Position numbers and translations under genes: made by a program. A stretch of DNA of 64,000 nucleotides from an uncultured Phocaeicola sp. (lineage in GTDB: Bacteria; Bacteroidota; Bacteroidia; Bacteroidales; Bacteroidaceae): positions 1 through 64,000 of the forward strand of contig CALUJE010000003.1 in assembly GCA_944320885.1 (NCBI GenBank). The letters are read 5' to 3'. Below are positions 1 to 64,000 of this stretch, in pieces; within the stretch, counting starts at the first letter, position 1; the number at the start of each line of letters is the position of its first letter. A model generated the notes under the pieces. It was not told the DNA's origin and did not search any database. It was given only the letters and a program-made list of their open reading frames with translations.

Positions 1-16
1 AAATTTGTGGATTCTT

Positions 17-50
17 TTTTAGACGGGTGCCGACTGGCGCCCGTCTAAAA
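17..50. other. Strong hairpin, 14-bp stem
   Basis: Arms 17-30 and 37-50 pair over 14 bp with one G-U, around a 6-nt loop. The outer pairs are T/A runs: T on the left arm, A on the right. Neither strand has a T-run after the stem, so it is not a standard terminator in either direction. It may end a gene that lies left of the window or be a processing element. Bases 51-249 hold no gene that I can see, only AT-rich sequence. Confidence 0.5.
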
Positions 51-249
51 GGGGATACCCTAAAATTGGAAGTTTACTTTATATCGCTTGGCAGAGAAAA
101 ATAAAAAGAGCTCTGTTCAATGGATATTGTATGAAGCTGAGATTGGTATTTTGGAAAATATATAGCTTGATATAAAAAAGTCGGCTATGAATCATAAGTT
201 ATCTTTTTATTTTTATCGGCCATAAATTTATTTTTAATAACTGATTATT

Positions 250-540
250 TTAAGGCTTATAAAAATGCAGTTCACGCTCTAAAACGTGCACTCTTTTTTG
301 CAACTCTTCTACCCTGTCAAGTAAATGACATATAGCATCAATGCCTGCGATATTTATTGATAAATCATAGTACAAATGACTATATTTTTCTATTTTATCC
401 AGTTGACTGACAGGAAAGCAGTAATGCTCCTCTACCTGTTGAATATCTATCAGTCCATCATCACTCAGCATTTTTATAAACTCAGGTTCAACATTACAGT
501 GACTGCAATAGTCACTTATAATAATTAAATTGTTCTCCAT
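250..540 (-). CDS. CbpM-like chaperone modulator (MerR-type HTH)
   Basis: A 96-residue protein encoded directly downstream of a CbpA-type co-chaperone gene (17 nt gap), the usual place of cbpM. The N-terminal half resembles a short MerR-like winged helix, with a YCSHCNVE segment near residue 11. The C-terminal half, ending in VEELQKRVHVLERELHF, is a predicted coiled coil. In known systems CbpM binds the J-domain of CbpA and inhibits it; that role here is inferred from position, size and architecture. Two in-frame ATGs exist (546 and 540). I chose 540 because an AAGAAG lies 7 nt before it. The ATG at 546 would add two residues. Confidence 0.7.
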   Translation of the reverse strand: MENNLIIISDYCSHCNVEPEFIKMLSDDGLIDIQQVEEHYCFPVSQLDKIEKYSHLYYDLSINIAGIDAICHLLDRVEELQKRVHVLERELHFYKP

Positions 541-557
541 AATCATGCTTCTTTAGT

Positions 558-1481
558 TTAACTTTGTTGTAGTTGGCGGAATAAGTTTTTCTGTTGTTCT
601 GTGAGATTTGTTGGGATAATTACATGATAGGTTACCATTAAATCTCCATATTCCCCTTCGTTTTTATATACAGGAAATCCTTTTCCTTTTAAGCGTACAG
701 TTGTGTTATTCTGGGTTCCAGCCAAAACTTTTAACTTAACCTGACCATTAAGTGTATTTACGGTGATATCACCACCTAAAACAGCAGTATAAAGGTCAAT
801 GTCAACGTTGGTATATAAATCACTGTCTTTCCGTTTGAATACAGGATCATCGGGTATGACGAACGTGATATATAAATCGCCATTAGGAGCGCCGTTTGCC
901 CCTTTTCCTCCATGACCTTTCAATTTAATAACCTGGCCGTTTTCTACACCGGCCGGCACTGTGATTCGTATATTTTCGCCGTTAATACTAAAGACTTGCT
1001 TATGAGTTACCGCAGCCTCCTGCAAAGATAATTGCAGTTCCGCCTGCAAATCATTTCCACGATAGCTGTAATGCTTACTACCTCCGGAATAATGTCCGAA
1101 GAGTTCCTCAAAGAAATCCGAGAATCCACTGTCGTTTGCTCCTCCATGTGAGAAATGAGTGCCGTCAGTTGAATACCAATAAGTCTGTCTTCCGGAAGCA
1201 TTACCTTGACGTTGAGCTTCTTCATAAGCTTTACGCTGTTCTTCAAATTCATCGGCATGTTTCCAGTTTTCTCCATAAGCGTCATATTTCTTACGCTTTT
1301 CGGGATCACTCAATACTTCATTGGCCTCGTTTATTTCCTGAAACTTTTCCTTGGCCGTTGGGTCATTAGGATTTAAGTCTGGATGGTATTTACGGGCCAG
1401 TTTCCGGTATGCTTTTTTAATTTCATCTTGTGTAGCATCCTTGTTTATCCCTAAAATGTTGTAATAATCAATGTAAGCCAT
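558..1481 (-). CDS. cbpA: DnaJ-like co-chaperone, CbpA type
   Basis: A 307-residue class II J-protein. Residues 4-70 form the J-domain, with the HPD motif in [10 protein letters not shown] glycine/serine-rich linker follows (about 90-140), then two C-terminal beta-sandwich substrate-binding domains ([40 protein letters not shown]). There is no cysteine zinc-finger domain, which separates it from canonical DnaJ. It should stimulate a DnaK ATPase and deliver unfolded or nucleoid-associated clients in the cytoplasm. It is followed by its presumed modulator, so the pair is likely co-transcribed leftward. Upstream 1482-1616 is a short AT-rich leader in which I could not place a clear promoter. Confidence 0.9.
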
Positions 1482-1616
1482 AGTTGTATTTAGTTTTTTA
1501 GGGAAAAGACAAAATATATGCCATCAGATGTTTGAGCAATATTTGACAAAAAAGCAGAAAATCATAGAATAGGAATGTGAATTTTTGTCAGGATGAGAAT
1601 TTCGGAGAAGACAAAA

Positions 1617-2918
1617 TTACTCTATTAGATTTTCTGTTTTTTCGATAACTTCGGTCGGAATATTCCTTTTGGGAGTAAGCCCCAGTTCTTTCATCTTATT
1701 GAAGCTGGATATAATGTTTCCGTTTCCTCTGGCAAGGGTACCGAATGCTGATTCGTATTGCTTTTTTGTCTCGTCCAGTTGTTTGCCTATTTTCTCGAAA
1801 GTGGTAATAAACGTAACGAACTTTTCATATAGCAGATTTCCTCTCCGAATGATTTCTTCCACGTTTCTTGACTGCTTCTCGCTCTGCCACAAATTATAAG
1901 CCAGCTGCAGAGCCATCATAAGATTTGAAGGGCTTATGATGATAATATGTTTTTTGTAAGCATAGTTCAGAAGTTCCCTGTCTTTCTCCAAGGCTGCAAT
2001 ATAAGAGCCTTCGTTCGGGACGAACATCAGTACGTAACCTATGGAATCTTTCACTACCTTTGAATAGTCTTTCACAGCCAGTTCATTGATATGTTCGCGT
2101 ATAGAAGCTACATGGGCCGATAAAGCCTGTGCCTGTTCGTTATAAGATGTAGAGTTTATATAATTTACGTATGCAGTCAGTGATACTTTAGAGTCTACTA
2201 TTACACATCTTTTTTCTGGAAAGCGTATAATGATATCCGGACGTACATTGCGTCCGTCTTCTGTTATGCAGTTTTCTTGTACGAAATATTCCTCACCTTT
2301 TCTCAGGCCGGATTCTTCGAGCATGCGCTCCAGAATCATTTCTCCCCAGTCGCCTTGAATTTTAGGATTGGCTTTTAAGGCTTTAGTTAGATTGACTGCA
2401 TCTTCTCCTATTTTTTCTGTTTTATCAAGAAGACCTTTAATGGCATGCTCGAATGATTCTTTGTATTGTGCACTGGTAACGCGATTGTCGATAACCGATT
2501 TTCCCAGTTTTTCAACATTTTCTTTTAAGGGTGCCAGGACAGCTTCCAATTGTTCATTATTCTTTTCTTTAAGAGCTGCAGATTTAATATCCAGAATCTC
2601 ATTGGCCAGATTGCGGAATTCGGCTTTCATGATATCAGACTTTTCACGCATCTCTTCTTCTGAGCGTTTGAGGGCCTTCTGTAAACTTTCGTTTGCCTCC
2701 TTTAGCGTATTCTGTTCTGTTTCCGATTTTTCTTTTATAAGTTGAATTTCACGCTCTTTTTGTTCTTTAAGCAGTTCTATTTGCATTTGCAAATAAGTAT
2801 TCTCATGCGTGAACTTATCGGCCAGGACTTTGTATTTCTTGCTGTGAAAGTACTCTATAAGTACTCCCACAACAAGACCCACAACAAGTCCGAGCAATAA
2901 TACAGGTATTGCATTCAT
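1617..2918 (-). CDS. rmuC: DNA recombination protein RmuC homologue
   Basis: A 433-residue protein with an N-terminal membrane anchor (residues 4-22, VLLLGLVVGLVVGVLIEY), a long coiled coil (about 30-150) and the RmuC nuclease-like domain (GDWGEMILERMLEESGL, RPDIIIRFPE, VIVDSKVSL). The VDSK segment is the putative PD-(D/E)XK core. RmuC proteins limit inversions at short inverted repeats. The start ATG overlaps the stop of the upstream acetyltransferase/amidohydrolase gene by 4 bp (ATGA), so the two are translationally coupled in a leftward operon with the alcohol dehydrogenase gene. Confidence 0.9.
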   Translation of the reverse strand: MNAIPVLLLGLVVGLVVGVLIEYFHSKKYKVLADKFTHENTYLQMQIELLKEQKEREIQLIKEKSETEQNTLKEANESLQKALKRSEEEMREKSDIMKAEFRNLANEILDIKSAALKEKNNEQLEAVLAPLKENVEKLGKSVIDNRVTSAQYKESFEHAIKGLLDKTEKIGEDAVNLTKALKANPKIQGDWGEMILERMLEESGLRKGEEYFVQENCITEDGRNVRPDIIIRFPEKRCVIVDSKVSLTAYVNYINSTSYNEQAQALSAHVASIREHINELAVKDYSKVVKDSIGYVLMFVPNEGSYIAALEKDRELLNYAYKKHIIIISPSNLMMALQLAYNLWQSEKQSRNVEEIIRRGNLLYEKFVTFITTFEKIGKQLDETKKQYESAFGTLARGNGNIISSFNKMKELGLTPKRNIPTEVIEKTENLIE

Positions 2919-4450
2919 CCTTTTATCTTTACTTTCAATTCATACAAATCATTTCTGCGGTCGCGAAGATTCCGAACACTTCCGTAGGTATGCAGTTCGC
3001 TCAGCAGATTCAAATCGACATCCGAAACAAGAATCATTTCGGTATTGGGAGTAGCTTCTGCACGGCGTCCGTCTGTAGGAAATGCAAAATCACAAGGCGT
3101 GAATACTCCTGACTGAGCGTATTGAATATCCATATTGTGCACACGTGGAAGATTTCCTACGCTTCCGGCTATAGCGACGAAACATTCGTTTTCTATAGCA
3201 CGTGCCTGTGCGCATATTCTTACACGTGAATATCCGTTTTGGGTATCTGTAAGGAAAGGAACAAAAAGTATTTGCATGCCTTGATCGGCCATGATACGTG
3301 AAAGCTCAGGAAATTCAACGTCATAACAAATCAGAATACCGATTTTTGCACAGTCTGTATCGAATGTTCTTACCATACGTCCTCCACTTAGTCCCCAGCT
3401 CTTGATTTCATCAGGAGTTACGTGTACTTTCTCATACATTTCAGATGTTCCGTCTCTACGACATAGAAAGCCTACATTGTAAAGAGAGCCATCTTCCTTT
3501 ATATATGGCATACTTCCCGTTATGATGTTGATATTATAGCTGATTGCCAGATTAATGAAGCGACTATGTATTTCTTCGGTGTATTTTGCCAGTCCACGGA
3601 TTGATTGCGCCTCACCCATGTGGTTGTATTGGGCCATTAATGGCGCATTGAAATATTCGGGGAATAATACGAAATCACTTTTATAGTCGGAAACTGCATC
3701 AACGAAAAATTCGACCTGTTCGAATACATCATCCAATGTATTGTATGAACGCATCTGCCATTGGACAAGTCCGATGCGTACGGTGGTTTTTTTGTCTACA
3801 AATTCCTGTGTTGGAGGTTGGTAGTAAATATTATCCCACTGTAACAGTGTAGCACAGTGTTTGGATTCCTCATCGTTTGGCAGATAGTTTTTCATAACCC
3901 TGCGAACATGGAAATCGTTCGAGAGTTGAAAAGTAAGTACCGGGTCGTATATTTCACGAGAACGTACTTTTTCTATATACTCCTTGGGACGCATATGATC
4001 TGCGTACTTGTGATAGTTAGGAATGCGTCCGCCAAACATGATGGCTTTCAGGTTGAGTTTCTCACACAATTCCTTTCGGTATTCATACATACGTCTGGCC
4101 AAACGTAGTCCTCTATAATCGGGATGTATAAATACTTCGATTCCATAAAGTATATTTCCGTTAGGATTGTGCGTATTGAATGTTTCGTTTCCTGTAACTT
4201 TTGCATAGGTATGGTCGCCCTTTACCATGTCATAGTCTACAATGATAGAAAGTGCACAACCAACGATTTTTCCGTCTACTACTGTTACTACCTGTCCTTC
4301 GGGAAAGATAGAAATCAGTTTTTCTATTTGCTGATGAGTCCAGAAAACATCTTTATCTGCATATACACGGGTAAAAGACTGGGCTAACTGGCTGTAATCT
4401 TCAATTTGCAGATTACGCACCTCTACTTTATTTATATGCAATTTTCCCAT
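2915..4450 (-). CDS. GNAT acetyltransferase fused to carbon-nitrogen hydrolase
   Basis: A 511-residue two-domain enzyme. Residues 1-210 are a GNAT N-acetyltransferase (VFIHPDYRGLRLARRMYEYR is the acetyl-CoA-binding core). Residues 225-505 are a nitrilase-superfamily amidase with all three catalytic elements: Glu in LFPEYFNAP, Lys in YEKVHVTPDE and Cys in GILICYDVEFPE. The substrate is not known from sequence; the family is usually annotated as bifunctional GNAT/C-N hydrolase. It sits 9 nt after the alcohol dehydrogenase gene and overlaps rmuC by 4 bp, in one leftward operon. The order acetyltransferase then amidase suggests modification and hydrolysis of an amine or amide metabolite, which is inference. 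Confidence 0.88.
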   Translation of the reverse strand: MGKLHINKVEVRNLQIEDYSQLAQSFTRVYADKDVFWTHQQIEKLISIFPEGQVVTVVDGKIVGCALSIIVDYDMVKGDHTYAKVTGNETFNTHNPNGNILYGIEVFIHPDYRGLRLARRMYEYRKELCEKLNLKAIMFGGRIPNYHKYADHMRPKEYIEKVRSREIYDPVLTFQLSNDFHVRRVMKNYLPNDEESKHCATLLQWDNIYYQPPTQEFVDKKTTVRIGLVQWQMRSYNTLDDVFEQVEFFVDAVSDYKSDFVLFPEYFNAPLMAQYNHMGEAQSIRGLAKYTEEIHSRFINLAISYNINIITGSMPYIKEDGSLYNVGFLCRRDGTSEMYEKVHVTPDEIKSWGLSGGRMVRTFDTDCAKIGILICYDVEFPELSRIMADQGMQILFVPFLTDTQNGYSRVRICAQARAIENECFVAIAGSVGNLPRVHNMDIQYAQSGVFTPCDFAFPTDGRRAEATPNTEMILVSDVDLNLLSELHTYGSVRNLRDRRNDLYELKVKIKG

Positions 4451-4459
4451 ATCTGTTTA

Positions 4460-5632
4460 TTATAAAGCAAGTTTATATATTTCCAATGTTTCTTTTTTAC
4501 TTAATCTCACGTATGCTCCAACATATTCACCTTTATTCTGGTGCAGTTTTTCTACTAATAAGTTTATATCAGGATCAGGGATTCCCAATTGTTCAAAAGT
4601 TACGGGAAGTCCTATTGAAATAAAGAAATTCTTTAAGTATGTAACTGCCTGTAATGCCATATCTTTCTTATTGTCTGATTCTGGAATATCCCATACACGG
4701 TGTGCAAATTGAGCAATTTTTTCTACGTGGTGTGACGCCATCCATGTCATCCAGGCTGGAAAAATAACAGCCAATCCTGCCCCGTGAGTAACATTATATA
4801 CGGCACTAACTTCATGTTCCATAAAATGAGAAGCCCAGTCTTCATCACATCCCACTCCGCATATTCCGTTATGGGCTATCATTCCGCTCCACATAATATT
4901 GGCTCTTGCACCATAATTGTCGGGTTCTTTTATGACTTTGGGGGCTTCAGTTATGATTGCTTTCAACAATCCTTCACATAACCTGTCTGTTACTTCGGTT
5001 TCTGCCGTATTATTGAAATAACGTTCCATTATATGTGCCATTATATCTGCAATGCCCGATGCTGTTTGGTAAGGCGGCAATGTGTAGGTAAGTTCGGGAT
5101 TCATTATGGCAAAACGGGGACGCAGCAATTCTGGTACACGGATACTCAGTTTTTGCAGGGTATCTGATTTTGTTATAACAGAATTACCGGAACCTTCGCT
5201 TCCTGCTGCCGGTATAGTAAGTACAACACCCAAATTCAAGGCACTTTTTACAACAGCTTTCTGTATATAGAAATCCCAGAAATCACCGTTATAGGGTACT
5301 CCTGTAGCAATAGCCTTTGCTGTATCAATGACAGAACCACCTCCTACTGCTAATATAAAATCAACATTCTCATGTCGGCACAAGTCTATCCCTTCATATA
5401 CCTTAGTATCAATGGGATTAGGCTGTATACCTCCTAATGTAACGTAAGGAACAGACTGGTGATTTAGACTCTCTTCGATGCGTGTCAATAAAGCGTTACG
5501 TACTACGGACCCTCCTCCATATACAATGAGAACTTTTGTTGCACCGTATTTTGTGACTAATTCATTGACTTGATTTTCAGTTCCTTTTCCGAAAACAAAT
5601 TCAGTAGGACTATAAAAAGTAAAGTTGTTCAT
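4460..5632 (-). CDS. Iron-containing alcohol dehydrogenase (BdhA-like)
   Basis: A 390-residue group III metal-dependent alcohol dehydrogenase, closest in pattern to NADPH-dependent butanol dehydrogenases. The N-terminus has the Rossmann-like VLIVYGGGSVVR and the family signature VGGGSVIDTAKAIA. Metal ligands lie in the second half, in GIADIMAHIMERYF and THGAGLAVIFPAW. I chose the ATG at 5632 (MNNFTFYSPTEF) over an in-frame TTG at 5656, because a -7 promoter box (5654-5661) overlaps the TTG. It heads the operon with the GNAT-amidase and rmuC. Likely role: reduction of aldehydes to alcohols in fermentation or detoxification. Confidence 0.9.
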   Translation of the reverse strand: MNNFTFYSPTEFVFGKGTENQVNELVTKYGATKVLIVYGGGSVVRNALLTRIEESLNHQSVPYVTLGGIQPNPIDTKVYEGIDLCRHENVDFILAVGGGSVIDTAKAIATGVPYNGDFWDFYIQKAVVKSALNLGVVLTIPAAGSEGSGNSVITKSDTLQKLSIRVPELLRPRFAIMNPELTYTLPPYQTASGIADIMAHIMERYFNNTAETEVTDRLCEGLLKAIITEAPKVIKEPDNYGARANIMWSGMIAHNGICGVGCDEDWASHFMEHEVSAVYNVTHGAGLAVIFPAWMTWMASHHVEKIAQFAHRVWDIPESDNKKDMALQAVTYLKNFFISIGLPVTFEQLGIPDPDINLLVEKLHQNKGEYVGAYVRLSKKETLEIYKLAL

Positions 5633-5653
5633 ATTCAAATAGATTTGTTGATA

Positions 5654-5661
5654 CAAAATTA
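5654..5661 (-). promoter_or_regulatory. Sigma-ABfr -7 box for the alcohol dehydrogenase operon
   Basis: Read leftward the sequence is TAATTTTG, a match to TAnnTTTG. It lies about 21 nt before the chosen ATG at 5632, so the leader would be very short. No clear -33 TTTG is present at the expected distance. Confidence 0.45.
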
Positions 5662-5728
5662 ATCAATTGTCATATACACCCAGTGTTATAAAAATATAAG
5701 ATTCTTATTGAAGATTGTATATACAATA

Positions 5729-5776
5729 AACTGCACGGTTCTTATAAGATATTTTTCTTATGAAAACCGTGCAGTT
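5729..5776 (-). terminator. Rho-independent terminator of spt
   Basis: A 12-bp perfect stem (5729-5740 with 5765-5776; arm AACTGCACGGTT) lies 20 nt after the spt stop. On the minus strand it is followed by TTTATTGTATA. Confidence 0.7.
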
Positions 5777-5796
5777 ATAAACAATATAATTAACTT

Positions 5797-6999
5797 TTAT
5801 TGTTGTTGCGGATTTAAAGGAATGTTCAGAGCCTTGAAACATTTGACTAGTTTCTCAATGGCAATGTCTACTTGTTCTTTTGTGTGGGTAGCCATTAAAG
5901 AAAAACGTATCAAAGTATCATTAGGAGAACATGCAGGAGGAACTACCGGATTAACAAAAACTCCTTCGTCAAACAGCATTGTTGTTACCATGAAAGTCTT
6001 GTCCATGTCTCGTACATAAAGAGGAATAATCGGAGTTGATGTGTTTCCGATTTCAAAACCTAATTCACGGAAATTTTTCAATGCGTAATTGGTTACATCC
6101 CATAAGTGCTGTATACGTTCAGGCTCTTCTTTCATTATATGGAGAGCTTCACGGGCAGCTGCTGTTGCAGCAGGCGTGTTACTTGCACTGAATATGTAAG
6201 AACGTGAGTTATGACGCAAATAATTGATGACTGAAGAATCTGATGCGATAAATCCGCCGATGGCAGCCAGAGACTTACTGAATGTTCCCATAATCAGATC
6301 GATATCCTTGGTAACTCCAAAATGGTCACATGTACCACGTCCTTGCTTGCCTAAAACGCCTAAACCATGTGCTTCGTCAACCATGATGCTGGCATTGTAT
6401 TTTTTCTTCAGGCGAACAATTTCCGGTAAATTGGCTATGTCTCCTTCCATACTGAATACTCCATCTACAACGATGAGCTTGATTGCGTCCGGATCACATT
6501 TCTGCAATTCCTTTTCCAATCCTTCCATATCATTGTGCTTGAATTTTACAGCGTTTGAAAAAGATAATCTGCGTCCTTCAACGATAGATGCATGGTCAAG
6601 CTCGTCACATAAGATGTAATCATTACGTCCTGTCAGACAAGATACAACACCCAAATTTACCTGGAATCCCGTAGAATATATAATAGCTTCTTCTTTGCCG
6701 ACAAATTCTGCCAGTTCTTTTTCTAAGGCCAGATGCAAGTCAAGTGTACCATTTAAGAAACGTGATCCTGCGCATCCTGTACCATATTTTCGAGTAGCTT
6801 CAACGGCAGCTTCAATAACTTTGGGATGATTGGTTAAACCTAAATAAGAGTTAGAACCGAACATTAATACTTTATGTCCACTCATCATCACTTCTGTATT
6901 CTGACCACTTTCAATACATCTGAAATAAGGATATACGCCTTTTGCCATTATTTGTTGTGGCAAATCGTATTTAGCTAATTTGTCTTGTAATAACCCCAT
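5797..6999 (-). CDS. spt: Serine palmitoyltransferase (sphingolipid synthesis)
   Basis: A 400-residue PLP-dependent alpha-oxoamine synthase. The PLP lysine lies in [13 protein letters not shown], and [11 protein letters not shown] is the usual Asp/His motif. The N-terminal stretch ([20 protein letters not shown]) and overall pattern match Bacteroides serine palmitoyltransferases rather than BioF or Kbl. It condenses serine with an acyl-CoA to 3-ketosphinganine, the first step of membrane sphingolipid synthesis. Start: ATG at 6999 ([12 protein letters not shown]); the frame extends upstream to 7038 but that part lacks family similarity. A lipid kinase gene is transcribed divergently from the shared 388-bp intergenic region. 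Confidence 0.87.
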
Positions 7000-7076
7000 A
7001 TTTTTATTTCTAATAAGCCACTTGCTTATATTTTTCAATACATTACTTATTTTAATAATAGACTTAAAACAGCGGG

Positions 7077-7084
7077 CAAAGATA
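7077..7084 (-). promoter_or_regulatory. Sigma-ABfr -7 box for spt
   Basis: Read leftward the sequence is TATCTTTG, a perfect TAnnTTTG, about 78 nt before the spt ATG. The -33 element is not obvious. The rest of 7000-7387 is AT-rich intergenic sequence without a recognisable gene. Confidence 0.5.
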
Positions 7085-7348
7085 GAAAAAATATATTTCT
7101 TTTGAATCCTTTTTTCTCATTTTTTTCTATTTATATATCGCTATGATATTATTTCTTTTCCTTATTATAAATATAACAATAAAATGAATCTTAAAACGTA
7201 AGCAAAAAGTAAGGTGGGTATAAGTACAGATGTAATTTATGTCTTACTTATAGGATAAGTAGATTTTAACATGTTACGTTTTAGATATTAAAAACGTTCA
7301 ATTTCGGGACCATTGGTATGAAAATTTTTCTGCTTTGTTTTTTTTTCC

Positions 7349-7356
7349 TACTTTTG
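7349..7356 (+). promoter_or_regulatory. Sigma-ABfr -7 box for the lipid kinase gene
   Basis: TACTTTTG matches TAnnTTTG and lies 32 nt before the ATG at 7388, putting the transcript start near 7363. The -33 position is a weak T-rich stretch. Confidence 0.5.
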
Positions 7357-7387
7357 TATTTCGATTTTGAGCATATGAGTGAAAGCC

Positions 7388-8428
7388 ATGGAGAAAAAAA
7401 AGGTCATATTTGTTATTAATCCAAATTCTGGTACACAAAACAAGAAAGGGATTTTTGATTTGATAGAGAAGTACATCGATCGTGAGAAATACGAACATTC
7501 CATATTGTTTACAGAGTTTGCAGGTCATGCTTCAGAAATAGCTTCTATTGCTGCAGCTGAAGATGCATTTATGATTGTGGCAGTTGGCGGAGATGGAACT
7601 GTCAATGAAATAGGACGTGCTCTTGTACATACAAAAACGGCTTTAGGTATCATTCCATGTGGTTCCGGTAACGGGCTAGCCCGTCATTTGATGATTCCAA
7701 TGGACCCTAAAAAAGCAATTGATATAATTAATGAAGGTGTTATTTCTACCATTGATTATGGAGTGATTAATACGATACCGTTTTTTTGTACTTGCGGTGT
7801 TGGCTTTGATGCTTTTGTCAGCTTGAAATTTGCAGAGTCCGGACGTCGGGGTATGTTGACCTATTTGGAAAATATGTTGCATGAGGTTTTGACCTATAAG
7901 CCTGAAACATATGAAATAGAGTTATGTAATGGCGAAGAGAACAGAACGTATAAAGCGTATCTGATAGCATGTGCCAATGCTTCCCAATATGGTAATAACG
8001 CATATATTGCCCCTCAGGCATCATTAGATGATGGTTTGATGGATGTTACTATTCTTGAGCCTTTTACAGTTCTGGATGTACCGGCACTTTCTTTTCAACT
8101 CTTTAATAAGACCATAAACCAAAATAGTAGAATAAAGACTTTTAAATGTCAGAAATTGCGTATCCATCGTATGAATGAAGGGGTCATTCATTTTGATGGA
8201 GATCCTATTATTGCAAGTAAAAATCTCGAAATAGAAATTATACCCAAGGCTCTTAATATTGTCATTAACAATAGAGAAAAGAGGGATTTGAAGAAGCCGG
8301 AATCTCTTTTACAGATATTGGGAGACTATTTCAATGAAGTTAATACCTTGAAAGGAGACTTGTATACTCGTAATAAGAAACTTCAGGAAATACACCGTAA
8401 TCTGTTACGCAAATTTATAAAGAAATAG
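7388..8428 (+). CDS. Diacylglycerol/sphingosine kinase family lipid kinase
   Basis: A 346-residue member of the YegS/DgkB/LCB5 lipid kinase family. The ATP-binding segments are FVINPNSGTQNKKG at the N-terminus, VGGDGTVNEIGRAL (GGDGT motif) near residue 68 and CGSGNGLARHL. The C-terminal half is the beta-sandwich lipid-binding domain, with IHFDGDPI near its end. It phosphorylates a lipid hydroxyl at the inner membrane. The lipid could be diacylglycerol, or a sphingoid base, since the gene is divergent from spt. I used ATG 7388; a GTG at 7379 would add three residues. The stop lies only 2 nt from the stop of the convergent trmN6. Confidence 0.88.
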   Translation: MEKKKVIFVINPNSGTQNKKGIFDLIEKYIDREKYEHSILFTEFAGHASEIASIAAAEDAFMIVAVGGDGTVNEIGRALVHTKTALGIIPCGSGNGLARHLMIPMDPKKAIDIINEGVISTIDYGVINTIPFFCTCGVGFDAFVSLKFAESGRRGMLTYLENMLHEVLTYKPETYEIELCNGEENRTYKAYLIACANASQYGNNAYIAPQASLDDGLMDVTILEPFTVLDVPALSFQLFNKTINQNSRIKTFKCQKLRIHRMNEGVIHFDGDPIIASKNLEIEIIPKALNIVINNREKRDLKKPESLLQILGDYFNEVNTLKGDLYTRNKKLQEIHRNLLRKFIKK

Positions 8429-8430
8429 AT

Positions 8431-9144
8431 TTATAGGTTTATATAAAAGTCCTTTACTAGATTTGAAAATTTTTCCGTGTATGTATGATGTGTTTTTTCT
8501 ATGGAAATATCATCATATTCTGTTTGATTTATCATCTTCTTTCTAAAGCTTAACAATATACGTTTAGGTTCATAACCTTCTAATGTACGGACTATAGTCT
8601 TACGAGACAGGTATAGCTTTAGTCCGGCCGCGTTGGAGATAAATTCGCTGGTATTTTCAAAAGGTATGACGACAGAGAATTCACCATCATCCTGTAAAAG
8701 ATTTGTTACACATTCCAAAAGTTCACTGAATGTTAAGGAGCTTGTATGCCGTGCATTGTTTCGTGCTTTATTCTCGCATTTTAAAGAACGATGGCTGAAA
8801 AACGGAGGGTTCGAAAGAATAAGATCAAACTTATCGGAAGTATCGTATGACTTTATATCAGAATGTATTATTTCAATCCGATCTTTCCATTCAGAGTTCT
8901 CTATATTTTCTTTGGCCTGTTCTGCTGCATCTTTTTCTATCTCAATTCCTGTTATTTGTGCTTTAGGTGTTCTTTGTGCCACCATTAATGATAACAGGCC
9001 ACAGCCAGAGCCTATATCAAGAACTTTTTTTGCATTGTTTACGTCAACCCACGCTCCTAATAGCACACTGTCTGTCCCTACCTTCATGGCACATTTATCA
9101 TGAAAAACAGTAAATTTTTTGAATTTAAAATACGAATTCGGCAT
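8431..9144 (-). CDS. trmN6: tRNA1(Val) A37 N6-methyltransferase TrmN6
   Basis: A 237-residue SAM-dependent methyltransferase of the YfiC/TrmN6 family. Motif I is VLDIGSGCGLLSLMVAQR and motif IV is LILSNPPFF, the NPPF typical of N6-adenine methyltransferases. The N-terminal FKFKKFTVFHDKCAMKVGTD is characteristic of this family and supports the ATG at 9144; an in-frame TTG at 9171 would extend it. The expected role is methylation of A37 in tRNA-Val in the cytoplasm. It is convergent with the lipid kinase gene and divergent from lon. Confidence 0.88.
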   Translation of the reverse strand: MPNSYFKFKKFTVFHDKCAMKVGTDSVLLGAWVDVNNAKKVLDIGSGCGLLSLMVAQRTPKAQITGIEIEKDAAEQAKENIENSEWKDRIEIIHSDIKSYDTSDKFDLILSNPPFFSHRSLKCENKARNNARHTSSLTFSELLECVTNLLQDDGEFSVVIPFENTSEFISNAAGLKLYLSRKTIVRTLEGYEPKRILLSFRKKMINQTEYDDISIEKTHHTYTEKFSNLVKDFYINL

Positions 9145-9273
9145 ATTTATCAAATAAAAATATAATGGCAAAAATAGAAAATATTGGAATATGATTCTTT
9201 AAATTAAGATTATTTGGGAAGTTGCTAAATTATATTTCTAATTTAATATATTCCTTATTTAATAAAGTATGTG

Positions 9274-9281
9274 TAACTTTG
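9274..9281 (+). promoter_or_regulatory. Sigma-ABfr -7 box for lon
   Basis: TAACTTTG matches TAnnTTTG. It lies 57 nt before the lon ATG, so the leader is about 50 nt. The -33 element is not clear. Confidence 0.5.
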
Positions 9282-9337
9282 CAAGCACTTTGCACCTAAA
9301 GATAAAGGGTATCTAACTAAATTTTACATGGTAAAAA

Positions 9338-11824
9338 ATGATAAAAAGAAGATTTAGCGATTTTGAAGAAAATACAGAGCGTGAAACAGCATTCTCTTTA
9401 ATAGCTGATATAGATGGTGATGAAGAACAACTCTTTGAAGGTAAAATAGATAAGTGTTTGCCTATATTGCCATTACGTAATATGGTTCTCTTTCCCGGAG
9501 TTGTACTCCCGGTAGCTGTAGGAAGAAAATCATCTTTGAAACTAATCGATCATGCATATAAAAACAATAAAACGATAGGAACTGTATGCCAGATAAAGGC
9601 TGAAGTTGAACGTCCACTCTTGGAAGATTTGTATTCTGTGGGAACTGTTGCAAAAATCGTTAGGATATTTGAGATGCCTGACCAGACGACAACGGTTATT
9701 CTGCAAGGAATGCAGCGTTTTAATCTTTTGGAAGTGCACGATGAAGTAAATGGAAAATATTTGGAAGGAATTGTGAGTCAGCTATACGAAACATTTCCTC
9801 CAAAAGATGATATGGAATTTAAAGTATTGGTTGATACCTGTAAGGAACTGACTGTTAAATTCATAAAATCTACAGATAATATTCAGAATGAAGCAGCTTT
9901 TGCCATTAAGAATATAAGTAATCCGGTATTCCTGATTAATTTCATATGTGCAAACTTATTGCTGAAAGTTGATGAAAAAGAGCAACTTCTGAAATATGAC
10001 TCTGTTCAGGATAGAGCATACCGTTTACTTGAATTGTTGAAGCGTGAGACTAAGTTGGCGGAATTAAAAGCCAATATACAGATGCGTACGCGAGAGGACA
10101 TAGATCAGCAGCAACGTGAATATTTCCTTCAACAGCAAATGAAGAATATTCAGGACGAGCTCGGTGGTAATCCTCAAGATTTGGAATTTGATGAATTACA
10201 GCGGCGTGCATCTCAGAAGAAGTGGAGCGTTGATGTCCGGAAGGTTTTTGATCGCGAAATGAGTAAATTGGAAAGAACCAATCCTCAGTCTCCGGAATAT
10301 AACGTTCAGCTAAATTATCTGGAAACAATGCTCAGTTTGCCATGGAATGAGTATACCGAAGATAACTTGAACTTGGTTCATGCCGAAAAGGTTTTGAACA
10401 AAGATCACTATGGACTGGAAAAAGTAAAAGAACGTATTCTGGAACATTTGGCGGTCTTGAAGCTTAGAGGTGATCTCAAATCCCCTATCCTGTGCCTGTA
10501 TGGCCCTCCGGGAGTAGGTAAAACATCCTTGGGACGTTCTATTGCTTCTGCGTTGAAGCGCAAATACATTCGGATTTCTTTGGGCGGACTGCATGATGAA
10601 GCTGAAATTCGTGGACACAGACGTACATATATTGGTGCAATGCCCGGTCGAATAATCAAGAGTCTGATAAAAGCCAATTCATCCAACCCTGTATTCATAT
10701 TGGACGAAATAGATAAGGTCAGTCAGAATAATTTCCAGGGAGACCCTTCTTCTGCGCTGCTTGAAGTTTTGGATCCTGAACAAAACAGTACATTCCATGA
10801 TAATTATCTAGATGTGGATTATGATTTGTCTAAAGTTATGTTTATAGCGACAGCCAATAATCTGAACACTATACCGGCACCGTTATTAGATCGTATGGAG
10901 TTAATAGAAGTCAGCGGATATATAACTGAAGAGAAAATAGAAATTGCACGTCGACATCTGGTTCCTAAGGAAATGGAAAATGTGGGAATGGAAAAGGGTA
11001 ATGCCGTAAAATTGCCAAAGAATACTTTGGAAGCAATTATAGAATCATATACTCGTGAATCGGGCGTACGTGAACTTGAGAAAAAAATTGGTAAAGTTTT
11101 CCGTAAGCTGGTTCGTAAGTATGCAACGGATGGCAATTATCCTTTAAAGGAAGTGAAGCCTGCCAATTTGAAAGAATTGTTAGGAGCTCCAGAATATACC
11201 CGTGACAAATATCAGGGAAATGACTATGCCGGTGTTGTTACAGGATTGGCTTGGACTGCAGTAGGTGGTGAAATCTTGTTTGTTGAAACCAGTGTCAGTC
11301 GTGGAAAGGGAGGTCGTTTGACATTAACCGGAAACCTTGGAGATGTCATGAAAGAATCTGCCATGTTGGCCTTGGAATATATAAAAGCACACGCTGCTTT
11401 CCTGAATATCAATCCGGATATATTTGAAAACTGGAATATACATATTCATGTTCCGGAAGGAGCTATTCCCAAAGACGGTCCGTCAGCAGGTATTACAATG
11501 GCGACTTCGTTGGCATCGGCTTTAACTCAAAGAAAAGTTAAAGCAAATCTGGCAATGACCGGTGAGATAACGTTGAGAGGCAAGGTCCTTCCTGTGGGTG
11601 GCATTAAAGAGAAGATTTTGGCTGCAAAACGGGCCGGTATAAAAGAAATCATTTTATGCCAGGATAATAAAAAAGACATTGAAGAAATTCCGGAAATCTA
11701 TTTGAAGGGACTGGAATTCCATTATGTAACAGATGTAAAAGAAGTCTTGAGCATAGCATTGCTTGACGAAAAAGTGAATGATGCTATTGATTTTACAATA
11801 ACCCCTGTCAAAACAGAAGAATGA
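9338..11824 (+). CDS. lon: ATP-dependent protease Lon
   Basis: An 828-residue cytoplasmic AAA+ protease. Domain order: LON substrate-binding N-domain ([19 protein letters not shown], about 42-240); coiled-coil helical region; AAA+ module with Walker [13 protein letters not shown] and Walker [11 protein letters not shown]; and the C-terminal Ser-Lys protease domain. The nucleophile is Ser716 in PKDGPSAGI; the lysine partner lies in GGIKEKIL (757-759). It degrades misfolded and regulatory proteins. The residue 1-40 extension before the N-domain is acidic. The stop overlaps the tgt start by 4 bp (ATGA), making lon the first gene of a lon-tgt-LptF/G operon. Confidence 0.97.
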
Positions 11825-12951
11825 AATTTGAATTACAACATACAGATCTAAAATCAAATGCAAGAGCCGGATTGATAACTACCGCGCATGGATTGATTGA
11901 AACTCCAATCTTTATGCCGGTAGGAACGTTAGGCTCTGTCAAGGGTGTACATTTGCGTGAATTGAAAGATGATATTAAGGCCCAGATAATATTGGGAAAT
12001 ACATATCATTTATATTTGCGTCCAGGTCTTGAAGTTCTGGAAGGTGCCGGAGGTTTGCACAAGTTCAATGGATTTGACAGACCCATGTTGACCGATAGCG
12101 GCGGATTCCAGGTCTTTTCATTGTCGGGAATACGCAAACTGCGTGAAGAAGGTGCTGAATTTCGTTCCCATATAGATGGTTCGAAACACTTTTTTACTCC
12201 GGAAAAGGTGATGGATATAGAGCGAAGTATCGGAGCCGATATTATGATGGCATTTGACGAATGTCCTCCTGGGGATTCTGATTATGAATACGCAAAAAAG
12301 TCATTGGGGTTGACTCACCGCTGGCTGGACCGTTGTATAGCCCGATATAATGAAACAGAGCCCAAATACGGATATGAGCAGTCTTTGTTTCCTATAGTGC
12401 AAGGATGCGTTTATCCGGATTTGCGCAGACAATCTGCCGAGTTTGTTGCCTCAAAAAACTGTGATGGCAATGCGATTGGAGGATTAGCAGTGGGCGAACC
12501 GACGGAAAAGATGTATGAAATGATAGAAATCGTCAATGAAATACTTCCGAAAGATAAGCCACGTTATTTAATGGGAGTAGGTACTCCGGTGAATATCCTG
12601 GAAGGCATAGAGCGTGGAGTAGATATGTTTGATTGTGTTATGCCTACCCGTAACGGACGTAATGCCATGCTGTTTACAAAAAATGGAATAATGAACATGC
12701 GTAATAAGAAATGGGAGAAAGACTACTCTCCTATTGAAGAAGACGGTGCTTCATATGTTGATACAGCATACTCTAAGGCATACTTGCGTCATTTGTTTCA
12801 TTCACAGGAACTGCTGGCTATGCAAATTGCATCTATTCACAACCTGGCTTTTTATCTATGGTTGGTTAAGGAAGCTAGAAAACACATCTTTGAGGATGAT
12901 TATTCTGTTTGGAAAGCAAAAATGGTAGAACGTTTGTCGACAAGATTATAA
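11821..12951 (+). CDS. tgt: Queuine/preQ1 tRNA-ribosyltransferase
   Basis: A 376-residue TIM-barrel tRNA-guanine transglycosylase that exchanges G34 for preQ1 in tRNAs with GUN anticodons. Hallmarks: LTDSGGFQVFSLSG (the active-site Asp region), AFDECPPGDSDYEYAKKS, GGLAVGEPTEKMYEM, and DCVMPTRNGRNAMLFT. Oddity: where the E. coli type has three zinc-binding cysteines just before the SRAYLRHL motif, this protein reads GASYVDTAYSKAYLRHLF, with no cysteine (residues 309-322). The downstream histidine (ASIHNLAFY) remains. It overlaps lon by 4 bp, and the permease gene follows after 7 nt. Confidence 0.95.
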   Translation: MKFELQHTDLKSNARAGLITTAHGLIETPIFMPVGTLGSVKGVHLRELKDDIKAQIILGNTYHLYLRPGLEVLEGAGGLHKFNGFDRPMLTDSGGFQVFSLSGIRKLREEGAEFRSHIDGSKHFFTPEKVMDIERSIGADIMMAFDECPPGDSDYEYAKKSLGLTHRWLDRCIARYNETEPKYGYEQSLFPIVQGCVYPDLRRQSAEFVASKNCDGNAIGGLAVGEPTEKMYEMIEIVNEILPKDKPRYLMGVGTPVNILEGIERGVDMFDCVMPTRNGRNAMLFTKNGIMNMRNKKWEKDYSPIEEDGASYVDTAYSKAYLRHLFHSQELLAMQIASIHNLAFYLWLVKEARKHIFEDDYSVWKAKMVERLSTRL

Positions 12952-12958
12952 CAAGAAA

Positions 12959-14083
12959 ATGAAGCTGAAATTAAAAGGACTATTTCAAGGAAGATTGCTA
13001 AAGCGGCTTGATGTATACATTATCAAGAAGTTCTTAGGTACTTATTTCTTTGCAATAGCATTGATCATATCGATTGCTGTGGTATTCGATATGAATGAGA
13101 ATTTGGATAAGTTTACTGACAAAGGAGCAACATGGTCTGCTATTATTACGGATTATTATCTGAATTTTATACCATACTTCTCCAACTTGTTCAGTCCTCT
13201 GTTTGTCTTTATTGCAGTAATATTCTTTACCTCTAAACTGGCAGAGAATTCTGAAATTATAGCAATGTTCTCTACCGGAATGAGTTTTAAGAGAATGATG
13301 CGTCCTTATATGATTTCAGCAGGTTTTATTGCATTACTTACCTATTTTCTGGGCTCATATGTTATTCCTAAGGGAAGTGAGGTACGATTAAAGTTTGAAA
13401 ATCAGTATAAGAAAAGAAAGAACTTCGGTTATGTTGAAAATGTTCAAATGGAAGTTGCCGATGGAGTTATTGCCTATATAGAACGATATGAAGATTATAA
13501 CAAAACGGGATATCGCTTTTCTTTGGATAAGTTTGTAGATAAGAAGCTTGTATCTCATTTAACGGCCCGGAGGGTAATATATGATACATTGAGCACCAAT
13601 AAGGAGCGCTGGCAATTGCGTGATTATATGATTCGTGAACTGAATGGTGATCATGAAGTGATAACTCACGGTGAGAAACTGGATACGGTTCTGCATATTC
13701 AGCCGCGTGATTTTCTGATAACAAAAGGTCAGCAGGAGACAATGACAAGTCCGGAATTAAGGACTTATGTCGCACGGCAAAAAGAGCGTGGATTTGCCAA
13801 TATCAAGGAGTTCGAAATAGAATATCACAAACGTATAGCCATGTCGTTTGCATCTTTTATTCTGACTACGATAGGTGTTTCTCTTTCTTCCCGCAAAACC
13901 AAGGGAGGTATGGGATTGCATTTAGGAATAGGACTGGCATTGAGTTTTTCGTATATTCTTTTCCAGACTATTTCTGCGACATTTGCCATAAATGCCAATC
14001 TGCCGCCGATTATAGCAGTATGGATTCCTAATATATTATATGCTGGAGTTGCAGTCTATTTATATAGAAAAGCTCCGAAATGA
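12959..14083 (+). CDS. LptF/LptG (YjgP/YjgQ) family permease
   Basis: A 374-residue inner-membrane protein with the LptF/G layout. One N-terminal transmembrane helix (about 27-45, FFAIALIISIAVVF) and two more near 80-135 precede a periplasmic domain (about 140-285). Two to three C-terminal helices follow (FASFILTTIGVSLSS, LGIGLALSFSYILF, AVWIPNILYAGVAVYLY). In LptBFG this subunit extracts LPS from the inner membrane toward LptC/A. Third gene of the lon operon; a strong terminator follows directly. Confidence 0.88.
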   Translation: MKLKLKGLFQGRLLKRLDVYIIKKFLGTYFFAIALIISIAVVFDMNENLDKFTDKGATWSAIITDYYLNFIPYFSNLFSPLFVFIAVIFFTSKLAENSEIIAMFSTGMSFKRMMRPYMISAGFIALLTYFLGSYVIPKGSEVRLKFENQYKKRKNFGYVENVQMEVADGVIAYIERYEDYNKTGYRFSLDKFVDKKLVSHLTARRVIYDTLSTNKERWQLRDYMIRELNGDHEVITHGEKLDTVLHIQPRDFLITKGQQETMTSPELRTYVARQKERGFANIKEFEIEYHKRIAMSFASFILTTIGVSLSSRKTKGGMGLHLGIGLALSFSYILFQTISATFAINANLPPIIAVWIPNILYAGVAVYLYRKAPK

Positions 14084-14084
14084 T

Positions 14085-14127
14085 AAAACGCCGCATTTCT
14101 GATATATTCTGAAATGCGGCGTTTTTG
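14085..14127 (+). terminator. Rho-independent terminator of the lon operon
   Basis: A 15-bp stem (14085-14099 with 14111-14125; GC core ACGCCGCATTTC) is followed by TTTTTG. It begins 2 nt after the permease stop. The A/T ends make it usable in reverse for the convergent thioredoxin-fold gene, which stops at 14170. Confidence 0.9.
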
Positions 14128-14169
14128 TTGCATACTTTCATCTCTTCGAAAGAGCTTTCAACATCTCTC

Positions 14170-14664
14170 CTACTTTAAATATTGAGAGAGTTCTTTTGCT
14201 GTGATATTTGTGGCAATAATTTGCCCCTTTTCATCCAGCAAATAATTTTTGAAGCCTTTGTTCAGATGGTACAAATCAAATAAACTAGAAGCTTCACCAG
14301 ATGTATCTACCATACAATAGGCATTTTCTATCTGGTCCTGTTTAATGGTCTCGTCAAATATTGATGCATATTCATCAAAAGAAACTGAAACCATTGTTAC
14401 GCATTGTGACAAGTTTTCCATTTCATGGCTTAATAATGCATTCTTTACACGAGAATCTGCATCGTAACTTGCCCAAAAATTTAAAAGCACATATTTGCCT
14501 CTTAATGCTTTTAAATCGGTTGTCTCTTCACTGTTGTACCTGCGTAAAGTAAAGTTGGGTGCGATATTTCCGACGCTCAACCCACTTGTCGGCTGGTTTT
14601 TGTCAATGAAAGCTGTCAAGGATAAAAGTAATACTACAACAAAAATCCATCTTACATTCTTCAT
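14170..14664 (-). CDS. Exported thioredoxin-fold protein without CXXC
   Basis: A 164-residue TlpA/peroxiredoxin-like protein. Residues 1-20 are a signal peptide or anchor (WIFVVVLLLSLTAF). The body reads as a redoxin: IAPNFTLRRYNSEETTDL, GKYVLLNFWASYDADSRV, then a C-terminal strand GQIIATNITAKELSQYL. In TlpA proteins WAS is followed by WCxPC; here it is WASYDADS, so both catalytic cysteines are absent. It therefore cannot be a thiol-disulfide oxidoreductase of the usual kind. It may be a scaffold or binding protein in the periplasm. Bases 14665-14944 upstream carry no gene that I can see. Confidence 0.7.
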   Translation of the reverse strand: MKNVRWIFVVVLLLSLTAFIDKNQPTSGLSVGNIAPNFTLRRYNSEETTDLKALRGKYVLLNFWASYDADSRVKNALLSHEMENLSQCVTMVSVSFDEYASIFDETIKQDQIENAYCMVDTSGEASSLFDLYHLNKGFKNYLLDEKGQIIATNITAKELSQYLK

Positions 14665-14919
14665 GCAATCCGATTTTGGTTCATACTATCCGGAACTGCC
14701 TTGCAACAGTAATTTCTGTCCGAAACATTATTCTGTAATCTTAAACAAGTTCTAGAAGTGTTAATTACCTATTACTTATTAAGATAACCTTTTTGAAATT
14801 CGTTGCAAAGTTCTTATTTTTTTATGAATGTCCAAAAGAAAAAGATTAAAATTGTGTTTTATAACATACATTTTAGCTTTTTTCATGTAACATAGAGCTG
14901 TTTTTTCATCTTAAATCAT

Positions 14920-14927
14920 TAATTTTG
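14920..14927 (+). promoter_or_regulatory. Sigma-ABfr -7 box for serB
   Basis: TAATTTTG fits TAnnTTTG, placing the transcript start near 14934. That is 23 nt before the ATG at 14957. The -33 box is weak. Confidence 0.5.
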
Positions 14928-14956
14928 TTCACTATATTACAAAAATGAATAGATAT

Positions 14957-16198
14957 ATGAGCGAAATTAACACTGAATTAATTCTAATTCGTATTACAGG
15001 ATTGGATAGACCTGGATTAACTGCCTCTATAACAGAAATTTTGGCAAAATATGATGTTACAATCTTAGACATCGGCCAGGCAGATATACATAGTACATTG
15101 TCATTGGGTATTCTGTTTAAGTCATATGAAAACCAGTCAGGAAATATAATGAAGGAATTGCTTTTCGAGGCATCCAACTTAGGTGTTAATATTCGTTTCT
15201 ATCCTATTCCTAAAGATGAATATGAAAACTGGGTTTCTTTGCAAGGTAAGAATCGATATATCTTAACTCTTGTAGGACGAAAACTGACAGCCCGTCAGAT
15301 TGGTGCCGTAACCCGTATTCTGGCCGATCAGGGATTGAATATTGATGCCATCAAGCGTTTGACTGGTCGTATGCCATTGGATGAGAAAAAGACCACAACA
15401 CGTGCATGTATTGAGTTCTCTGTGCGAGGAACTCCCAATAATCGCCAGCAGATGCAGGAGCATTTAATGCAGCTCTCTCGTGATCTTGAAATGGATTTCT
15501 CATTCCAGCTTGATGATATGTACAGACGTATGCGTCGTCTTATCTGCTTTGATATGGATTCTACATTGATCAGAACAGAGGTTATTGATGAATTGGCTGA
15601 GAAGGCCGGCGTTGGAAAGGAAGTCCGTGAAATAACCGAACGTGCTATGCGTGGAGAAATCGATTTCAATGAAAGTTTCAAGGAACGCGTTGCGTTACTG
15701 AAAGGGCTGGATGAGTCTGTCATGAAGGAGATTGCAGAGAATCTTCCAATTACAGAGGGTGTAGAGCGATTGATGTACGTATTGAAACGATACGGTTATA
15801 AGATTGCAATTCTTTCCGGTGGATTTACATATTTCGGTAATTATCTGAAGAATAAATTCGGAATCGATTATGTTTATGCTAACGAACTGGAAATTGTGGA
15901 TGGAAAGCTTACCGGACGTTATGTAGGTGAAATCGTAGACGGACGTAGAAAAGCAGAACTGCTTCGCTTGATTGCACAGGTAGAAAATGTAGATATCCGT
16001 CAGACAATAGCTGTCGGTGATGGTGCAAACGACTTGCCTATGCTTTCATTGGCAGGATTGGGTATTGCATTCCATGCAAAACCGAAAGTTGTAGCCAATG
16101 CTCAGCAATCTATTAACACCATTGGTCTGGATGGAGTCTTGTACTTCCTCGGATTTAAAGATTCATATCTGGATGAACGCGGGAAAAAACTATCATAA
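14957..16198 (+). CDS. serB: Phosphoserine phosphatase with ACT domains
   Basis: A 413-residue enzyme of the last step of serine synthesis. The N-terminal half holds ACT-type regulatory modules (ELILIRITGLDRPGLTASI and YILTLVGRKLTARQIGAV). The C-terminal half is the HAD phosphatase, with motif I CFDMDSTLIRTEVIDELAE, motif II ILSGGFTYF and motif IV VGDGANDLPMLSLAG. I prefer ATG 14957 (MSEINTELILIR); ATG 14945 would add four residues and leave a leader of only about 10 nt. The DEAD-box helicase gene follows after 33 nt and may share the transcript. Confidence 0.93.
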   Translation: MSEINTELILIRITGLDRPGLTASITEILAKYDVTILDIGQADIHSTLSLGILFKSYENQSGNIMKELLFEASNLGVNIRFYPIPKDEYENWVSLQGKNRYILTLVGRKLTARQIGAVTRILADQGLNIDAIKRLTGRMPLDEKKTTTRACIEFSVRGTPNNRQQMQEHLMQLSRDLEMDFSFQLDDMYRRMRRLICFDMDSTLIRTEVIDELAEKAGVGKEVREITERAMRGEIDFNESFKERVALLKGLDESVMKEIAENLPITEGVERLMYVLKRYGYKIAILSGGFTYFGNYLKNKFGIDYVYANELEIVDGKLTGRYVGEIVDGRRKAELLRLIAQVENVDIRQTIAVGDGANDLPMLSLAGLGIAFHAKPKVVANAQQSINTIGLDGVLYFLGFKDSYLDERGKKLS

Positions 16199-16231
16199 AT
16201 GAAGTAAACAAGATTGCAATAATTCTGTAAA

Positions 16232-17485
16232 ATGAGGTTTTCAGACTTAGATTTGGAAGACAGTGTGCTTGATGCGCTGGATGCGATGAATTTTCAGGAA
16301 TGTACTCCGGTGCAAGAACATACTATTCCCATATTGCTTGAAGGAAAAGATTTGATTGGAGTTGCGCAGACGGGAACAGGTAAAACGGCTGCGTATCTCC
16401 TTCCTATACTTAATCAGTTGAGTAAAGGCGGTTATAAGGAGGATGCCATAAACTGCATTATCATGTCTCCTACCCGTGAGCTGGCACAGCAGATAGATCA
16501 GCAGATGGAAGGATTTTCCTATTTCATGCCAGTATCAAGTGTTGCCATCTACGGTGGAAATGACGGAGTCCGTTACGAGCAGGAAAAAAAAGGACTGGCT
16601 TTGGGGGCAGATGTCATAATTGCCACTCCCGGGCGACTGATCAGTCACATAAATCTAGGCAATGTTGATTTGTCTCATGTTTCGTTTTTCGTTCTGGACG
16701 AAGCCGACCGTATGCTCGATATGGGTTTTTATGATGACATCATGCAGATTGTCAATAAATTGCCTAAAGACAGACAAACGATTATGTTTTCGGCTACCAT
16801 GCCTGAGAAGATTCAGCAGCTGGCAAAATCAATTCTTAATAATCCGGTAGAAGTAAAGCTGGCGGTATCCAAACCTGCAGATAAGATTATACAGACGGCG
16901 TATGTATGTTATGAAAGTCAGAAACTGAATATTATACAGTCTTTGTTTAGTGAAAGCAATCCTGAGCGTGTTATAATTTTTGCCTCTTCGAAACTGAAAG
17001 TCAAAGATATAACCAAGGCTATCCAGCGCATGAAACTTAGGGTTGGCGAAATGCACTCTGACCTGGATCAGAAACAGCGTGACTATATTATGCACGAATT
17101 CAAGAACGGTCGTATTGATATTCTTATAGCGACAGATATTGTAGCGCGTGGAATTGATATTGACGATATACGTCTGGTCATTAATTACGATGTACCTCAC
17201 GATTGTGAGGATTATGTGCATCGCATAGGACGTACGGCGCGAGCCAATCACGACGGATGTGCAATTACATTTGTCAGCGAAAAGGAACAAGGCAAATTCA
17301 AGGCTATAGAAGATTTCCTGGGACGTACTATATATAAGATTCCTGTTCCTGAAGAATTGGGAGAAGCTCCGGCATATAATCCGGTTAAACCGAAGACAAA
17401 TAAAAGAAGACCTTCAAGAAATTCAAAAGGAGGAGGTAACAGAAAAACCCGGCAAGCCAAAAAGAACAATTCAGACTCCAAATAA
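16232..17485 (+). CDS. DEAD-box RNA helicase (RhlE type)
   Basis: A 417-residue ATP-dependent RNA helicase with the standard motif order: Q motif (ECTPVQEHTIP), I AQTGTGKTAAYLLP, Ia SPTRELAQQ, II VLDEADRMLDMGF, III SATMP, V ATDIVARGIDI and VI HRIGRTARA. A short basic tail follows (about 385-417, rich in Lys/Arg/Asn), typical of RhlE-type enzymes that use the tail for RNA contact. Likely roles are ribosome assembly and RNA turnover, possibly in the cold. It lies 33 nt after serB, and a strong bidirectional terminator overlaps its stop codon. Confidence 0.93.
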   Translation: MRFSDLDLEDSVLDALDAMNFQECTPVQEHTIPILLEGKDLIGVAQTGTGKTAAYLLPILNQLSKGGYKEDAINCIIMSPTRELAQQIDQQMEGFSYFMPVSSVAIYGGNDGVRYEQEKKGLALGADVIIATPGRLISHINLGNVDLSHVSFFVLDEADRMLDMGFYDDIMQIVNKLPKDRQTIMFSATMPEKIQQLAKSILNNPVEVKLAVSKPADKIIQTAYVCYESQKLNIIQSLFSESNPERVIIFASSKLKVKDITKAIQRMKLRVGEMHSDLDQKQRDYIMHEFKNGRIDILIATDIVARGIDIDDIRLVINYDVPHDCEDYVHRIGRTARANHDGCAITFVSEKEQGKFKAIEDFLGRTIYKIPVPEELGEAPAYNPVKPKTNKRRPSRNSKGGGNRKTRQAKKNNSDSK

Positions 17486-17531
17486 AAAGAAATCATCCTG
17501 ATATCAAAAGATGTCAGGATGATTTCTTTTT
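17484..17531. terminator. Bidirectional terminator between helicase and zinc-ribbon genes
   Basis: Arms 17484-17505 and 17510-17531 pair over about 21 bp with one G-U. A-runs lie on the left and T-runs on the right, so it can stop the rightward helicase transcript and the leftward zinc-ribbon transcript (stop at 17554). Confidence 0.9.
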
Positions 17532-17553
17532 ATATACAAACAAGTTCTATCTT

Positions 17554-18315
17554 TTACTCTACACCAGCCAATTCCGGGTCAATCATGATTCGGCCGCAAT
17601 ATTCGCAAACGATAATTTTCTTACGCATACGTATATCCAGCTGTCTTTGAGGCGGTATTTTATTGAAACATCCACCGCATGCATCACGTTGTACATATAC
17701 AATACCCAATCCGTTGCGAGAATTTTTACGGATACGTTTGAAAGCCTGGAGCAGACGCGGTTCAATATTTGCTTCGAGAGCTTTTGCCTTTTCTCTGAGT
17801 TTCTCTTCTTCCTGTTTGGTTTCAGATACAATTTCGTTCAACTCAGACTTCTTTACTTCCAAATCTTTTTTACGCTCTTCAAGTAATTCCGTGCTTTTTA
17901 CAATTTCATCAGCTTTAGCTGCAGCCGATGCATTGAATTCTCTGATTTGTTTCTCGCACAATTCAATCTCCAAAGACTGGAATTCTATTTCCTTGCTTAA
18001 AACATCATATTCGCGATTGTTGCGAACATTGTCAAGTTGTGACTTGTATTTTTCAACTGAAGCTTTGGCAACCTCTATGTCATTTTTCTTTTTTGCAACG
18101 TTCTCTTTTAATTCAACGATTTCCTTGTTGATTTTTTCGATACGTGTGCTCAAACCTGTTACTTCATCTTCCAGGTCTTGTACTTCCAAAGGAAGCTCTC
18201 CACGTAAAGTTTTGATTTTATCAATTTCAGACAGCATGGTCTGTAACTGATACAACGTTTTCAATTTTTCTTCAACAGACAAATCCTGAGGATCTTTTTT
18301 TACTTCTTTTGCCAT
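17554..18315 (-). CDS. Coiled-coil C4 zinc-ribbon protein (DUF164/COG1579)
   Basis: A 253-residue cytoplasmic protein. Residues 10-190 form a long charged coiled coil, and residues 200-250 a C4 zinc ribbon with two Cys pairs (CGGC and CEYC) separated by 22 residues. This family (COG1579) is thought to bind nucleic acid and is regularly encoded beside NIF3, as here with a 6-nt gap. The start is ATG 18315 (MAKEVKKDPQDL); an in-frame TTG two codons earlier is unlikely. Confidence 0.85.
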   Translation of the reverse strand: MAKEVKKDPQDLSVEEKLKTLYQLQTMLSEIDKIKTLRGELPLEVQDLEDEVTGLSTRIEKINKEIVELKENVAKKKNDIEVAKASVEKYKSQLDNVRNNREYDVLSKEIEFQSLEIELCEKQIREFNASAAAKADEIVKSTELLEERKKDLEVKKSELNEIVSETKQEEEKLREKAKALEANIEPRLLQAFKRIRKNSRNGLGIVYVQRDACGGCFNKIPPQRQLDIRMRKKIIVCEYCGRIMIDPELAGVE

Positions 18316-18321
18316 ATACAA

Positions 18322-19098
18322 TTATAAATATTTGATAGGGTTTGTATTAATCTTTGTTTGTTCGGTCTTCAAGTCCGGGAATTGCTTTTTCAGAAATTCC
18401 TGCAAAAGCTGTTTGGTATACTGTTCGCTTTCGTAATGACCGATTTCAGCGAGCAGAATTTTCCGTTCCAGTCCGAAATATTCATGATATCTGATTTCAC
18501 CGGTAATAAAAACATCCGCATTTGCTGCAATGGCATCGGGTATCAGGAAAGCTCCTGTCCCTCCACATACGGCAACACGATGAATGAGTTTTCCGCTCAG
18601 CTTATTGTGTTTTACGCAGCCAACTTCGAATGTTTTCTTTATCCGTTTCAGAAAATCGGTTTCAGTTTCCGGATTCTCCAATGAGCCTATAATACCACTG
18701 CCGCTTCCTTCGGCATTCGGGCTTAGAAAAGATACGTCCGTCAGACCTATTTTTTCGGCTATCTTGAAGTTAACACCATTCAGCACATTGTCAAGATTCG
18801 TATGTGCCGAGTAAATGACAATGTCATTTTTTATGGCTTTCAAAATACAACGCTCTATATAGGTTTTGTCAGATATTGATTTCACTCCTTTAAAAATTAA
18901 AGGGTGATGTGAAATCACCAGATTAAAGCCTAATGCTACTGCCTCGTCAATAACAGCTTCTGTTACGTCCAGACACAATAAAGCCCCTGTTGCTTCCGCT
19001 TCTGTCAGTCCTACTTGCAAGCCGGCATTGTCAAAGTCTTCCTGCAAAGGCAGAGGCGCGAACCTTTCAAGGGCGCATACAATTTCCTTTATTTTCAT
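18322..19098 (-). CDS. NIF3-like dinuclear metal centre protein (YbgI family)
   Basis: A 258-residue NIF3 family member. Metal-binding segments: VISHHPLIFKGVKSI, YSAHTNLDNVLNGVN and the C-terminal EIGHYESEQYT. The family is a conserved hexameric metal-dependent hydrolase whose in vivo substrate is still unclear. The open frame continues upstream to 19587, but I place the start at ATG 19098 (MKIKEIVCALERF). The extra 163 residues have no family similarity, run antisense through the divergent DUF2148 gene, and contain a promoter box. This is the compact form without the central inserted domain. First gene of a two-gene operon with the zinc-ribbon gene. Confidence 0.9.
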   Translation of the reverse strand: MKIKEIVCALERFAPLPLQEDFDNAGLQVGLTEAEATGALLCLDVTEAVIDEAVALGFNLVISHHPLIFKGVKSISDKTYIERCILKAIKNDIVIYSAHTNLDNVLNGVNFKIAEKIGLTDVSFLSPNAEGSGSGIIGSLENPETETDFLKRIKKTFEVGCVKHNKLSGKLIHRVAVCGGTGAFLIPDAIAANADVFITGEIRYHEYFGLERKILLAEIGHYESEQYTKQLLQEFLKKQFPDLKTEQTKINTNPIKYL

Positions 19099-19118
19099 TA
19101 TAAACCTAAAATTAGGCG

Positions 19119-19126
19119 CAAAGATA
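19119..19126 (-). promoter_or_regulatory. Sigma-ABfr -7 box for the NIF3 operon
   Basis: Read leftward the sequence is TATCTTTG. It lies 21 nt before the NIF3 ATG at 19098 and supports that start over any upstream one. Confidence 0.5.
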
Positions 19127-19273
19127 ATAAATAAGATGATTCTTTCCATGAATTTGATATCGGAATTTTCATGAAAATCATTCGGCTTGTCCTTCTTTTC
19201 CGTAAGATGATTCTCTTCGTTGCTTTTCTGGCTAAAAAAAGCGGAATTAATAAGAAATAATACGCATATGTCG

Positions 19274-19281
19274 TATCTTTG
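19274..19281 (+). promoter_or_regulatory. Sigma-ABfr -7 box for the DUF2148 gene
   Basis: TATCTTTG, 25 nt before the ATG at 19306. No good -33 element is seen. Confidence 0.5.
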
Positions 19282-19305
19282 TGAAAAATTAAAGACTGAG
19301 CAAAT

Positions 19306-19848
19306 ATGATATACAATGAAAGAGATTTGCGCAATGAGCAAGCACTGTTTGTTGCCAGACAGATGATGACAGCCGCACGTACGGCACCTAAAGGCAAAGG
19401 AGTTGATATTATTGAAACAGCCACTGTTACGGGCAATGAAATAGTTATCCTTAGTGAAAAGATGAAACAGTTGTATGAAACCAACGGAATGAAGTTCTTT
19501 TTGCGCGATGCCGATAACATTTTGAGTGCACAGGCTGTGGTCCTGATTGGAACAAGACCTAAAGAACAAGGCTTGAATTGTGGTCATTGCGGATATGCTG
19601 CATGTGCAGACAGAAAACCGGGAGTTCCCTGTGCCATCAATACTATCGATGTAGGAATCGCGGTGGGATCAGCTTGTGCAACTGCCGCTGATTTCAGGGT
19701 AGATACCCGTGTCATGTTTTCAGCTGGTCTTGCGGCACAGAATCTGCAATGGCTTGAGGGATGTGAATGCGTATTGGCCATTCCGGTAAGTATTGCATCA
19801 AAAAATCCTTTCTTTGACAGAAAACCTAAAGAAGACAATAAAAAATAA
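19306..19848 (+). CDS. DUF2148 ferredoxin-domain protein
   Basis: A 180-residue protein of the DUF2148 family. A cysteine-rich segment (LNCGHCGYAACADRKPGVPC) resembles the 4Fe-4S motif of the CO dehydrogenase/acetyl-CoA synthase corrinoid and ferredoxin families. The C-terminal half (DVGIAVGSACATAADFRVDT) is the conserved family core. The physiological role is unknown; an iron-sulfur protein in anaerobic metabolism is the family expectation. Agmatine deiminase follows after 23 nt, and the three genes to 21879 could form one transcript. Confidence 0.85.
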   Translation: MIYNERDLRNEQALFVARQMMTAARTAPKGKGVDIIETATVTGNEIVILSEKMKQLYETNGMKFFLRDADNILSAQAVVLIGTRPKEQGLNCGHCGYAACADRKPGVPCAINTIDVGIAVGSACATAADFRVDTRVMFSAGLAAQNLQWLEGCECVLAIPVSIASKNPFFDRKPKEDNKK

Positions 19849-19871
19849 GTATACATAAATCTGAATTATAT

Positions 19872-20990
19872 ATGGGATTATTGGTTAGTCTGCCACAAAC
19901 AGGAGGAAAAGAACGTACTTTACAGTTAAATTTCGGAGTAGAGGCCGTAAAGGCATACTTGCCAGCCGAATGGCATATGCAGAGTGTTATTCAGCTTACA
20001 TGGCCGCACGCCGATACCGATTGGGCATACATGCTTGATGAAGTGGACCAATGTTATGTTAATCTGGCCACAGCCATCTCCAGCCGGCAGCCATTGCTGA
20101 TTGTTACTCCGGAACCTGAACGGGTAAAAAAACTGCTTGAGGATAAAGTAAATTTTGGCAATATTCATTTTGTGGAATGTCCGACGAATGATACATGGGC
20201 ACGTGACCACGGATTTATTACCTTGCTGACAGAACAGGGACCGACACTGCTCGACTTCTGTTTTAACGGATGGGGAATGAAGTTTGCCGCTAATTATGAC
20301 AATCAGATAAACAGAAATCTCTTTGCGACCGGCCTTTTGAACGGTGCCTATCGCAACTGTCTGGATTTTGTTCTTGAAGGCGGCTCTATTGAGAGTGACG
20401 GACGGGGTACGTTACTGACTACCTCTACCTGTCTGCTTGCTCCCAACCGGAATGAAACACGTAATCAGAAAGATATAGAAGAATATCTTAAGTCAGTATT
20501 TCATCTGGAGCAGATACTCTGGCTCGACTATGGCTACCTGGCCGGTGACGATACAGACAGTCACGTAGATACTTTGGCACGAATGTGTCCGAACGATACG
20601 ATTGTCTATGTGAAATGCAATGACAAGAATGACGAGCATTATGAAGAACTCTCAAAGATGGAAGAACAGTTAGGCACTTTCCGCACTTTAGACGAAAGGC
20701 CTTATAACCTGTTGGCACTGCCAATGGCCGATGCCGTAATAGAAGACGGTGAACGTCTTCCGGCTACTTATGCCAATTTCCTGATAATGAACAATGCCGT
20801 GTTATACCCCACTTACAATCAGCCTCAGAATGATACAGAAGCTGCACAGGTATTGGCAAAAGCTTTCCCTGGTTATGAGATTGTGGGTATTGATTGCCGG
20901 GCTTTGATCAAGCAGCATGGTTCATTGCATTGTGTTACCATGCAGTATCCGGCAGGGTGTTTTAATTCTGACAAAAATAAAAACAAATAA
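19872..20990 (+). CDS. aguA: Agmatine deiminase
   Basis: A 372-residue guanidino-group hydrolase of the agmatine deiminase/PAD_porph family, converting agmatine to N-carbamoylputrescine and ammonia. Signatures: YLPAEWHMQSVIQLTWPH, the active-site NDTWARDHGFI, FVLEGGSIESDG, GDDTDSHVDTLARM and the catalytic cysteine in HGSLHCVTMQYP near the C-terminus. Residues 1-30 precede the usual family start, so a later start is possible. The next gene begins 4 nt after the stop and encodes the next enzyme of the pathway. Confidence 0.92.
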   Translation: MGLLVSLPQTGGKERTLQLNFGVEAVKAYLPAEWHMQSVIQLTWPHADTDWAYMLDEVDQCYVNLATAISSRQPLLIVTPEPERVKKLLEDKVNFGNIHFVECPTNDTWARDHGFITLLTEQGPTLLDFCFNGWGMKFAANYDNQINRNLFATGLLNGAYRNCLDFVLEGGSIESDGRGTLLTTSTCLLAPNRNETRNQKDIEEYLKSVFHLEQILWLDYGYLAGDDTDSHVDTLARMCPNDTIVYVKCNDKNDEHYEELSKMEEQLGTFRTLDERPYNLLALPMADAVIEDGERLPATYANFLIMNNAVLYPTYNQPQNDTEAAQVLAKAFPGYEIVGIDCRALIKQHGSLHCVTMQYPAGCFNSDKNKNK

Positions 20991-20994
20991 CAGT

Positions 20995-21879
20995 ATGAGA
21001 AAAATTAAAGTAGGACTGGTTCAACAGGCCAATGGCCGTAATTTTCATGATAATCTGGAAAAATTGAGCCGTAACATTGCGGCAGTTGCTGCTTACGGAG
21101 CAGAACTGGTAGTATTGCAGGAATTACATAATACACTTTATTTCTGCCAGACCGAAAGTACAGACAACTTTGACCTGGCAGAACCGATTCCCGGTCCATC
21201 AACCGGATTTTACAGTGAACTGGCGCGTCAGTTACAGATAGTATTGGTTACCTCTCTGTTTGAAAAACGTGCTCCCGGACTTTATCACAATACAGCCGTG
21301 GTTTTTGATAAAGACGGTTCCATTGCCGGCAAGTATCGCAAAATGCACATACCTGATGATCCGGCATATTATGAGAAATTCTATTTTACCCCGGGTGATT
21401 TAGGTTTTAAACCGATACAGACATCCATAGGAAAACTGGGAGTGCAGGTATGCTGGGACCAATGGTATCCCGAAGGAGCGCGTCTGATGGCTTTGCAAGG
21501 TGCCGATATTCTGATATATCCTACTGCCATCGGATGGGAAAGCAGCGATACGGACGATGAAAAAGCCCGTCAGTTGGGAGCATGGATCATATCTCAGCGC
21601 GGCCATGCCGTAGCCAACGGGCTGCCGGTTATTGCCGTCAATCGTGTGGGACATGAGCCGGATCCTTCAGGACAGACTCGTGGAATCCAATTCTGGGGAA
21701 ACAGTTTTGTGGCAGGTCCTCAAGGAGAAATACTGGCACAGGCCAGCAATCTGAAAGAAGAGAATCTTGTTGTGGAGGTTGATCTTGAACGTTCAGAAAA
21801 TGTACGCCGTTGGTGGCCGTTCTTAAGAGATCGCCGTATTGACGAATTCGGAGATCTGACCAAAAGATTTATTGACTGA
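20995..21879 (+). CDS. aguB: N-carbamoylputrescine amidase
   Basis: A 294-residue nitrilase-superfamily enzyme with the Glu-Lys-Cys triad: VVLQELHNTLYFCQ, KYRKMHIPDDP and GVQVCWDQWYPEGARL. The Cys and YFCQ contexts match N-carbamoylputrescine amidases. It releases putrescine, carbon dioxide and ammonia, completing the agmatine route to polyamines begun by aguA. I use ATG 20995 (MRKIKVGLVQQAN); the open frame extends back to 20917 into aguA, but that part is not family sequence. A strong hairpin terminator lies about 45 nt downstream. Confidence 0.93.
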   Translation: MRKIKVGLVQQANGRNFHDNLEKLSRNIAAVAAYGAELVVLQELHNTLYFCQTESTDNFDLAEPIPGPSTGFYSELARQLQIVLVTSLFEKRAPGLYHNTAVVFDKDGSIAGKYRKMHIPDDPAYYEKFYFTPGDLGFKPIQTSIGKLGVQVCWDQWYPEGARLMALQGADILIYPTAIGWESSDTDDEKARQLGAWIISQRGHAVANGLPVIAVNRVGHEPDPSGQTRGIQFWGNSFVAGPQGEILAQASNLKEENLVVEVDLERSENVRRWWPFLRDRRIDEFGDLTKRFID

Positions 21880-21925
21880 TTTTGATAAATCCAGAATAGT
21901 TCTTACAGGATATTCTGATAAGAAA

Positions 21926-21991
21926 AAAGTGGCAATCATTCATTCAAACCTGTTCAGACAATGAACATTTTATGAGTGGTTGCCGCTTTTA
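21926..21991. terminator. Terminator between aguB and the GNAT gene
   Basis: Arms 21926-21944 and 21973-21991 pair over 19 positions, including three G-U pairs, around a 28-nt loop. The right arm runs into CTTTTATTAT, so it serves aguB. The convergent GNAT gene stops at 22018 and may also use it. Confidence 0.75.
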
Positions 21992-22017
21992 TTATATCCG
22001 AATGTCAACCGGAAATT

Positions 22018-22515
22018 TCAGAGTTCTTTTGAATATCGCTGAAAGGCCAAACGTGGTGTTCCATTGGCTACATAAATAATGCCGCAATATACAAAACCGT
22101 ATTTCTTCAATATATTCTGCATGATGATGTTATCACGGTGTGTATCTACCCGCACATTTGCGTAACGTTCGAAACACCATTGAAAACAGGCGTCTGCCAC
22201 TCCCCTCTTTTCTCCCGATGTAGCCAGGCGATGCACCGTAACATATGGCAGACTGTTCAGCCATTTTCCGTCTTCAATATATGCATAGCTGGGGTCTTCC
22301 CCTTCTATCAGACAAAAAGTTCCTACTATAATTCCGTTTTCATCCAGGCATACCCAGCTGTGTCCGTTAGCAATTTCCTGACGTATCAGGTCTTCAGACG
22401 GATATCCGTTTATCCATTGGTTTGCATTACCGTTAGCTGCCATCAGTGTCCGTGCATATCCGTATATATGCATCAGACGTTTCAGGTCATCAATAGTAGA
22501 CTGACGAATTTTCAT
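22018..22515 (-). CDS. GNAT family N-acetyltransferase
   Basis: A 165-residue single-domain acetyltransferase. The N-terminus MKIRQSTIDDLKRLMHIY is the typical GNAT start. The acetyl-CoA loop corresponds to VHRLATSGEKRGVADA, and the C-terminal NIIMQNILKKYGFVYCGI matches the last GNAT motif. The substrate is unknown. It follows aspS on the same strand but is separated from it by a terminator-like hairpin and 198 bp, so it is probably a separate unit. Confidence 0.87.
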   Translation of the reverse strand: MKIRQSTIDDLKRLMHIYGYARTLMAANGNANQWINGYPSEDLIRQEIANGHSWVCLDENGIIVGTFCLIEGEDPSYAYIEDGKWLNSLPYVTVHRLATSGEKRGVADACFQWCFERYANVRVDTHRDNIIMQNILKKYGFVYCGIIYVANGTPRLAFQRYSKEL

Positions 22516-22640
22516 AAGTTATTATATTCTTTTTTATAGCCTGTGTCCGATGAAAAGAAGGCTATTATTTTTTTATTAATAAGTTATCAATAAAAAAATA
22601 ACCGATATAAATAATTAATTCATAAGTTATTAAATATAAA

Positions 22641-22683
22641 ATCACCGGTTATGAATTCTGTTTGTATATTCATAACCGATGAT
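22641..22683 (-). terminator. Rho-independent terminator of aspS
   Basis: Arms 22641-22656 and 22668-22683 pair over 16 positions with one mismatch. On the minus strand the stem is followed by TTTATATTTAATAA, about 30 nt after the aspS stop. A second AT-rich dyad lies at about 22554-22605. The interval also carries several copies of ATAAGTTAT. Confidence 0.65.
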
Positions 22684-22713
22684 TTGACTTTACGATATTA
22701 ATTATCTGTCGGT

Positions 22714-24474
22714 TTATTTTTCTTTGATATCGACGAGCAGATTCAATTCGTCAAGCTGTTTTTGTTCCAGTGGAGCCGGTGCATCAAGCATGACATCGCG
22801 TCCGGAATTGTTTTTCGGGAATGCGATACAGTCACGTATTGAATCCAATCCGGCAAACAGTGAAACCCAACGGTCAAGACCATAAGCCAATCCTCCGTGA
22901 GGAGGTGCTCCGAATTTGAATGCATTCATCAGGAAGCCAAACTGCTCCTGTGCTCTTTCCGGAGTAAAACCAAGTATTTCAAACATTTTAGCCTGTAACT
23001 GTGAATCGTGTATACGGATAGAACCACCACCGACTTCAACTCCGTTTACTACCATATCATATGCATCAGCACGTACGGCAGCCGGATCTGTATCCAGCAA
23101 AGGAATATCTTCGTCTTTCGGATGAGTAAACGGATGGTGCATAGCCATCAGACGGTTTTCTTCATCGCTCCATTCAAACATCGGGAAGTCAACAACCCAC
23201 AGGCATGCGAATTTATTCTTGTCACGCAGGCCAAGCTGGTTACCCATTTCAAGGCGAAGTTCACAAAGTTGCTTACGTGTCTTCATTGCATCATCTCCAC
23301 TCAAAATCAGAATCAGGTCACCCGGTTCTGCGTTGAATGCAGCTTTCATCTGCTGTAACACTTCCTGTGAATAGAATTTGTCTACGCTTGATTTTACATT
23401 ACCGCCAGCTTCTACACGGGCATATACCATACCTTTGGCACCAATTTGCGGGCGTTTCACAAATTCAGTCAGCTGATCTAACTGTTTGCGTGTATAGTGA
23501 GCTGCACCTTTTGCACAGATACCTCCGATGTAAGCAGCATTATCAAATACAGAGAATCCGTATCCCTTCATGATGTCCATCAGTTCCACGAATTTCATTT
23601 CGAAGCGCAAATCAGGTTTGTCACTTCCATAATATTTCATGGCTTCAGCCCATGGCATACGCTGGAAAGGTTCATTCAGTTCTACACCACGCAGTTCCTT
23701 GAAGAGATGCTTAGCCATACCTTCAAAGGTTTCGATGATGTCTTCCTGCTCTACGAAACTCATTTCGCAGTCAATCTGTGTAAATTCAGGCTGGCGGTCG
23801 GCACGGAGGTCTTCGTCACGGAAGCATTTCACAATCTGGAAATAGCGGTCCATGCCCGATACCATAAGCAATTGTTTCAAGGTTTGAGGAGATTGGGGCA
23901 ATGCATAAAATTGTCCCGGATTCATGCGTGAAGGAACAACGAAGTCACGTGCACCTTCAGGAGTTGAGCCTACCAGCATAGGAGTTTCGATTTCAAGGAA
24001 TCCTTTGCTGTCAAGGTAACGGCGTACCTCCATTGTCATGCGATGACGGAGTTCAAGATTCTTGCGTACAGCGTTTCTTCTCAAATCGAGGTAGCGGTAT
24101 TTCATACGCAAATCATCGCCACCGTCAGTATTGTCTTCAATGGTGAAAGGAGGAGTCAGCGCCGAATTCAACACGTTGAGTTCGTTTACGATGATTTCAA
24201 TTTCACCGGTAGGAATATTCTTGTTCTTGTTTGAACGTTCACTTACAGTACCTTTAACCTGAATAACGAATTCACGTCCCAGATGATTGGCTTTATCGCA
24301 GAGTTCTGCGTTATTTTCTTCATTGAATACCAGCTGTGTGATACCATAGCGGTCTCTCAAGTCAACAAAGGTCATACCTCCCATTTTACGTGTGCGTTGC
24401 ACCCATCCGGAGAGGGTAACGTTTTTACCAGCGTCGGAGAGTCTGAGTTCTCCACAAGTATGTGTTCTATACAT
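22714..24474 (-). CDS. aspS: Aspartyl-tRNA synthetase
   Basis: A 586-residue class II synthetase of the bacterial type. The anticodon-binding OB-fold lies at 1-105 ([20 protein letters not shown]). Motif 2 is [18 protein letters not shown], followed by the bacterial GAD insertion (about 290-420). Motif 3 is [15 protein letters not shown]. It charges tRNA-Asp with aspartate. The start is ATG 24474 ([10 protein letters not shown]); the frame continues 14 codons upstream, but those lie over the promoter. The promoter box is at 24514-24521. Confidence 0.96.
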
Positions 24475-24513
24475 TGTTTGTAGTATTTTATTGTATATTC
24501 TTTTAATTGTGTG

Positions 24514-24521
24514 CAAAAGTA
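24514..24521 (-). promoter_or_regulatory. Sigma-ABfr -7 box for aspS
   Basis: Read leftward the sequence is TACTTTTG, 40 nt before the aspS ATG. Confidence 0.5.
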
Positions 24522-24613
24522 ACTAAAATAATGGGTAAACCGGATATGAAGCGGAAGAAAAATGGAGTGTTTTTATTCTTAAATGTTATTTTGGATGATT
24601 ATGACTGGCAATA

Positions 24614-24645
24614 AAAAAGGAATCATTTGCAAATGATTCCTTTTT
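24614..24645 (-). terminator. Terminator of the lipoprotein gene
   Basis: A 15-bp near-perfect palindromic stem (GGAATCATTT core) has A-runs and T-runs at its ends. On the minus strand it lies 55 nt after the stop at 24700. Confidence 0.75.
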
Positions 24646-24699
24646 GTGCGTTCCGGATAGCGGTATTCAAACCTGCTAAACTGTGTAATTATAATATTT

Positions 24700-25581
24700 C
24701 TACTCAACTACCTGTCCATTCTTACTGTTTATCTTAATGGTAATATTCTCTTTATTTCCATTATGAAATGTAACTTCAATGGTATAGATGATGTACGCAT
24801 TTACTATATCTATGTTCTTTATTTCGCATGACGGCTCATTTGTTTCGTTAGGATATTTCTTCTTCAGATAGCCTTTTATGTCGAATTCCTTAGTGTATAT
24901 TCTGTTCTCTGCATATTTTATGGTTACAGAAGTAAAATCGACCAGATAGTGTGAGTCGTCACCTTTATGCCAAGGCGCTTGTGATTGGATAAGAGCAGAC
25001 AGACTAAGAGGTGCTACGAGCTTCTTTTCTTCATAAGATTGGTTATAAAAGAATATGGTATCTTCCGTTAATTCATCTTCCGTATAGCCATGATTGGCCA
25101 TTATAAGAGAGTTTTCATCCCATGGACATTTTACAGGGAAAATTGCAGGATCACAGACCGGACTGGATTCTTTTACAGATTCACCATTCTCGTCATAGAA
25201 AATCAGGATAAAGCTGTTGTTCAAAGATGCGCTACATAATCTGTATAGAGAATATGCTGTATGCGTGTTTGGAAAGAAGTCAGACGAATAATATTTTCTT
25301 GCAATTTGAATTTCTGTCTGTCCATTCCCTAAATTTACTTCTTCTTTGATATCTGCTGCTGGAATAATCCACAGCTTTTCTTCGGGATTATATTGAGTTC
25401 CATGTAAAAGATAGCATGCTTTGACCTGGTTTTTAGAATCACTTATCAGGCAAAACCGGCCATCAAAGGATACAGGGCTTTCTTCATCTATGGTTTTCAT
25501 TACAGTATCTTCATCAGAGCATCCGACAGACAAAATACAAAGGCCGAATATTGTAAGCAGTGAGGATAACGTCTTTTTCAT
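24700..25581 (-). CDS. Lipoprotein of unknown function
   Basis: A 293-residue protein with a lipoprotein signal peptide (MKKTLSSLLTIFGLCILSVGC; lipobox LSVGC, lipidated Cys at 21) and an acidic stretch after it, as in surface-exposed Bacteroides lipoproteins. The body contains beta-rich segments (FCLISDSKNQVKACYLL, AYIIYTIEVTFHNG), but I recognise no domain. The start is ATG 25581; seven codons upstream form an unlikely extension. It stands alone between aspS and tRNA-Pro, with its own terminator. Confidence 0.75.
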   Translation of the reverse strand: MKKTLSSLLTIFGLCILSVGCSDEDTVMKTIDEESPVSFDGRFCLISDSKNQVKACYLLHGTQYNPEEKLWIIPAADIKEEVNLGNGQTEIQIARKYYSSDFFPNTHTAYSLYRLCSASLNNSFILIFYDENGESVKESSPVCDPAIFPVKCPWDENSLIMANHGYTEDELTEDTIFFYNQSYEEKKLVAPLSLSALIQSQAPWHKGDDSHYLVDFTSVTIKYAENRIYTKEFDIKGYLKKKYPNETNEPSCEIKNIDIVNAYIIYTIEVTFHNGNKENITIKINSKNGQVVE

Positions 25582-25633
25582 ATTATCTTTTCTATATCCC
25601 ATAAGTGGGTTATTTTTTTAATCTATAAGAAAG

Positions 25634-25684
25634 AAAAGAGTCTATCACCTTTGTGGCTAAATACCAAGATGATAGACTCTTTTT
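25634..25684 (-). terminator. Terminator after tRNA-Pro
   Basis: Arms 25634-25647 and 25670-25684 (AAAAGAGTCTATCA and its complement) form a 14-bp stem just downstream of the tRNA. On the minus strand it is followed by TTTCTTTCTTATAG. Confidence 0.75.
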
Positions 25685-25690
25685 TGTTCG

Positions 25691-25765
25691 TCGGGGTAGC
25701 GGGATTCGAACCCACGACCCCCTGCTCCCAAAGCAGGTGCGCTAACCGGACTGCGCTACACCCCG
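25691..25765 (-). tRNA. tRNA-Pro (anticodon TGG)
   Basis: On the minus strand a 75-nt cloverleaf is readable. The acceptor stem CGGGGTG pairs with TACCCCG (one G-U) and the discriminator is A. The anticodon stem CCTGC/GCAGG encloses the loop TTTGGGA, giving anticodon TGG. The T-arm carries GGTTCGAATCC. No CCA is encoded. A terminator follows directly. Confidence 0.97.
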
Positions 25766-25904
25766 AAACTCTTTTCTTTTTTTTGTGTCTTTCGTTCTCG
25801 AAAGCGGTTGCAAAGGTAGGGGTTTTTCTTGTATCTGCAAATCTTTTGCCCAATATTTTTTCAAAAAAAACTGCTTTTTCTTCATTTTTTCTTTTTCCAC
25901 CTTA

Positions 25905-26846
25905 TTATATAAAAGAAAACAGATACAGAATTACAACAGTAATCAGTAGCATGAGCATTTCTGATGTTCTGTTAATACGTATTGCTGTATATACATCCTT
26001 ACTGGTGAGCGGACGTTCATTCGTGCCGATATATGGTTTCCATACATTTTCTCCAAAATAATTGTGCGGTCCTCCGAAACGGCAATTCAAAATACCGGCC
26101 AGCGCCGATTCCGGATATCCTGAATTTGGGCTGGCATGCTGATTGCCGAATTTTGCGACAAACTTTATCAGAGATGGTTTTCCGCCGGCAATTACCATCA
26201 GCAGTGCGGTAAGCCGTGCCGGAATATAATTGGCCACATCGTCTATGCGTGCAGCCCAACGGCCAAACAAGGCATAACGCTCGTTACGGTATCCAATCAT
26301 GGAGTCAAGCGTATTAACCATTTTATAAGCCAGCATGCCCGGAACTCCTAACAGAAGGAACCAGAATAAGGGAGCAATTACTCCGTCGCTCAGATTCTCT
26401 GCCAGTGTTTCCAGTGCGGCCGTACGTACTTCGTGGTCTGAGAGCTCTTGTGTGTCACGTCCTACTATGCGTGATACTTGCCTTCTCCCCTCTTCCAATG
26501 AGCGGTCTGCGGCTTCAAAAACGGCTTTTACCTCGCGTATCAGTGTTGTTCCGGCCAGACAAAGAAAGACAAGAATGGTGGAAACAAGCAAAAATACAGT
26601 TTCACCGGCAACCTGTTTCAATATATCCAGAAAATACCAGCTTACAATATATACGGCAGCAATCAGTCCGATTGAAAGAACAGCCCCTTTCAGCAGACGA
26701 TGATTGCCTTTATTCAGTGTTTTTTCTCCTTTGGCTATCAGTTTACCGAACCCTACAACCGGATGCGGTATCCATGAAGGATCCCCCAATATGCGGTCGA
26801 GCAGGTATCCTGCCAGTAAGGGAATAATATACAATATGAATTCCAT
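25905..26846 (-). CDS. cbiB: Adenosylcobinamide-phosphate synthase CbiB
   Basis: A 313-residue integral membrane enzyme that attaches aminopropanol (or its phosphate) to adenosylcobyric acid. Family signatures: LLDRILGDPSWIPHPVVGFG near the N-terminus, ALETLAENLSDGVIAPLFW, and NTLDSMIGYRNERY. Several transmembrane helices are visible (residues 5-18, 52-70, 80-98, 155-170 and 295-313). It is the last gene of the leftward cobalamin operon, 26 nt after the decarboxylase gene whose product makes the aminopropanol phosphate it uses. Confidence 0.93.
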   Translation of the reverse strand: MEFILYIIPLLAGYLLDRILGDPSWIPHPVVGFGKLIAKGEKTLNKGNHRLLKGAVLSIGLIAAVYIVSWYFLDILKQVAGETVFLLVSTILVFLCLAGTTLIREVKAVFEAADRSLEEGRRQVSRIVGRDTQELSDHEVRTAALETLAENLSDGVIAPLFWFLLLGVPGMLAYKMVNTLDSMIGYRNERYALFGRWAARIDDVANYIPARLTALLMVIAGGKPSLIKFVAKFGNQHASPNSGYPESALAGILNCRFGGPHNYFGENVWKPYIGTNERPLTSKDVYTAIRINRTSEMLMLLITVVILYLFSFI

Positions 26847-26872
26847 TTTTGCTAATCGTTGCTTTAATTGTT

Positions 26873-27889
26873 TTATATGCAGGCCATCCAGTCAGACAAT
26901 GCTTTGACCAGTGCCTGATTTTCTTCTTCTGTCTGAGTAGCCAGACGGAAGAAACTTTCATCAAGTCCTTCAAAATTTGATGCATTCCGAATCAGAATAC
27001 CATGTTCCTCTGCAAGATATTCCTTCAAGGCAGAAGCTTTTCCCATCCTCAGCTTTACGAGAAAGAAATGCGTATCACTGTCCCATACATCAACAATTCC
27101 GGTACGTTTTAATTCTTTGACAAACTTTTCCTTTGTATCGAGATACTCTCTCAGATTGATAGACAGTTCCAGATTTTTCTCCAAGGCAAAAAAACCGGCT
27201 TCTATTGCCAGACTGTTGACCGACCACGGCATGCGTTGAAGCCGTATTTCTTTCATCAGTTTTGCATTGCCGGTAAGATATCCCATACGAAGGCCGGGAA
27301 TGGCAAAATGTTTGGTCAACGAATGTATCAGAATAACATTGGGCAATGCGGCAACCTCACTCACGCTGAAAAGCCGCTTGAATGTAAACGATTCATACGA
27401 CTGGTCTATGACAAACAGCTTGTCGGGATGTGCGCCTATCCATTCTTTCATACGCTGGTAATCGCGCACTTCACCGGTAGGATTGTTGGGATTGCATAAC
27501 CATACAAGATCCGCATCGGCCGGCACACTGTCGTAAGTATAAAAGGCCGATACCCGATGTCCGTGCAACCGGCAAGCATCGGCATATTCACTGAAAGTGG
27601 GCATCCATACGGCACTTTTTTTCCCTTTAAAGGTTTGAGCTATCAGATAGATACCTTCGGTGGCTCCGTTTGTGACACAGACACAGTCGGCCTCTACATG
27701 ATAAAAGTTGGCAAAAGCTGTTTCCAGCGACAAAGGTTCAGGTTCCGGATAATTGCTCAATAAATACAGTTTGTTGCTTAACCGTTCGAACAGCTCTTCA
27801 TGTTCTATACGATTGTATACATTTGAGCTGAAATTACTTTTTATCAAGTGCTTGTAATGAAATAAGTCGTCTCCGTGTCCGTTAATCAT
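26873..27889 (-). CDS. Threonine-phosphate decarboxylase-like aminotransferase (CobD/CobC type)
   Basis: A 338-residue PLP enzyme of aminotransferase class I/II. The N-terminus INGHGDDLFHYKHLIKSNFS matches cobalamin-cluster CobD/CobC proteins. The PLP lysine lies in IHSLTKHFAIPGLRMGY, and substrate residues include LCNPNNPTGEV. It should decarboxylate L-threonine-O-3-phosphate to (R)-1-amino-2-propanol phosphate, the linker for CbiB. The start overlaps the end of cbiP by 8 bp. Histidinol-phosphate aminotransferase is the main alternative, but position between cbiP and cbiB makes the cobalamin role much more likely. Confidence 0.87.
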   Translation of the reverse strand: MINGHGDDLFHYKHLIKSNFSSNVYNRIEHEELFERLSNKLYLLSNYPEPEPLSLETAFANFYHVEADCVCVTNGATEGIYLIAQTFKGKKSAVWMPTFSEYADACRLHGHRVSAFYTYDSVPADADLVWLCNPNNPTGEVRDYQRMKEWIGAHPDKLFVIDQSYESFTFKRLFSVSEVAALPNVILIHSLTKHFAIPGLRMGYLTGNAKLMKEIRLQRMPWSVNSLAIEAGFFALEKNLELSINLREYLDTKEKFVKELKRTGIVDVWDSDTHFFLVKLRMGKASALKEYLAEEHGILIRNASNFEGLDESFFRLATQTEEENQALVKALSDWMACI

Positions 27890-29396
27890 TGTGTTGTAAT
27901 ATTTGATATAGCAGAGGCATATTCAGGTATTTCCGTACATGCTCTGCAAGCTTGTCATATTGTTCGTTTTTAAAAGATTCTGCATCAAAAGCCTGCTTCC
28001 GGTTCTTCTTTTCCGCATAAGGAGCCAGCAGATAATCAATGACACATGCATTGTCAAGAATACCGTGTATGTAAGTTCCCATGCAGTTCTCGTCAACAAA
28101 GCATCCTTCCGGATGATTTCCCTCTTCGAAGATATTCATTGCCGTAGCTTCGTCCTTGTCCAGGCATTCCGTACGTCCCATATGAATTTCATATCCCTGA
28201 CATACTGAAGCGTCTCCCCGGAAACGGAATTTCACCTGCCGGGTTACCTTTTCGCCTTCGATGACTGTCGATACCGGCAAAAGTCCTAGTCCCGGAAGTC
28301 GTTTGATGTTCCCTTCCACTCCATCAGGGTCACATACTTCCCGTCCCATTATCTGATAGCCGCCGCATATGCCAAATACGGTTGTTCCGTTTCTGTGAGC
28401 ACGTTGTATGGCCTGAGCCACACCATTCTTACGCAAGTCATAAAGGTCGCTCAGCGTACTTTTCGTTCCGGGCACGATAATAATGTCGGCCTTTTCCAGT
28501 TCTTCCACATTATTCGTATAATAGAGATGTACGCGTTCATCGCGTTCCAGCACGTCAAAATCAGTAAAGTTTGAAAGGTGCCGAAGCAGTACAACGGCAA
28601 TGTTCACTTTTCCCTGCGTAGCCTGCATCTGTTTGGTCTGCAAATCCACAGAATCTTCTTCTTCTATGCAGATATCGTTGTAATATGGGATAACTCCCAG
28701 AACCGGAATATTGCAGAGCTCTTCAATCATCCGGCGTCCTTCTTCAAAAAGACGCAAGTCACCTCTGAACTTGTTGATGATAACTCCTTTTATGCGTTTC
28801 CGGTCTTCAGGTGTCTGCAGCATCACCGAACCGTAAATACTTGCAAATACTCCTCCCCTGTCAATGTCGGCTACAAGAATTACGTCGGCATTGGCATAAC
28901 GTGCCATCGGCATATTCACCAGATCCGTATTGCGCAGATTGATTTCCGAGATGCTTCCGGCACCTTCCATAACAACAGGATTGTACTGCTGCTTCAGACG
29001 GTCAAAAGCTGCATGCACCTCACGGCGCAGTTCCTCACGACCCTCCTTTCTGAAATAGTCATAAGCATCCCTGTTACCTATGGGACGGCCGTTCAGCACT
29101 ACTTGTGACGTACGGTCAGAACTGGGTTTGAGCAACAGCGGATTCATGTCCGTGTGACAGGGGATGCCTGCTGCTTCGGCCTGGACAGCCTGTGCCCTTC
29201 CTATTTCCAGTCCCTCCGGCGTAGCATATGAGTTAAGGGCCATGTTTTGCGCTTTAAAAGGCGCCGGTCTGTATCCGTCCTGTCTGAATATGCGGCAAAG
29301 CGCTGTGGCGATAATACTTTTTCCCACATCGCTTCCCGTACCTGCCAACATTAACGGATGCAGATATGCAGATGAGTTATTCACTCTGTTTTCCAT
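27882..29396 (-). CDS. cbiP: Cobyric acid synthase CbiP
   Basis: A 504-residue glutamine-dependent amidotransferase that amidates positions b, d, e and g of adenosylcobyrinic acid a,c-diamide. The N-terminal ATPase-like domain has LAGTGSDVGKSIIATALCR and APFKAQNMALNSY. The C-terminal class I glutaminase has its nucleophile Cys in TVFGICGGYQIMG and the catalytic His in GTYIHGILDN. The start is ATG 29396, 23 nt after the cbiA stop. The protein is of normal family length. Confidence 0.95.
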   Translation of the reverse strand: MENRVNNSSAYLHPLMLAGTGSDVGKSIIATALCRIFRQDGYRPAPFKAQNMALNSYATPEGLEIGRAQAVQAEAAGIPCHTDMNPLLLKPSSDRTSQVVLNGRPIGNRDAYDYFRKEGREELRREVHAAFDRLKQQYNPVVMEGAGSISEINLRNTDLVNMPMARYANADVILVADIDRGGVFASIYGSVMLQTPEDRKRIKGVIINKFRGDLRLFEEGRRMIEELCNIPVLGVIPYYNDICIEEEDSVDLQTKQMQATQGKVNIAVVLLRHLSNFTDFDVLERDERVHLYYTNNVEELEKADIIIVPGTKSTLSDLYDLRKNGVAQAIQRAHRNGTTVFGICGGYQIMGREVCDPDGVEGNIKRLPGLGLLPVSTVIEGEKVTRQVKFRFRGDASVCQGYEIHMGRTECLDKDEATAMNIFEEGNHPEGCFVDENCMGTYIHGILDNACVIDYLLAPYAEKKNRKQAFDAESFKNEQYDKLAEHVRKYLNMPLLYQILQHND

Positions 29397-29419
29397 AATT
29401 ATATTATAGCTATTTCTAT

Positions 29420-30787
29420 TTATTCCTTAAACAAATTAAATATGTTGTGTTCGCCCCAATACAAATGTGTATATCCGGCGATGGCATTCTTATACCGGTA
29501 AAGTTCTGTTGATACAACGTTTCCTCTGGCGTCTGTCTGCATTCCTGTGCTTTTCAGGACTTCACCTTCGATATGTTCCGTTGATGAATAATGAAACTCA
29601 TGCCCTTTAAAAACATGCTCCCTGCATTCCAGCGTGCGATACCCCAGATGAAGTTTCATATTTTTCATAGTAGCTTTCAGAGGCAGAACATCCGTCATAG
29701 GATAAGCCGTACCATCCATTCCGGTAATTTGCCGGCAAAGATACATCATACCTCCACACTCAGCCAATAAATATCCGCCTTTCTCTACATATGCACGTAT
29801 GCTTTCCATCATTTTTCGGTTCTGTGATAATTCTTGCAGGAAGAACTCCGGATATCCTCCCGGAAGATATACAAAGTCAGCTTCCGGCAATTCGCCGTCT
29901 TTCATCGGACTGAAATAGCTTACCGGAGCAGTAGCAGCCAGCCTTTCCAGATTATACCGGTATGCAAAATTGAAAGCTTCATCATGTGCAACTGCTATCT
30001 TTCTTACCTGTATATTACCTGTATCCATCGGAATGCCAATATAATCGCTATTTTCCTTCTCTGAATTTTGTAAATCGTTATCTGTGTTGCATTCTTCCAT
30101 CAGCAAGTCAAGATTGACATATTCTTCCAGCGCATCGGCTATACGGTCAGCAAATCCGTTAAGATTGTCTAAAGCGTCCAGCGTAAGTCCCAAATGCCTT
30201 GAAGGCAACTCAATCTCTTTCATTCTCGGAAGGTATCCCAGATAAGTCACTCCGGCATCCTGACAGGCTTCTTCCAAGAATCGGGCATGATTTTCCGAAC
30301 CTACCTGGTTGAATATCACTCCACCTATCCGGACAGACGGGTCAAAATGCTTGAAACCATAGATGACAGGAGCTACGGAATAAGCCGTCGAACGCGCATT
30401 GACCACCAGTATGACCGGAATCTGAAGCAAACGGGCTATATCAGCGCTGCTGCCTTCACTTTTATGAAATCCGTCAAAGAGTCCCATTACCCCTTCAACA
30501 ACCGATACTTCAGCCTCTTTGCTGTAATATCGGAACAATTCCTTCACATGATTGCGTGAAGCCATCCAGGTATCCAGATTGACAGACGTGTTTCCGGATG
30601 CCATTGAATGATATTGCGGGTCAATATAGTCGGGGCCGCATTTAAACGGTTGCACCTGTAATCCTCTTCGTTTCAAGGCTCGAAGCAGCCCTATTGTAAG
30701 CGTTGTTTTTCCGCTGTTTGATGTCGCCGCTCCTATCAGGAATTGGATCTTATTATGGTTGGAATGATGATATATGCTATTTTCCAT
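29420..30787 (-). CDS. cbiA: Cobyrinate a,c-diamide synthase CbiA
   Basis: A 455-residue enzyme amidating carboxyls a and c of the corrin ring. The N-terminal P-loop domain has LIGAATSNSGKTTLTIGLLR and FKCGPDYIDPQYH. The C-terminal glutaminase has FVYLPGGYPEFFLQEL and the nucleophile Cys in GGYLLAECGGMMYL. It is the first gene of the leftward cobalamin operon; the rightward operon starts 177 bp away. I found no clear sigma-ABfr box for the leftward direction and no cobalamin riboswitch consensus in the gap. Confidence 0.95.
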   Translation of the reverse strand: MENSIYHHSNHNKIQFLIGAATSNSGKTTLTIGLLRALKRRGLQVQPFKCGPDYIDPQYHSMASGNTSVNLDTWMASRNHVKELFRYYSKEAEVSVVEGVMGLFDGFHKSEGSSADIARLLQIPVILVVNARSTAYSVAPVIYGFKHFDPSVRIGGVIFNQVGSENHARFLEEACQDAGVTYLGYLPRMKEIELPSRHLGLTLDALDNLNGFADRIADALEEYVNLDLLMEECNTDNDLQNSEKENSDYIGIPMDTGNIQVRKIAVAHDEAFNFAYRYNLERLAATAPVSYFSPMKDGELPEADFVYLPGGYPEFFLQELSQNRKMMESIRAYVEKGGYLLAECGGMMYLCRQITGMDGTAYPMTDVLPLKATMKNMKLHLGYRTLECREHVFKGHEFHYSSTEHIEGEVLKSTGMQTDARGNVVSTELYRYKNAIAGYTHLYWGEHNIFNLFKE

Positions 30788-30912
30788 ATTCGACTTTTTT
30801 CTATTGAAGGGCTAAGATACGCAAATCTCCCGAACCGGTAACGAGCGTATTGAAATTTTTAAGAATACAGGATTCGTCTCTGTATTGTCAAATCATAAAA
30901 CTATGTTTTCTA

Positions 30913-30944
30913 TTTGCCACTGCGTCCGGCTTTCATTATATTTG
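30913..30944 (+). promoter_or_regulatory. Sigma-ABfr promoter of the rightward cobalamin operon
   Basis: A complete match: TTTG at 30913-30916, 20 bp, then TATATTTG at 30937-30944. Transcription should start near 30951, only 14 nt before the ATG at 30965. This leaves no room for a riboswitch in the leader. Confidence 0.75.
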
Positions 30945-30964
30945 CCGTTCGAAATATTGTAAAT

Positions 30965-32371
30965 ATGAAAGAATCTAAAATATTTGTAGCAGGAATCGGT
31001 CCCGGAAGTGCCGAAGATATCACGCCGGCAGTAATTAAGGCAATCAGTCTTTCGGATGTTATTGTCGGATATAAATATTATTTCCAATTTATATCTTCAT
31101 GCCTGAAGCCAGGAGCTCAGTGTATTGATACCGGTATGAAGCGTGAAAAAGAACGCGCTCAGCAGGCTTTTGAATTTGCAGAAAAGGGTTATACTGTCTG
31201 TGTAATCAGTTCAGGTGATGCCGGTATATATGGCATGGTACCTTTGATTTATGAGATGAAAAAGCATCGCAAGAGCAATGTTGAAATAGAGGTTCTTCCC
31301 GGAATCAGTGCTTTCCAGAAGGCAGCTTCGTTATTGGGAGCTCCCATCGGTCATGATTTCTGTGTAATATCATTGTCCGATTTGCTCACTCCGTGGGAAG
31401 TTATCGAAAGACGCATACAGGCGGCTGCAATGGCCGATTTTGTAACGGCCGTTTACAATCCCAAAAGCGAAGGACGCTATTGGCAACTTTACCGTCTGAA
31501 AGAAATTTTTATGCAGGTACGTGATGCAAATACTCCGGTTGGTTATGTACGTCAGGCCGGGCGGGAAGAACAATCTGTGCATACTACTACACTCGCAGAA
31601 TTTAATCCTGAAGAGATAGATATGTTTACAATTGTCATTATCGGGAACTCCCAGTCATATCTCCATGAAGGAAATATGATTACTCCTCGCGGATACTATC
31701 AGGAGGCCGCTGATACGGATGCCGGTATCGGACAGAGCATCATGATTCAGAGTTTCAGGACTATTGAAAAAGAATTAAAGAATCCCGATATTCCACTCGA
31801 TCATAAATGGGCATTGTTGCACGCCATTCATACGACTGCCGATTTCGATATGGAAAACATACTGTATACCGATCCGGAAGCCGTGAGCCAATTATACCGG
31901 AAAATCGTGGATGGCAAGATAAAAACAATCGTTACAGACGTTACGATGGCTGCATCAGGTATCCGTAAAGGCGCGCTTGAACGCCTGGGAATAGAAGTAA
32001 AATGCTATCTGCACGATGACAGAGTATTGGCCATGGCAAAGGAAAAGCAGATAACCCGTACGCAGGCTGGTATCCGTCTGGCAGCAGAAGAACATCCCGA
32101 TGCATTATACGTATTCGGTAACGCTCCTACCGCTCTGATGGAACTGTGTGAACTGATGCGGAAGAAAAAGGCTGTTCCCGGAGGAATCATAGCGGCCCCG
32201 GTCGGATTCGTACATGTAAAGGAGTCAAAATATATGGTAAAAGTATTTCACGATATTCCTAAAATTATCGTTGAAGGACGCAAAGGCGGAAGTAATCTGG
32301 CTGCCACATTGGTCAACTCGGTTCTCTGCTTTAATGATGCAGAACAGCTACGACCGGGAAGGGATGTATAA
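30965..32371 (+). CDS. cbiHC: CbiH-CbiC fusion: precorrin-3B C17-methyltransferase / precorrin-8X methylmutase
   Basis: A 468-residue fusion. Residues 1-245 are a tetrapyrrole methyltransferase of the CbiH/CobJ type (FVAGIGPGSAEDITPAVI; ISSGDAGIYGM; VLPGISAFQKAASLLGAP), which methylates C17 and contracts the ring. Residues 265-465 are a CbiC/CobH methylmutase (catalytic His in LLHAIHTTADFD; TDVTMAASGIRKG; APVGFVHVKESK) that moves a methyl to give cobyrinic acid. The start is ATG 30965, fixed by the promoter 20 nt upstream. First gene of the four-gene rightward operon; the next starts after 33 nt. Confidence 0.93.
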   Translation: MKESKIFVAGIGPGSAEDITPAVIKAISLSDVIVGYKYYFQFISSCLKPGAQCIDTGMKREKERAQQAFEFAEKGYTVCVISSGDAGIYGMVPLIYEMKKHRKSNVEIEVLPGISAFQKAASLLGAPIGHDFCVISLSDLLTPWEVIERRIQAAAMADFVTAVYNPKSEGRYWQLYRLKEIFMQVRDANTPVGYVRQAGREEQSVHTTTLAEFNPEEIDMFTIVIIGNSQSYLHEGNMITPRGYYQEAADTDAGIGQSIMIQSFRTIEKELKNPDIPLDHKWALLHAIHTTADFDMENILYTDPEAVSQLYRKIVDGKIKTIVTDVTMAASGIRKGALERLGIEVKCYLHDDRVLAMAKEKQITRTQAGIRLAAEEHPDALYVFGNAPTALMELCELMRKKKAVPGGIIAAPVGFVHVKESKYMVKVFHDIPKIIVEGRKGGSNLAATLVNSVLCFNDAEQLRPGRDV

Positions 32372-32404
32372 CAATGATTACAAAAAGATATTATCTGCAT
32401 ACAT

Positions 32405-33601
32405 ATGAAAACTAAAAAACGGTTTATCGTCATAGGCATCAGTGACAGCCATGAGCAATTCTTTCCACCACAGGTGAGAGAAGCCATTCAAAGCCATACT
32501 GTTTTCTCAGGAGGTCTCCGGCATCTGGAGATTGTAAGTTCTTTTCTTCCGGAAAAAGCAGCATGGATAAACATCACCGTTCCGCTCGACGATGTATTTG
32601 CCCAGTATGAGCCTCATTCCGACATAGTTGTTTTCGCTTCGGGCGATCCCTTGTTTTTCGGTTTTGCCAATACGCTGATGCGGCGCTATCCGGATGCAGA
32701 AATAACCGTTTTTCCGTATTTCAATTCCTTGCAGATGCTGGCCCATCGCCTTCTGTTGCCATACCATGACATGAAAGTCGTATCACTTACCGGACGTGAC
32801 TGGACGCTTTTCGACAAGGCCCTTATTGAGGGAGAAGCTCTGATAGGAGTTCTCACAGACAGAACCAAAACACCTGCTGTCATAGCACAAAGGATGCTCG
32901 ATTACGGATATGACAATTATACAATAAGCGTTGGTGAGAAACTGGGCAATCAAACCGACGAACAAGTCATTACCTGCACTCTGCAGGAAGCGGTACAACG
33001 CAACTTCCGTTTTCCGAATAACCTTATCCTGCAGCGGAATCATGTCCGTAAGCGCCCGTTCGGTATTCCGGAAAAGGAATTCTATCTGCTCAACGGACGT
33101 GCAAAGATGATTACAAAAATGCCCGTCCGGCTGTTAAGTCTGAGCATGCTCGATTTGCGTAACCGGAATCATTTGTGGGATATCGGATTCTGCACCGGTT
33201 CTGTATCCATTGAGGCAAAATTGCAGTTTCCCCACCTGAAGATAACCGCCTTCGAACAACGGGCAGAAGGAGCCGAACTGATGAATGCAAACAGCCGTAA
33301 GTTTGGAACGCCCGGCATACGTGCCATAATCGGCGATTTCATGGAAACCGATTTGAGTACGCTGGAAAGTCCGGATGCCATATTCATCGGCGGGCACGGC
33401 GGAAAGCTAGTAGCCATGCTTGAAAGACTTCAACCGCTGATGACTCCCGGATGTGTCGTTGTTTTCAATTCCGTCAGCGATGACAGTCGCCGGCTGTTTG
33501 AAGAAGGCATACGCCATATCGGATTCAGAATTACCGACAATATTAAAATTCAGATTAACCAATACAATTCCATTGATGTATTAAAAGCAGAACAACAATG
33601 A
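32405..33601 (+). CDS. cbiET: CbiE-CbiT fusion: precorrin-6Y C5,15-methyltransferase (decarboxylating)
   Basis: A 398-residue CobL-type protein. Residues 1-205 form the CbiE methyltransferase (FIVIGISDSHEQFFPPQ; VVFASGDPLFFGFANTL). Residues 210-398 form the CbiT class I methyltransferase (LWDIGFCTGSVSIEA; AIIGDFMETDL; IFIGGHGGKL), which also decarboxylates the C12 acetate. Motif I here has GFCTG where CbiT usually has GAGTG. The stop overlaps the next start by 4 bp (ATGA), so translation of the two is coupled. Confidence 0.93.
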   Translation: MKTKKRFIVIGISDSHEQFFPPQVREAIQSHTVFSGGLRHLEIVSSFLPEKAAWINITVPLDDVFAQYEPHSDIVVFASGDPLFFGFANTLMRRYPDAEITVFPYFNSLQMLAHRLLLPYHDMKVVSLTGRDWTLFDKALIEGEALIGVLTDRTKTPAVIAQRMLDYGYDNYTISVGEKLGNQTDEQVITCTLQEAVQRNFRFPNNLILQRNHVRKRPFGIPEKEFYLLNGRAKMITKMPVRLLSLSMLDLRNRNHLWDIGFCTGSVSIEAKLQFPHLKITAFEQRAEGAELMNANSRKFGTPGIRAIIGDFMETDLSTLESPDAIFIGGHGGKLVAMLERLQPLMTPGCVVVFNSVSDDSRRLFEEGIRHIGFRITDNIKIQINQYNSIDVLKAEQQ

Positions 33602-35412
33602 AACAAGCCATATTACTTATTTCAGAAACCGGACTGCCCGTAGCGCAGACCATTTCAAAAGAACTTAACAATGCTCCCATATATACCACAAAGGAGATTG
33701 ACGGATGCAAGACAATCTCTTCCTATGCGACATTCATCAAAGAGAATTTCAATGAGCTTGATGCGCTGATACACATTGGCGCTTTAGGAATTTGTGTGCG
33801 TCATATCGCTTCATGCGTGGCCAATAAATATAAAGATCCGGCAGTGATTAACGTCGACAGTACCGGACGTTTCGTCATACCGGTATTGTCCGGCCATATC
33901 GGCGGTGCCAACGAGCTGAGTCAGCACATAGCTTCTGCCATTGGAGGGGAAGCCGTAATCACTACACAAAGTGACAATACCGGATTGTGGGCTCTTGACA
34001 CGCTGGCCGAAAAGTACAATTGGCGTACATCTGCCAGCCGGAAAGAGATGAACCAGTGTATTTATCTTTTTGTTGAAAAACATCCTACAGCTCTTCTGTT
34101 GGACATACGTGACCGCGGTACCGAATATCTGGAGCGTTCTTTACCGGAACATGTCCGTGTGTTCTATCATTTTGAAGATATCAGTCTTTCCGATTTCGAA
34201 CTGCTGATAACCGTATCTCCCTATGAATATGAAGCATCTGTTCCTGTTCTTTCTTTTTACCCCCGTGTTCTTCACCTGGGTATCGGATGCAAGAAAGATA
34301 CATTACCCGACGGAATTCCTGCATATATAGATAATGAGCTGAAAGCTCACAGGCTTTCTCCCCTTTCAGTTGCGTCAGTATCAACCATCGCGCTGAAACA
34401 GGATGAACCTCTCCTGCCCGCTCTGCAGAACCATTACGCCGGAGTTCCCATCCATATTTATACACCGGAACAGTTGCAGAGCATTGATATTCCGAACCCT
34501 TCCGAAAAAGTGTTCGAAGTAACCGGCGTATATGGTGTAGCCGAAACTACTGCCATCAAAGCAGCCGATTACGGTTCCCTTGTGCTTGAAAAACAAAAGG
34601 GTGTACTGGATGATGACAGACATTTCACATTTGCCGCAGCACTCGATATTCAGGCAATGCGTAAGGGGCATATCGAGATTGTGGGAGCCGGACCGGGCGA
34701 TCCCGATCTTGTATCCGTTCGCGGACGCCGTTTCCTTGAGAAAGCCGATCTCATTCTCTATGCCGGTAGTCTGGTTCCCCGTGAACTGACATTCTGTGCC
34801 AAAGAAACTGCCGTTGTACGCAGTTCGGCGTCTCTCACACTGGAAGAACAGTTCGAACTGATGAAAGAGTTTTATGACAAAGGACTTCTCGTTGTGCGTC
34901 TCCATACGGGCGACCCCTGTATCTATGGAGCCATCGAAGAACAGATGAACTTTTTCGACCGCTATCATATGAGTTACCATATCACTCCGGGTATTTCATC
35001 CTTCCAGGCAGCTGCAGCCGAACTGAAGTCACAGTTCACTATCCCTGAACGCGTGCAGACCATTATCCTGACACGTGGCGAGGGACGTACACCGATGCCG
35101 GAAAAGGAAAAGCTCCATCTGCTGGCACGTTCGCAAAGCACCATGTGCATTTACCTCAGTGCCGCCATTGCCGATGACGTACAGAAAGAACTGCTGGAAT
35201 GCTATCCTCCTACTACGCCGGTTGCCGCATGCTACAAGCTTACGTGGAAAGACCAGCGCATTTACCGCGGACAGCTGAAAGACCTGGCACGTATCATCAA
35301 GGAAAACAACCTTACGCTGACCACCATGATTGTAGTCGGCGATGCCATCGATAACCGTGAGGGATTGTCAAGACTTTATTCACACGAATTCAAACATCTT
35401 TTCAGACAATGA
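33598..35412 (+). CDS. cbiGF: CbiG-CbiF fusion: cobalt-precorrin-5A hydrolase / precorrin-4 C11-methyltransferase
   Basis: A 604-residue fusion. Residues 1-345 are CbiG: an N-terminal domain (ALIHIGALGICVRHIASC, VIPVLSGHIGGANELSQ) and the C-terminal CbiG domain (LGIGCKKDTLPDGI; VYGVAETTAIKA). CbiG opens the delta-lactone of cobalt-precorrin-5A. Residues 355-604 are CbiF/CobM (IEIVGAGPGDPDLVSVRG; LHTGDPCIYGAIEEQM; ITPGISSFQAAAAEL). CbiG marks the anaerobic, early-cobalt route. It overlaps both neighbours by 4 bp. In the pathway CbiF acts just before CbiG, so the fusion joins consecutive steps. Confidence 0.94.
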   Translation: MKQAILLISETGLPVAQTISKELNNAPIYTTKEIDGCKTISSYATFIKENFNELDALIHIGALGICVRHIASCVANKYKDPAVINVDSTGRFVIPVLSGHIGGANELSQHIASAIGGEAVITTQSDNTGLWALDTLAEKYNWRTSASRKEMNQCIYLFVEKHPTALLLDIRDRGTEYLERSLPEHVRVFYHFEDISLSDFELLITVSPYEYEASVPVLSFYPRVLHLGIGCKKDTLPDGIPAYIDNELKAHRLSPLSVASVSTIALKQDEPLLPALQNHYAGVPIHIYTPEQLQSIDIPNPSEKVFEVTGVYGVAETTAIKAADYGSLVLEKQKGVLDDDRHFTFAAALDIQAMRKGHIEIVGAGPGDPDLVSVRGRRFLEKADLILYAGSLVPRELTFCAKETAVVRSSASLTLEEQFELMKEFYDKGLLVVRLHTGDPCIYGAIEEQMNFFDRYHMSYHITPGISSFQAAAAELKSQFTIPERVQTIILTRGEGRTPMPEKEKLHLLARSQSTMCIYLSAAIADDVQKELLECYPPTTPVAACYKLTWKDQRIYRGQLKDLARIIKENNLTLTTMIVVGDAIDNREGLSRLYSHEFKHLFRQ

Positions 35413-37223
35413 TATTGATTTTGGGAGGAACCACCGAAGGGCGCACGGCCGTACAGACACTTGAAAAGGCTGGAAAAGAATATTTCTATTCAACCAAAGG
35501 AAACATGCAGGAAGTGGAATGCCGGCAAGGTATCCGTATTGACGGAGGCATGGATACCGACCGCATGCAGGCTTTCTGCCGTGAAAACAATATCCGGCTT
35601 CTTATTGATGCCGCACATCCTTTTGCTGCCGGACTTCACCAGACCGTCGCACAGACGGCCCAAGCCCTGAACATTCCTTCCATCCGGTTCGAAAGACAAT
35701 ATCCGCAACCGGAATACGACAACATCGTCTGGTGCATGAGTTATGATGAAGCAACGGAACGTATCAAGGCTTCCGGACACCGTCGCATACTGGCACTGAC
35801 GGGCGTACAGACGATAAGCAAATTACGCCCGTTGTGGACCGACGATTCATGTACATGCTTTTTCAGAGTACTGCATCGTGAAGAATCCGTTCAGGAAGCA
35901 GTACGTCAAGGATTTCCTGAAAGCCGGCTAATATATTACTGTCTGGAAAAAGAACCGGAAGCCAATGCAGCCTTTGCCGAAATAAATCCGGATGCCATCA
36001 TAACCAAAGAAAGCGGAACGTCGGGTGGCTTTGAAGAAAAGCTTCAGGCCGCACACCAGCTGCATATTCCCGTTTACGTAATCAGACGTCCTTCCTTGCC
36101 GGCATACAGTGAGACTGTTACAGGTCCTCATGGTCTGCGGCGGGCCGTCGAGAAACTGCTACCCTCATTTTATCCGCTCCGTAGCGGATTCACTACCGGT
36201 TCGTGCGCAACTGCAGCAGCAAAGGCTGCCTTACAGACACTGCTGGGTGTTCCTGCAGGCGACTTATGCAGCATTACCTTGCCCGACGGTGAGAACATAA
36301 GTATTCCCGTATTCAAAGCAGCATTGTCGCCCGACGGCAAATCGGCTACGGCCAGCGTTATCAAGGATGCCGGCGATGACCCCGACATTACAAACGGCTG
36401 TGAAATCGGAGCTACGGTTTCTTTTTCATCCGATGAAGGAATACATTTTCTTAAGGGTGAAGGTGTGGGTACGGTAACCCTTCCGGGATTGGGAATCTCC
36501 ATTGGCGAACCGGCTATCAATGCCACTCCGCGAAAGATGATAAGCCGTGAACTTCATTCATTGTATCAGGGTGGAATTGATGTAACGGTTTTCATTCCTT
36601 CAGGCCGTGAACTGGCCAAGCGTACCTTTAATCCCAAGCTCGGCATCATAGACGGATTGTCTGTATTGGGAACATCGGGCATTGTACAGCCCTTCTCCAA
36701 CGAAGCGTTTGTCAATTCCATCCGTCGCGAAATAGAAGTGTGCAAAGCCATGAATACCGGCCGTCTGGTCATCAATTCCGGTGCAAAGAGTGAGCGTTAT
36801 GTGAAGCAACTGTATCCAGAACTCCCTCCACAGGCATTCGTCCATTATGGAAACTTTATCGGACGCACGCTGGAGATTGCCCACGAAACCGGCTTGCGAT
36901 GCGTTACATTGGGTATCATGATTGGAAAGGCCGTCAAGCTGGCCGAAGGGCACCTCGACACCCACAGCAAAAAGGTTGTCATGAACAAGGATTTTCTGAA
37001 AGCACTCGCCCGGGATACAGGCTGTTCGTCCGCAGCTATTGAGGTTATCGGTCAAATCACATTGGCACGTGAATTATGGACAGGATTGTCAGCCGAAGAT
37101 TCGTCACTCTTCTTCAATGCATTAACCGAGCGTTGTTATCGGTATACCGCTCCCCTTCTTCCTGACGGAGAGCTTACCCTCCTGCTTATTGACGAAGAGG
37201 GGAATATACGTTACCGAATATAA
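35409..37223 (+). CDS. cbiJD: CbiJ-CbiD fusion: precorrin-6A reductase / cobalt-precorrin-5B C1-methyltransferase
   Basis: A 604-residue fusion. Residues 1-245 are CbiJ/CobK (ILILGGTTEGRTAVQTLEKA; IDAAHPFAAGLHQTVAQTAQ; ITKESGTSGGFEEKLQAA), which reduces the corrin precursor with NADPH. Residues 255-604 are CbiD (YPLRSGFTTGSCATAAAKAA; VFIPSGRELAKRTFNPKLG; LGIMIGKAVKLAEGHLDTHS), which adds the C1 methyl. CbiD and CbiJ act consecutively. Last gene of the operon; no clear terminator was found in the AT-rich region after it. Confidence 0.94.
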   Translation: MILILGGTTEGRTAVQTLEKAGKEYFYSTKGNMQEVECRQGIRIDGGMDTDRMQAFCRENNIRLLIDAAHPFAAGLHQTVAQTAQALNIPSIRFERQYPQPEYDNIVWCMSYDEATERIKASGHRRILALTGVQTISKLRPLWTDDSCTCFFRVLHREESVQEAVRQGFPESRLIYYCLEKEPEANAAFAEINPDAIITKESGTSGGFEEKLQAAHQLHIPVYVIRRPSLPAYSETVTGPHGLRRAVEKLLPSFYPLRSGFTTGSCATAAAKAALQTLLGVPAGDLCSITLPDGENISIPVFKAALSPDGKSATASVIKDAGDDPDITNGCEIGATVSFSSDEGIHFLKGEGVGTVTLPGLGISIGEPAINATPRKMISRELHSLYQGGIDVTVFIPSGRELAKRTFNPKLGIIDGLSVLGTSGIVQPFSNEAFVNSIRREIEVCKAMNTGRLVINSGAKSERYVKQLYPELPPQAFVHYGNFIGRTLEIAHETGLRCVTLGIMIGKAVKLAEGHLDTHSKKVVMNKDFLKALARDTGCSSAAIEVIGQITLARELWTGLSAEDSSLFFNALTERCYRYTAPLLPDGELTLLLIDEEGNIRYRI

Positions 37224-37674
37224 TGATTATTAATCAGTATATTGGCAAGAATCTATCTGTTTCTGACACAAATCTATTTGCAGATATGTAAAAATATCAG
37301 ACATCTTTTTTCACATCTCCAACAACCTCATGAATATTTATTATGGAAATATACATTTTCTGCCAGCCACGCCACTATGTTTTCTAACTTTATATTTCTA
37401 ATAAATAAAATATGTTAATGCTATTTTTACATTTTTTATTTTTACCGCGTAGTTCAGAAGTCTGGAATAATAGTGGCACAGCTGGCAGAATCGGCATACA
37501 TAAAAAAATCAATATTTATAAAGTATTGATTTATAAGTTATGAATAAAAAAATATTGGATATAATTTAAATAAAAAAATACGTGAACGGATGTATTTATA
37601 TGTTATGAATTTAGAATTTATATCCTAGATTTTATTTTTTATAAGTTATGATTTTCTGCCTTCAAAAAGAAAAG
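37224..37674. other. AT-rich intergenic region with an inverted repeat
   Basis: About 450 bp without a gene that I can see. It contains an imperfect inverted repeat (37358-37377 with 37471-37490, 17 of 20 positions complementary) and, at 37528-37650, three copies of an ATAAGTTATGA-like unit in a very AT-rich stretch. No sigma-ABfr box of full quality was found. Confidence 0.5.
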
Positions 37675-37711
37675 CCGACAGCATCTTTTTTATGGTAAAA
37701 AATACTGTCGG
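37675..37711 (-). terminator. Terminator of the GH115 gene
   Basis: A 7-bp GC-rich stem CCGACAG/CTGTCGG (37675-37681, 37705-37711) has an AT-paired interior. On the minus strand it is followed by CTTTTCTTTTTG, 10 nt after the GH115 stop. Confidence 0.65.
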
Positions 37712-37720
37712 ATACTTGTC

Positions 37721-40261
37721 TTATTCATTATCGGAGTTTACCGGGAACAGATAAAATTTCCGTTTCGGATTATAATCAATCATCCATTGGTCCACAACAA
37801 TATGGCTGTCCAAAGCCTTTATGACGAGCGTATGATTACCTTTCTGAAGCTGCAGAGGCAGTTCAAACCGTGCCTGTCCGCGCAGTACATTGATTTTCCA
37901 TTGTTCTGAACGGAACTTTTCCTTCAGACTGTAAACAGTCGGTTCTGCACCGTCTACACTTACGCTGAAGCGCAAATCACCTTTGTCATTGGGCTGTGTA
38001 GGAATCAGCGCCACACGCAATACGGCATCACCCTCTTTGCTGGCAGTAAAAGTATAACCCAGTTCACCGCCTTCAGGCACAGATACGGCATTCATGCTAT
38101 GCCCCAGCATGGAGATAGTCTGTACTCCCTCACCTGCTGTCTGATAATCGCAGGCATTGCGAGCTATGGTTCCGTCCTCGGTCAGTGTACGAGTCTTCTT
38201 TGCCGGAGCTTTCTCCAGCCACTTGCTCATTTCATCATCATTTAGCAGGACAGGCAATGACGGAGCAGCAAACACAGGCAAGTCGCGCGGACGCATATTC
38301 ATTGAGCCGCGCCATTTATCTCCCGCCATTTCATTGTTATAATAATCGGTAAGCGAACGTATTTCCATATAGGCATTCTGGCTTCTGGCCGATGCCATAA
38401 AACACTCATCCCGATTTTCGGGCATACAGCAGATTGCATTTCCGTTGGCATAACGGCGTGCCCGCTGGGCTTCGAGCATTTTCCGTGCATGAGCATCCGC
38501 GGCAAGCACCGGATATTTGATGGCAGCAAAATAAGCGTCACGCAATTCCGGTCTGATAACCTTCTCCACCGCCTTCACCGTCTCGCTTACTGAAGCATAA
38601 CGTTCCAGATAACGGTCGAGCTCTCCGCCGAACTCGTCCAGGCTGAACTCCGAATCCCTTACAGGACTCAGTCCACGTTCAAACGTCTTCTTGTCCAGTT
38701 CTACCTGAGTCCATCCCATAAATTCCGGTTTCCGTTCACCGCACAGGCGGAAAAACTCATGCATGGCCGGATACAGGCGGTTACCGGCTTCATCGCCAAA
38801 CTGACGGCATAGCCATGCCTTATAATGCTGTCCTACCGTAGAGGCAGTAATACAATCAATGTCCCAGGCCATATCAAGGAAAAGCTCCAGATCATATCCG
38901 GCCACTTTCGGATCGTGCACATTGGCAATCCATACCTTTCGCACCTGATGGTCGTAAGCCGTACGCATCTCGTTATATATCAGTCCAGGCTGTGTGGTGG
39001 TAAGCCACAGATAATCGTGCGGACGTCCCCAGTAGCTCAAATGATAATAGATACCGGCTCCTCCGCTCCGCTTCTGTTCTTCCTGGCCCGACAGGCGCGT
39101 GATATACCCATAGTTGTCGTCGCACCACATCAATGTGACGTAGTCGGGCACTTTCAAGCCACGGTCATATATCTGCAATACCTCCTTGTACGGCACAAAC
39201 ACCTGCATCTGTTCCGACGGATTGCCTACATACCTGCCTATCAACTCCTGCTGGTCGTCAATTACCCTTTGCAGGGCCTCGAACTTTTCGGCCATTGTCT
39301 TCACTCCTTCCATCGAGCCGTCGTGTATTCCCCGCATACCCACGGTGAACATGTTTCCGCCTGCCGACTCTTTTACTTCCTTCAGACGCTCTATCCAGTA
39401 CTTCTGTACCTGTTCCTTATTCGTGATGTAGTTAAAGCGTCCCCGTTCTTTTACATCCCACTCCCCCACATTATTTCTCAGCAACGGCTCACAGTGTGAT
39501 GTCCCGATGGCTATACCGCAGCTGTCGGCCATGGCCTTTGCCCCTTCTATCCGGAAGAAAGCAGTTGTTCCGTCGTGCATGGCCGGCCAGAATGCGTTCG
39601 CACGCAACCGCAGCAGGAGCTGGAATATTTTCTTATACGTTTTCACCCCGATATGTCCGTAAGGCGCCGGTTCATAATTGCCGGTACTCCACGGACGCAC
39701 AGACCAGTCCTCGTCATTAAGAAATACTCCCCGATACTCTACCGAAGCTCCTTGCAGGGTTTGATAGTCGCTGTCAATAGTCAACCGGTCTTTCTTTTCC
39801 GGAATCACATCGCCCCACCATACCCACGGTGACACTCCGGCCAAGCGTGACAATTCAAGCAGTCCATAAGCCGTGCCGCGTCCGTTGGCTCCAGTCACGA
39901 TAATCTGTCCGTTTGCCACACAGATATGAAAACCGTCAATCTTTTTCTCCAGCTTGTCTACCGGCACTCCGGAATCTTTCAATGATTTCCGCATCGCCTC
40001 CGATGCCTTGTCGAGCTCAACAATGCGTATTGATGCCGCGGCATTTTCCACAGTCCGGATATCCTTTCCGGTTACAGCCTTCATATCCGACGAAAACATC
40101 TGCAGGGCGATTCTGACCACCGGCTCTACTTTTTCCTGCACATGACAAGTCACGGCATCACGGCCATTATACCATTCGAAGTCGGTTGCCGAAACAGTCA
40201 TGGCCGAAGCCGACAATAAAGCAAAAAACAAATTACGAAAACAGGATGTATATTTAGTCAT
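37721..40261 (-). CDS. Secreted glycoside hydrolase family 115 (alpha-glucuronidase type)
   Basis: An 846-residue exported enzyme. Residues 1-26 are a signal peptide (LFFALLSASAMTVSA). The following domain (about 30-160) is the GH115 N-terminal domain. The catalytic (beta/alpha)8 domain has VEYRGVFLNDEDWSVRPW, LRANAFWPAMHDGTTAFF and VTLMWCDDNYGYITRL. A C-terminal beta-sandwich (about 690-846, with TLVIKALDSHIVVDQWMIDY) is the usual GH115 accessory domain. The family removes 4-O-methyl-glucuronic acid from xylan or acts on related glycans; the exact substrate is not readable. It stands alone, with no SusC/SusD pair beside it. Confidence 0.92.
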   Translation of the reverse strand: MTKYTSCFRNLFFALLSASAMTVSATDFEWYNGRDAVTCHVQEKVEPVVRIALQMFSSDMKAVTGKDIRTVENAAASIRIVELDKASEAMRKSLKDSGVPVDKLEKKIDGFHICVANGQIIVTGANGRGTAYGLLELSRLAGVSPWVWWGDVIPEKKDRLTIDSDYQTLQGASVEYRGVFLNDEDWSVRPWSTGNYEPAPYGHIGVKTYKKIFQLLLRLRANAFWPAMHDGTTAFFRIEGAKAMADSCGIAIGTSHCEPLLRNNVGEWDVKERGRFNYITNKEQVQKYWIERLKEVKESAGGNMFTVGMRGIHDGSMEGVKTMAEKFEALQRVIDDQQELIGRYVGNPSEQMQVFVPYKEVLQIYDRGLKVPDYVTLMWCDDNYGYITRLSGQEEQKRSGGAGIYYHLSYWGRPHDYLWLTTTQPGLIYNEMRTAYDHQVRKVWIANVHDPKVAGYDLELFLDMAWDIDCITASTVGQHYKAWLCRQFGDEAGNRLYPAMHEFFRLCGERKPEFMGWTQVELDKKTFERGLSPVRDSEFSLDEFGGELDRYLERYASVSETVKAVEKVIRPELRDAYFAAIKYPVLAADAHARKMLEAQRARRYANGNAICCMPENRDECFMASARSQNAYMEIRSLTDYYNNEMAGDKWRGSMNMRPRDLPVFAAPSLPVLLNDDEMSKWLEKAPAKKTRTLTEDGTIARNACDYQTAGEGVQTISMLGHSMNAVSVPEGGELGYTFTASKEGDAVLRVALIPTQPNDKGDLRFSVSVDGAEPTVYSLKEKFRSEQWKINVLRGQARFELPLQLQKGNHTLVIKALDSHIVVDQWMIDYNPKRKFYLFPVNSDNE

Positions 40262-40303
40262 AGTATGATGTCAAGATAGATTTCTTTAAATGTGTTTGTC
40301 GGA

Positions 40304-40311
40304 CAAATATA
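40304..40311 (-). promoter_or_regulatory. Sigma-ABfr -7 box for the GH115 gene
   Basis: Read leftward the sequence is TATATTTG, 43 nt before the GH115 ATG at 40261. Confidence 0.45.
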
Positions 40312-40469
40312 CGTTTTTCGGCAGACATTTCTTGCATTGGAGAGGATATTTCTACCATATATCAACAGCGGTGATGGAACCTTTACTGTTTTCCTTGCAT
40401 GTATATGTTACGGCTTCTGAATTCAAGTTGTGATATCAGGTCTATAACAGTTTAATATGTAAAAAAGAA

Positions 40470-40571
40470 ATGACAATAATTATATTTGTAATATTCATAT
40501 CATCATGCATCTGTGTCATGGCTGGAGATGCCGGACATAAGCCTTGCAGAAGGAAAAAGGGGAAGAGGTAA
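40470..40571 (+). CDS. Possible 33-residue lipoprotein-like or membrane peptide
   Basis: A short frame starting MTIIIFVIFISSCICVMAG and ending in a basic tail with CRRKKGKR. The first 18 residues are strongly hydrophobic, and ISSC at 10-13 resembles a lipobox. An A-rich stretch precedes the ATG, but no promoter box was found at a good distance. It lies in the 725-bp gap between the GH115 gene and the methyltransferase operon. It could be a real small gene or chance; no homologue is known to me. Confidence 0.2.
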   Translation: MTIIIFVIFISSCICVMAGDAGHKPCRRKKGKR

Positions 40572-40775
40572 GTGTATGCATTTAATATAAAAGTCATACT
40601 TTATTAGTTAGAACTTGATTTAGATCAGAGTATGCATTTATCTTAATATTTGTTTAAATATCAAGATAAACAATCATACAGATTTTTATGTGTATATATT
40701 ATGATTTTCAGATACAATCAATTTATCAAAAAGAAGTTTTTTCTATCCTTTTTCATTTTATAATATTATGTTTTA

Positions 40776-40783
40776 TATCTTTG
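40776..40783 (+). promoter_or_regulatory. Sigma-ABfr -7 box for the methyltransferase/DGQHR/helicase operon
   Basis: TATCTTTG, a perfect TAnnTTTG, with TTTC as a weak -33 about 21 bp upstream. The predicted start is near 40790, about 197 nt before the methyltransferase ATG, leaving a long leader with a palindrome and a tiny frame. Confidence 0.5.
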
Positions 40784-40796
40784 TAAATAATAAAGA

Positions 40797-40814
40797 TTTA
40801 ATTCATGAATTAAA
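40797..40814. promoter_or_regulatory. 18-bp perfect palindrome (operator candidate)
   Basis: TTTAATTCATGAATTAAA is its own reverse complement. It begins about 7 nt after the predicted transcript start, the position of a repressor operator. AT-rich palindromes can arise by chance, but 18 perfect positions at this place are notable. Confidence 0.4.
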
Positions 40815-40821
40815 TAAAAAT

Positions 40822-40917
40822 ATGGTATACGAAAAAGATATCAAAACAGAATTAGCTTACATAGAAATTTGGAAAATCTTTTATATAGTTAATTCTTATG
40901 TTTACAATCATAAATAA
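40822..40917 (+). CDS. Possible 31-residue leader peptide
   Basis: A short frame beginning MVYEKDIKTELAYIEIW and ending VYNHK, 32 nt after the predicted start of the operon mRNA and 8 nt after the palindrome. It is rich in Tyr and Ile and has no recognisable domain. It might be a leader or controller peptide, or not translated at all. Confidence 0.2.
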   Translation: MVYEKDIKTELAYIEIWKIFYIVNSYVYNHK

Positions 40918-40986
40918 TCTAATTTTAAAATTATGATATTTTTAAATACAGGTTTAAAAGTATAAATAGGAGAAGTGCATTATTGT

Positions 40987-41907
40987 ATGACAGAAGAGCA
41001 AAATAATAAAATAATTGCAAAACCATTTGTAAAATGGGCTGGTGGAAAAGGAACTCTAATAAAACAGCTTATTGAACATCTTCCAAGTAATTTCAAAGAC
41101 CAACAAAATGTCACCTATATTGAACCTTTTGTTGGAGGTGGAGCTATGTTATTCTACATGCTAACTCATTATCCTAACATCAAACATGCTATTATTAATG
41201 ATGTTAATCAAGATTTAATTAATTGCTATCAATTAATTAAAAAAGATCCAATTAAATTAATAACACTATTAAAATGTTTGAGGGATGAATTTTATCAATT
41301 GACATCAATTGATGAACAAAGTAAATATTATTATCAGAAACGAAAAAAATATAATAACAATGAATTATCAATTGAAGAACGAGCTGCTTGCTTCATTTTT
41401 CTCAATAAGACTTGTTTTAATGGTCTGTATCGAGTTAATACAAGCGGAAAATTCAATGTTCCTTTTGGTAAATACAAAACTCCCAAGATTTGTGATGAGG
41501 ATGTGATAATGGCAGATCATAAAGTTTTGCAAAATGTAGATATATTTTCCGGAGAATATAATAACATAACAAAACATTTAGGAAAAAAGTATAATTTTAT
41601 TTATATAGATCCACCATATCGTCCACTTTCTGAATCTGCATGCTTTATAGAATATACACATAATATATTTAATGATACAGAACAAGAAAAATTAAAAATT
41701 TATTGTGATATGTTAACTCAAAAAGATTGTAAGGTTATGCAAAGTAATTCCAATTCTATAGATAATGATGGAAAACCTTATTTTGTAAAATTATACGATA
41801 CATATCATATTAATCAAGTTAAAGCACACCGATTTATAAATGCTCATGCAGGGAAGCGTGAAAAAGAAACTGAATTACTAATCATGAATTATGAAACTCA
41901 TCAATAA
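40987..41907 (+). CDS. Dam-like (D12 class) DNA adenine N6-methyltransferase
   Basis: A 306-residue methyltransferase of the Dam/DpnM group. Motif X is VKWAGGKGTLIKQL (KWAGGK at 16-21), motif I is YIEPFVGGGAMLFYM (near 44-58), NDVNQDLINCY follows, and motif IV DPPY lies at 208-211 in FIYIDPPYRPLS. It should methylate adenine in a short DNA site. Start: ATG 40987 with AGGAGAAG about 12 nt upstream; a GTG at 40975 would add four residues. It is much more AT-rich than the surrounding core genes, which points to transfer. The next gene follows after 20 nt. Confidence 0.9.
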   Translation: MTEEQNNKIIAKPFVKWAGGKGTLIKQLIEHLPSNFKDQQNVTYIEPFVGGGAMLFYMLTHYPNIKHAIINDVNQDLINCYQLIKKDPIKLITLLKCLRDEFYQLTSIDEQSKYYYQKRKKYNNNELSIEERAACFIFLNKTCFNGLYRVNTSGKFNVPFGKYKTPKICDEDVIMADHKVLQNVDIFSGEYNNITKHLGKKYNFIYIDPPYRPLSESACFIEYTHNIFNDTEQEKLKIYCDMLTQKDCKVMQSNSNSIDNDGKPYFVKLYDTYHINQVKAHRFINAHAGKREKETELLIMNYETHQ

Positions 41908-41927
41908 GTATAAACAAATTTAAGCAT

Positions 41928-44261
41928 ATGGCCTCATTAACAACTTCACAAATTCAAATAATTAAAGAGCATATGACAAATGATGAATCTGTGCTCTCCA
42001 AAAAATTTAGAGCAAGAAAAACTCCTTATATTACACGGAGTATTTTTTTAAATGAGTTAGATGATTACATTAATGAAGGATGGGAAGAAGTTTCTACTTC
42101 GAAATTTAAGGCTAAGATCCAAAAACAAAAACCTGCAGGAATAAAATTTGAGGATGATATTTGGTGTATGTTTTATAATCTTGGATTTAGAATTCTTAAT
42201 TATGACGAAAATTTGGTTATACAATGGGGGGACAAACCAGAAGATAAACATCAATTAGATGTTGTTGCTGTAGGGGAAGAAGCTATATTTGTTGTCGAGT
42301 GTAAAGCAACAGAAAATATTAAAGCTGCATCTTTTAAGAAAGATATAAATGATATATGCCTATATAAGGATGGCATAATGAAAGCTTTACGCCAAATATA
42401 TGGAAATGACAAAAAAGTAAAATTTATTTTTGCTACACGCAATTATACATTTACAGAAGGATGCGAAGATGAAAAGAGGTTAGCAGACAACAAAATATTT
42501 CAATTCACTGATAATACATATGATTATATAAATAGTCTTATAAAGTCATATAAGTCTACCGTTATTTATCAGTTTTATGGTTTGATGTTTCAACATGAAC
42601 GCATTAATAATGATAAAATTCGTATTCCAGCACTAATGGGAACAATGGGTGGTCATAATTATTATATGTTATCAATCGAACCTGCTAAATTGCTAAAGAT
42701 TGGCTTTGTGTTACACCGTACAAAGGTCAACACTCAAATTACAATGCCAACTTACCAGCGATTACTTATTCCTGCTCGATTAAAAGGTATTGGAGAGTTT
42801 ATTGATAAAGGCGGGTATTTCCCTAATACAGTTATTATCAATTTTGATAATTCTAATAAAAAAAATAGAATCCAATTCGATTTAGCACCTGGTGGTTCTG
42901 ACAATACAAAAACCAAATTGGGTTATTTGACTATTCCTAATGCTTACTGTATTGCTTATATCATAGATGGCCAACATAGAGTATATGGGTACGCTAACTC
43001 TAAGTATAAAGACACCAATACAATTCCTGTTGTTGCGTTTGATGGATTACCTTCAGATGAGCAATTAAAGATATTTATGGATATTAACGAACATCAAAAA
43101 GCAGTCAGTCCAAGTTTGAGATTAGATTTGAATGAGGATTTAAACTGGGATTCTCCTTATCTGAACTCTCGTCTAAAAGCACTACGTTCATCAATCATAA
43201 AACAGCTTGGTAGAGATAATAGTAGTGTCTTAGCACGTAAAATCGCGATTGGTGAAGATACTGCAAAACTACAATTAAAACCATTTGATACTGCGCTATC
43301 CAAGTCATCGTTACTACCTAAAGCTACCACAAAAGAGTTTACAGATCATACTGATGTATGCCTTTATAATACAAATTGTGTTGAACATAATAAGGCTATG
43401 CTAGAAGCCCAAAAAAGAATAGTTAATTTGATAAAAGAATGCTATGCTTATGTTTACTACCAAATGATTGATGAACATAAATACGAATACGAAGCATTTA
43501 TTGAGTGTAATCGTGGCACTTATGCCTTTGTTTCATTAATTGCATCACTGAATGAGTACCTCATTCATAGTGGCATATTATCACAAAAATCAAGTACAAA
43601 AGAACAGGTGGACTCAATGACGCCTTATTTTAATATATTGATCAACTATTTGTGCAATATGCCTATAGACGAACGAACACAAATTCAATTAATCAAAGGT
43701 CAAGGTGCAGATACACTATGGCTTCGAATGTATCAAAATGCCATCCATAAACAGATACCTGAATATAACCCAGACGGTTTAGAAGCTTGGTTGGAAACAC
43801 AGGACAAAGATTTACAAGAAGCAGGAAAAGAGTGCGGTCGACAAATCGAAAAGATTGTAAAGGATAGTATTCTTAGAAAACTTGTAGAACTGTATGGAGA
43901 TATGTGGGGAAGTAAGGTGAAAAAAATTATGGGTAAATGTCTTCAGCGTATGGATGACAATGAAGATATCGATAATCAGGATTGGACAGATTTCATGACA
44001 TTACAAGATTACAAAGAGATCATTGAAAACAATTGGAGTATCCAAAAAGATGACGATGAGTCGTTTGTTACATTTGAGGCTGAATTTGCGATACAGGTAT
44101 CGGATTCATTTAGAACAAAGACAGACAAACTTAAATGGATAAACGATTTAATATCATTCAGTAAAGCTTGGACTACAACTAAAGGAAGACCTCTTTCTCT
44201 AACAGAGGTAAATGAAATGCGATCAATATTGCAAAATTTGGCACCAACAGAAGATTTATAA
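41928..44261 (+). CDS. PD-(D/E)XK-like nuclease region fused to DGQHR (DndB-like) domain
   Basis: A 777-residue protein. Residues 70-200 look like a PD-(D/E)XK nuclease core: Glu75 in KFEDDIW, Asp111 in HQLDVVAVG and E124-x-K126 in FVVECKAT. Residues 245-480 form a DGQHR domain: PTYQRLLIPARLKGIGEFI, DGQHR at 347-351, then FMDINEHQKAVSPSLRLDL. DGQHR domains occur in DndB and related phosphorothioate or deazaguanine DNA-modification proteins. The last ~130 residues are helical and recall Swt1/HEPN-like tails without a clear RxxxxH motif. It lies between the methyltransferase and helicase genes and shares a TAATG stop/start with the latter. A DNA-recognition plus cleavage role is inferred. Confidence 0.75.
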   Translation: MASLTTSQIQIIKEHMTNDESVLSKKFRARKTPYITRSIFLNELDDYINEGWEEVSTSKFKAKIQKQKPAGIKFEDDIWCMFYNLGFRILNYDENLVIQWGDKPEDKHQLDVVAVGEEAIFVVECKATENIKAASFKKDINDICLYKDGIMKALRQIYGNDKKVKFIFATRNYTFTEGCEDEKRLADNKIFQFTDNTYDYINSLIKSYKSTVIYQFYGLMFQHERINNDKIRIPALMGTMGGHNYYMLSIEPAKLLKIGFVLHRTKVNTQITMPTYQRLLIPARLKGIGEFIDKGGYFPNTVIINFDNSNKKNRIQFDLAPGGSDNTKTKLGYLTIPNAYCIAYIIDGQHRVYGYANSKYKDTNTIPVVAFDGLPSDEQLKIFMDINEHQKAVSPSLRLDLNEDLNWDSPYLNSRLKALRSSIIKQLGRDNSSVLARKIAIGEDTAKLQLKPFDTALSKSSLLPKATTKEFTDHTDVCLYNTNCVEHNKAMLEAQKRIVNLIKECYAYVYYQMIDEHKYEYEAFIECNRGTYAFVSLIASLNEYLIHSGILSQKSSTKEQVDSMTPYFNILINYLCNMPIDERTQIQLIKGQGADTLWLRMYQNAIHKQIPEYNPDGLEAWLETQDKDLQEAGKECGRQIEKIVKDSILRKLVELYGDMWGSKVKKIMGKCLQRMDDNEDIDNQDWTDFMTLQDYKEIIENNWSIQKDDDESFVTFEAEFAIQVSDSFRTKTDKLKWINDLISFSKAWTTTKGRPLSLTEVNEMRSILQNLAPTEDL

Positions 44262-45919
44262 TGATTGATTATAACGAGTTTTGTCAAAAAGATATCACCC
44301 TTCGTGATTACCAGCAGCTTGCTAAAGAGGAAATCTTTAGCAAGTGGAATTGTGTTGACAATATTTTATACCAAATGCCGACCGGTACAGGTAAAACTCG
44401 ATTATTTACATCGATAATTCGTGATATCAACGTATGGGGCCTCAGACACAATATCAATTATCGAATATTGATTATTGCCCACCGTAGCGAGTTGATCGAG
44501 CAAAGTTCCCATAGCCTAGATAAATATCGTATTAAGCACGGCGTTTTAGCAGGTACGATGAAAGACAAGCGAGATCTAACTCAAGCGATTCAGGTTGCAT
44601 CTATCCAAACTATTACTCACCCATCTAATAGATGTTTAATTGAAAGTCTTCAATTTGACTTCATTATTATTGATGAAGCGCATCATGCAGTAGCTAATTC
44701 TTATCAGAAATTATGGAAATTCTGCCCTAACTCTAAAAAATTGGGAGTCACAGCAACTCCATGGAGAATGAATAATAGTGGTTTTACACAACTCTTTGAT
44801 GCATATATTCCATCTATGTCAATCAAAGAGTTCATTCAAAAGGGATGGTTAGCGGCATATCAGTATTATTCTATTCCTAGTAACTCTGAAATTATTAAAT
44901 CAATAGAATCCATTCGAGAATTTGATATAGAAGGAGACTATAAAAATAGTGTTTTAACTCAAGTCTTCGACACATCAAAAATTAGAGCTCAACTATATAA
45001 TAGTTATGTAAAGAATGCATTGGGTAAAAAAGGCATTATATACAGTATATCTCGTGAACATAGTGAACATATATGTTCTCAATATCGCAGTCATAATATA
45101 GTAATTGAAAACATTGATAGTGAAACTCCAGCGAAGATACGAGAAAACATTATAAAAGCTTTTAAGAATGGAGATATTGATATCATTGTGAACGTTGATA
45201 TATTTTCTGAAGGTTTTGATTGCCCTGATATTGAATTTATTCAATTAGCTAGACCTACCAGATCTTTGGTAAAATATATCCAACAGGTTGGTCGAGGGTT
45301 AAGAAAAAATGGAAATAAACAATGTATCATTTTAGATAATGTCGGCATGTATTCTCGTTTTGGATTACCAGATGAAGATCGTGATTGGGAATCATTTTTT
45401 TATGGAAACAAAATAGAACATTCTATTGAAAAAACGAATTCGCGTAATAAAGGGAACTTGAAAGCTTGTCAAAATATGGATCTCAGTGAAGGAAATGAGG
45501 ACATGATTCTTATTCAAAATTTTGATACTTCACAAATTTCAAAACAAGAGAATTTTACTCAAACTCTTTCAATACCGAAGATCTACACTCAAAAAGAATA
45601 CAAATATCATTTTTCCATTACAAGTAAACAATTTAATTCGGGAAAATATATTATTGAAGAAAATGAAGAAGGATTCTTTATTGTAAATACTAGGACTCTA
45701 AGCAAAATGTTATTAATTAAGATGAGAACCATACGTGGAGGAATAATAATAGTTTCTAAAGAACCTGAAAAAAAATCATTTACAATAATAAAAACTCTGT
45801 CCAATTCTACTTTACATACTCCTTTAAGTTACATTATTGGCACATTACATAAAGAAGGACTATTATTAAAGTTTACCTCTTTTGATAAATCTAAAATAAA
45901 TATAACTATAACAGTTTAA
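44261..45919 (+). CDS. Superfamily II DEAD/DEAH helicase (restriction-type)
   Basis: A 552-residue helicase resembling the translocase subunits of restriction systems. Walker A is QMPTGTGKTRL (39-48), motif Ia is IIAHRSELIEQS, motif II is IIIDEAHHAV (DEAH at 138-141) and motif III is GVTATPWR. The second RecA domain has NVDIFSEGFDCPDIEFI and motif VI QQVGRGLRKNG. Residues 390-552 form a tail I do not recognise. The ATG overlaps the upstream stop (TAATG), so the three genes form one translationally coupled operon. Its role is probably DNA translocation for the nuclease partner. Confidence 0.85.
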   Translation: MIDYNEFCQKDITLRDYQQLAKEEIFSKWNCVDNILYQMPTGTGKTRLFTSIIRDINVWGLRHNINYRILIIAHRSELIEQSSHSLDKYRIKHGVLAGTMKDKRDLTQAIQVASIQTITHPSNRCLIESLQFDFIIIDEAHHAVANSYQKLWKFCPNSKKLGVTATPWRMNNSGFTQLFDAYIPSMSIKEFIQKGWLAAYQYYSIPSNSEIIKSIESIREFDIEGDYKNSVLTQVFDTSKIRAQLYNSYVKNALGKKGIIYSISREHSEHICSQYRSHNIVIENIDSETPAKIRENIIKAFKNGDIDIIVNVDIFSEGFDCPDIEFIQLARPTRSLVKYIQQVGRGLRKNGNKQCIILDNVGMYSRFGLPDEDRDWESFFYGNKIEHSIEKTNSRNKGNLKACQNMDLSEGNEDMILIQNFDTSQISKQENFTQTLSIPKIYTQKEYKYHFSITSKQFNSGKYIIEENEEGFFIVNTRTLSKMLLIKMRTIRGGIIIVSKEPEKKSFTIIKTLSNSTLHTPLSYIIGTLHKEGLLLKFTSFDKSKINITITV

Positions 45920-46051
45920 AAGAAAACAAAAACAGTTGAATCTATAATAAGGGTTATGCATGCTGACCGAAATTATGACCTGTCAGATTTGGGCATCGGT
46001 TCTTTCTTTATGTAGCCATAACTCATCAAATAATGTTGGCACATAGCTTAT

Positions 46052-46672
46052 CTATTCAAATTGTTTATTATTTTGAAAGAACAACGGATAATATTTATCT
46101 TGTAAAAACTCATTTTGCAAGTTCTGAAAATCTGCTCGCACACCGGTTACACTCAGCCTGTTATCAAATACTACATAAAAGTCAATAGATACTTTTTGCT
46201 TAACATCTACACCAGTTTTCTGACATTCGGTATTAATAATGCCGTCGTATGTATGCCAAAGTTGCTCTTTGGCTTCATTGGCACGTTGCAAAATGGTCAA
46301 ATTGTTATTCGATGAAACATTGGTTTTAAACTCTATAAAACTAAATTCTTTATCTGTGAGTAAAGCACAATCGCACACACCACCCTGAATATAATGCATT
46401 CCTGTAATAATACAGCCGTCTAAAGGTAATAGTACCAATGTCTTCTTCATGGGGTTTTGAGCATGAAAAGTTTTCGATAGAAATGCTGTAGGCTCGGCAT
46501 TAGTCCAATCAGTATAATGAAGGCCGACATCATCATAGACATACAGATTCTCATCGCTACTTTTATCAAAAGCATTCTCAACTCCTAACGGTCCACAATT
46601 TTTTAACGCTGAGCACAATCGTAATTGAATTATAGCTACAGGCAAATCCTTATTTTGCGAAAGTTTTGGCAT
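46052..46672 (-). CDS. Small PD-(D/E)XK-like protein, partner of AAA ATPase
   Basis: A 206-residue protein that I do not recognise by name. Residues 95-120 read GGVCDCALLT-DKEFSFIEFKTN: an Asp (101), then Glu-Phe-Lys (114-116), spaced like the D...ExK core of PD-(D/E)XK nucleases. The start ATG at 46672 lies inside the last codons of the ATPase gene (23-nt overlap), so the two are translated together. The pair resembles ATPase plus nuclease defence modules (Septu, PARIS and OLD-type pairs are analogues in layout, not shown homologues). The gene is convergent with the helicase operon; 132 bp separate them. Confidence 0.6.
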   Translation of the reverse strand: MPKLSQNKDLPVAIIQLRLCSALKNCGPLGVENAFDKSSDENLYVYDDVGLHYTDWTNAEPTAFLSKTFHAQNPMKKTLVLLPLDGCIITGMHYIQGGVCDCALLTDKEFSFIEFKTNVSSNNNLTILQRANEAKEQLWHTYDGIINTECQKTGVDVKQKVSIDFYVVFDNRLSVTGVRADFQNLQNEFLQDKYYPLFFQNNKQFE

Positions 46673-47861
46673 ACAATCGATATAATTGATTAAAAATTCT
46701 GTTTATCTCATCTGAACAAGAATCCAAATCATTCTTTGCTATCATTCCTGTATTAGCATTCAGTATGGATTCACAATAATTCTCATCTTTAGAAGACAGA
46801 CGATAAGCTGCCACATCGTATTCATCAAGATGGTAAATTTGCGGCAAAATATTTTCTACTTTTCCCTTATCATCTTCGTTTGCCTTTTTATAAATTTTCG
46901 CTCCCATTATCAGCATATTCAGAATTGCCAAAGAATAAGGGCTGTGCGAAGTAAGCACAAGCATGTTTTGTTTTGAGGAAGCATTGATAGCAACCAAAGA
47001 ACGTAAAACTTCCATTTGAGATTCTGGGAAGAGATTCAACTCCGGCTCTTCAACAACATTAATAAAACGGTCATATCTATTTGCTGATGAAAGCTGACGG
47101 AGCATCATATCTTTAATGCTATCAGAAATAGCATCATCTTGCATAATATCAGCCACTCGCTTTTCAAGTTTGTCCTTTTCTTCTTTGGTAAGTTTAACTT
47201 CTTCACGATCAACTATTATCTTGCTAAGATATTCAGATACCATGCACATAGGAAGTGACGATTGTATACCGCTTGAAGCATTGATAAGACGTACTTTATA
47301 ATCGGTTCCACTAATCCATCCAACCTCGTTTAGCGAATCATATTCAAAACACAATCCCTCAAATGGAAGCTCATAGCCACTTTTAAAGAATTTTTTTGCG
47401 TTTACAAATTCATCAGAAAAGGTTTCACTTGAATCTGGAAGCTCTTTCAACAGCTTTGTCTTATTTTCTGCAACACTTACAATTGAACGTTCTGCAGGAA
47501 TATACATAATCTTTGAGAGTCCATCAACGTTTTTATTTTTGTCGTATATTTTAAATGAACCATCAGAATAGACAAAATCATACAAATAACTTTCAAACTT
47601 CAGATATGAAGTAGTCTGGATGAAAGACTCTATTCTATGATAAGGACATAGCTTGGTTAAAAAACGATTGTATTGTTCGAAATAATTTAGTTTATATTTT
47701 TTCTGACTCAAAACCTTTTCCAGCCATTTGAACATAGAAAAAAGTTTTGCGACACAGCTTTTACCTGTCCCCTGATCGCCAATGAACAATGTAATCTTCT
47801 TAAAAGTGATATCAAGATCCTTAATTGGACCAAATGATTTAACTATTAATCGCTCATTCAT
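46650..47861 (-). CDS. AAA/ABC-type ATPase (AAA_15-like)
   Basis: A 403-residue ATPase of the RecF/SMC/OLD-like class. Walker A is FIGDQGTGKSCVAKLF (28-40), an ABC-type signature is NASSGIQSSLPMCM, Walker B is VVEEPELNLFPESQ, and the H-loop is VLTSHSPYSLAIL. The middle is helical. Such stand-alone ATPases often sense phage proteins or DNA and control an attached effector. The 206-residue nuclease-like product is the natural effector candidate, given the 23-nt gene overlap. It is transcribed leftward, away from the CobW remnant. Confidence 0.82.
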   Translation of the reverse strand: MNERLIVKSFGPIKDLDITFKKITLFIGDQGTGKSCVAKLFSMFKWLEKVLSQKKYKLNYFEQYNRFLTKLCPYHRIESFIQTTSYLKFESYLYDFVYSDGSFKIYDKNKNVDGLSKIMYIPAERSIVSVAENKTKLLKELPDSSETFSDEFVNAKKFFKSGYELPFEGLCFEYDSLNEVGWISGTDYKVRLINASSGIQSSLPMCMVSEYLSKIIVDREEVKLTKEEKDKLEKRVADIMQDDAISDSIKDMMLRQLSSANRYDRFINVVEEPELNLFPESQMEVLRSLVAINASSKQNMLVLTSHSPYSLAILNMLIMGAKIYKKANEDDKGKVENILPQIYHLDEYDVAAYRLSSKDENYCESILNANTGMIAKNDLDSCSDEINRIFNQLYRLYAKTFAK

Positions 47862-48126
47862 ATATCTTGTTTTTATTCATACTTTACCATAATTAATATC
47901 AAATGATTAGTATTCCTTAATAAGGGTCATCACTGGTATTTTAAGAACTTAAGTAATTTATTAAAGTTCAAAAGTACTAATTATTTTGCATAAAAATAGC
48001 AAAAGACTATATATAACATTGTTTTTAGCGAAAAAATAAAACTATATTTCATTTGCTTTCCATAGGCCTAACCAGATTGTTATAAAACTATCATAAGATA
48101 TCAGGTTTATCCACTTTTTATTATAA
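47862..48126. other. AT-rich intergenic region with a leftward promoter box
   Basis: About 265 bp without a gene that I can see. A leftward -7 box TACTTTTG lies at 47969-47976, about 108 nt before the ATPase ATG. A CAAA (leftward TTTG) begins at 48000, but the spacing of 23 bp is longer than the usual 19-21. Confidence 0.45.
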
Positions 48127-48180
48127 TAGCCTGACGTAAATACCCCATCCAATCCATAGGAAGATATTTACATCAGGCTA
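48127..48180 (-). terminator. CobW terminator, left copy
   Basis: A hairpin with arms near TAGCCTGACGTAAATA (left) and TATTTACATCAGGCTA (right), standing 21 bp after the stop of the truncated CobW remnant. The same structure follows the intact gene at 50997-51049, with several base differences. Confidence 0.6.
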
Positions 48181-48201
48181 TCAAATACTGTCACACTACA
48201 G

Positions 48202-48358
48202 TTACTCCAGACATTCGTCCAGATCGTGAGCCAATTTTTTCTTATCCAGGTGCTGACCGATAAATACGATCTTCTGCATGCGGTCACCGTATTTCTCGTC
48301 CCAGTCACGGAGTAAATCGGGTTCCTGTTTCAACAACTCTATGAGGTCTTCTTCGGGA
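48202..48358 (-). pseudogene. 3' remnant of a second CobW-type GTPase gene
   Basis: Read leftward this encodes about 52 residues from PEEDLIELLKQEPDLLRDW to LAHDLDECLE and a stop. It matches the C-terminus of the intact CobW at 51074, with one amino-acid change (DKKKL for DKEKL). The nucleotide differences are mostly silent, about eight in 157 bp. Similarity ends abruptly at 48358, where transposase sequence begins. With the terminator copy, the direct repeat spans 48127-48358 and 50997-51230. Confidence 0.85.
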
Positions 48359-48824
48359 AGGAAGCCTGCGAGAAGCGGACGACCAACATCCTTGACATTT
48401 CCGGAAAGAAATATGCGTTCGATTCAACAACAATTCCGTTATGTCTTATGAAGAATATGACCGTGAGTTCACTTTCCTGACGAACACGACACATATTTCT
48501 GTGTTGGACATTGTCAATCTCTATAAGAAAAGATGGTTAATAGAGCTATTCTTCAAATGGCTAAAACAGCACTTTAAAATAAAGAGATTCTGGGGCACAA
48601 CGAAAAACGCTGTCCGCATTCAAATCAGTGTAGCGATCATCACTTACTGTCTCGTGACTATTGTCCAACACGATATGCAATTAAAACGCTCAACTTATGA
48701 AGTTTTGCAGATTCTAAGCATCTCTCTAACGGATAAAATTAACTTACGTGACCTGTTTGATAAGACTGATTTCAACGATGTCAAGGAACTCGATTGTCTC
48801 CTTTTGGGAGGACTATTTGATTAA
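48359..48824 (+). pseudogene. IS4-family transposase remnant with internal deletion
   Basis: Two pieces of one transposase in different frames. At 48361-48440 the frame reads LDISGKKYAFDSTTIPLCL, the first catalytic Asp region of the DDE domain. From 48441 another frame gives the C-terminal part (VLDIVNLYKKRWLIELFFKW, LKQHFKIKRFWGTTKNAVRI), with the catalytic Glu of the YREK-like region and the usual end. The central region between them is missing, and the N-terminus is cut at the CobW junction. It is not functional. Confidence 0.8.
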
Positions 48825-48859
48825 TTTTTTAACTCGTCCATTTTTATTGGACACTAATA

Positions 48860-49070
48860 ATATTAAAAATAGAAACATTGATTTTATGGAATATTTAAGT
48901 GATGAAAAAGATGTTGTTATAAGATTAAAATTGATTCCAAATTATGAATTCGAGACACTTCTATTAGGATTTTTAATAGTATAGAAATAGTTGATTCACA
49001 AACATTAAGATAAAATATCTCAGAAAAAGCAAAGAATATTATTGAAAAAACAAGTATTGAACTTTTATAA
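48860..49070 (+). pseudogene. Relic resembling a WYL-domain C-terminus
   Basis: With one frame change near 48970, the sequence reads DEKDVVIRLKLIPNYEFETL, then SIEIVDSQTLR, a stop, and ISEKAKNIIEK. This pattern (strands, then a P/S-x-LR helix and a terminal helix) is that of the end of WYL-domain regulators. Two disruptions show decay. The identification rests on pattern only. The rest of 48825-49213 holds the transposase edge and the promoter below. Confidence 0.35.
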
Positions 49071-49160
49071 ACAAGTGCAGTTCTACTGCACAATAAAATT
49101 TGTATCTTTGGATAAGAAAGACTGCACCTCGGAATTAAAAGTTGAAAACCATGTTTTCAC

Positions 49161-49191
49161 TTTGTACTTCACTCGGTTTGCACTATCTTTG
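49161..49191 (+). promoter_or_regulatory. Sigma-ABfr promoter before the decayed type I RM locus
   Basis: TTTG at 49161-49164, 19 bp, TATCTTTG at 49184-49191: a complete consensus promoter with a start near 49198. A second -7 box (TATCTTTG) lies at 49103-49110. It now drives the hsdM remnant and the Fic gene. Confidence 0.7.
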
Positions 49192-49264
49192 ACAAGTAAT
49201 TAAAGAACAGAGATATGAGCGGAGAGCTTGAAGCCAAAGGCATATCGGCAAACGCAATCCAGAT

Positions 49265-49504
49265 ATGATGGAGGCATACGTAAAACCTGTTGACCTGGAA
49301 AGTGGATTTGCTCCCGACCCGGAACTGAAGGATAGTGAGATTATTCCTTGGAAAGAGGATATAACCGAATATCTTGACAAGAACGTACATCCATATGCTT
49401 CGGATTTCTGGTACAACGAATCTGAAAGCAAGATTGGTTATGAAATACCGCTCACTCCGAGTTCTGTAATATTCGATGAACTGATGTCTAAGATATTAGG
49501 GTAA
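49265..49504 (+). pseudogene. 3' remnant of hsdM (type I restriction methyltransferase)
   Basis: The frame encodes 79 residues: APDPELKDSEIIPWKEDITE, then YNESESKIGYEIPLT. This matches the C-terminal tail of HsdM proteins (the DPELRDSE..PLKEDI and KIGYEIPFT patterns). The methyltransferase domain is absent, and the segment after GYEIPLT is shortened. A 17-codon frame at 49214-49267 in front of it may be another piece. The promoter at 49161-49191 lies directly upstream. Confidence 0.7.
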
Positions 49505-49533
49505 ACAGATATAAATCCGCATAATAATTGACC

Positions 49534-49842
49534 ATGGACGAACAGCAAAACAACGGAAATATAATTCTCTACCAGACAGAGGATGGCAAATCAAGGATAG
49601 AAGTAACTCTATGCAAAGATACGGTTTGGCTTACAGCCGACCAGATGGCAGAGCTGTTTAAAAGAAACAAATCTACCATTTCACGGCATATAAAGAATGT
49701 ATTCGATGATGGAGAATTGCAGGCAGACAAGGTTGTTGCATTTTTTGCAACAACCACTCAGCATGGTGCTATCAAAGAGAAAGTACAGTTCAGAATATTA
49801 GACACAAAGACAGATAAACGATTTTTATTATGCCCAAGATAA
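49534..49842 (+). pseudogene. Truncated RhuM-family protein
   Basis: The frame encodes 102 residues: IILYQTEDGKSRIEVTLCKD, then TVWLTADQMAELFKRNKSTI and SRHIKNVFDDGEL. This is the N-terminal DNA-binding-like part of RhuM (virulence RhuM) proteins, often found between hsd genes. After FATTTQHG the match stops and the frame ends over the Fic start (13-nt overlap). Full RhuM is about 330 residues, so this is a fragment. The first ATG is at 49534. Confidence 0.7.
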
Positions 49843-50714
49843 ACAAAATATCCATACGTTTCTTTGACGACCGAGAAGTACGTGCCATTTGGGATGACGA
49901 AAATTCCAAATGGTGGTTTTCTGTACTTGATATTGTAGGCGTTCTTAATGCTCAAGATGATTATACCAAGAACAGAAACTATTGGAAGTATTTGAAAAAC
50001 AAGCTGAAGAACGAGAATAATGAAGTGGTTAGTGTCACTAACCAGTTGAAATTAACTGCACCTGACGGCAAGAAAAGACTTACAGACGTCCTTGATAACA
50101 AAGGAGTCCTTTCTCTTGCGGCATGTTTCCCTAATACCAAAGCTGCACGGTTTGTTGAATGGTTTACCAACAGTGATGAAACGATAGACGGACGAAGCAA
50201 ATCGAAAGCTTATACTCTGTTTGAAAGCAGTCTGATTGACAGCATTGAGGTAGGAACCATAAAAGGTTTGCAGCAGATTCATGCCTATTTGTTTGGCGGA
50301 CTATACGACTTTGCCGGACAGATACGCACGGTAAACATAGCCAAAGGAGGATTCCAGTTTGCAATGGTTCAATATCTTCAAGCTACATTGGAACAGATAG
50401 AACGTATGCCCGAAACAAGTTTCGATGAGATAATAGACAAGTATGTGGAGATGAACATAGCCCATCCTTTCCGTGAAGGCAACGGACGTGCCACACGTAT
50501 TTGGCTTGACCTGATGCTGAAGAAAAATCTTAAAGTTTGTGTGGACTGGAGCAATGTAAACAAGCAATCTTATCTGGATGCCATGACTCACAGTGTGGCT
50601 AATGCTGAAGAATTGAAAGTACTTCTTCGCCCTGCACTTACCGACAAGATTAATGACCGGGAAACCTTTATGAAAGGTATTGATTACTCATATTATTATG
50701 AACAGGAAGATTAA
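49830..50714 (+). CDS. Bro-N/Fic fusion protein
   Basis: A 294-residue protein. Residues 8-118 form a Bro-N-type domain ([39 protein letters not shown]), known from phage antirepressors. Residues 125-285 form a Fic domain with the complete core [12 protein letters not shown] (HPFREGNGR at 212-220) and the flap region [14 protein letters not shown]. Fic enzymes transfer AMP or other nucleotide groups to protein hydroxyls. Such genes are common between hsdM and hsdS of type I systems, as here. No inhibitory helix motif is evident to me. It is the only gene of this remnant locus that looks intact. Confidence 0.85.
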
Positions 50715-50788
50715 TGGTTATGGAAAATAAATACGATAAATATAAAGATAGTGGAATTGCTTGGATTGGGAAGATTCCGGAGCATTGA
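50714..50788 (+). pseudogene. 5' remnant of hsdS (specificity subunit), stopped
   Basis: The ATG overlaps the Fic stop (TAATG). The 24 codons give KYDKYKDSGIAWIGKIPEH and then TGA. HsdS proteins begin with exactly this kind of sequence and continue with Trp, so TGG has probably become TGA. Beyond the stop the similarity is lost. Confidence 0.75.
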
Positions 50789-50832
50789 GATAAAAATATG
50801 ATTATAAGATTATTTAATATTATTGCTGTCCG

Positions 50833-50946
50833 GTAGACCTACCATATATTGGTAAAACCGTAAAAGTTCTTTTCCCTATCATTATTGAGGATGTAAAGAA
50901 TGAATATGATTTTGAATTTAAAATTAATGATGTAACAGTTAAGTAA
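50833..50946 (+). pseudogene. Small unidentified coding relic
   Basis: An open stretch without its own start reads VDLPYIGKTVKVLFP, then EDVKNEYDFEFKINDVTVK and a stop. It looks like the C-terminal end of a beta-rich protein, but I do not recognise it. It lies between the hsdS remnant and the CobW terminator. Confidence 0.25.
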
Positions 50947-50996
50947 TATGGGAAAAAATCAACATGTAGCAGGTTGAGCATAAATAGAATATTCAA

Positions 50997-51049
50997 TAGC
51001 CTGGTAAATACCCTACCCGATCCATAGGTTAGATATTTACATCAGGCTA
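50997..51049 (-). terminator. CobW terminator, right copy
   Basis: A hairpin of TAGCCTGGTAAATA with TATTTACATCAGGCTA, 25 nt after the stop of the intact CobW gene; leftward it runs into TTGAATATTC. It is homologous to 48127-48180 and forms part of the 230-bp direct repeat. Confidence 0.6.
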
Positions 51050-51073
51050 TCAAATACTGTCGCACACTACACG

Positions 51074-52306
51074 TTACTCCAGACATTCGTCCAAATCGTG
51101 AGCCAGTTTTTCCTTATCCAGATGCTGTCCGATAAATACGATCTTCTGCATGCGGTCACCGTATTTCTCGTCCCAGTCACGGAGCAAATCGGGCTCCTGT
51201 TTCAACAGCTCTATGAGGTCTTCTTCGGGAGCGGTGGCATACCATTGCCCGGCCTCTGTAAGCTTTTTCTGTATGCCGGCCTGTTCGAAAAGGTATGACA
51301 TATCACGGTTATCACTGAAATAGCATACACCTTTGGAGCGGATTATGTTCTTAGGCCAGCGTGTGGCTATAAAATGATCGAGTTTCTGAAGATTAAATGC
51401 CGGACGACGATAATATACAAAAGTTCCTATGCCATATTCTTCCACTTCTCCCCCTTCGTGGTCATGATGGTGGTGGTGATGGTGGTGCTCTTCTTCTTCG
51501 TGATGATGTTCTTCCTCATCATGGTGATGGTGACTGCCGTGAGCATGTGCTTCACGTTCCTCTTCCGGAGTTGCCGCACGCTCAATTTCACGAATCCAAC
51601 CGGCAGAAACGGCCGTGTGCTCAAAATTGAACAGACGGGTGTTCAGCAATTTATCCAGATCGACATCGGCGTAATTACATTCTATAATTTCTGCGGCAGG
51701 CTGAAGCGTACGGATAATCTTCTTGATACGGCCCAATTCTTCAGGGGAAACTTCATCTGCCTTGTTCAGCAGAATAATATTGCAGAATTCTATCTGCTGC
51801 ACTATCAGATTCTCAATATCTTCTTCGTCAAGTCCTTTACGGGTCAGACTGTCACCACATGAGAACTCGCTTTGCAGACGCAAGGCGTCGACAACACTTA
51901 CGATGCAGTCCAGACGGCAGATGCCGTAACGGGTATAGGCATCGCCCAGACGGGGAATGGAACAAAGGGTCTGTGCAATAGGTTCAGGTTCACAGATTCC
52001 ACTGGCTTCGATAACAATGTAATCAAAACGCTCCAGCTTCATCAGTTCATAAACCTGCTCTATAAGATCGGCTTTCAGTGTGCAACAAATACAACCGTTC
52101 TGCAATGCTACCAGACTGTCGTCTTTCTTGCCTACTACTCCCCCTTTCTGAATAAGAGATGCATCAATATTTACCTCACCTATATCGTTTACGATTACGG
52201 CAAAACGGATACCTCTTTTATTGGCCAGAATACGGTTTACCAAAGTGGTCTTGCCGCTGCCCAGGTAACCTGTAAGCAGCAGTATGGGAATTTCTTTCTG
52301 TTTCAT
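51074..52306 (-). CDS. CobW/COG0523 family GTPase with His-rich metal-binding segment
   Basis: A 410-residue metal chaperone-type GTPase. The P-loop is LLTGYLGSGKTTLVNRIL, the signature metal motif is QNGCICCTLKADL (CxCC), guanine recognition is LLNKADEV, and the C-terminal CobW_C domain is present. Residues 251-291 form a His/Glu-rich run with about 20 histidines, typical of zinc- or cobalt-handling members. Whether it serves zinc or the cobalamin pathway cannot be decided from sequence. The intergenic region upstream carries a four-unit CACGTGT array and a promoter box at 52371-52378. Its 3' end is duplicated at 48.2 kb. Confidence 0.9.
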   Translation of the reverse strand: MKQKEIPILLLTGYLGSGKTTLVNRILANKRGIRFAVIVNDIGEVNIDASLIQKGGVVGKKDDSLVALQNGCICCTLKADLIEQVYELMKLERFDYIVIEASGICEPEPIAQTLCSIPRLGDAYTRYGICRLDCIVSVVDALRLQSEFSCGDSLTRKGLDEEDIENLIVQQIEFCNIILLNKADEVSPEELGRIKKIIRTLQPAAEIIECNYADVDLDKLLNTRLFNFEHTAVSAGWIREIERAATPEEEREAHAHGSHHHHDEEEHHHEEEEHHHHHHHHDHEGGEVEEYGIGTFVYYRRPAFNLQKLDHFIATRWPKNIIRSKGVCYFSDNRDMSYLFEQAGIQKKLTEAGQWYATAPEEDLIELLKQEPDLLRDWDEKYGDRMQKIVFIGQHLDKEKLAHDLDECLE

Positions 52307-52370
52307 AACTGTTTTCTCCTTAGCTTAAAAATGTGTACATTTTTTCACTTTCCTTTTTCGGGAACGGATG

Positions 52371-52378
52371 CAAAGTTA
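52371..52378 (-). promoter_or_regulatory. Sigma-ABfr -7 box for the CobW gene
   Basis: Read leftward the sequence is TAACTTTG, 65 nt before the CobW ATG at 52306. Confidence 0.5.
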
Positions 52379-52434
52379 CATTTTTCTTTGAATGGGTGTA
52401 CGCCTTGTCGCCAGTGTTTTTTGCATACAAAAAA

Positions 52435-52510
52435 AGCACGTGTGGTTTTATGGAAAAGCACGTGTCCTTTCCTTCGTGAGCACGTGTCCTTTTTAAAAAA
52501 GCACATGTGC
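52435..52510. repeat. Four tandem AGCACGTGT units at 21-22 bp spacing
   Basis: AGCACGTGT occurs at 52435, 52457 and 52479, and AGCACATGTGC at 52500. The period is 22, 22 and 21 bp, two helical turns, so all copies face the same side of the DNA. The core CACGTG is itself palindromic. The array lies in the 318-bp divergent region, about 60 bp upstream of the leftward CobW -7 box and about 60 bp upstream of the rightward -7 box. This is the arrangement of an operator array. Confidence 0.6.
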
Positions 52511-52571
52511 TTTCTATGATTCGGGTAGGCATATCCGTAATTTATATACAAAACAGGAGTTTTATTATAGG

Positions 52572-52579
52572 TACTTTTG
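52572..52579 (+). promoter_or_regulatory. Sigma-ABfr -7 box for the CMD-cupin gene
   Basis: TACTTTTG, 46 nt before the ATG at 52625. The -33 is not clear. Confidence 0.5.
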
Positions 52580-52624
52580 TAAACGGGAAAAGAACATAGT
52601 AAACCATTTAACTGAAAGGCGATT

Positions 52625-53443
52625 ATGAAAAACCGAATTTTATTTACGTTCGTCGCATTGGCAATAAACACAACTATTATGGCACAACAAGAAATCAAAC
52701 AGACTGCTGGACGTGACCAGCTCGGAGCTTTTGCTCCCAAATTTGCAGAACTGAACGATGATGTCTTATTTGGCGAGGTATGGAGCCGTACCGATAAACT
52801 CGGCTTGCGTGACCGTAGCTTGGTGACTATTACTTCTCTTATCAGTCAGGGTATCACCGACAACTCATTGGTATACCATCTTCAGACAGCAAAACAAAAC
52901 GGAATAACCCGTACGGAAATTTCGGAAATTCTGACTCACATAAGTTTTTATGCCGGATGGCCGAAAGCATGGGCTGCCTTCCGTCTGGCCAAGGAGGTAT
53001 GGGCTGAAGATACAACCGGAGATGATGCGAAAGCTGCTTTTCAACGTGAGATGATTTTCCCTGTCGGAGAGCCGAACACTGCATACGCACGTTATTTCAC
53101 GGGTAACAGTTATCTGGCTCCGGTTTCAACGGAACAGGTACCGGTATCGAATGTTACATTTGAACCGGGATGCCGAAATTACTGGCACATTCACCATGCT
53201 ACAAAAGGTGGCGGACAAATGCTTATCGGAGTAGCCGGACGAGGCTGGTATCAGGAAGAGGGAAAACCTGCTGTTGAAATCCTTCCCGGAACGGTTATTC
53301 ATATACCGGCCAATGTAAAACACTGGCATGGAGCAGCCAGCGACAGCTGGTTTGCACATCTGGCATTTGAAGTTCCCGGAGAAAATGCTTCCAATGAATG
53401 GCTGGAGCCGGTATCGGACGAGGAATACGGTAAATTGAAATGA
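52625..53443 (+). CDS. Exported carboxymuconolactone decarboxylase-like/cupin fusion
   Basis: A 272-residue protein. Residues 1-20 are a signal peptide (ILFTFVALAINTTIMAQ). Residues 40-130 form a CMD/AhpD-like helical domain (LVTITSLISQGITDNSLVYH, LTHISFYAGWPKAWAAFRLA); it lacks the AhpD CxxC. Residues 150-255 form a cupin with metal-ligand histidines in YWHIHHATKGGGQMLIG and NVKHWHGAA. CMD-cupin fusions are common in Bacteroides, and their reaction is unknown; a periplasmic metal-dependent lyase or isomerase is plausible. It is divergent from the CobW gene and shares the CACGTGT array region. A lipoprotein gene follows after 84 nt. Confidence 0.87.
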   Translation: MKNRILFTFVALAINTTIMAQQEIKQTAGRDQLGAFAPKFAELNDDVLFGEVWSRTDKLGLRDRSLVTITSLISQGITDNSLVYHLQTAKQNGITRTEISEILTHISFYAGWPKAWAAFRLAKEVWAEDTTGDDAKAAFQREMIFPVGEPNTAYARYFTGNSYLAPVSTEQVPVSNVTFEPGCRNYWHIHHATKGGGQMLIGVAGRGWYQEEGKPAVEILPGTVIHIPANVKHWHGAASDSWFAHLAFEVPGENASNEWLEPVSDEEYGKLK

Positions 53444-53476
53444 CAATAACTGAAAGCTGTCATTTATAACCGGAAT

Positions 53477-53511
53477 AATATCAGCCTTCAGCACATGTGA
53501 GGGCTGATATT
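53477..53511 (+). terminator. Hairpin between the cupin and lipoprotein genes
   Basis: AATATCAGCC (53477-53486) pairs with GGCTGATATT (53502-53511). Only three T follow, so it is a weak terminator or an mRNA-processing hairpin. Confidence 0.5.
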
Positions 53512-53527
53512 TAAAAAGGAAAACATT

Positions 53528-54058
53528 ATGAAAAAACGAATGATTTTCACATTAATGCTGGTTGCGTTTGCCTTATTGCCGGCATGCAGCAGCCCCTATG
53601 AAGAAAATGATGCTCCCGAAATATCTAATACGGGAGATGGCAACAGCACAAATACGGATAGTAACGATAATAATAATGATAACAGCAATATGGAAAACAA
53701 TACAATCACGCTCTCGGTAGGCAGCAAGTCTTTTACCGCAACATTGGCTGAGAACTCTTCGGCTGAAGCCTTGAAAAAGCGCTTGTCAGAAGGTGATATA
53801 AGCATTCGGATGAGTGATTACGGAGATATGGAAAAAGTGGGTTCTCTGGGCTTTTCTCTGCCAAGAAATGACAGACAGACTACTACCGGCCCCGGGGATC
53901 TGATTCTTTATCAGGGAAATTCGTTTGTCATCTATTATGATACTAACTCATGGAGCTTCACGCGCCTGGGCAAAGTGGATGGAGTGTCTACCAGAGAACA
54001 AATGCTGGAACTTTTGGGAGGAAAAGGCGAAATTACCGTAACTGTTTCATTAAAATAG
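53528..54058 (+). CDS. Lipoprotein with cyclophilin-like fold
   Basis: A 176-residue protein. It has a lipoprotein signal peptide (MLVAFALLPACSS, Cys at 20) and a low-complexity Asn/Asp/Ser linker at 25-57, encoded by repeats of AAY/GAY codons. Residues 60-176 match the cyclophilin_like family (FTATLAENSSAEALKKRL; DLILYQGNSFVIYYDTNSWS; FTRLGKVDG). These domains are usually not proline isomerases; their function is uncertain. It probably sits in the outer membrane, downstream of the CMD-cupin gene. Confidence 0.8.
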   Translation: MKKRMIFTLMLVAFALLPACSSPYEENDAPEISNTGDGNSTNTDSNDNNNDNSNMENNTITLSVGSKSFTATLAENSSAEALKKRLSEGDISIRMSDYGDMEKVGSLGFSLPRNDRQTTTGPGDLILYQGNSFVIYYDTNSWSFTRLGKVDGVSTREQMLELLGGKGEITVTVSLK

Positions 54059-54118
54059 GCAGAATATGCCTTCTCGTCTTAATAAAAGCGGGAATTTTCA
54101 GATTTACATGGTTTTTCA

Positions 54119-54126
54119 TAAATTTG
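54119..54126 (+). promoter_or_regulatory. Sigma-ABfr -7 box for the TonB receptor gene
   Basis: TAAATTTG with TTTC as a weak -33, predicting a start near 54133 and a leader of about 95 nt. No cobalamin riboswitch or Fur-like box could be recognised in this leader. Confidence 0.4.
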
Positions 54127-54227
54127 TTGATGAGAGATTATGGCTTTGCGAAAACATGAGCGACATCAGGTTTGGCCGCAATGTCTGAAAGATATATTTT
54201 ATTACAGTAAACAACCGAATTATACGA

Positions 54228-56132
54228 ATGAAAAAACGATACATATCTATTCCCCTTTTCTGTCTTTCCTTTGGTACAGTAACAGCACAAGAGCTGCAAT
54301 ACGATACGCTTCAGACCCAACAAACTCACCGGATTGGAGAGGTTGTGGTAACCGGAACGCGCAATGAAACTGACGTACGTCATCTTTCACAGACAGTTTC
54401 CGTAGTGAACCGCACGCAGATAGAGAATGCCATGCAGCCTTCACTGTTGCCGGTTCTCACGGAGCAGATTCCGGGATTGTTTGTCACTTCACGAGGCATT
54501 ATGGGATATGGCGTATCGGGAGGTGCGGCAGGAAACATCTCACTTCGCGGACTAAGCGGAGGTACGGCCAGACTCATGGTTATGATTGACGGACATCCGC
54601 AATATGCAGGTATTTTCGGACATCCGATATCGGATGCTTACCAGTCGTTTATGGCTGAACGGGTGGAGGTACTGAGAGGACCGGCATCGGTACTTTACGG
54701 TTCGAACGCTATGGGTGGCGTGATAAATATCGTAACCCGCAAGATGCAGGAAGACGGAATCAATACCAATGTACACATAGGATATGGTTCCTATAATGCA
54801 TTGGAGACCGAAATAACCAACCGGATTCGCAAAGGACGCTTCTCAAGCATTGTTTCCGGCTCGTATAACCGTACTGACGGACACCGTACGGATATGGATT
54901 TTGAGCAATACAGCGGTTATGCGAAATTGGGATATGAAGTTACGGATAACTGGAACGTGCGGGGAGATGTAAACTTAACCCATTTCAATGCATCTTATCC
55001 CGGTCCGGCAAGTGCTCCGCTGCTTGATGCTGACCAGAGTATCACACGCGGTATGACTTCTCTGGCTGTAGAAAACCGGTATGAAAAGACATCCGGTGCA
55101 GTGAGCCTGTTCTACAACTGGGGTAATCACTGGATAAATGACGGCTATGCTCCTTCTGAGGATGAGACACCACAGGATGCCCGTTTCAATTCGCGGGATA
55201 ATATGATGGGGGTATCGATCTTTCAAAGCGCACAGTTTTTTGAAGGAAACCGCATTACGCTGGGCTTTGACTGGTTTCGTTATGGCGGCCGGGCATGGAA
55301 CAGATATGTAAGCGGCGAAAAGGCTGGCAGCATATCGGAACTGGTAGACAAACATGAAAACGAACTGGCCGGATACATTGACCTGCGTCAGGATTTCAGC
55401 TCATGGCTGACCTTCAATGCCGGACTGCGTGTGGATCATCACTCACGCGTGGGAACGGAATGGATTCCGCAAGCGGGACTGGCCTTTCATCTGCCACATG
55501 CCATCGAACTGAAGGCTTCGGCATCGAAAGGATTCCGCTATCCGATACTGCGCGAGATGTATATGTTTCCTCCACAGAATCCGGATCTTCAGCCGGAGTC
55601 CATGTGGAACTATGAAGTGGCTTTCACACAACGGCTGATGAACGGACGGCTGACGTATGGCATAAATCTGTTTTACATAGACGGAAAGAACCTGATTCAG
55701 ACTCTTTCCAACCCGAACGGTAGCGGTATGCTCAACCAGAATTCCGGAAAGATAGAAAATTCCGGCGTGGAATTGCAGGCGGCTTACCGCATAGACAGTC
55801 ATTGGTCTGTAGACGGCAATTACAGTTTCCTGCACATGGAGAATCCGGTTGTAGCAGCACCGGAACACAAACTTTATGCCGGAGCGAATTTTTCATACAA
55901 AAAATGGAATATTTCTACCGGACTCCAATACTTGGCAGGACTTTATACACAGACCGATCCTGAAATAAGGGAAAACTTTATGCTCTGGAACGTGCGTGCA
56001 TCGTTCGAAATGACCCGCTGGCTCAGCATATGGGCACGGGGTGAAAACCTGCTGGCACAGAAATATGAAATAAATGCCGGATATCCGATGCCTCGCGCTA
56101 CGGTTATGGCCGGATGTAATATCAAATTCTGA
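54228..56132 (+). CDS. TonB-dependent outer-membrane receptor (BtuB/CirA type)
   Basis: A 634-residue receptor. Residues 1-20 are a signal peptide ending TVTAQ. A TonB-box-like GEVVVTGTRNE follows, then the plug domain (about 45-160: LPVLTEQIPGLFVTSRGIM, MIDGHPQYAGIF, VEVLRGPASVLYGSNAMGGV). The beta-barrel runs to a C-terminal RATVMAGCNIKF ending in Phe. The size and plug fit the vitamin B12/siderophore class rather than SusC. It carries a scarce metal complex across the outer membrane. The neighbouring BtuFCD-like genes and cbiL suggest a corrinoid, but iron chelates are not excluded. A DUF362 gene follows after 21 nt. Confidence 0.9.
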   Translation: MKKRYISIPLFCLSFGTVTAQELQYDTLQTQQTHRIGEVVVTGTRNETDVRHLSQTVSVVNRTQIENAMQPSLLPVLTEQIPGLFVTSRGIMGYGVSGGAAGNISLRGLSGGTARLMVMIDGHPQYAGIFGHPISDAYQSFMAERVEVLRGPASVLYGSNAMGGVINIVTRKMQEDGINTNVHIGYGSYNALETEITNRIRKGRFSSIVSGSYNRTDGHRTDMDFEQYSGYAKLGYEVTDNWNVRGDVNLTHFNASYPGPASAPLLDADQSITRGMTSLAVENRYEKTSGAVSLFYNWGNHWINDGYAPSEDETPQDARFNSRDNMMGVSIFQSAQFFEGNRITLGFDWFRYGGRAWNRYVSGEKAGSISELVDKHENELAGYIDLRQDFSSWLTFNAGLRVDHHSRVGTEWIPQAGLAFHLPHAIELKASASKGFRYPILREMYMFPPQNPDLQPESMWNYEVAFTQRLMNGRLTYGINLFYIDGKNLIQTLSNPNGSGMLNQNSGKIENSGVELQAAYRIDSHWSVDGNYSFLHMENPVVAAPEHKLYAGANFSYKKWNISTGLQYLAGLYTQTDPEIRENFMLWNVRASFEMTRWLSIWARGENLLAQKYEINAGYPMPRATVMAGCNIKF

Positions 56133-56153
56133 AAAACAAGGTTTTAATATTTT

Positions 56154-57140
56154 ATGAATATGGAGAAGAATATCATGAGTATTTTATTGGCAACACTGTG
56201 TGCCATATTCGGCTGTGTAAATGCACAAAGCCGTCAGGATGTTTCCTTGACAGAAAGCATGCCCGACTCTGCCGCACTTCCCAAGGTTTACATGTTCAAG
56301 GCGATTACTCCGGAAAATCTGATTAAGATATACGAAGTTCTCGGCCGTGAAGCCAAAGGAAAAGTTGCCGTTAAGCTTTCGACGGGAGAACCGGGCGGAC
56401 ACAATTTTCTGCAACCGTCTCTGATAAAGAATCTGGTACAGAAAGTAAATGGAACAATAGTAGAATGTAATACTGCATATGGCGGCGGACGCTCTGATAC
56501 TGAAAGCCATCTGAAGGCTGCCAAGGATCACGGATTTACGGCCATTGCTCCCGTTGACATCATGGATGCTGAAGGTGAGACCGAACTCCCTGTCAGAGGC
56601 GGCAAACATCTGACCCGTGATATTGTAGGCAAAAACTTTCTGAATTACGATTTTGTCATTATCCTTTCGCATTTCAAGGGACATGCCATGGGTGGCTTCG
56701 GAGGTGCAATCAAAAACATGTCTATCGGTATAGCTTCGTCAAACGGTAAGAGACTTATTCATTCTGCAGGAGAAAGTACTACCAGCTGGGGAAGTCCGGA
56801 ACAGGATGATTTTCTGGAATCAATGGCAGAAGCGGCAAAGGCTGTAGCAGACCATTGTGGCAGGAATATACTTTATATCAGCGTGGCCAACAACCTGTCT
56901 GTAGATTGTGATTGCGACTCATCACCGGCCGACCCTCAGATGGGTGATATCGGAATACTGGCTTCACTTGATCCTGTAGCGCTCGACCGTGCCTGTACGG
57001 ATCTGGTCCGCTCTTCAAGTGATCATGGAAAAATACACCTCATAGAACGGATAGACTCACGTCATGGCATGCATACACTGGACCATGCGGAGGCTTTGGG
57101 AATGGGAAGTCAGAAATATGAACTGATAAGGCTTGATTGA
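56154..57140 (+). CDS. Exported DUF362 protein
   Basis: A 328-residue protein with a signal peptide (residues 1-24, ILLATLCAIFGCVNA) and a DUF362 domain: VAVKLSTGEPGGHNFLQP, CNTAYGGGRSDTESHLKAAK, ILSHFKGHAMGGFGGAIKNM and ILASLDPVALDRACTDLV. Cysteines are few (CDCDSS near 250), and no ferredoxin 4Fe-4S motif is present, unlike many DUF362 proteins. Function unknown; the linkage to a TonB receptor and ABC importer suggests a role in handling the imported metal or corrinoid. ATGs at 56154, 56160 and 56175 are possible starts. Confidence 0.85.
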   Translation: MNMEKNIMSILLATLCAIFGCVNAQSRQDVSLTESMPDSAALPKVYMFKAITPENLIKIYEVLGREAKGKVAVKLSTGEPGGHNFLQPSLIKNLVQKVNGTIVECNTAYGGGRSDTESHLKAAKDHGFTAIAPVDIMDAEGETELPVRGGKHLTRDIVGKNFLNYDFVIILSHFKGHAMGGFGGAIKNMSIGIASSNGKRLIHSAGESTTSWGSPEQDDFLESMAEAAKAVADHCGRNILYISVANNLSVDCDCDSSPADPQMGDIGILASLDPVALDRACTDLVRSSSDHGKIHLIERIDSRHGMHTLDHAEALGMGSQKYELIRLD

Positions 57141-57176
57141 AATAACTGACAGGTCTTTTTCTTATAACATGATTAT

Positions 57177-57221
57177 AAAACAGGTGCAAGAAGGAATGTC
57201 TTTACTTCTTGCACCTGTTTT
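57177..57221. terminator. Bidirectional terminator between DUF362 and ABC genes
   Basis: A 17-bp stem (57177-57193 with 57205-57221, core CAGGTGCAAGAAG) with A-run and T-run ends. It serves the rightward DUF362 gene and the leftward ATPase gene, which stops at 57227. Confidence 0.9.
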
Positions 57222-57226
57222 ATATA

Positions 57227-58270
57227 TCATTTTTTCAATTCTTCTGCCGGAGGAAGCTGCCCGCGTCTTTTTTCTATTTCGGCAATCAGTTCTTCTATAC
57301 GGCTCACATGCAATGCTTCTTCATCAGGACAATGCAGTATGAATCCTTCCTTGTCAAGATTGCCCGTTTCGACAGAATAGTTCACGCCCACGTGTCTGCT
57401 GGCCAGAATACCGTTGCGCTGAAGTGCCTTGCGCACCATGGAATATTTCTGTCCGCATCCATCAAGACGGATAGCGTGCGTAAATTCGTTGTCAATACGG
57501 AAAAGTCCGGTATCCTTATCAAACATGATGCCTTTTCGTGCAAAGAAATGACTCAGGCTGCCATCGAGCGAAAGATCTTCCGGAGTTCCTGTCGTTATGC
57601 CGTTCGTCTTGTCCATCAGCCATACCTGATCGGCTATCTGAAGAGCAAGTTCCAGGTCGTGTGTCGACATGAAAATGGTCTTGTCGGTCTCCCGTGAAAG
57701 GCGATGCAGCAACTGCATAATCTCTACCTTACTGGGGAAATCGAGAAAAGCGGTAGGCTCATCAAGAAAGATAATCGGAGTCTCCTGTGCAAGGGCCTTG
57801 GCTATCATTACTTTCTGACGTTCTCCGTCACTCAGTGTCTGTATCATCCGGCCTACCAGATGCTCTATTTTTACCTGGTGAATGGCGTTGTCTACAATCT
57901 CCCGGTCTTCAGGAGTGAGCTTTCCCCAAAATCCGGTATACGGACTGCGTCCCAAACCGATCAGCTCTTCAACAAGCATGTTTCTGATATCGCACTTTTC
58001 GGTCAGTACTACTCCGATAATTCTTGAAAGCTGCTTGTCTGTATATGATTCCAGTTCACGTCCCAACAAACGTATATGTCCGCCCAGTTTGGGCTGAAAG
58101 GCCGACAGGGTGCGAAGAAGGGTTGACTTCCCCACTCCATTGGCTCCCAGCAGGCATGTCAGCTCACCGCTGCAAATGGAAGCATGAATATGTTCTGCCA
58201 CAACTTTCCGGTTATTCTTGGTAAGATAACCGGTAGAGAGGTCTTCTATATGAATGGTTTCTTTTTTCAT
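57227..58270 (-). CDS. ABC transporter ATPase (BtuD/FecE family)
   Basis: A 347-residue ATPase. Walker A is CLLGANGVGKSTLLRTL, the signature is LSDGERQKVMIAKALAQ, Walker B is PIIFLDEPTAFLD, and the switch His is in STHDLELALQ. It has about 90 residues beyond the normal 255-residue domain (DNEFTHAIRLDGCGQKYSMV, then EELIAEIEKRRGQ), perhaps regulatory. It energises the FecCD-type permease encoded just upstream (the stop and start share one base at 58270). The transporter imports a corrinoid or iron chelate. Confidence 0.92.
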   Translation of the reverse strand: MKKETIHIEDLSTGYLTKNNRKVVAEHIHASICSGELTCLLGANGVGKSTLLRTLSAFQPKLGGHIRLLGRELESYTDKQLSRIIGVVLTEKCDIRNMLVEELIGLGRSPYTGFWGKLTPEDREIVDNAIHQVKIEHLVGRMIQTLSDGERQKVMIAKALAQETPIIFLDEPTAFLDFPSKVEIMQLLHRLSRETDKTIFMSTHDLELALQIADQVWLMDKTNGITTGTPEDLSLDGSLSHFFARKGIMFDKDTGLFRIDNEFTHAIRLDGCGQKYSMVRKALQRNGILASRHVGVNYSVETGNLDKEGFILHCPDEEALHVSRIEELIAEIEKRRGQLPPAEELKK

Positions 58271-59307
58271 TATTCGCTAAATTCACTCTTGCGCTTGTTA
58301 AACAATACATACACCACAACCGGAGCTCCTACCAGTGCCGTAACCGAATTGACCGGCAAGGCTCCTTCAAAACCTGGCATACGTGCAATCAGATTACAGA
58401 CCAGTGCCATGGAAGAACCGATGCAAATGGATGCCGGCATCAGTATGCGATGGTCGGATGTCTGAAAAATGCCGCGACTCAGATGAGGTACGGCCAGTCC
58501 TAAAAACATGATAGGACCGCAATATGCGGTAACGATAGCGGTGAGTACGCCCGCGCAGGAAATAACCAGAAAACGGGCCTGCTTTATATTCAACCCCAGA
58601 TTGCGGGCATAGCCGTCGCCCAACAACAGGAGATTCAGCGTCTTTACCAGAAGACAGGACAAGGGCAGCAACACAACCATGATGCATACGAAAAGTATCA
58701 TCTGATCGCCCGAGACGCGTGCAAAGCTTCCCAATCCCCATATTACATAGGCCCGGATATCTTCTTCAACACTGAAGAACTTCAGCACGCCGATAACAGC
58801 CGATGCTATGTAACCAATCATTACACCTATAATAAGAAGGGTTACGTTGCCCTTTACCTTTTGTGATACATAGACTATCAGTGCCATGACCGAAAGTGCG
58901 CCTACAATGGCTGCAATCGTCAGGGCAAGCTCTCCCATCAGTCCGAGTTTGCTGAGCGCTACTCCGCCAATGGTCCCCGACAGGAGAATGACGAACGCCA
59001 CTCCAAGACTGGCTCCCGAGCTGATACCCAATACTGAAGGACCGGCCAACGGATTGCGGAAAACGGTTTGCATCTGAAGTCCGCTGACGGCCAGACCGGC
59101 ACCGGCCACAACTGCCGTGAGGGCCTGCGGAACACGGGATTTCATGATGATATTGGTGACAATCTCTGATTCTCCTTCAATACCCAACAAAACATTCCAT
59201 ACCGAACGGGCCGGAATATGAACTGACCCCAATAAAAGGTTCAGGAAGAAGAATACAAGAATGGACAGGGCTAACAGCCACATTAACAAAGTAGTATGTC
59301 TTTTCAT
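58270..59307 (-). CDS. FecCD/BtuC-type ABC permease
   Basis: A 345-residue inner-membrane permease with about ten transmembrane helices. Family signatures: SRVPQALTAVVAGAGLAVSG, GLQMQTVFRNPLAGPSVLGI, SGASLGVAFVIL, and ITAIVTAYCGPIMFLGLAVP. The C-terminus has RMPGFEGALPVNSVTALVGA, the BtuC/FhuB/FecD end. It lies between the binding-protein and ATPase genes; all three point leftward with 0-2 nt gaps. Confidence 0.94.
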   Translation of the reverse strand: MKRHTTLLMWLLALSILVFFFLNLLLGSVHIPARSVWNVLLGIEGESEIVTNIIMKSRVPQALTAVVAGAGLAVSGLQMQTVFRNPLAGPSVLGISSGASLGVAFVILLSGTIGGVALSKLGLMGELALTIAAIVGALSVMALIVYVSQKVKGNVTLLIIGVMIGYIASAVIGVLKFFSVEEDIRAYVIWGLGSFARVSGDQMILFVCIMVVLLPLSCLLVKTLNLLLLGDGYARNLGLNIKQARFLVISCAGVLTAIVTAYCGPIMFLGLAVPHLSRGIFQTSDHRILMPASICIGSSMALVCNLIARMPGFEGALPVNSVTALVGAPVVVYVLFNKRKSEFSE

Positions 59308-59309
59308 AG

Positions 59310-60467
59310 TTAACGCAATAATTCATAGAAAACAGGCTCATAATCAGGAAGAAGGTCCGGATGGAAGACTTTTATGAAATCACCCAGCAGACATTCAGGA
59401 GCAACAGGCATCATCTCATAATAGGGTTTTTCACGCAAGTTGCAATAAATGACCTTTTTGTTCTTGAACGCCTTGAAATCGGCATAACGTTCGTCACTGT
59501 CTTTCAATACATCATATGTGTATTTTCCGTTATAGCTGTTCAATATACGCCAATAGTCAGCCTGGTCGGCCTGACTGTAAATAGTCTCAAAATCGAGAGT
59601 TACACCCCCGGAAGCCTTATTGTCTTTCAGAAAATAATCGGCTCCTGCATCACGGAACAACTGGGCAAGAAAGCTCTGGCCACCTACTGCATACCAGTTG
59701 CCGCCATGAAGCTCTCCGCTGAATACGACGGGACGCTTCTTTACGTCTTTTACCAGGTTCTTCAATTCCGTATAACGCTTTTCTATCTGTGAGAATGCGG
59801 CATCGGCTTTTTCCTCCTCACCCAACAGGATACCCATCAGTCTTATCCATTCAGCCTGTGCAAGCGGAGTCATTTCCTTGTATCCAAGATGGGGTACCAA
59901 CGGAATATCGACGTCTTTCAATACATCATATCCTCCGCGCTTGTATGGAGAAATCAGAATAATATCGGGAGACAGTGCCATCACCATCTCATTGTTGAAG
60001 TTTCCTTCTATTCCAATCTTTGCCGTATGGCCGCTTTTCAACTGCTGCTGCATGCGCTCGTTGAACAGATGACGTGTACTGGTTATGCCGACCACATTGG
60101 ATGTTGCATCCAGTCTGATAAAGTTGGACAACTGAAGGGTTGTCATACAAATGACACGCTGCACGGGAAGCTTGATAACCGTATATCCTTCGGGTATCTG
60201 CGGATTGGACAAATCACGCGGAACAAGGGCAAACTTATAATTCTGACCACTGCTGCGCTGCGGATCATGAATGGTGAGCAAACGCACTCCGTTCTGCCGG
60301 GTTATCTGCCAGCCACTGGCATATACGGGATTGCCGGGAACGCCGACCGAATCGGACTGGGAAACGGTTTCTGCTGCAAGTTGCTTTTTCTCACCTCCCC
60401 GCCACTGACAACCGGCGACCAGAAAAAAAGACAGCAGTATAATAAGGTTTCTCGAAATTTTATTCAT
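59310..60467 (-). CDS. Substrate-binding lipoprotein of the ABC importer (BtuF/FepB-like)
   Basis: A 385-residue lipoprotein (MNKISRNLIILLSFFLVAGC; Cys20 lipidated) with the cluster A-II periplasmic-binding fold: VIKLPVQRVICMTTLQLSNF, VVGITSTRHLFNERM, MVMALSPDIILISPYK and RPVVFSGELHGGNWYAVGGQ. The large size and the extra N-terminal strand region are usual for the Bacteroides form. The ligand is a corrinoid or a siderophore. First gene of the three-gene importer operon; a -7 box TATCTTTG on the minus strand (60502-60509) lies 35 nt upstream. Confidence 0.9.
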   Translation of the reverse strand: MNKISRNLIILLSFFLVAGCQWRGGEKKQLAAETVSQSDSVGVPGNPVYASGWQITRQNGVRLLTIHDPQRSSGQNYKFALVPRDLSNPQIPEGYTVIKLPVQRVICMTTLQLSNFIRLDATSNVVGITSTRHLFNERMQQQLKSGHTAKIGIEGNFNNEMVMALSPDIILISPYKRGGYDVLKDVDIPLVPHLGYKEMTPLAQAEWIRLMGILLGEEEKADAAFSQIEKRYTELKNLVKDVKKRPVVFSGELHGGNWYAVGGQSFLAQLFRDAGADYFLKDNKASGGVTLDFETIYSQADQADYWRILNSYNGKYTYDVLKDSDERYADFKAFKNKKVIYCNLREKPYYEMMPVAPECLLGDFIKVFHPDLLPDYEPVFYELLR

Positions 60468-60501
60468 TGATTCTGATTACAATATTTTTTTTAAAGATAG
60501 A

Positions 60502-60509
60502 CAAAGATA
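60502..60509 (-). promoter_or_regulatory. Sigma-ABfr -7 box for the ABC importer operon
   Basis: Read leftward the sequence is TATCTTTG. The -33 position has no clear TTTG. The 116-bp gap to cbiL is too short for a full cobalamin riboswitch on each side, and no B12 box is seen. Confidence 0.45.
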
Positions 60510-60583
60510 AAATAAATACTTGGTCTGTTCTTAAAAAATAAGCACTTTTGCAGCTTGAAAACACTATTTATAGAAATCACAGT

Positions 60584-61288
60584 ATGAAATATCCCGTAAA
60601 ATTTGTGTCGTTAGGACCCGGTGATGCTGAACTGATGACGCTGAAATCACTGCGTGCACTGAACGAGGCTGATATAATCATTGCACCGTCTACTGTCAAT
60701 GAACAAGGCAATGAAAACTCAAGAGCAACCAATCTTATCCGTACGGCAGGATGCAGTACTCCGGTGGAAACATTCGTTCTACCCATGAGCCGGAAACGTG
60801 ATGCAGCCATGGCTGTGTATGAACAGATATACAAACGCGCAAAAACACTTTATAATGAGGAAAAACGAGTAGCCATAGCGGTAGAAGGCGATGCCGGGAT
60901 TTATGCGTCGGTTCATTATGTTCTGGAACAGATGGAAAAGGAAAATATACAAACGGAGCAATTGCCCGGTATACCGTCATTCATTGCAGCCGGAGCTCTG
61001 GCGCACTTGCATCTTATCAGTCAGAGCGAAAGGCTTGTAGTAGCGCCCGGCAATATGACTGTCAGGGAAATAGAGGACTTCGTTGATAACAATTACTGTG
61101 TGACTGTCATGAAACTGAAGAGCAACATGATGGCTATCAGGGAATGTATGAACCTGCACCCGGAATATGAGGTTCACTATTTTGAAAATGTAGGGACAAC
61201 GGACGCTTTCTATACAAAAGATAAAGAAAGTATAAAGATGCGTGACATTCCTTATTTTTCTTTGGCCATAATCCGAAAAAAAGAATAA
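60584..61288 (+). CDS. cbiL: Precorrin-2 C20-methyltransferase CbiL
   Basis: A 234-residue tetrapyrrole methyltransferase. It has the SAM-binding FVSLGPGDAELMTLKSLRAL, IIIAPSTVNEQGNENSRA, VAIAVEGDAGIYASVHYVL and the family PGIPSFIAAGALAHL. This pattern is CbiL/CobI, the C20 methylation step needed before CbiH. The main cobalamin locus at 26-37 kb lacks this gene, so this copy completes it. The ATG at 60584 fits the family; the open frame runs 12 codons further upstream without similarity. It is divergent from the ABC importer operon. Confidence 0.92.
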   Translation: MKYPVKFVSLGPGDAELMTLKSLRALNEADIIIAPSTVNEQGNENSRATNLIRTAGCSTPVETFVLPMSRKRDAAMAVYEQIYKRAKTLYNEEKRVAIAVEGDAGIYASVHYVLEQMEKENIQTEQLPGIPSFIAAGALAHLHLISQSERLVVAPGNMTVREIEDFVDNNYCVTVMKLKSNMMAIRECMNLHPEYEVHYFENVGTTDAFYTKDKESIKMRDIPYFSLAIIRKKE

Positions 61289-61295
61289 AAAACTC

Positions 61296-61303
61296 TATTT
61301 TTG
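61296..61303 (+). promoter_or_regulatory. Sigma-ABfr -7 box for wecB
   Basis: TATTTTTG, 47 nt before the wecB ATG and only 8 nt after the cbiL stop. Confidence 0.4.
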
Positions 61304-61349
61304 CATGGTTTTTTAATAAGAATACATTTTTACTAATTCATAATCGGTC

Positions 61350-62435
61350 ATGAACATAACTATCATTGCAGGGGCAAGACCCAATTTCATGAAAATAGCT
61401 CCGCTTGTGCGTATCATTAACGCAGAACAGGAAAGAGGTAAAAAACTATCCTACCGTATGGTTTACACAGGATCAGACAACGATTTCAATACCGATAAAA
61501 CATTGTTTTCCGATTTGGGAATGCCACAACCGGATGCCTGTCTCGGAATTGAATCGAATGACTTTTTTGAGCGTTTTGCCGGAATTCTTGTTGCTTTTGC
61601 ACGCGATCTGGAATCACATCCGGCAGATTTGGTAATGGTGGTTGATGACATGACGCCAACCATGGCTTGTTCTATCGTAGCCAAGAAAAAAGGTGTCAAG
61701 GTAGCTCATCTGGTTGCCGGTATACGTTCTTTCGACATGGATATGCCCAAGGAAGTGAACCGCATGATCACAGACGGCCTGTCTGACTATTTTTTCACAG
61801 CTGGAATGAACTCTAACCGGAATCTGAACCAAACCGGAACCGAACAGTCACGCGTTTATTTTGTAGGTAACATTCTCATCGATACGTTGCGTTACAATTG
61901 TCCGCGTTTCATACGCCCGAACGTGCTGGCTGAAACAAATATCAAAGACGGTGAATACATTCTGTTTACACTGAACCGCAGAGCTGTATGCGATAACAGC
62001 GAATTGTTGAAGTCACTGATTGAAACATTGATAAAGGAAAGCAAATTACCGGTTGTAGCTCCTCTGCACAGTTATGTAGCAGAAAAAATAAGGAATCTGA
62101 ATCTGAACTTGGAACGTTTTCACATACTTCCGCCTCTTCCCTATCTGGAGTTCGGACATATGGAAAAAAATGCAGCAGGTATTGTTACCGACTCCGGTAA
62201 TGTGGCTGAGGAAGCAACATTCCTGGGTATCCCCTGTATCACCCTGAGTGACTATGCAGAACATCCCGAAACGGTAAATATAGGAACCAACGTTCTTGTT
62301 AATGACAATCCTGAAAAGCTGGCCGAGGCTTTGCAGCAACTGCAACGCGGAGAATGGAAAAAGAGTGCCTTGCCTGAACGCTGGGACGGACATACTGCCG
62401 AACGCATCATTCAGATTCTGGAAGAAATAGGATGA
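61350..62435 (+). CDS. wecB: UDP-N-acetylglucosamine 2-epimerase
   Basis: A 361-residue GT-B fold enzyme converting UDP-GlcNAc to UDP-ManNAc for surface polysaccharides. Signatures: IIAGARPNFMKIAPLVRII, VDDMTPTMACSIVAKKKGV, HLVAGIRSFDMDMPKEVNR, and GIVTDSGNVAEEATFLGIPC. Several positions differ from E. coli WecB (for instance VDDMTPTMAC where WecB has VHGDT), so a related sugar nucleotide could be the substrate. No glycan-synthesis genes are beside it; it stands between cbiL and pfkA with its own promoter box. Confidence 0.85.
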   Translation: MNITIIAGARPNFMKIAPLVRIINAEQERGKKLSYRMVYTGSDNDFNTDKTLFSDLGMPQPDACLGIESNDFFERFAGILVAFARDLESHPADLVMVVDDMTPTMACSIVAKKKGVKVAHLVAGIRSFDMDMPKEVNRMITDGLSDYFFTAGMNSNRNLNQTGTEQSRVYFVGNILIDTLRYNCPRFIRPNVLAETNIKDGEYILFTLNRRAVCDNSELLKSLIETLIKESKLPVVAPLHSYVAEKIRNLNLNLERFHILPPLPYLEFGHMEKNAAGIVTDSGNVAEEATFLGIPCITLSDYAEHPETVNIGTNVLVNDNPEKLAEALQQLQRGEWKKSALPERWDGHTAERIIQILEEIG

Positions 62436-62539
62436 CAGTAAACTTCTGTATTTTCATTAAAATGTAATAATAAAAATATAATTTAGATTATATATTATCA
62501 AAATAATCGGTTACGGAGAATACAGAATGACATTTTTTC

Positions 62540-62547
62540 TAACTTTG
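62540..62547 (+). promoter_or_regulatory. Sigma-ABfr -7 box for pfkA
   Basis: TAACTTTG, giving a leader of about 50 nt before the ATG at 62606. Confidence 0.5.
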
Positions 62548-62605
62548 CAACATCAACACAAATACAATATAAAGGGTATATACATTTAATAAAAAGACAA
62601 ACTAT

Positions 62606-63592
62606 ATGAGAACAATTCAATGTATTGGTATTTTAACCTCAGGAGGTGATGCTCCGGGTATGAATGCAGCTATCCGTGCCATCGCACGTTCTGCCATTTA
62701 TAACGGATGGAAGGTAAAAGGTATTTATCGTGGATATGAAGGATTAATAAACAACGATATTAAAGAATTGACATCTGAAAGTGTCAGCAATATTATTCAA
62801 CGAGGAGGAACAATCCTTAAAACTGCCCGTTCCAAGGAATTCATGACTCCGGAAGGACGTCAGAAAGCATACGAAAACATGCAGGCCCAAGGCATTGATG
62901 CATTGATTGTGATTGGAGGTAACGGTTCTTTGTCAGGAGCGCAGGTTCTGGCCGCAGAGCATGATGTGATATGTATCGGACTGCCGGGAACCATTGACAA
63001 TGACTTGTATGGAACAGATTCTACCATTGGATATGATACAGCCCTGAATACCATTGTCGAATGTGTAGACAAGATACGTGATACAGCCACTTCACACGAC
63101 CGAATTTTCTTTGTAGAGGTAATGGGACGTGATGCCGGATTCCTGGCACAAAACAGTGCTATTGCTTCAGGAGCCGAGGCTGCCATCATTCCGGAAGACC
63201 AGACAGACATTGACCAGTTGGAACAGTTTATCAGCCGTGGATTCCGCAAGAGCAAGAACAGCAGTATTGTCATTGTATCAGAAAGTCACAAGAACGGTGT
63301 GGGTGGTGCCATGCACTATGCAAACCGTGTTCGCAAGGAATATCCTGAATATGACGTACGTGTAACCATCCTCGGACACTTGCAGCGTGGAGGTACTCCA
63401 AGCGCATTCGACCGTGTATTGGCAAGCCGTCTGGGAGTTGCTGCAATTGAAGCATTGAAGGAAGAACAAAGAAACGTTATGATAGGTATTCACGATAACA
63501 AGATTGTATATGTTCCTTTCAACAAGGCTATCAAAATGGATAAACCTATCGATAAAGAACTTATCAATGTTTTGGACGAATTGTCTATCTAA
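62606..63592 (+). CDS. pfkA: ATP-dependent 6-phosphofructokinase
   Basis: A 328-residue glycolytic enzyme. ATP site: [17 protein letters not shown]. Fructose-6-phosphate and catalytic site: [17 protein letters not shown] (catalytic Asp in TIDND), [12 protein letters not shown], and [19 protein letters not shown]. The Gly in the first motif (SGGDAPG) and the GNGSLSGA stretch fit the ATP-using form rather than the pyrophosphate form. It is the committed step of glycolysis in the cytoplasm. A terminator hairpin follows 26 nt after the stop. Confidence 0.95.
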
Positions 63593-63617
63593 AACATCAA
63601 TACAATAAAGACATGAT

Positions 63618-63658
63618 AAAAACAAGTTGCTGACATAAAAATCAGCAACCTGTTTTTT
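63618..63658 (+). terminator. Rho-independent terminator of pfkA
   Basis: Arms 63618-63633 and 63642-63657 pair with one mismatch (core GTTGCTGA). The right arm runs into TTTTTTGTTTT. Confidence 0.85.
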
Positions 63659-63701
63659 GTTTTCGTCCATCAGGTCTTTTGCTGATTTCATAAAAACAGC
63701 A

Positions 63702-63732
63702 AGGGCGGACAACCTTGCCGATTGTCCGCCCT
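63702..63732 (-). terminator. Terminator of the tagaturonate reductase gene
   Basis: An 11-bp perfect GC-rich stem (AGGGCGGACAA with its complement) around a 9-nt loop, 27 nt after the stop at 63759. On the minus strand it is followed by TGCTGTTTTTA. Confidence 0.8.
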
Positions 63733-63758
63733 GCATATATTCAACGGGTTGTTATCTA

Positions 63759-64000
63759 TTAAAGAATAGTCTTTACAGTTTCCAACATACCCTTTTCCTG
63801 GATTGAGTTGAGGAAGTCAACAACCATGTCGGTCAAGCCCGGGATAAGGTTAAGATCTTCATTCCAGATTGACTTGGCAGCCAAAACGCCTTCAGCAACC
63901 TTGCGAGTGTCACCGGTAGCCCAAAGGTCTTTAAGCAATTGCATGATTTCAGGAGCATCATTAGGAACGATTTCTGCACCATCAGCACGTTTGCCACCTT
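63759..64000 (-). CDS. uxaB: Tagaturonate reductase / altronate oxidoreductase, C-terminal part
   Basis: Only the last 80 codons are in the window; the gene continues past 64000. The visible end reads EIVPNDAPEIMQLLKDLWAT, then AAKSIWNEDLNLIPGLTDMV. This matches the C-terminus of UxaB-type mannitol dehydrogenase-like enzymes, which reduce D-tagaturonate to D-altronate in galacturonate breakdown. Fructuronate reductase is a close alternative. Confidence 0.75.
   Translation of the reverse strand, partial: GGKRADGAEIVPNDAPEIMQLLKDLWATGDTRKVAEGVLAAKSIWNEDLNLIPGLTDMVVDFLNSIQEKGMLETVKTIL

Follow-up and report, generated by a model that had tools for sequence, protein, structure and literature searches.

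The locus is a three-gene operon at 40975-45919 on the plus strand of the window (the whole stretch of DNA analysed, 64,000 nucleotides from an uncultured Phocaeicola sp.). It encodes a Dam/DpnM-type adenine methyltransferase (MTase), a 777-aa protein with a DGQHR motif and an SF2 helicase. All three open reading frames are real and run in the same direction. The MTase and DGQHR genes are spaced by 20 bp, and the stop codon of the latter overlaps the helicase start in a TAATG. A previous sequence-only reading had already described three tightly coupled genes, but it placed the start at 40776, some 200 bp ahead of the first codon. It had also called the cassette AT-rich, which holds: GC content is 0.27-0.35, against 0.45-0.52 for most flanking host genes. 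The neighbors are a glycoside-hydrolase-like gene, a PDC-M29 pair, an IS4 fragment, and Fic and CobW-like genes. Scans of the operon for sigma-70 promoters and terminators gave no excess over shuffled sequences, and in an empty-site comparison both flanks occurred together in none of the genus relatives examined. The host is a gut bacterium. The features are as follows:

40975..41907, plus strand: Dam/DpnM-type D12 class N6-adenine MTase, 310 aa (profiles, PDB match, clade)
41928..44261, plus strand: 777-aa effector candidate, with PD-(D/E)XK nuclease, ParB-fold DGQHR domain and helical HEPN-like C-terminus (profiles, VIA-align)
41928..42602, plus strand: Can2/Card1-like nuclease region, residues 1-225 (VIA-align, conserved D-ExK)
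42621..43127, plus strand: DGQHR / ParB-Srx NTPase-fold domain, residues about 232-400 (TIGR03187, VIA-align)
43800..44258, plus strand: HEPN-like C-terminal region, residues about 625-777 (PF18731 in relatives, weak Csm6 match)
44261..45919, plus strand: RadD/SauUSI-helicase-like SF2 helicase, 552 aa, accessory gene (profiles, PDB matches)

The MTase starts with GTG, with an in-frame ATG at 40987, and carries the motifs KWAGGK and DPPYRPLS and a NGLYRVN...FNVPFGKYK hairpin. Its class is established by Pfam and NCBIfam matches (PF02086 MethyltransfD12, 4.7e-54; TIGR00571 dam, 1.7e-80), which bear out the earlier call of an adenine methyltransferase; its likeness to DpnM is a point absent from that reading. 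It is the only D12 MTase gene found in the genome assembly. Which site does it methylate? The target is probably GATC, since the best PDB match is DpnM (2dpm, E 2.4e-49), the MTase clade includes LlaDCHI M1, and relatives with the same MTase class carry a DpnII restriction enzyme (PF04556; L101, L102 and L085 only) and/or a DpnA-type M2 (L027, L034-L036, L039, L085, L101 and L102).

A whole-model Foldseek search of the 777-aa protein returned nothing at E <= 1e-3, and its domains were assigned by VIA-align and profiles. The N-terminal region aligns with 1y88 (Z 11.0), Card1 (9.1) and Can2 (9.0). The D-ExK nuclease-like core noticed earlier is real, comprising E75 (42150), D111 (42258) and E124-x-K126 (42297-42305); of 91 full-length relatives, 81 keep D-ExK intact and 10 have it eroded, so cleavage may not be universal in the family. 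The DGQHR motif (42966-42980) lies in a domain matched by TIGR03187 (4.7e-31) and by a second DGQHR/DndB profile (8.5e-15; Pfam, NCBIfam), and this domain superposes on Caulobacter ParB (Z 8.3, 2.7 A over 99 residues). DGQHR is invariant in all 91 relatives, as are Q277-R278, F383 and N387. The C-terminus, overlooked in the sequence-only reading, appears to be a degenerate HEPN-like domain. An RNx4H-type HEPN motif is present in 54 of 89 scorable relatives and missing from the window protein, which has SKAWTT in its place. The PF18731 HEPN_Swt1 profile reaches its cut-off in L016 (27.7 vs 27.5 bits), is weaker in two other relatives and did not match the window protein in the profile search. 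The isolated C-terminal model gave weak matches only, and over all the structure comparisons Csm6 scored Z 4.4-5.7.

Scanning 84,980 species genomes for the 777-aa-type protein retained 80 loci. A co-directional D12 MTase adjoins 83 of 95 loci encoding the large DGQHR protein. Several of the loci without an adjacent MTase are contig ends, and the plasmid relatives L010 and L011 have none. As a control, single-domain DGQHR genes have such a neighbor at 1 of 23 loci. Both gene orders occur, MTase-first and effector-first. The conserved unit is two genes, the MTase and the DGQHR protein, and the linkage generic to restriction-modification (R-M), that of an MTase gene to a nuclease gene, is present (83/95; D-ExK in 81/91). 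The loci belong to Bacteroidota, Pseudomonadota, Bacillota, Campylobacterota and a Cloacimonadota MAG, with phyla intermixed in the effector tree. The cassette is sporadic, with one carrier among 15 genomes from the genus; some relatives lie on contigs of a viral collection, and some have further defense genes beside them.

The helicase contains the motifs QMPTGTGKT, DEAH, ATPWR, SEGFD and QQVGRGLR, and its ResIII and Helicase_C profile matches (1.6e-27 and 7.4e-17) agree with the DEAH helicase with restriction-type motifs proposed before. It adjoins the pair at 22 loci which, apart from two Bacillota MAGs, essentially make up a single Bacteroidales branch. A role as a core component was rejected, as only 22 of 91 full-length loci carry it and free-standing relatives exist elsewhere, one of them (45% identity) in the same genome as the window. 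The helicase was added later, in one branch. Of the proposed defense or restriction trio, the homologues do co-occur elsewhere, and the restriction-like character is favored by a pair found in at least five phyla, its sporadic distribution, viral contigs and defense neighbors; what does not stand is the helicase as a core member, its optional status having gone unnoticed. RNx4H is absent from all 22 helicase-bearing copies and kept by most other Bacteroidota and Pseudomonadota copies. A helicase/HEPN trade-off was considered as an independent correlation and set aside for lack of statistical support, since each state changes only twice on the tree.

Searches of PADLOC, NCBIfam and the open literature turned up no entry for the combination of MTase and DGQHR protein. 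A named system that matches exactly was sought in PADLOC, NCBIfam, Pfam and PHROGs, which yield domain-level matches only, in keeping with the sequence-only reading, which gave the trio no existing name. The PADLOC 2023 library has no full-length model for the 777-aa protein, giving only a partial DpdB match (229-440) and weak CARF-PDDEXK matches. Also considered was PD-Lambda-5, described as a compacted RM+Abi system and having a D12-type MTase as its B protein, but none of its models matched the 777-aa protein. The DpnII/LlaDCHI Type II systems (GATC) share the D12-class M1, and some relatives add their DpnA-type M2 or DpnII enzyme. However, the window effector is an unrelated PDDEXK-ParB-HEPN protein accompanied by an SF2 helicase; PF04556 was not found among the cassette and neighboring window proteins scanned, and the window operon has no DpnA-type N6_N4 second MTase. 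Nor is the architecture that of Type I or III systems, as helicase and nuclease are separate genes with no HsdS or Mod alongside.

DndB and DpdB, of sulfur and deazaguanine modification, share the DGQHR ParB-fold domain (TIGR03187; DpdB profile 2e-14). In contrast, the 777-aa protein scores 32.2 bits against the TIGR03233 equivalog cut-off of 328, has additional nuclease and HEPN-like domains and is partnered by a DNA adenine MTase; no dndACDE or dpdA/dpdC genes adjoin the cassette in the window. GmrSD, SspE and BrxU (DUF262 DGQQR plus HNH) likewise join a ParB/Srx-fold NTPase with a DGQ(H/Q)R motif to a nuclease (PMC4619093). In the 777-aa protein, differently, the nuclease is PD-(D/E)XK and N-terminal and an MTase is encoded next to it; the Pfam scan detected neither DUF262 nor DUF1524/HNH, only the related DGQHR domain. 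PrrC-EcoprrI and other combinations of HEPN with R-M resemble most relatives in linking a HEPN domain, of putative Swt1 type in the relatives, to an R-M-like locus, but here that domain shares one chain with ParB and PDDEXK domains, and its motif is eroded in the window copy. In the PDB, SauUSI and RadD (7clg, 6jde) are the closest matches to the helicase, which unlike them stands alone, with no nuclease or SRA-like domain in its chain. A Swt1-HEPN/ParB fusion, Saro_3948, was catalogued in 2013, and the portion of that source available describes no pairing with a Dam-type MTase (PMC3710099).

The best reading of the locus is an R-M variant, with its activity predicted from sequence, and a restriction-modification-like defense cassette is given a probability of about 0.6. 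The MTase would methylate adenine on host DNA, most likely in GATC, and the 777-aa protein would be the restriction effector. Its DGQHR domain may act as an NTP-binding switch for DNA status; ATP/GTP binding is reported for DndB-like ParB-fold proteins (PMC12704722). The PD-(D/E)XK domain would then cut DNA that lacks the methyl mark, and in most relatives the C-terminal HEPN RNase could add an abortive second strike. The Bacteroidales branch of the window seems to have lost the HEPN active site and gained the RadD-like helicase, which probably translocates on, or processes, target or cleaved DNA.

Why do similar effectors keep such different MTases? The effectors of L048 and L062 are 72% identical and their MTases, of different classes, 30%; for L101 and L096 the values are 65% and 29%, and MTase class switches at least four times across the effector tree. 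Close effectors with such different MTases hint that the effector is not bound to a single sequence and argue against a classical sequence-specific restriction enzyme. It is conceivable, if improbable, that the MTase serves as an exchangeable specificity subunit, the complexed DGQHR protein cutting near MTase-bound unmethylated sites by a Type I/III-like logic. Dam and DpnM, however, are divergent from each other and both recognize GATC, so different classes are no proof of different specificities.

Alternatively, though with a low probability, the DGQHR protein could be a backup or abortive-infection guard rather than a first-line enzyme. It would sense that the partner MTase or R-M system has been lost or inhibited, or that R-M-cut DNA is present, and would kill or arrest the cell through its nuclease or HEPN domains. 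PrrC, a HEPN protein beside EcoprrI, acts as such a guard (PMC3710099). In L101, L102 and L085 the DGQHR protein sits inside a DpnII-type set of restriction enzyme and second MTase and is therefore not necessarily the main restriction enzyme; the frequent RNx4H motif and the conservation of the effector under changing MTase classes point the same way. Yet at most loci no other recognized restriction enzyme lies beside the pair among the neighbors scanned, and the window copy keeps its DNase motif though the HEPN motif is gone. Least probable is a role outside defense, in which the MTase would act in epigenetics or regulation together with a repressor that is DndB-like and ATP-dependent; against this stand the conserved PD-(D/E)XK and often HEPN motifs, the sporadic distribution, the DpnII-type partners and the recruitment of a helicase.

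The restriction-modification-like reading could be carried further, tentatively and with a fairly low probability, to a new class of restriction system: a ParB-type NTP switch with DNase and RNase arms, licensed by whichever D12 MTase accompanies it. The exchangeable MTase would set specificity and the DGQHR domain would read methylation state, the helicase-bearing GATC branch being a derived form that traded its RNase arm for a motor.

The pair is apparently a widespread, undescribed restriction-like defense family that crosses phyla, and as such would enlarge the known defense repertoire. Similar effectors accompanied by differing MTase classes turn the origin of sequence specificity into a sharp experimental question. 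The poorly understood DGQHR/DndB domain also gains a context open to direct tests of its role, since a partner MTase, a predicted site (GATC) and the catalytic residues can now be named.

The three open reading frames described in the sequence-only reading, and the TAATG overlap that joins the DGQHR protein gene to the helicase gene, are present as stated there, all co-directional within an AT-rich block (GC 0.27-0.35):

40975-41907, +, methyltransferase (MTase) of the D12 (Dam/DpnM-type N6-adenine) class; open reading frame and profile match
41928-44261, +, DGQHR protein, 777 residues; open reading frame and DGQHR/DndB profile match
44261-45919, +, helicase; open reading frame and ResIII and Helicase_C matches

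All three proposed identities are backed by profile matches far better than chance. The MTase gene is the sole D12 gene found in the host genome, and the 777-residue protein occurs in one of 15 genomes of the host genus and, at near full length, in three of 395 Bacteroidota genomes, the host included. Directly downstream and convergent with the cassette is a PDC-M29A/B-like pair (a PADLOC candidate; AAA ATPase and small partner, 46052-47861, -). At 49528-50714 (+), a short PDC-S05-like frame precedes a Bro-N and Fic protein (PDC-S04, NmFic-type adenylyltransferase). An IS4-family transposase fragment and the Bro-N/Fic gene are flanked by a duplicated 3' end and downstream flank of a cobW-like gene (48162-48358 and 51031-51230, 95-97% identical), a pattern suggestive of a past integration or recombination event.

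A scan of 84,980 species genomes yielded 80 loci with the large protein, almost all over most of its length, to which nine from viral contigs and others from plasmids and whole genomes were added. A co-directional D12 MTase directly adjoins the large-protein gene in 83 of 95 loci; for single-domain DGQHR genes, taken as a control, this holds in one of 23 (L018). The conserved unit is two genes, MTase and DGQHR effector. Among the remaining 12 loci, L061, L064 and L083 lie at contig ends, the gene calls of L086 and L093 are split or overlap, L057 has its MTase on the other strand, and the rest seem to be exceptions (plasmid relatives L010 and L011; L012, L056, L106; and L085, with a DpnII restriction enzyme and second MTase in place of the adjoining D12 enzyme). 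The two genes were probably relinked repeatedly, because the MTase follows the effector gene in a few loci (L105, L109-L111). Represented among the loci are Bacteroidota, Pseudomonadota, Bacillota and Campylobacterota, plus a single Cloacimonadota MAG, and the phyla intermix on the tree, consistent with horizontal transfer.

Some loci have other arrangements. The L010 (7989-17860) and L011 (4185-14573) relatives have no MTase and are accompanied by genes for a radical SAM protein, GHKL-type ATPases, a PIN-like protein and a further DGQHR protein, possibly another DGQHR-based modification or defence cluster. At L018 (7594-10085, -), the single-domain gene forms an apparent operon with the D12 MTase and a small predicted membrane protein. 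An Acinetobacter plasmid operon (L014, 427-4303) encodes an MTase, a NotI-family restriction enzyme, a single-domain DGQHR protein and a hypothetical protein, and in a Clostridium MAG (L030) the MTase is split into two frames (9101-9550 and 9573-9995) by a frameshift or sequencing error.

An AlphaFold2 model of the 777-residue protein (46 input sequences, mean pLDDT 88) was compared with solved structures. The first ~225 residues are similar to the Card1/Can2 nuclease half (Z ~9) and to 1y88 (Z 11.0), suggesting a PD-(D/E)XK fold; residues ~236-392 of the model resemble ParB (Z 8.3, 2.7 A over 99 residues) and also sulfiredoxin; and residues 625-777 give a weak match to the HEPN region of Csm6 (Z 5.7). 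Such scores are moderate, yet consistent with the profile matches (weak for NERD and Card1, strong for DGQHR). Among 91 full-length relatives, E75 is conserved in 87, D111 in 88, E124 in 86 and K126 in 83, the D-ExK nuclease motif is complete in 81, and the DGQHR motif, Q277-R278, F383 and N387 are invariant. PF18731 (Swt1-like HEPN) matches at the C-terminus of some relatives, an L016 fragment scoring just at the cut-off (27.7 bits against 27.5). The RNx4H-type HEPN motif occurs in 54 of 89 scorable relatives and is absent from the window copy and every helicase-bearing copy.

The proposed three-gene unit does recur, but the helicase adjoins the pair in 22 loci, essentially one Bacteroidales branch and two Bacillota MAGs, which may be transfers or binning errors. 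The HEPN motif has been lost, with no helicase present, in the sister lineages L038 and L042 and also in the Bacillota branch. Since helicase presence and HEPN motif state each change just twice on the tree, their association is a descriptive one rather than a tested correlation. Helicase relatives stand alone elsewhere in Bacteroidota, one (45% identical) in the host genome. In part of the helicase-bearing branch, a DUF7226 winged-helix-like protein (~148 residues) lies between MTase and effector (L031, 9550-9993, and 10 more loci); its possible roles include those of a controller and of a DNA-binding subunit.

Which site would the MTase modify? LlaDCHI and DpnII cut GATC, and GATC is the predicted site here because DpnM is the top match among solved structures (2.4e-49), the enzyme falls in the clade of LlaDCHI M1, and loci with its MTase class contain a second MTase of DpnA type (sharing 57.5% identity with the LlaDCHI enzyme encoded by plasmid pSRQ700) and, in L101 and L102, a DpnII restriction enzyme. 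The window MTase, DpnM and LlaDCHI M1 have in common an NGLYRVN...NVPFGKYK hairpin and DPPYxPLS, and E. coli Dam nearly so. Helicase-less loci mostly have another MTase class, DPPYTVxH.

The pair is best read as a restriction-like system, because the MTase is co-encoded and the DGQHR protein is, in most loci, the sole recognised nuclease beside it. Most simply, methylation by the MTase would protect host DNA. Two observations complicate a classical Type II reading: L101, L102 and L085 also encode a DpnII restriction enzyme, and effectors 65-72% identical accompany MTases of different classes only 29-30% identical (L048/L062, L101/L096). Both would fit a DGQHR protein that acts as a guard or abortive effector, which we consider unlikely, and one that is a nuclease directed by the MTase, which is less likely still. 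Different classes are no proof of different specificities, since DpnM and Dam are divergent, yet have one site in common. In the restriction-like system, the ParB-fold domain might act as an NTP switch, as proposed because DndB-like ParB-fold proteins bind ATP/GTP (PMC12704722) and the related DUF262 occurs in modification-dependent nucleases of GmrSD type (PMC4619093).

The MTase and DGQHR pair has no model in PADLOC, NCBIfam or Pfam and no description in the open papers searched. A 2013 paper reports HEPN-ParB fusions and links HEPN domains in general with restriction-modification systems (PMC3710099). We rate the cassette family as a variant of restriction-modification.
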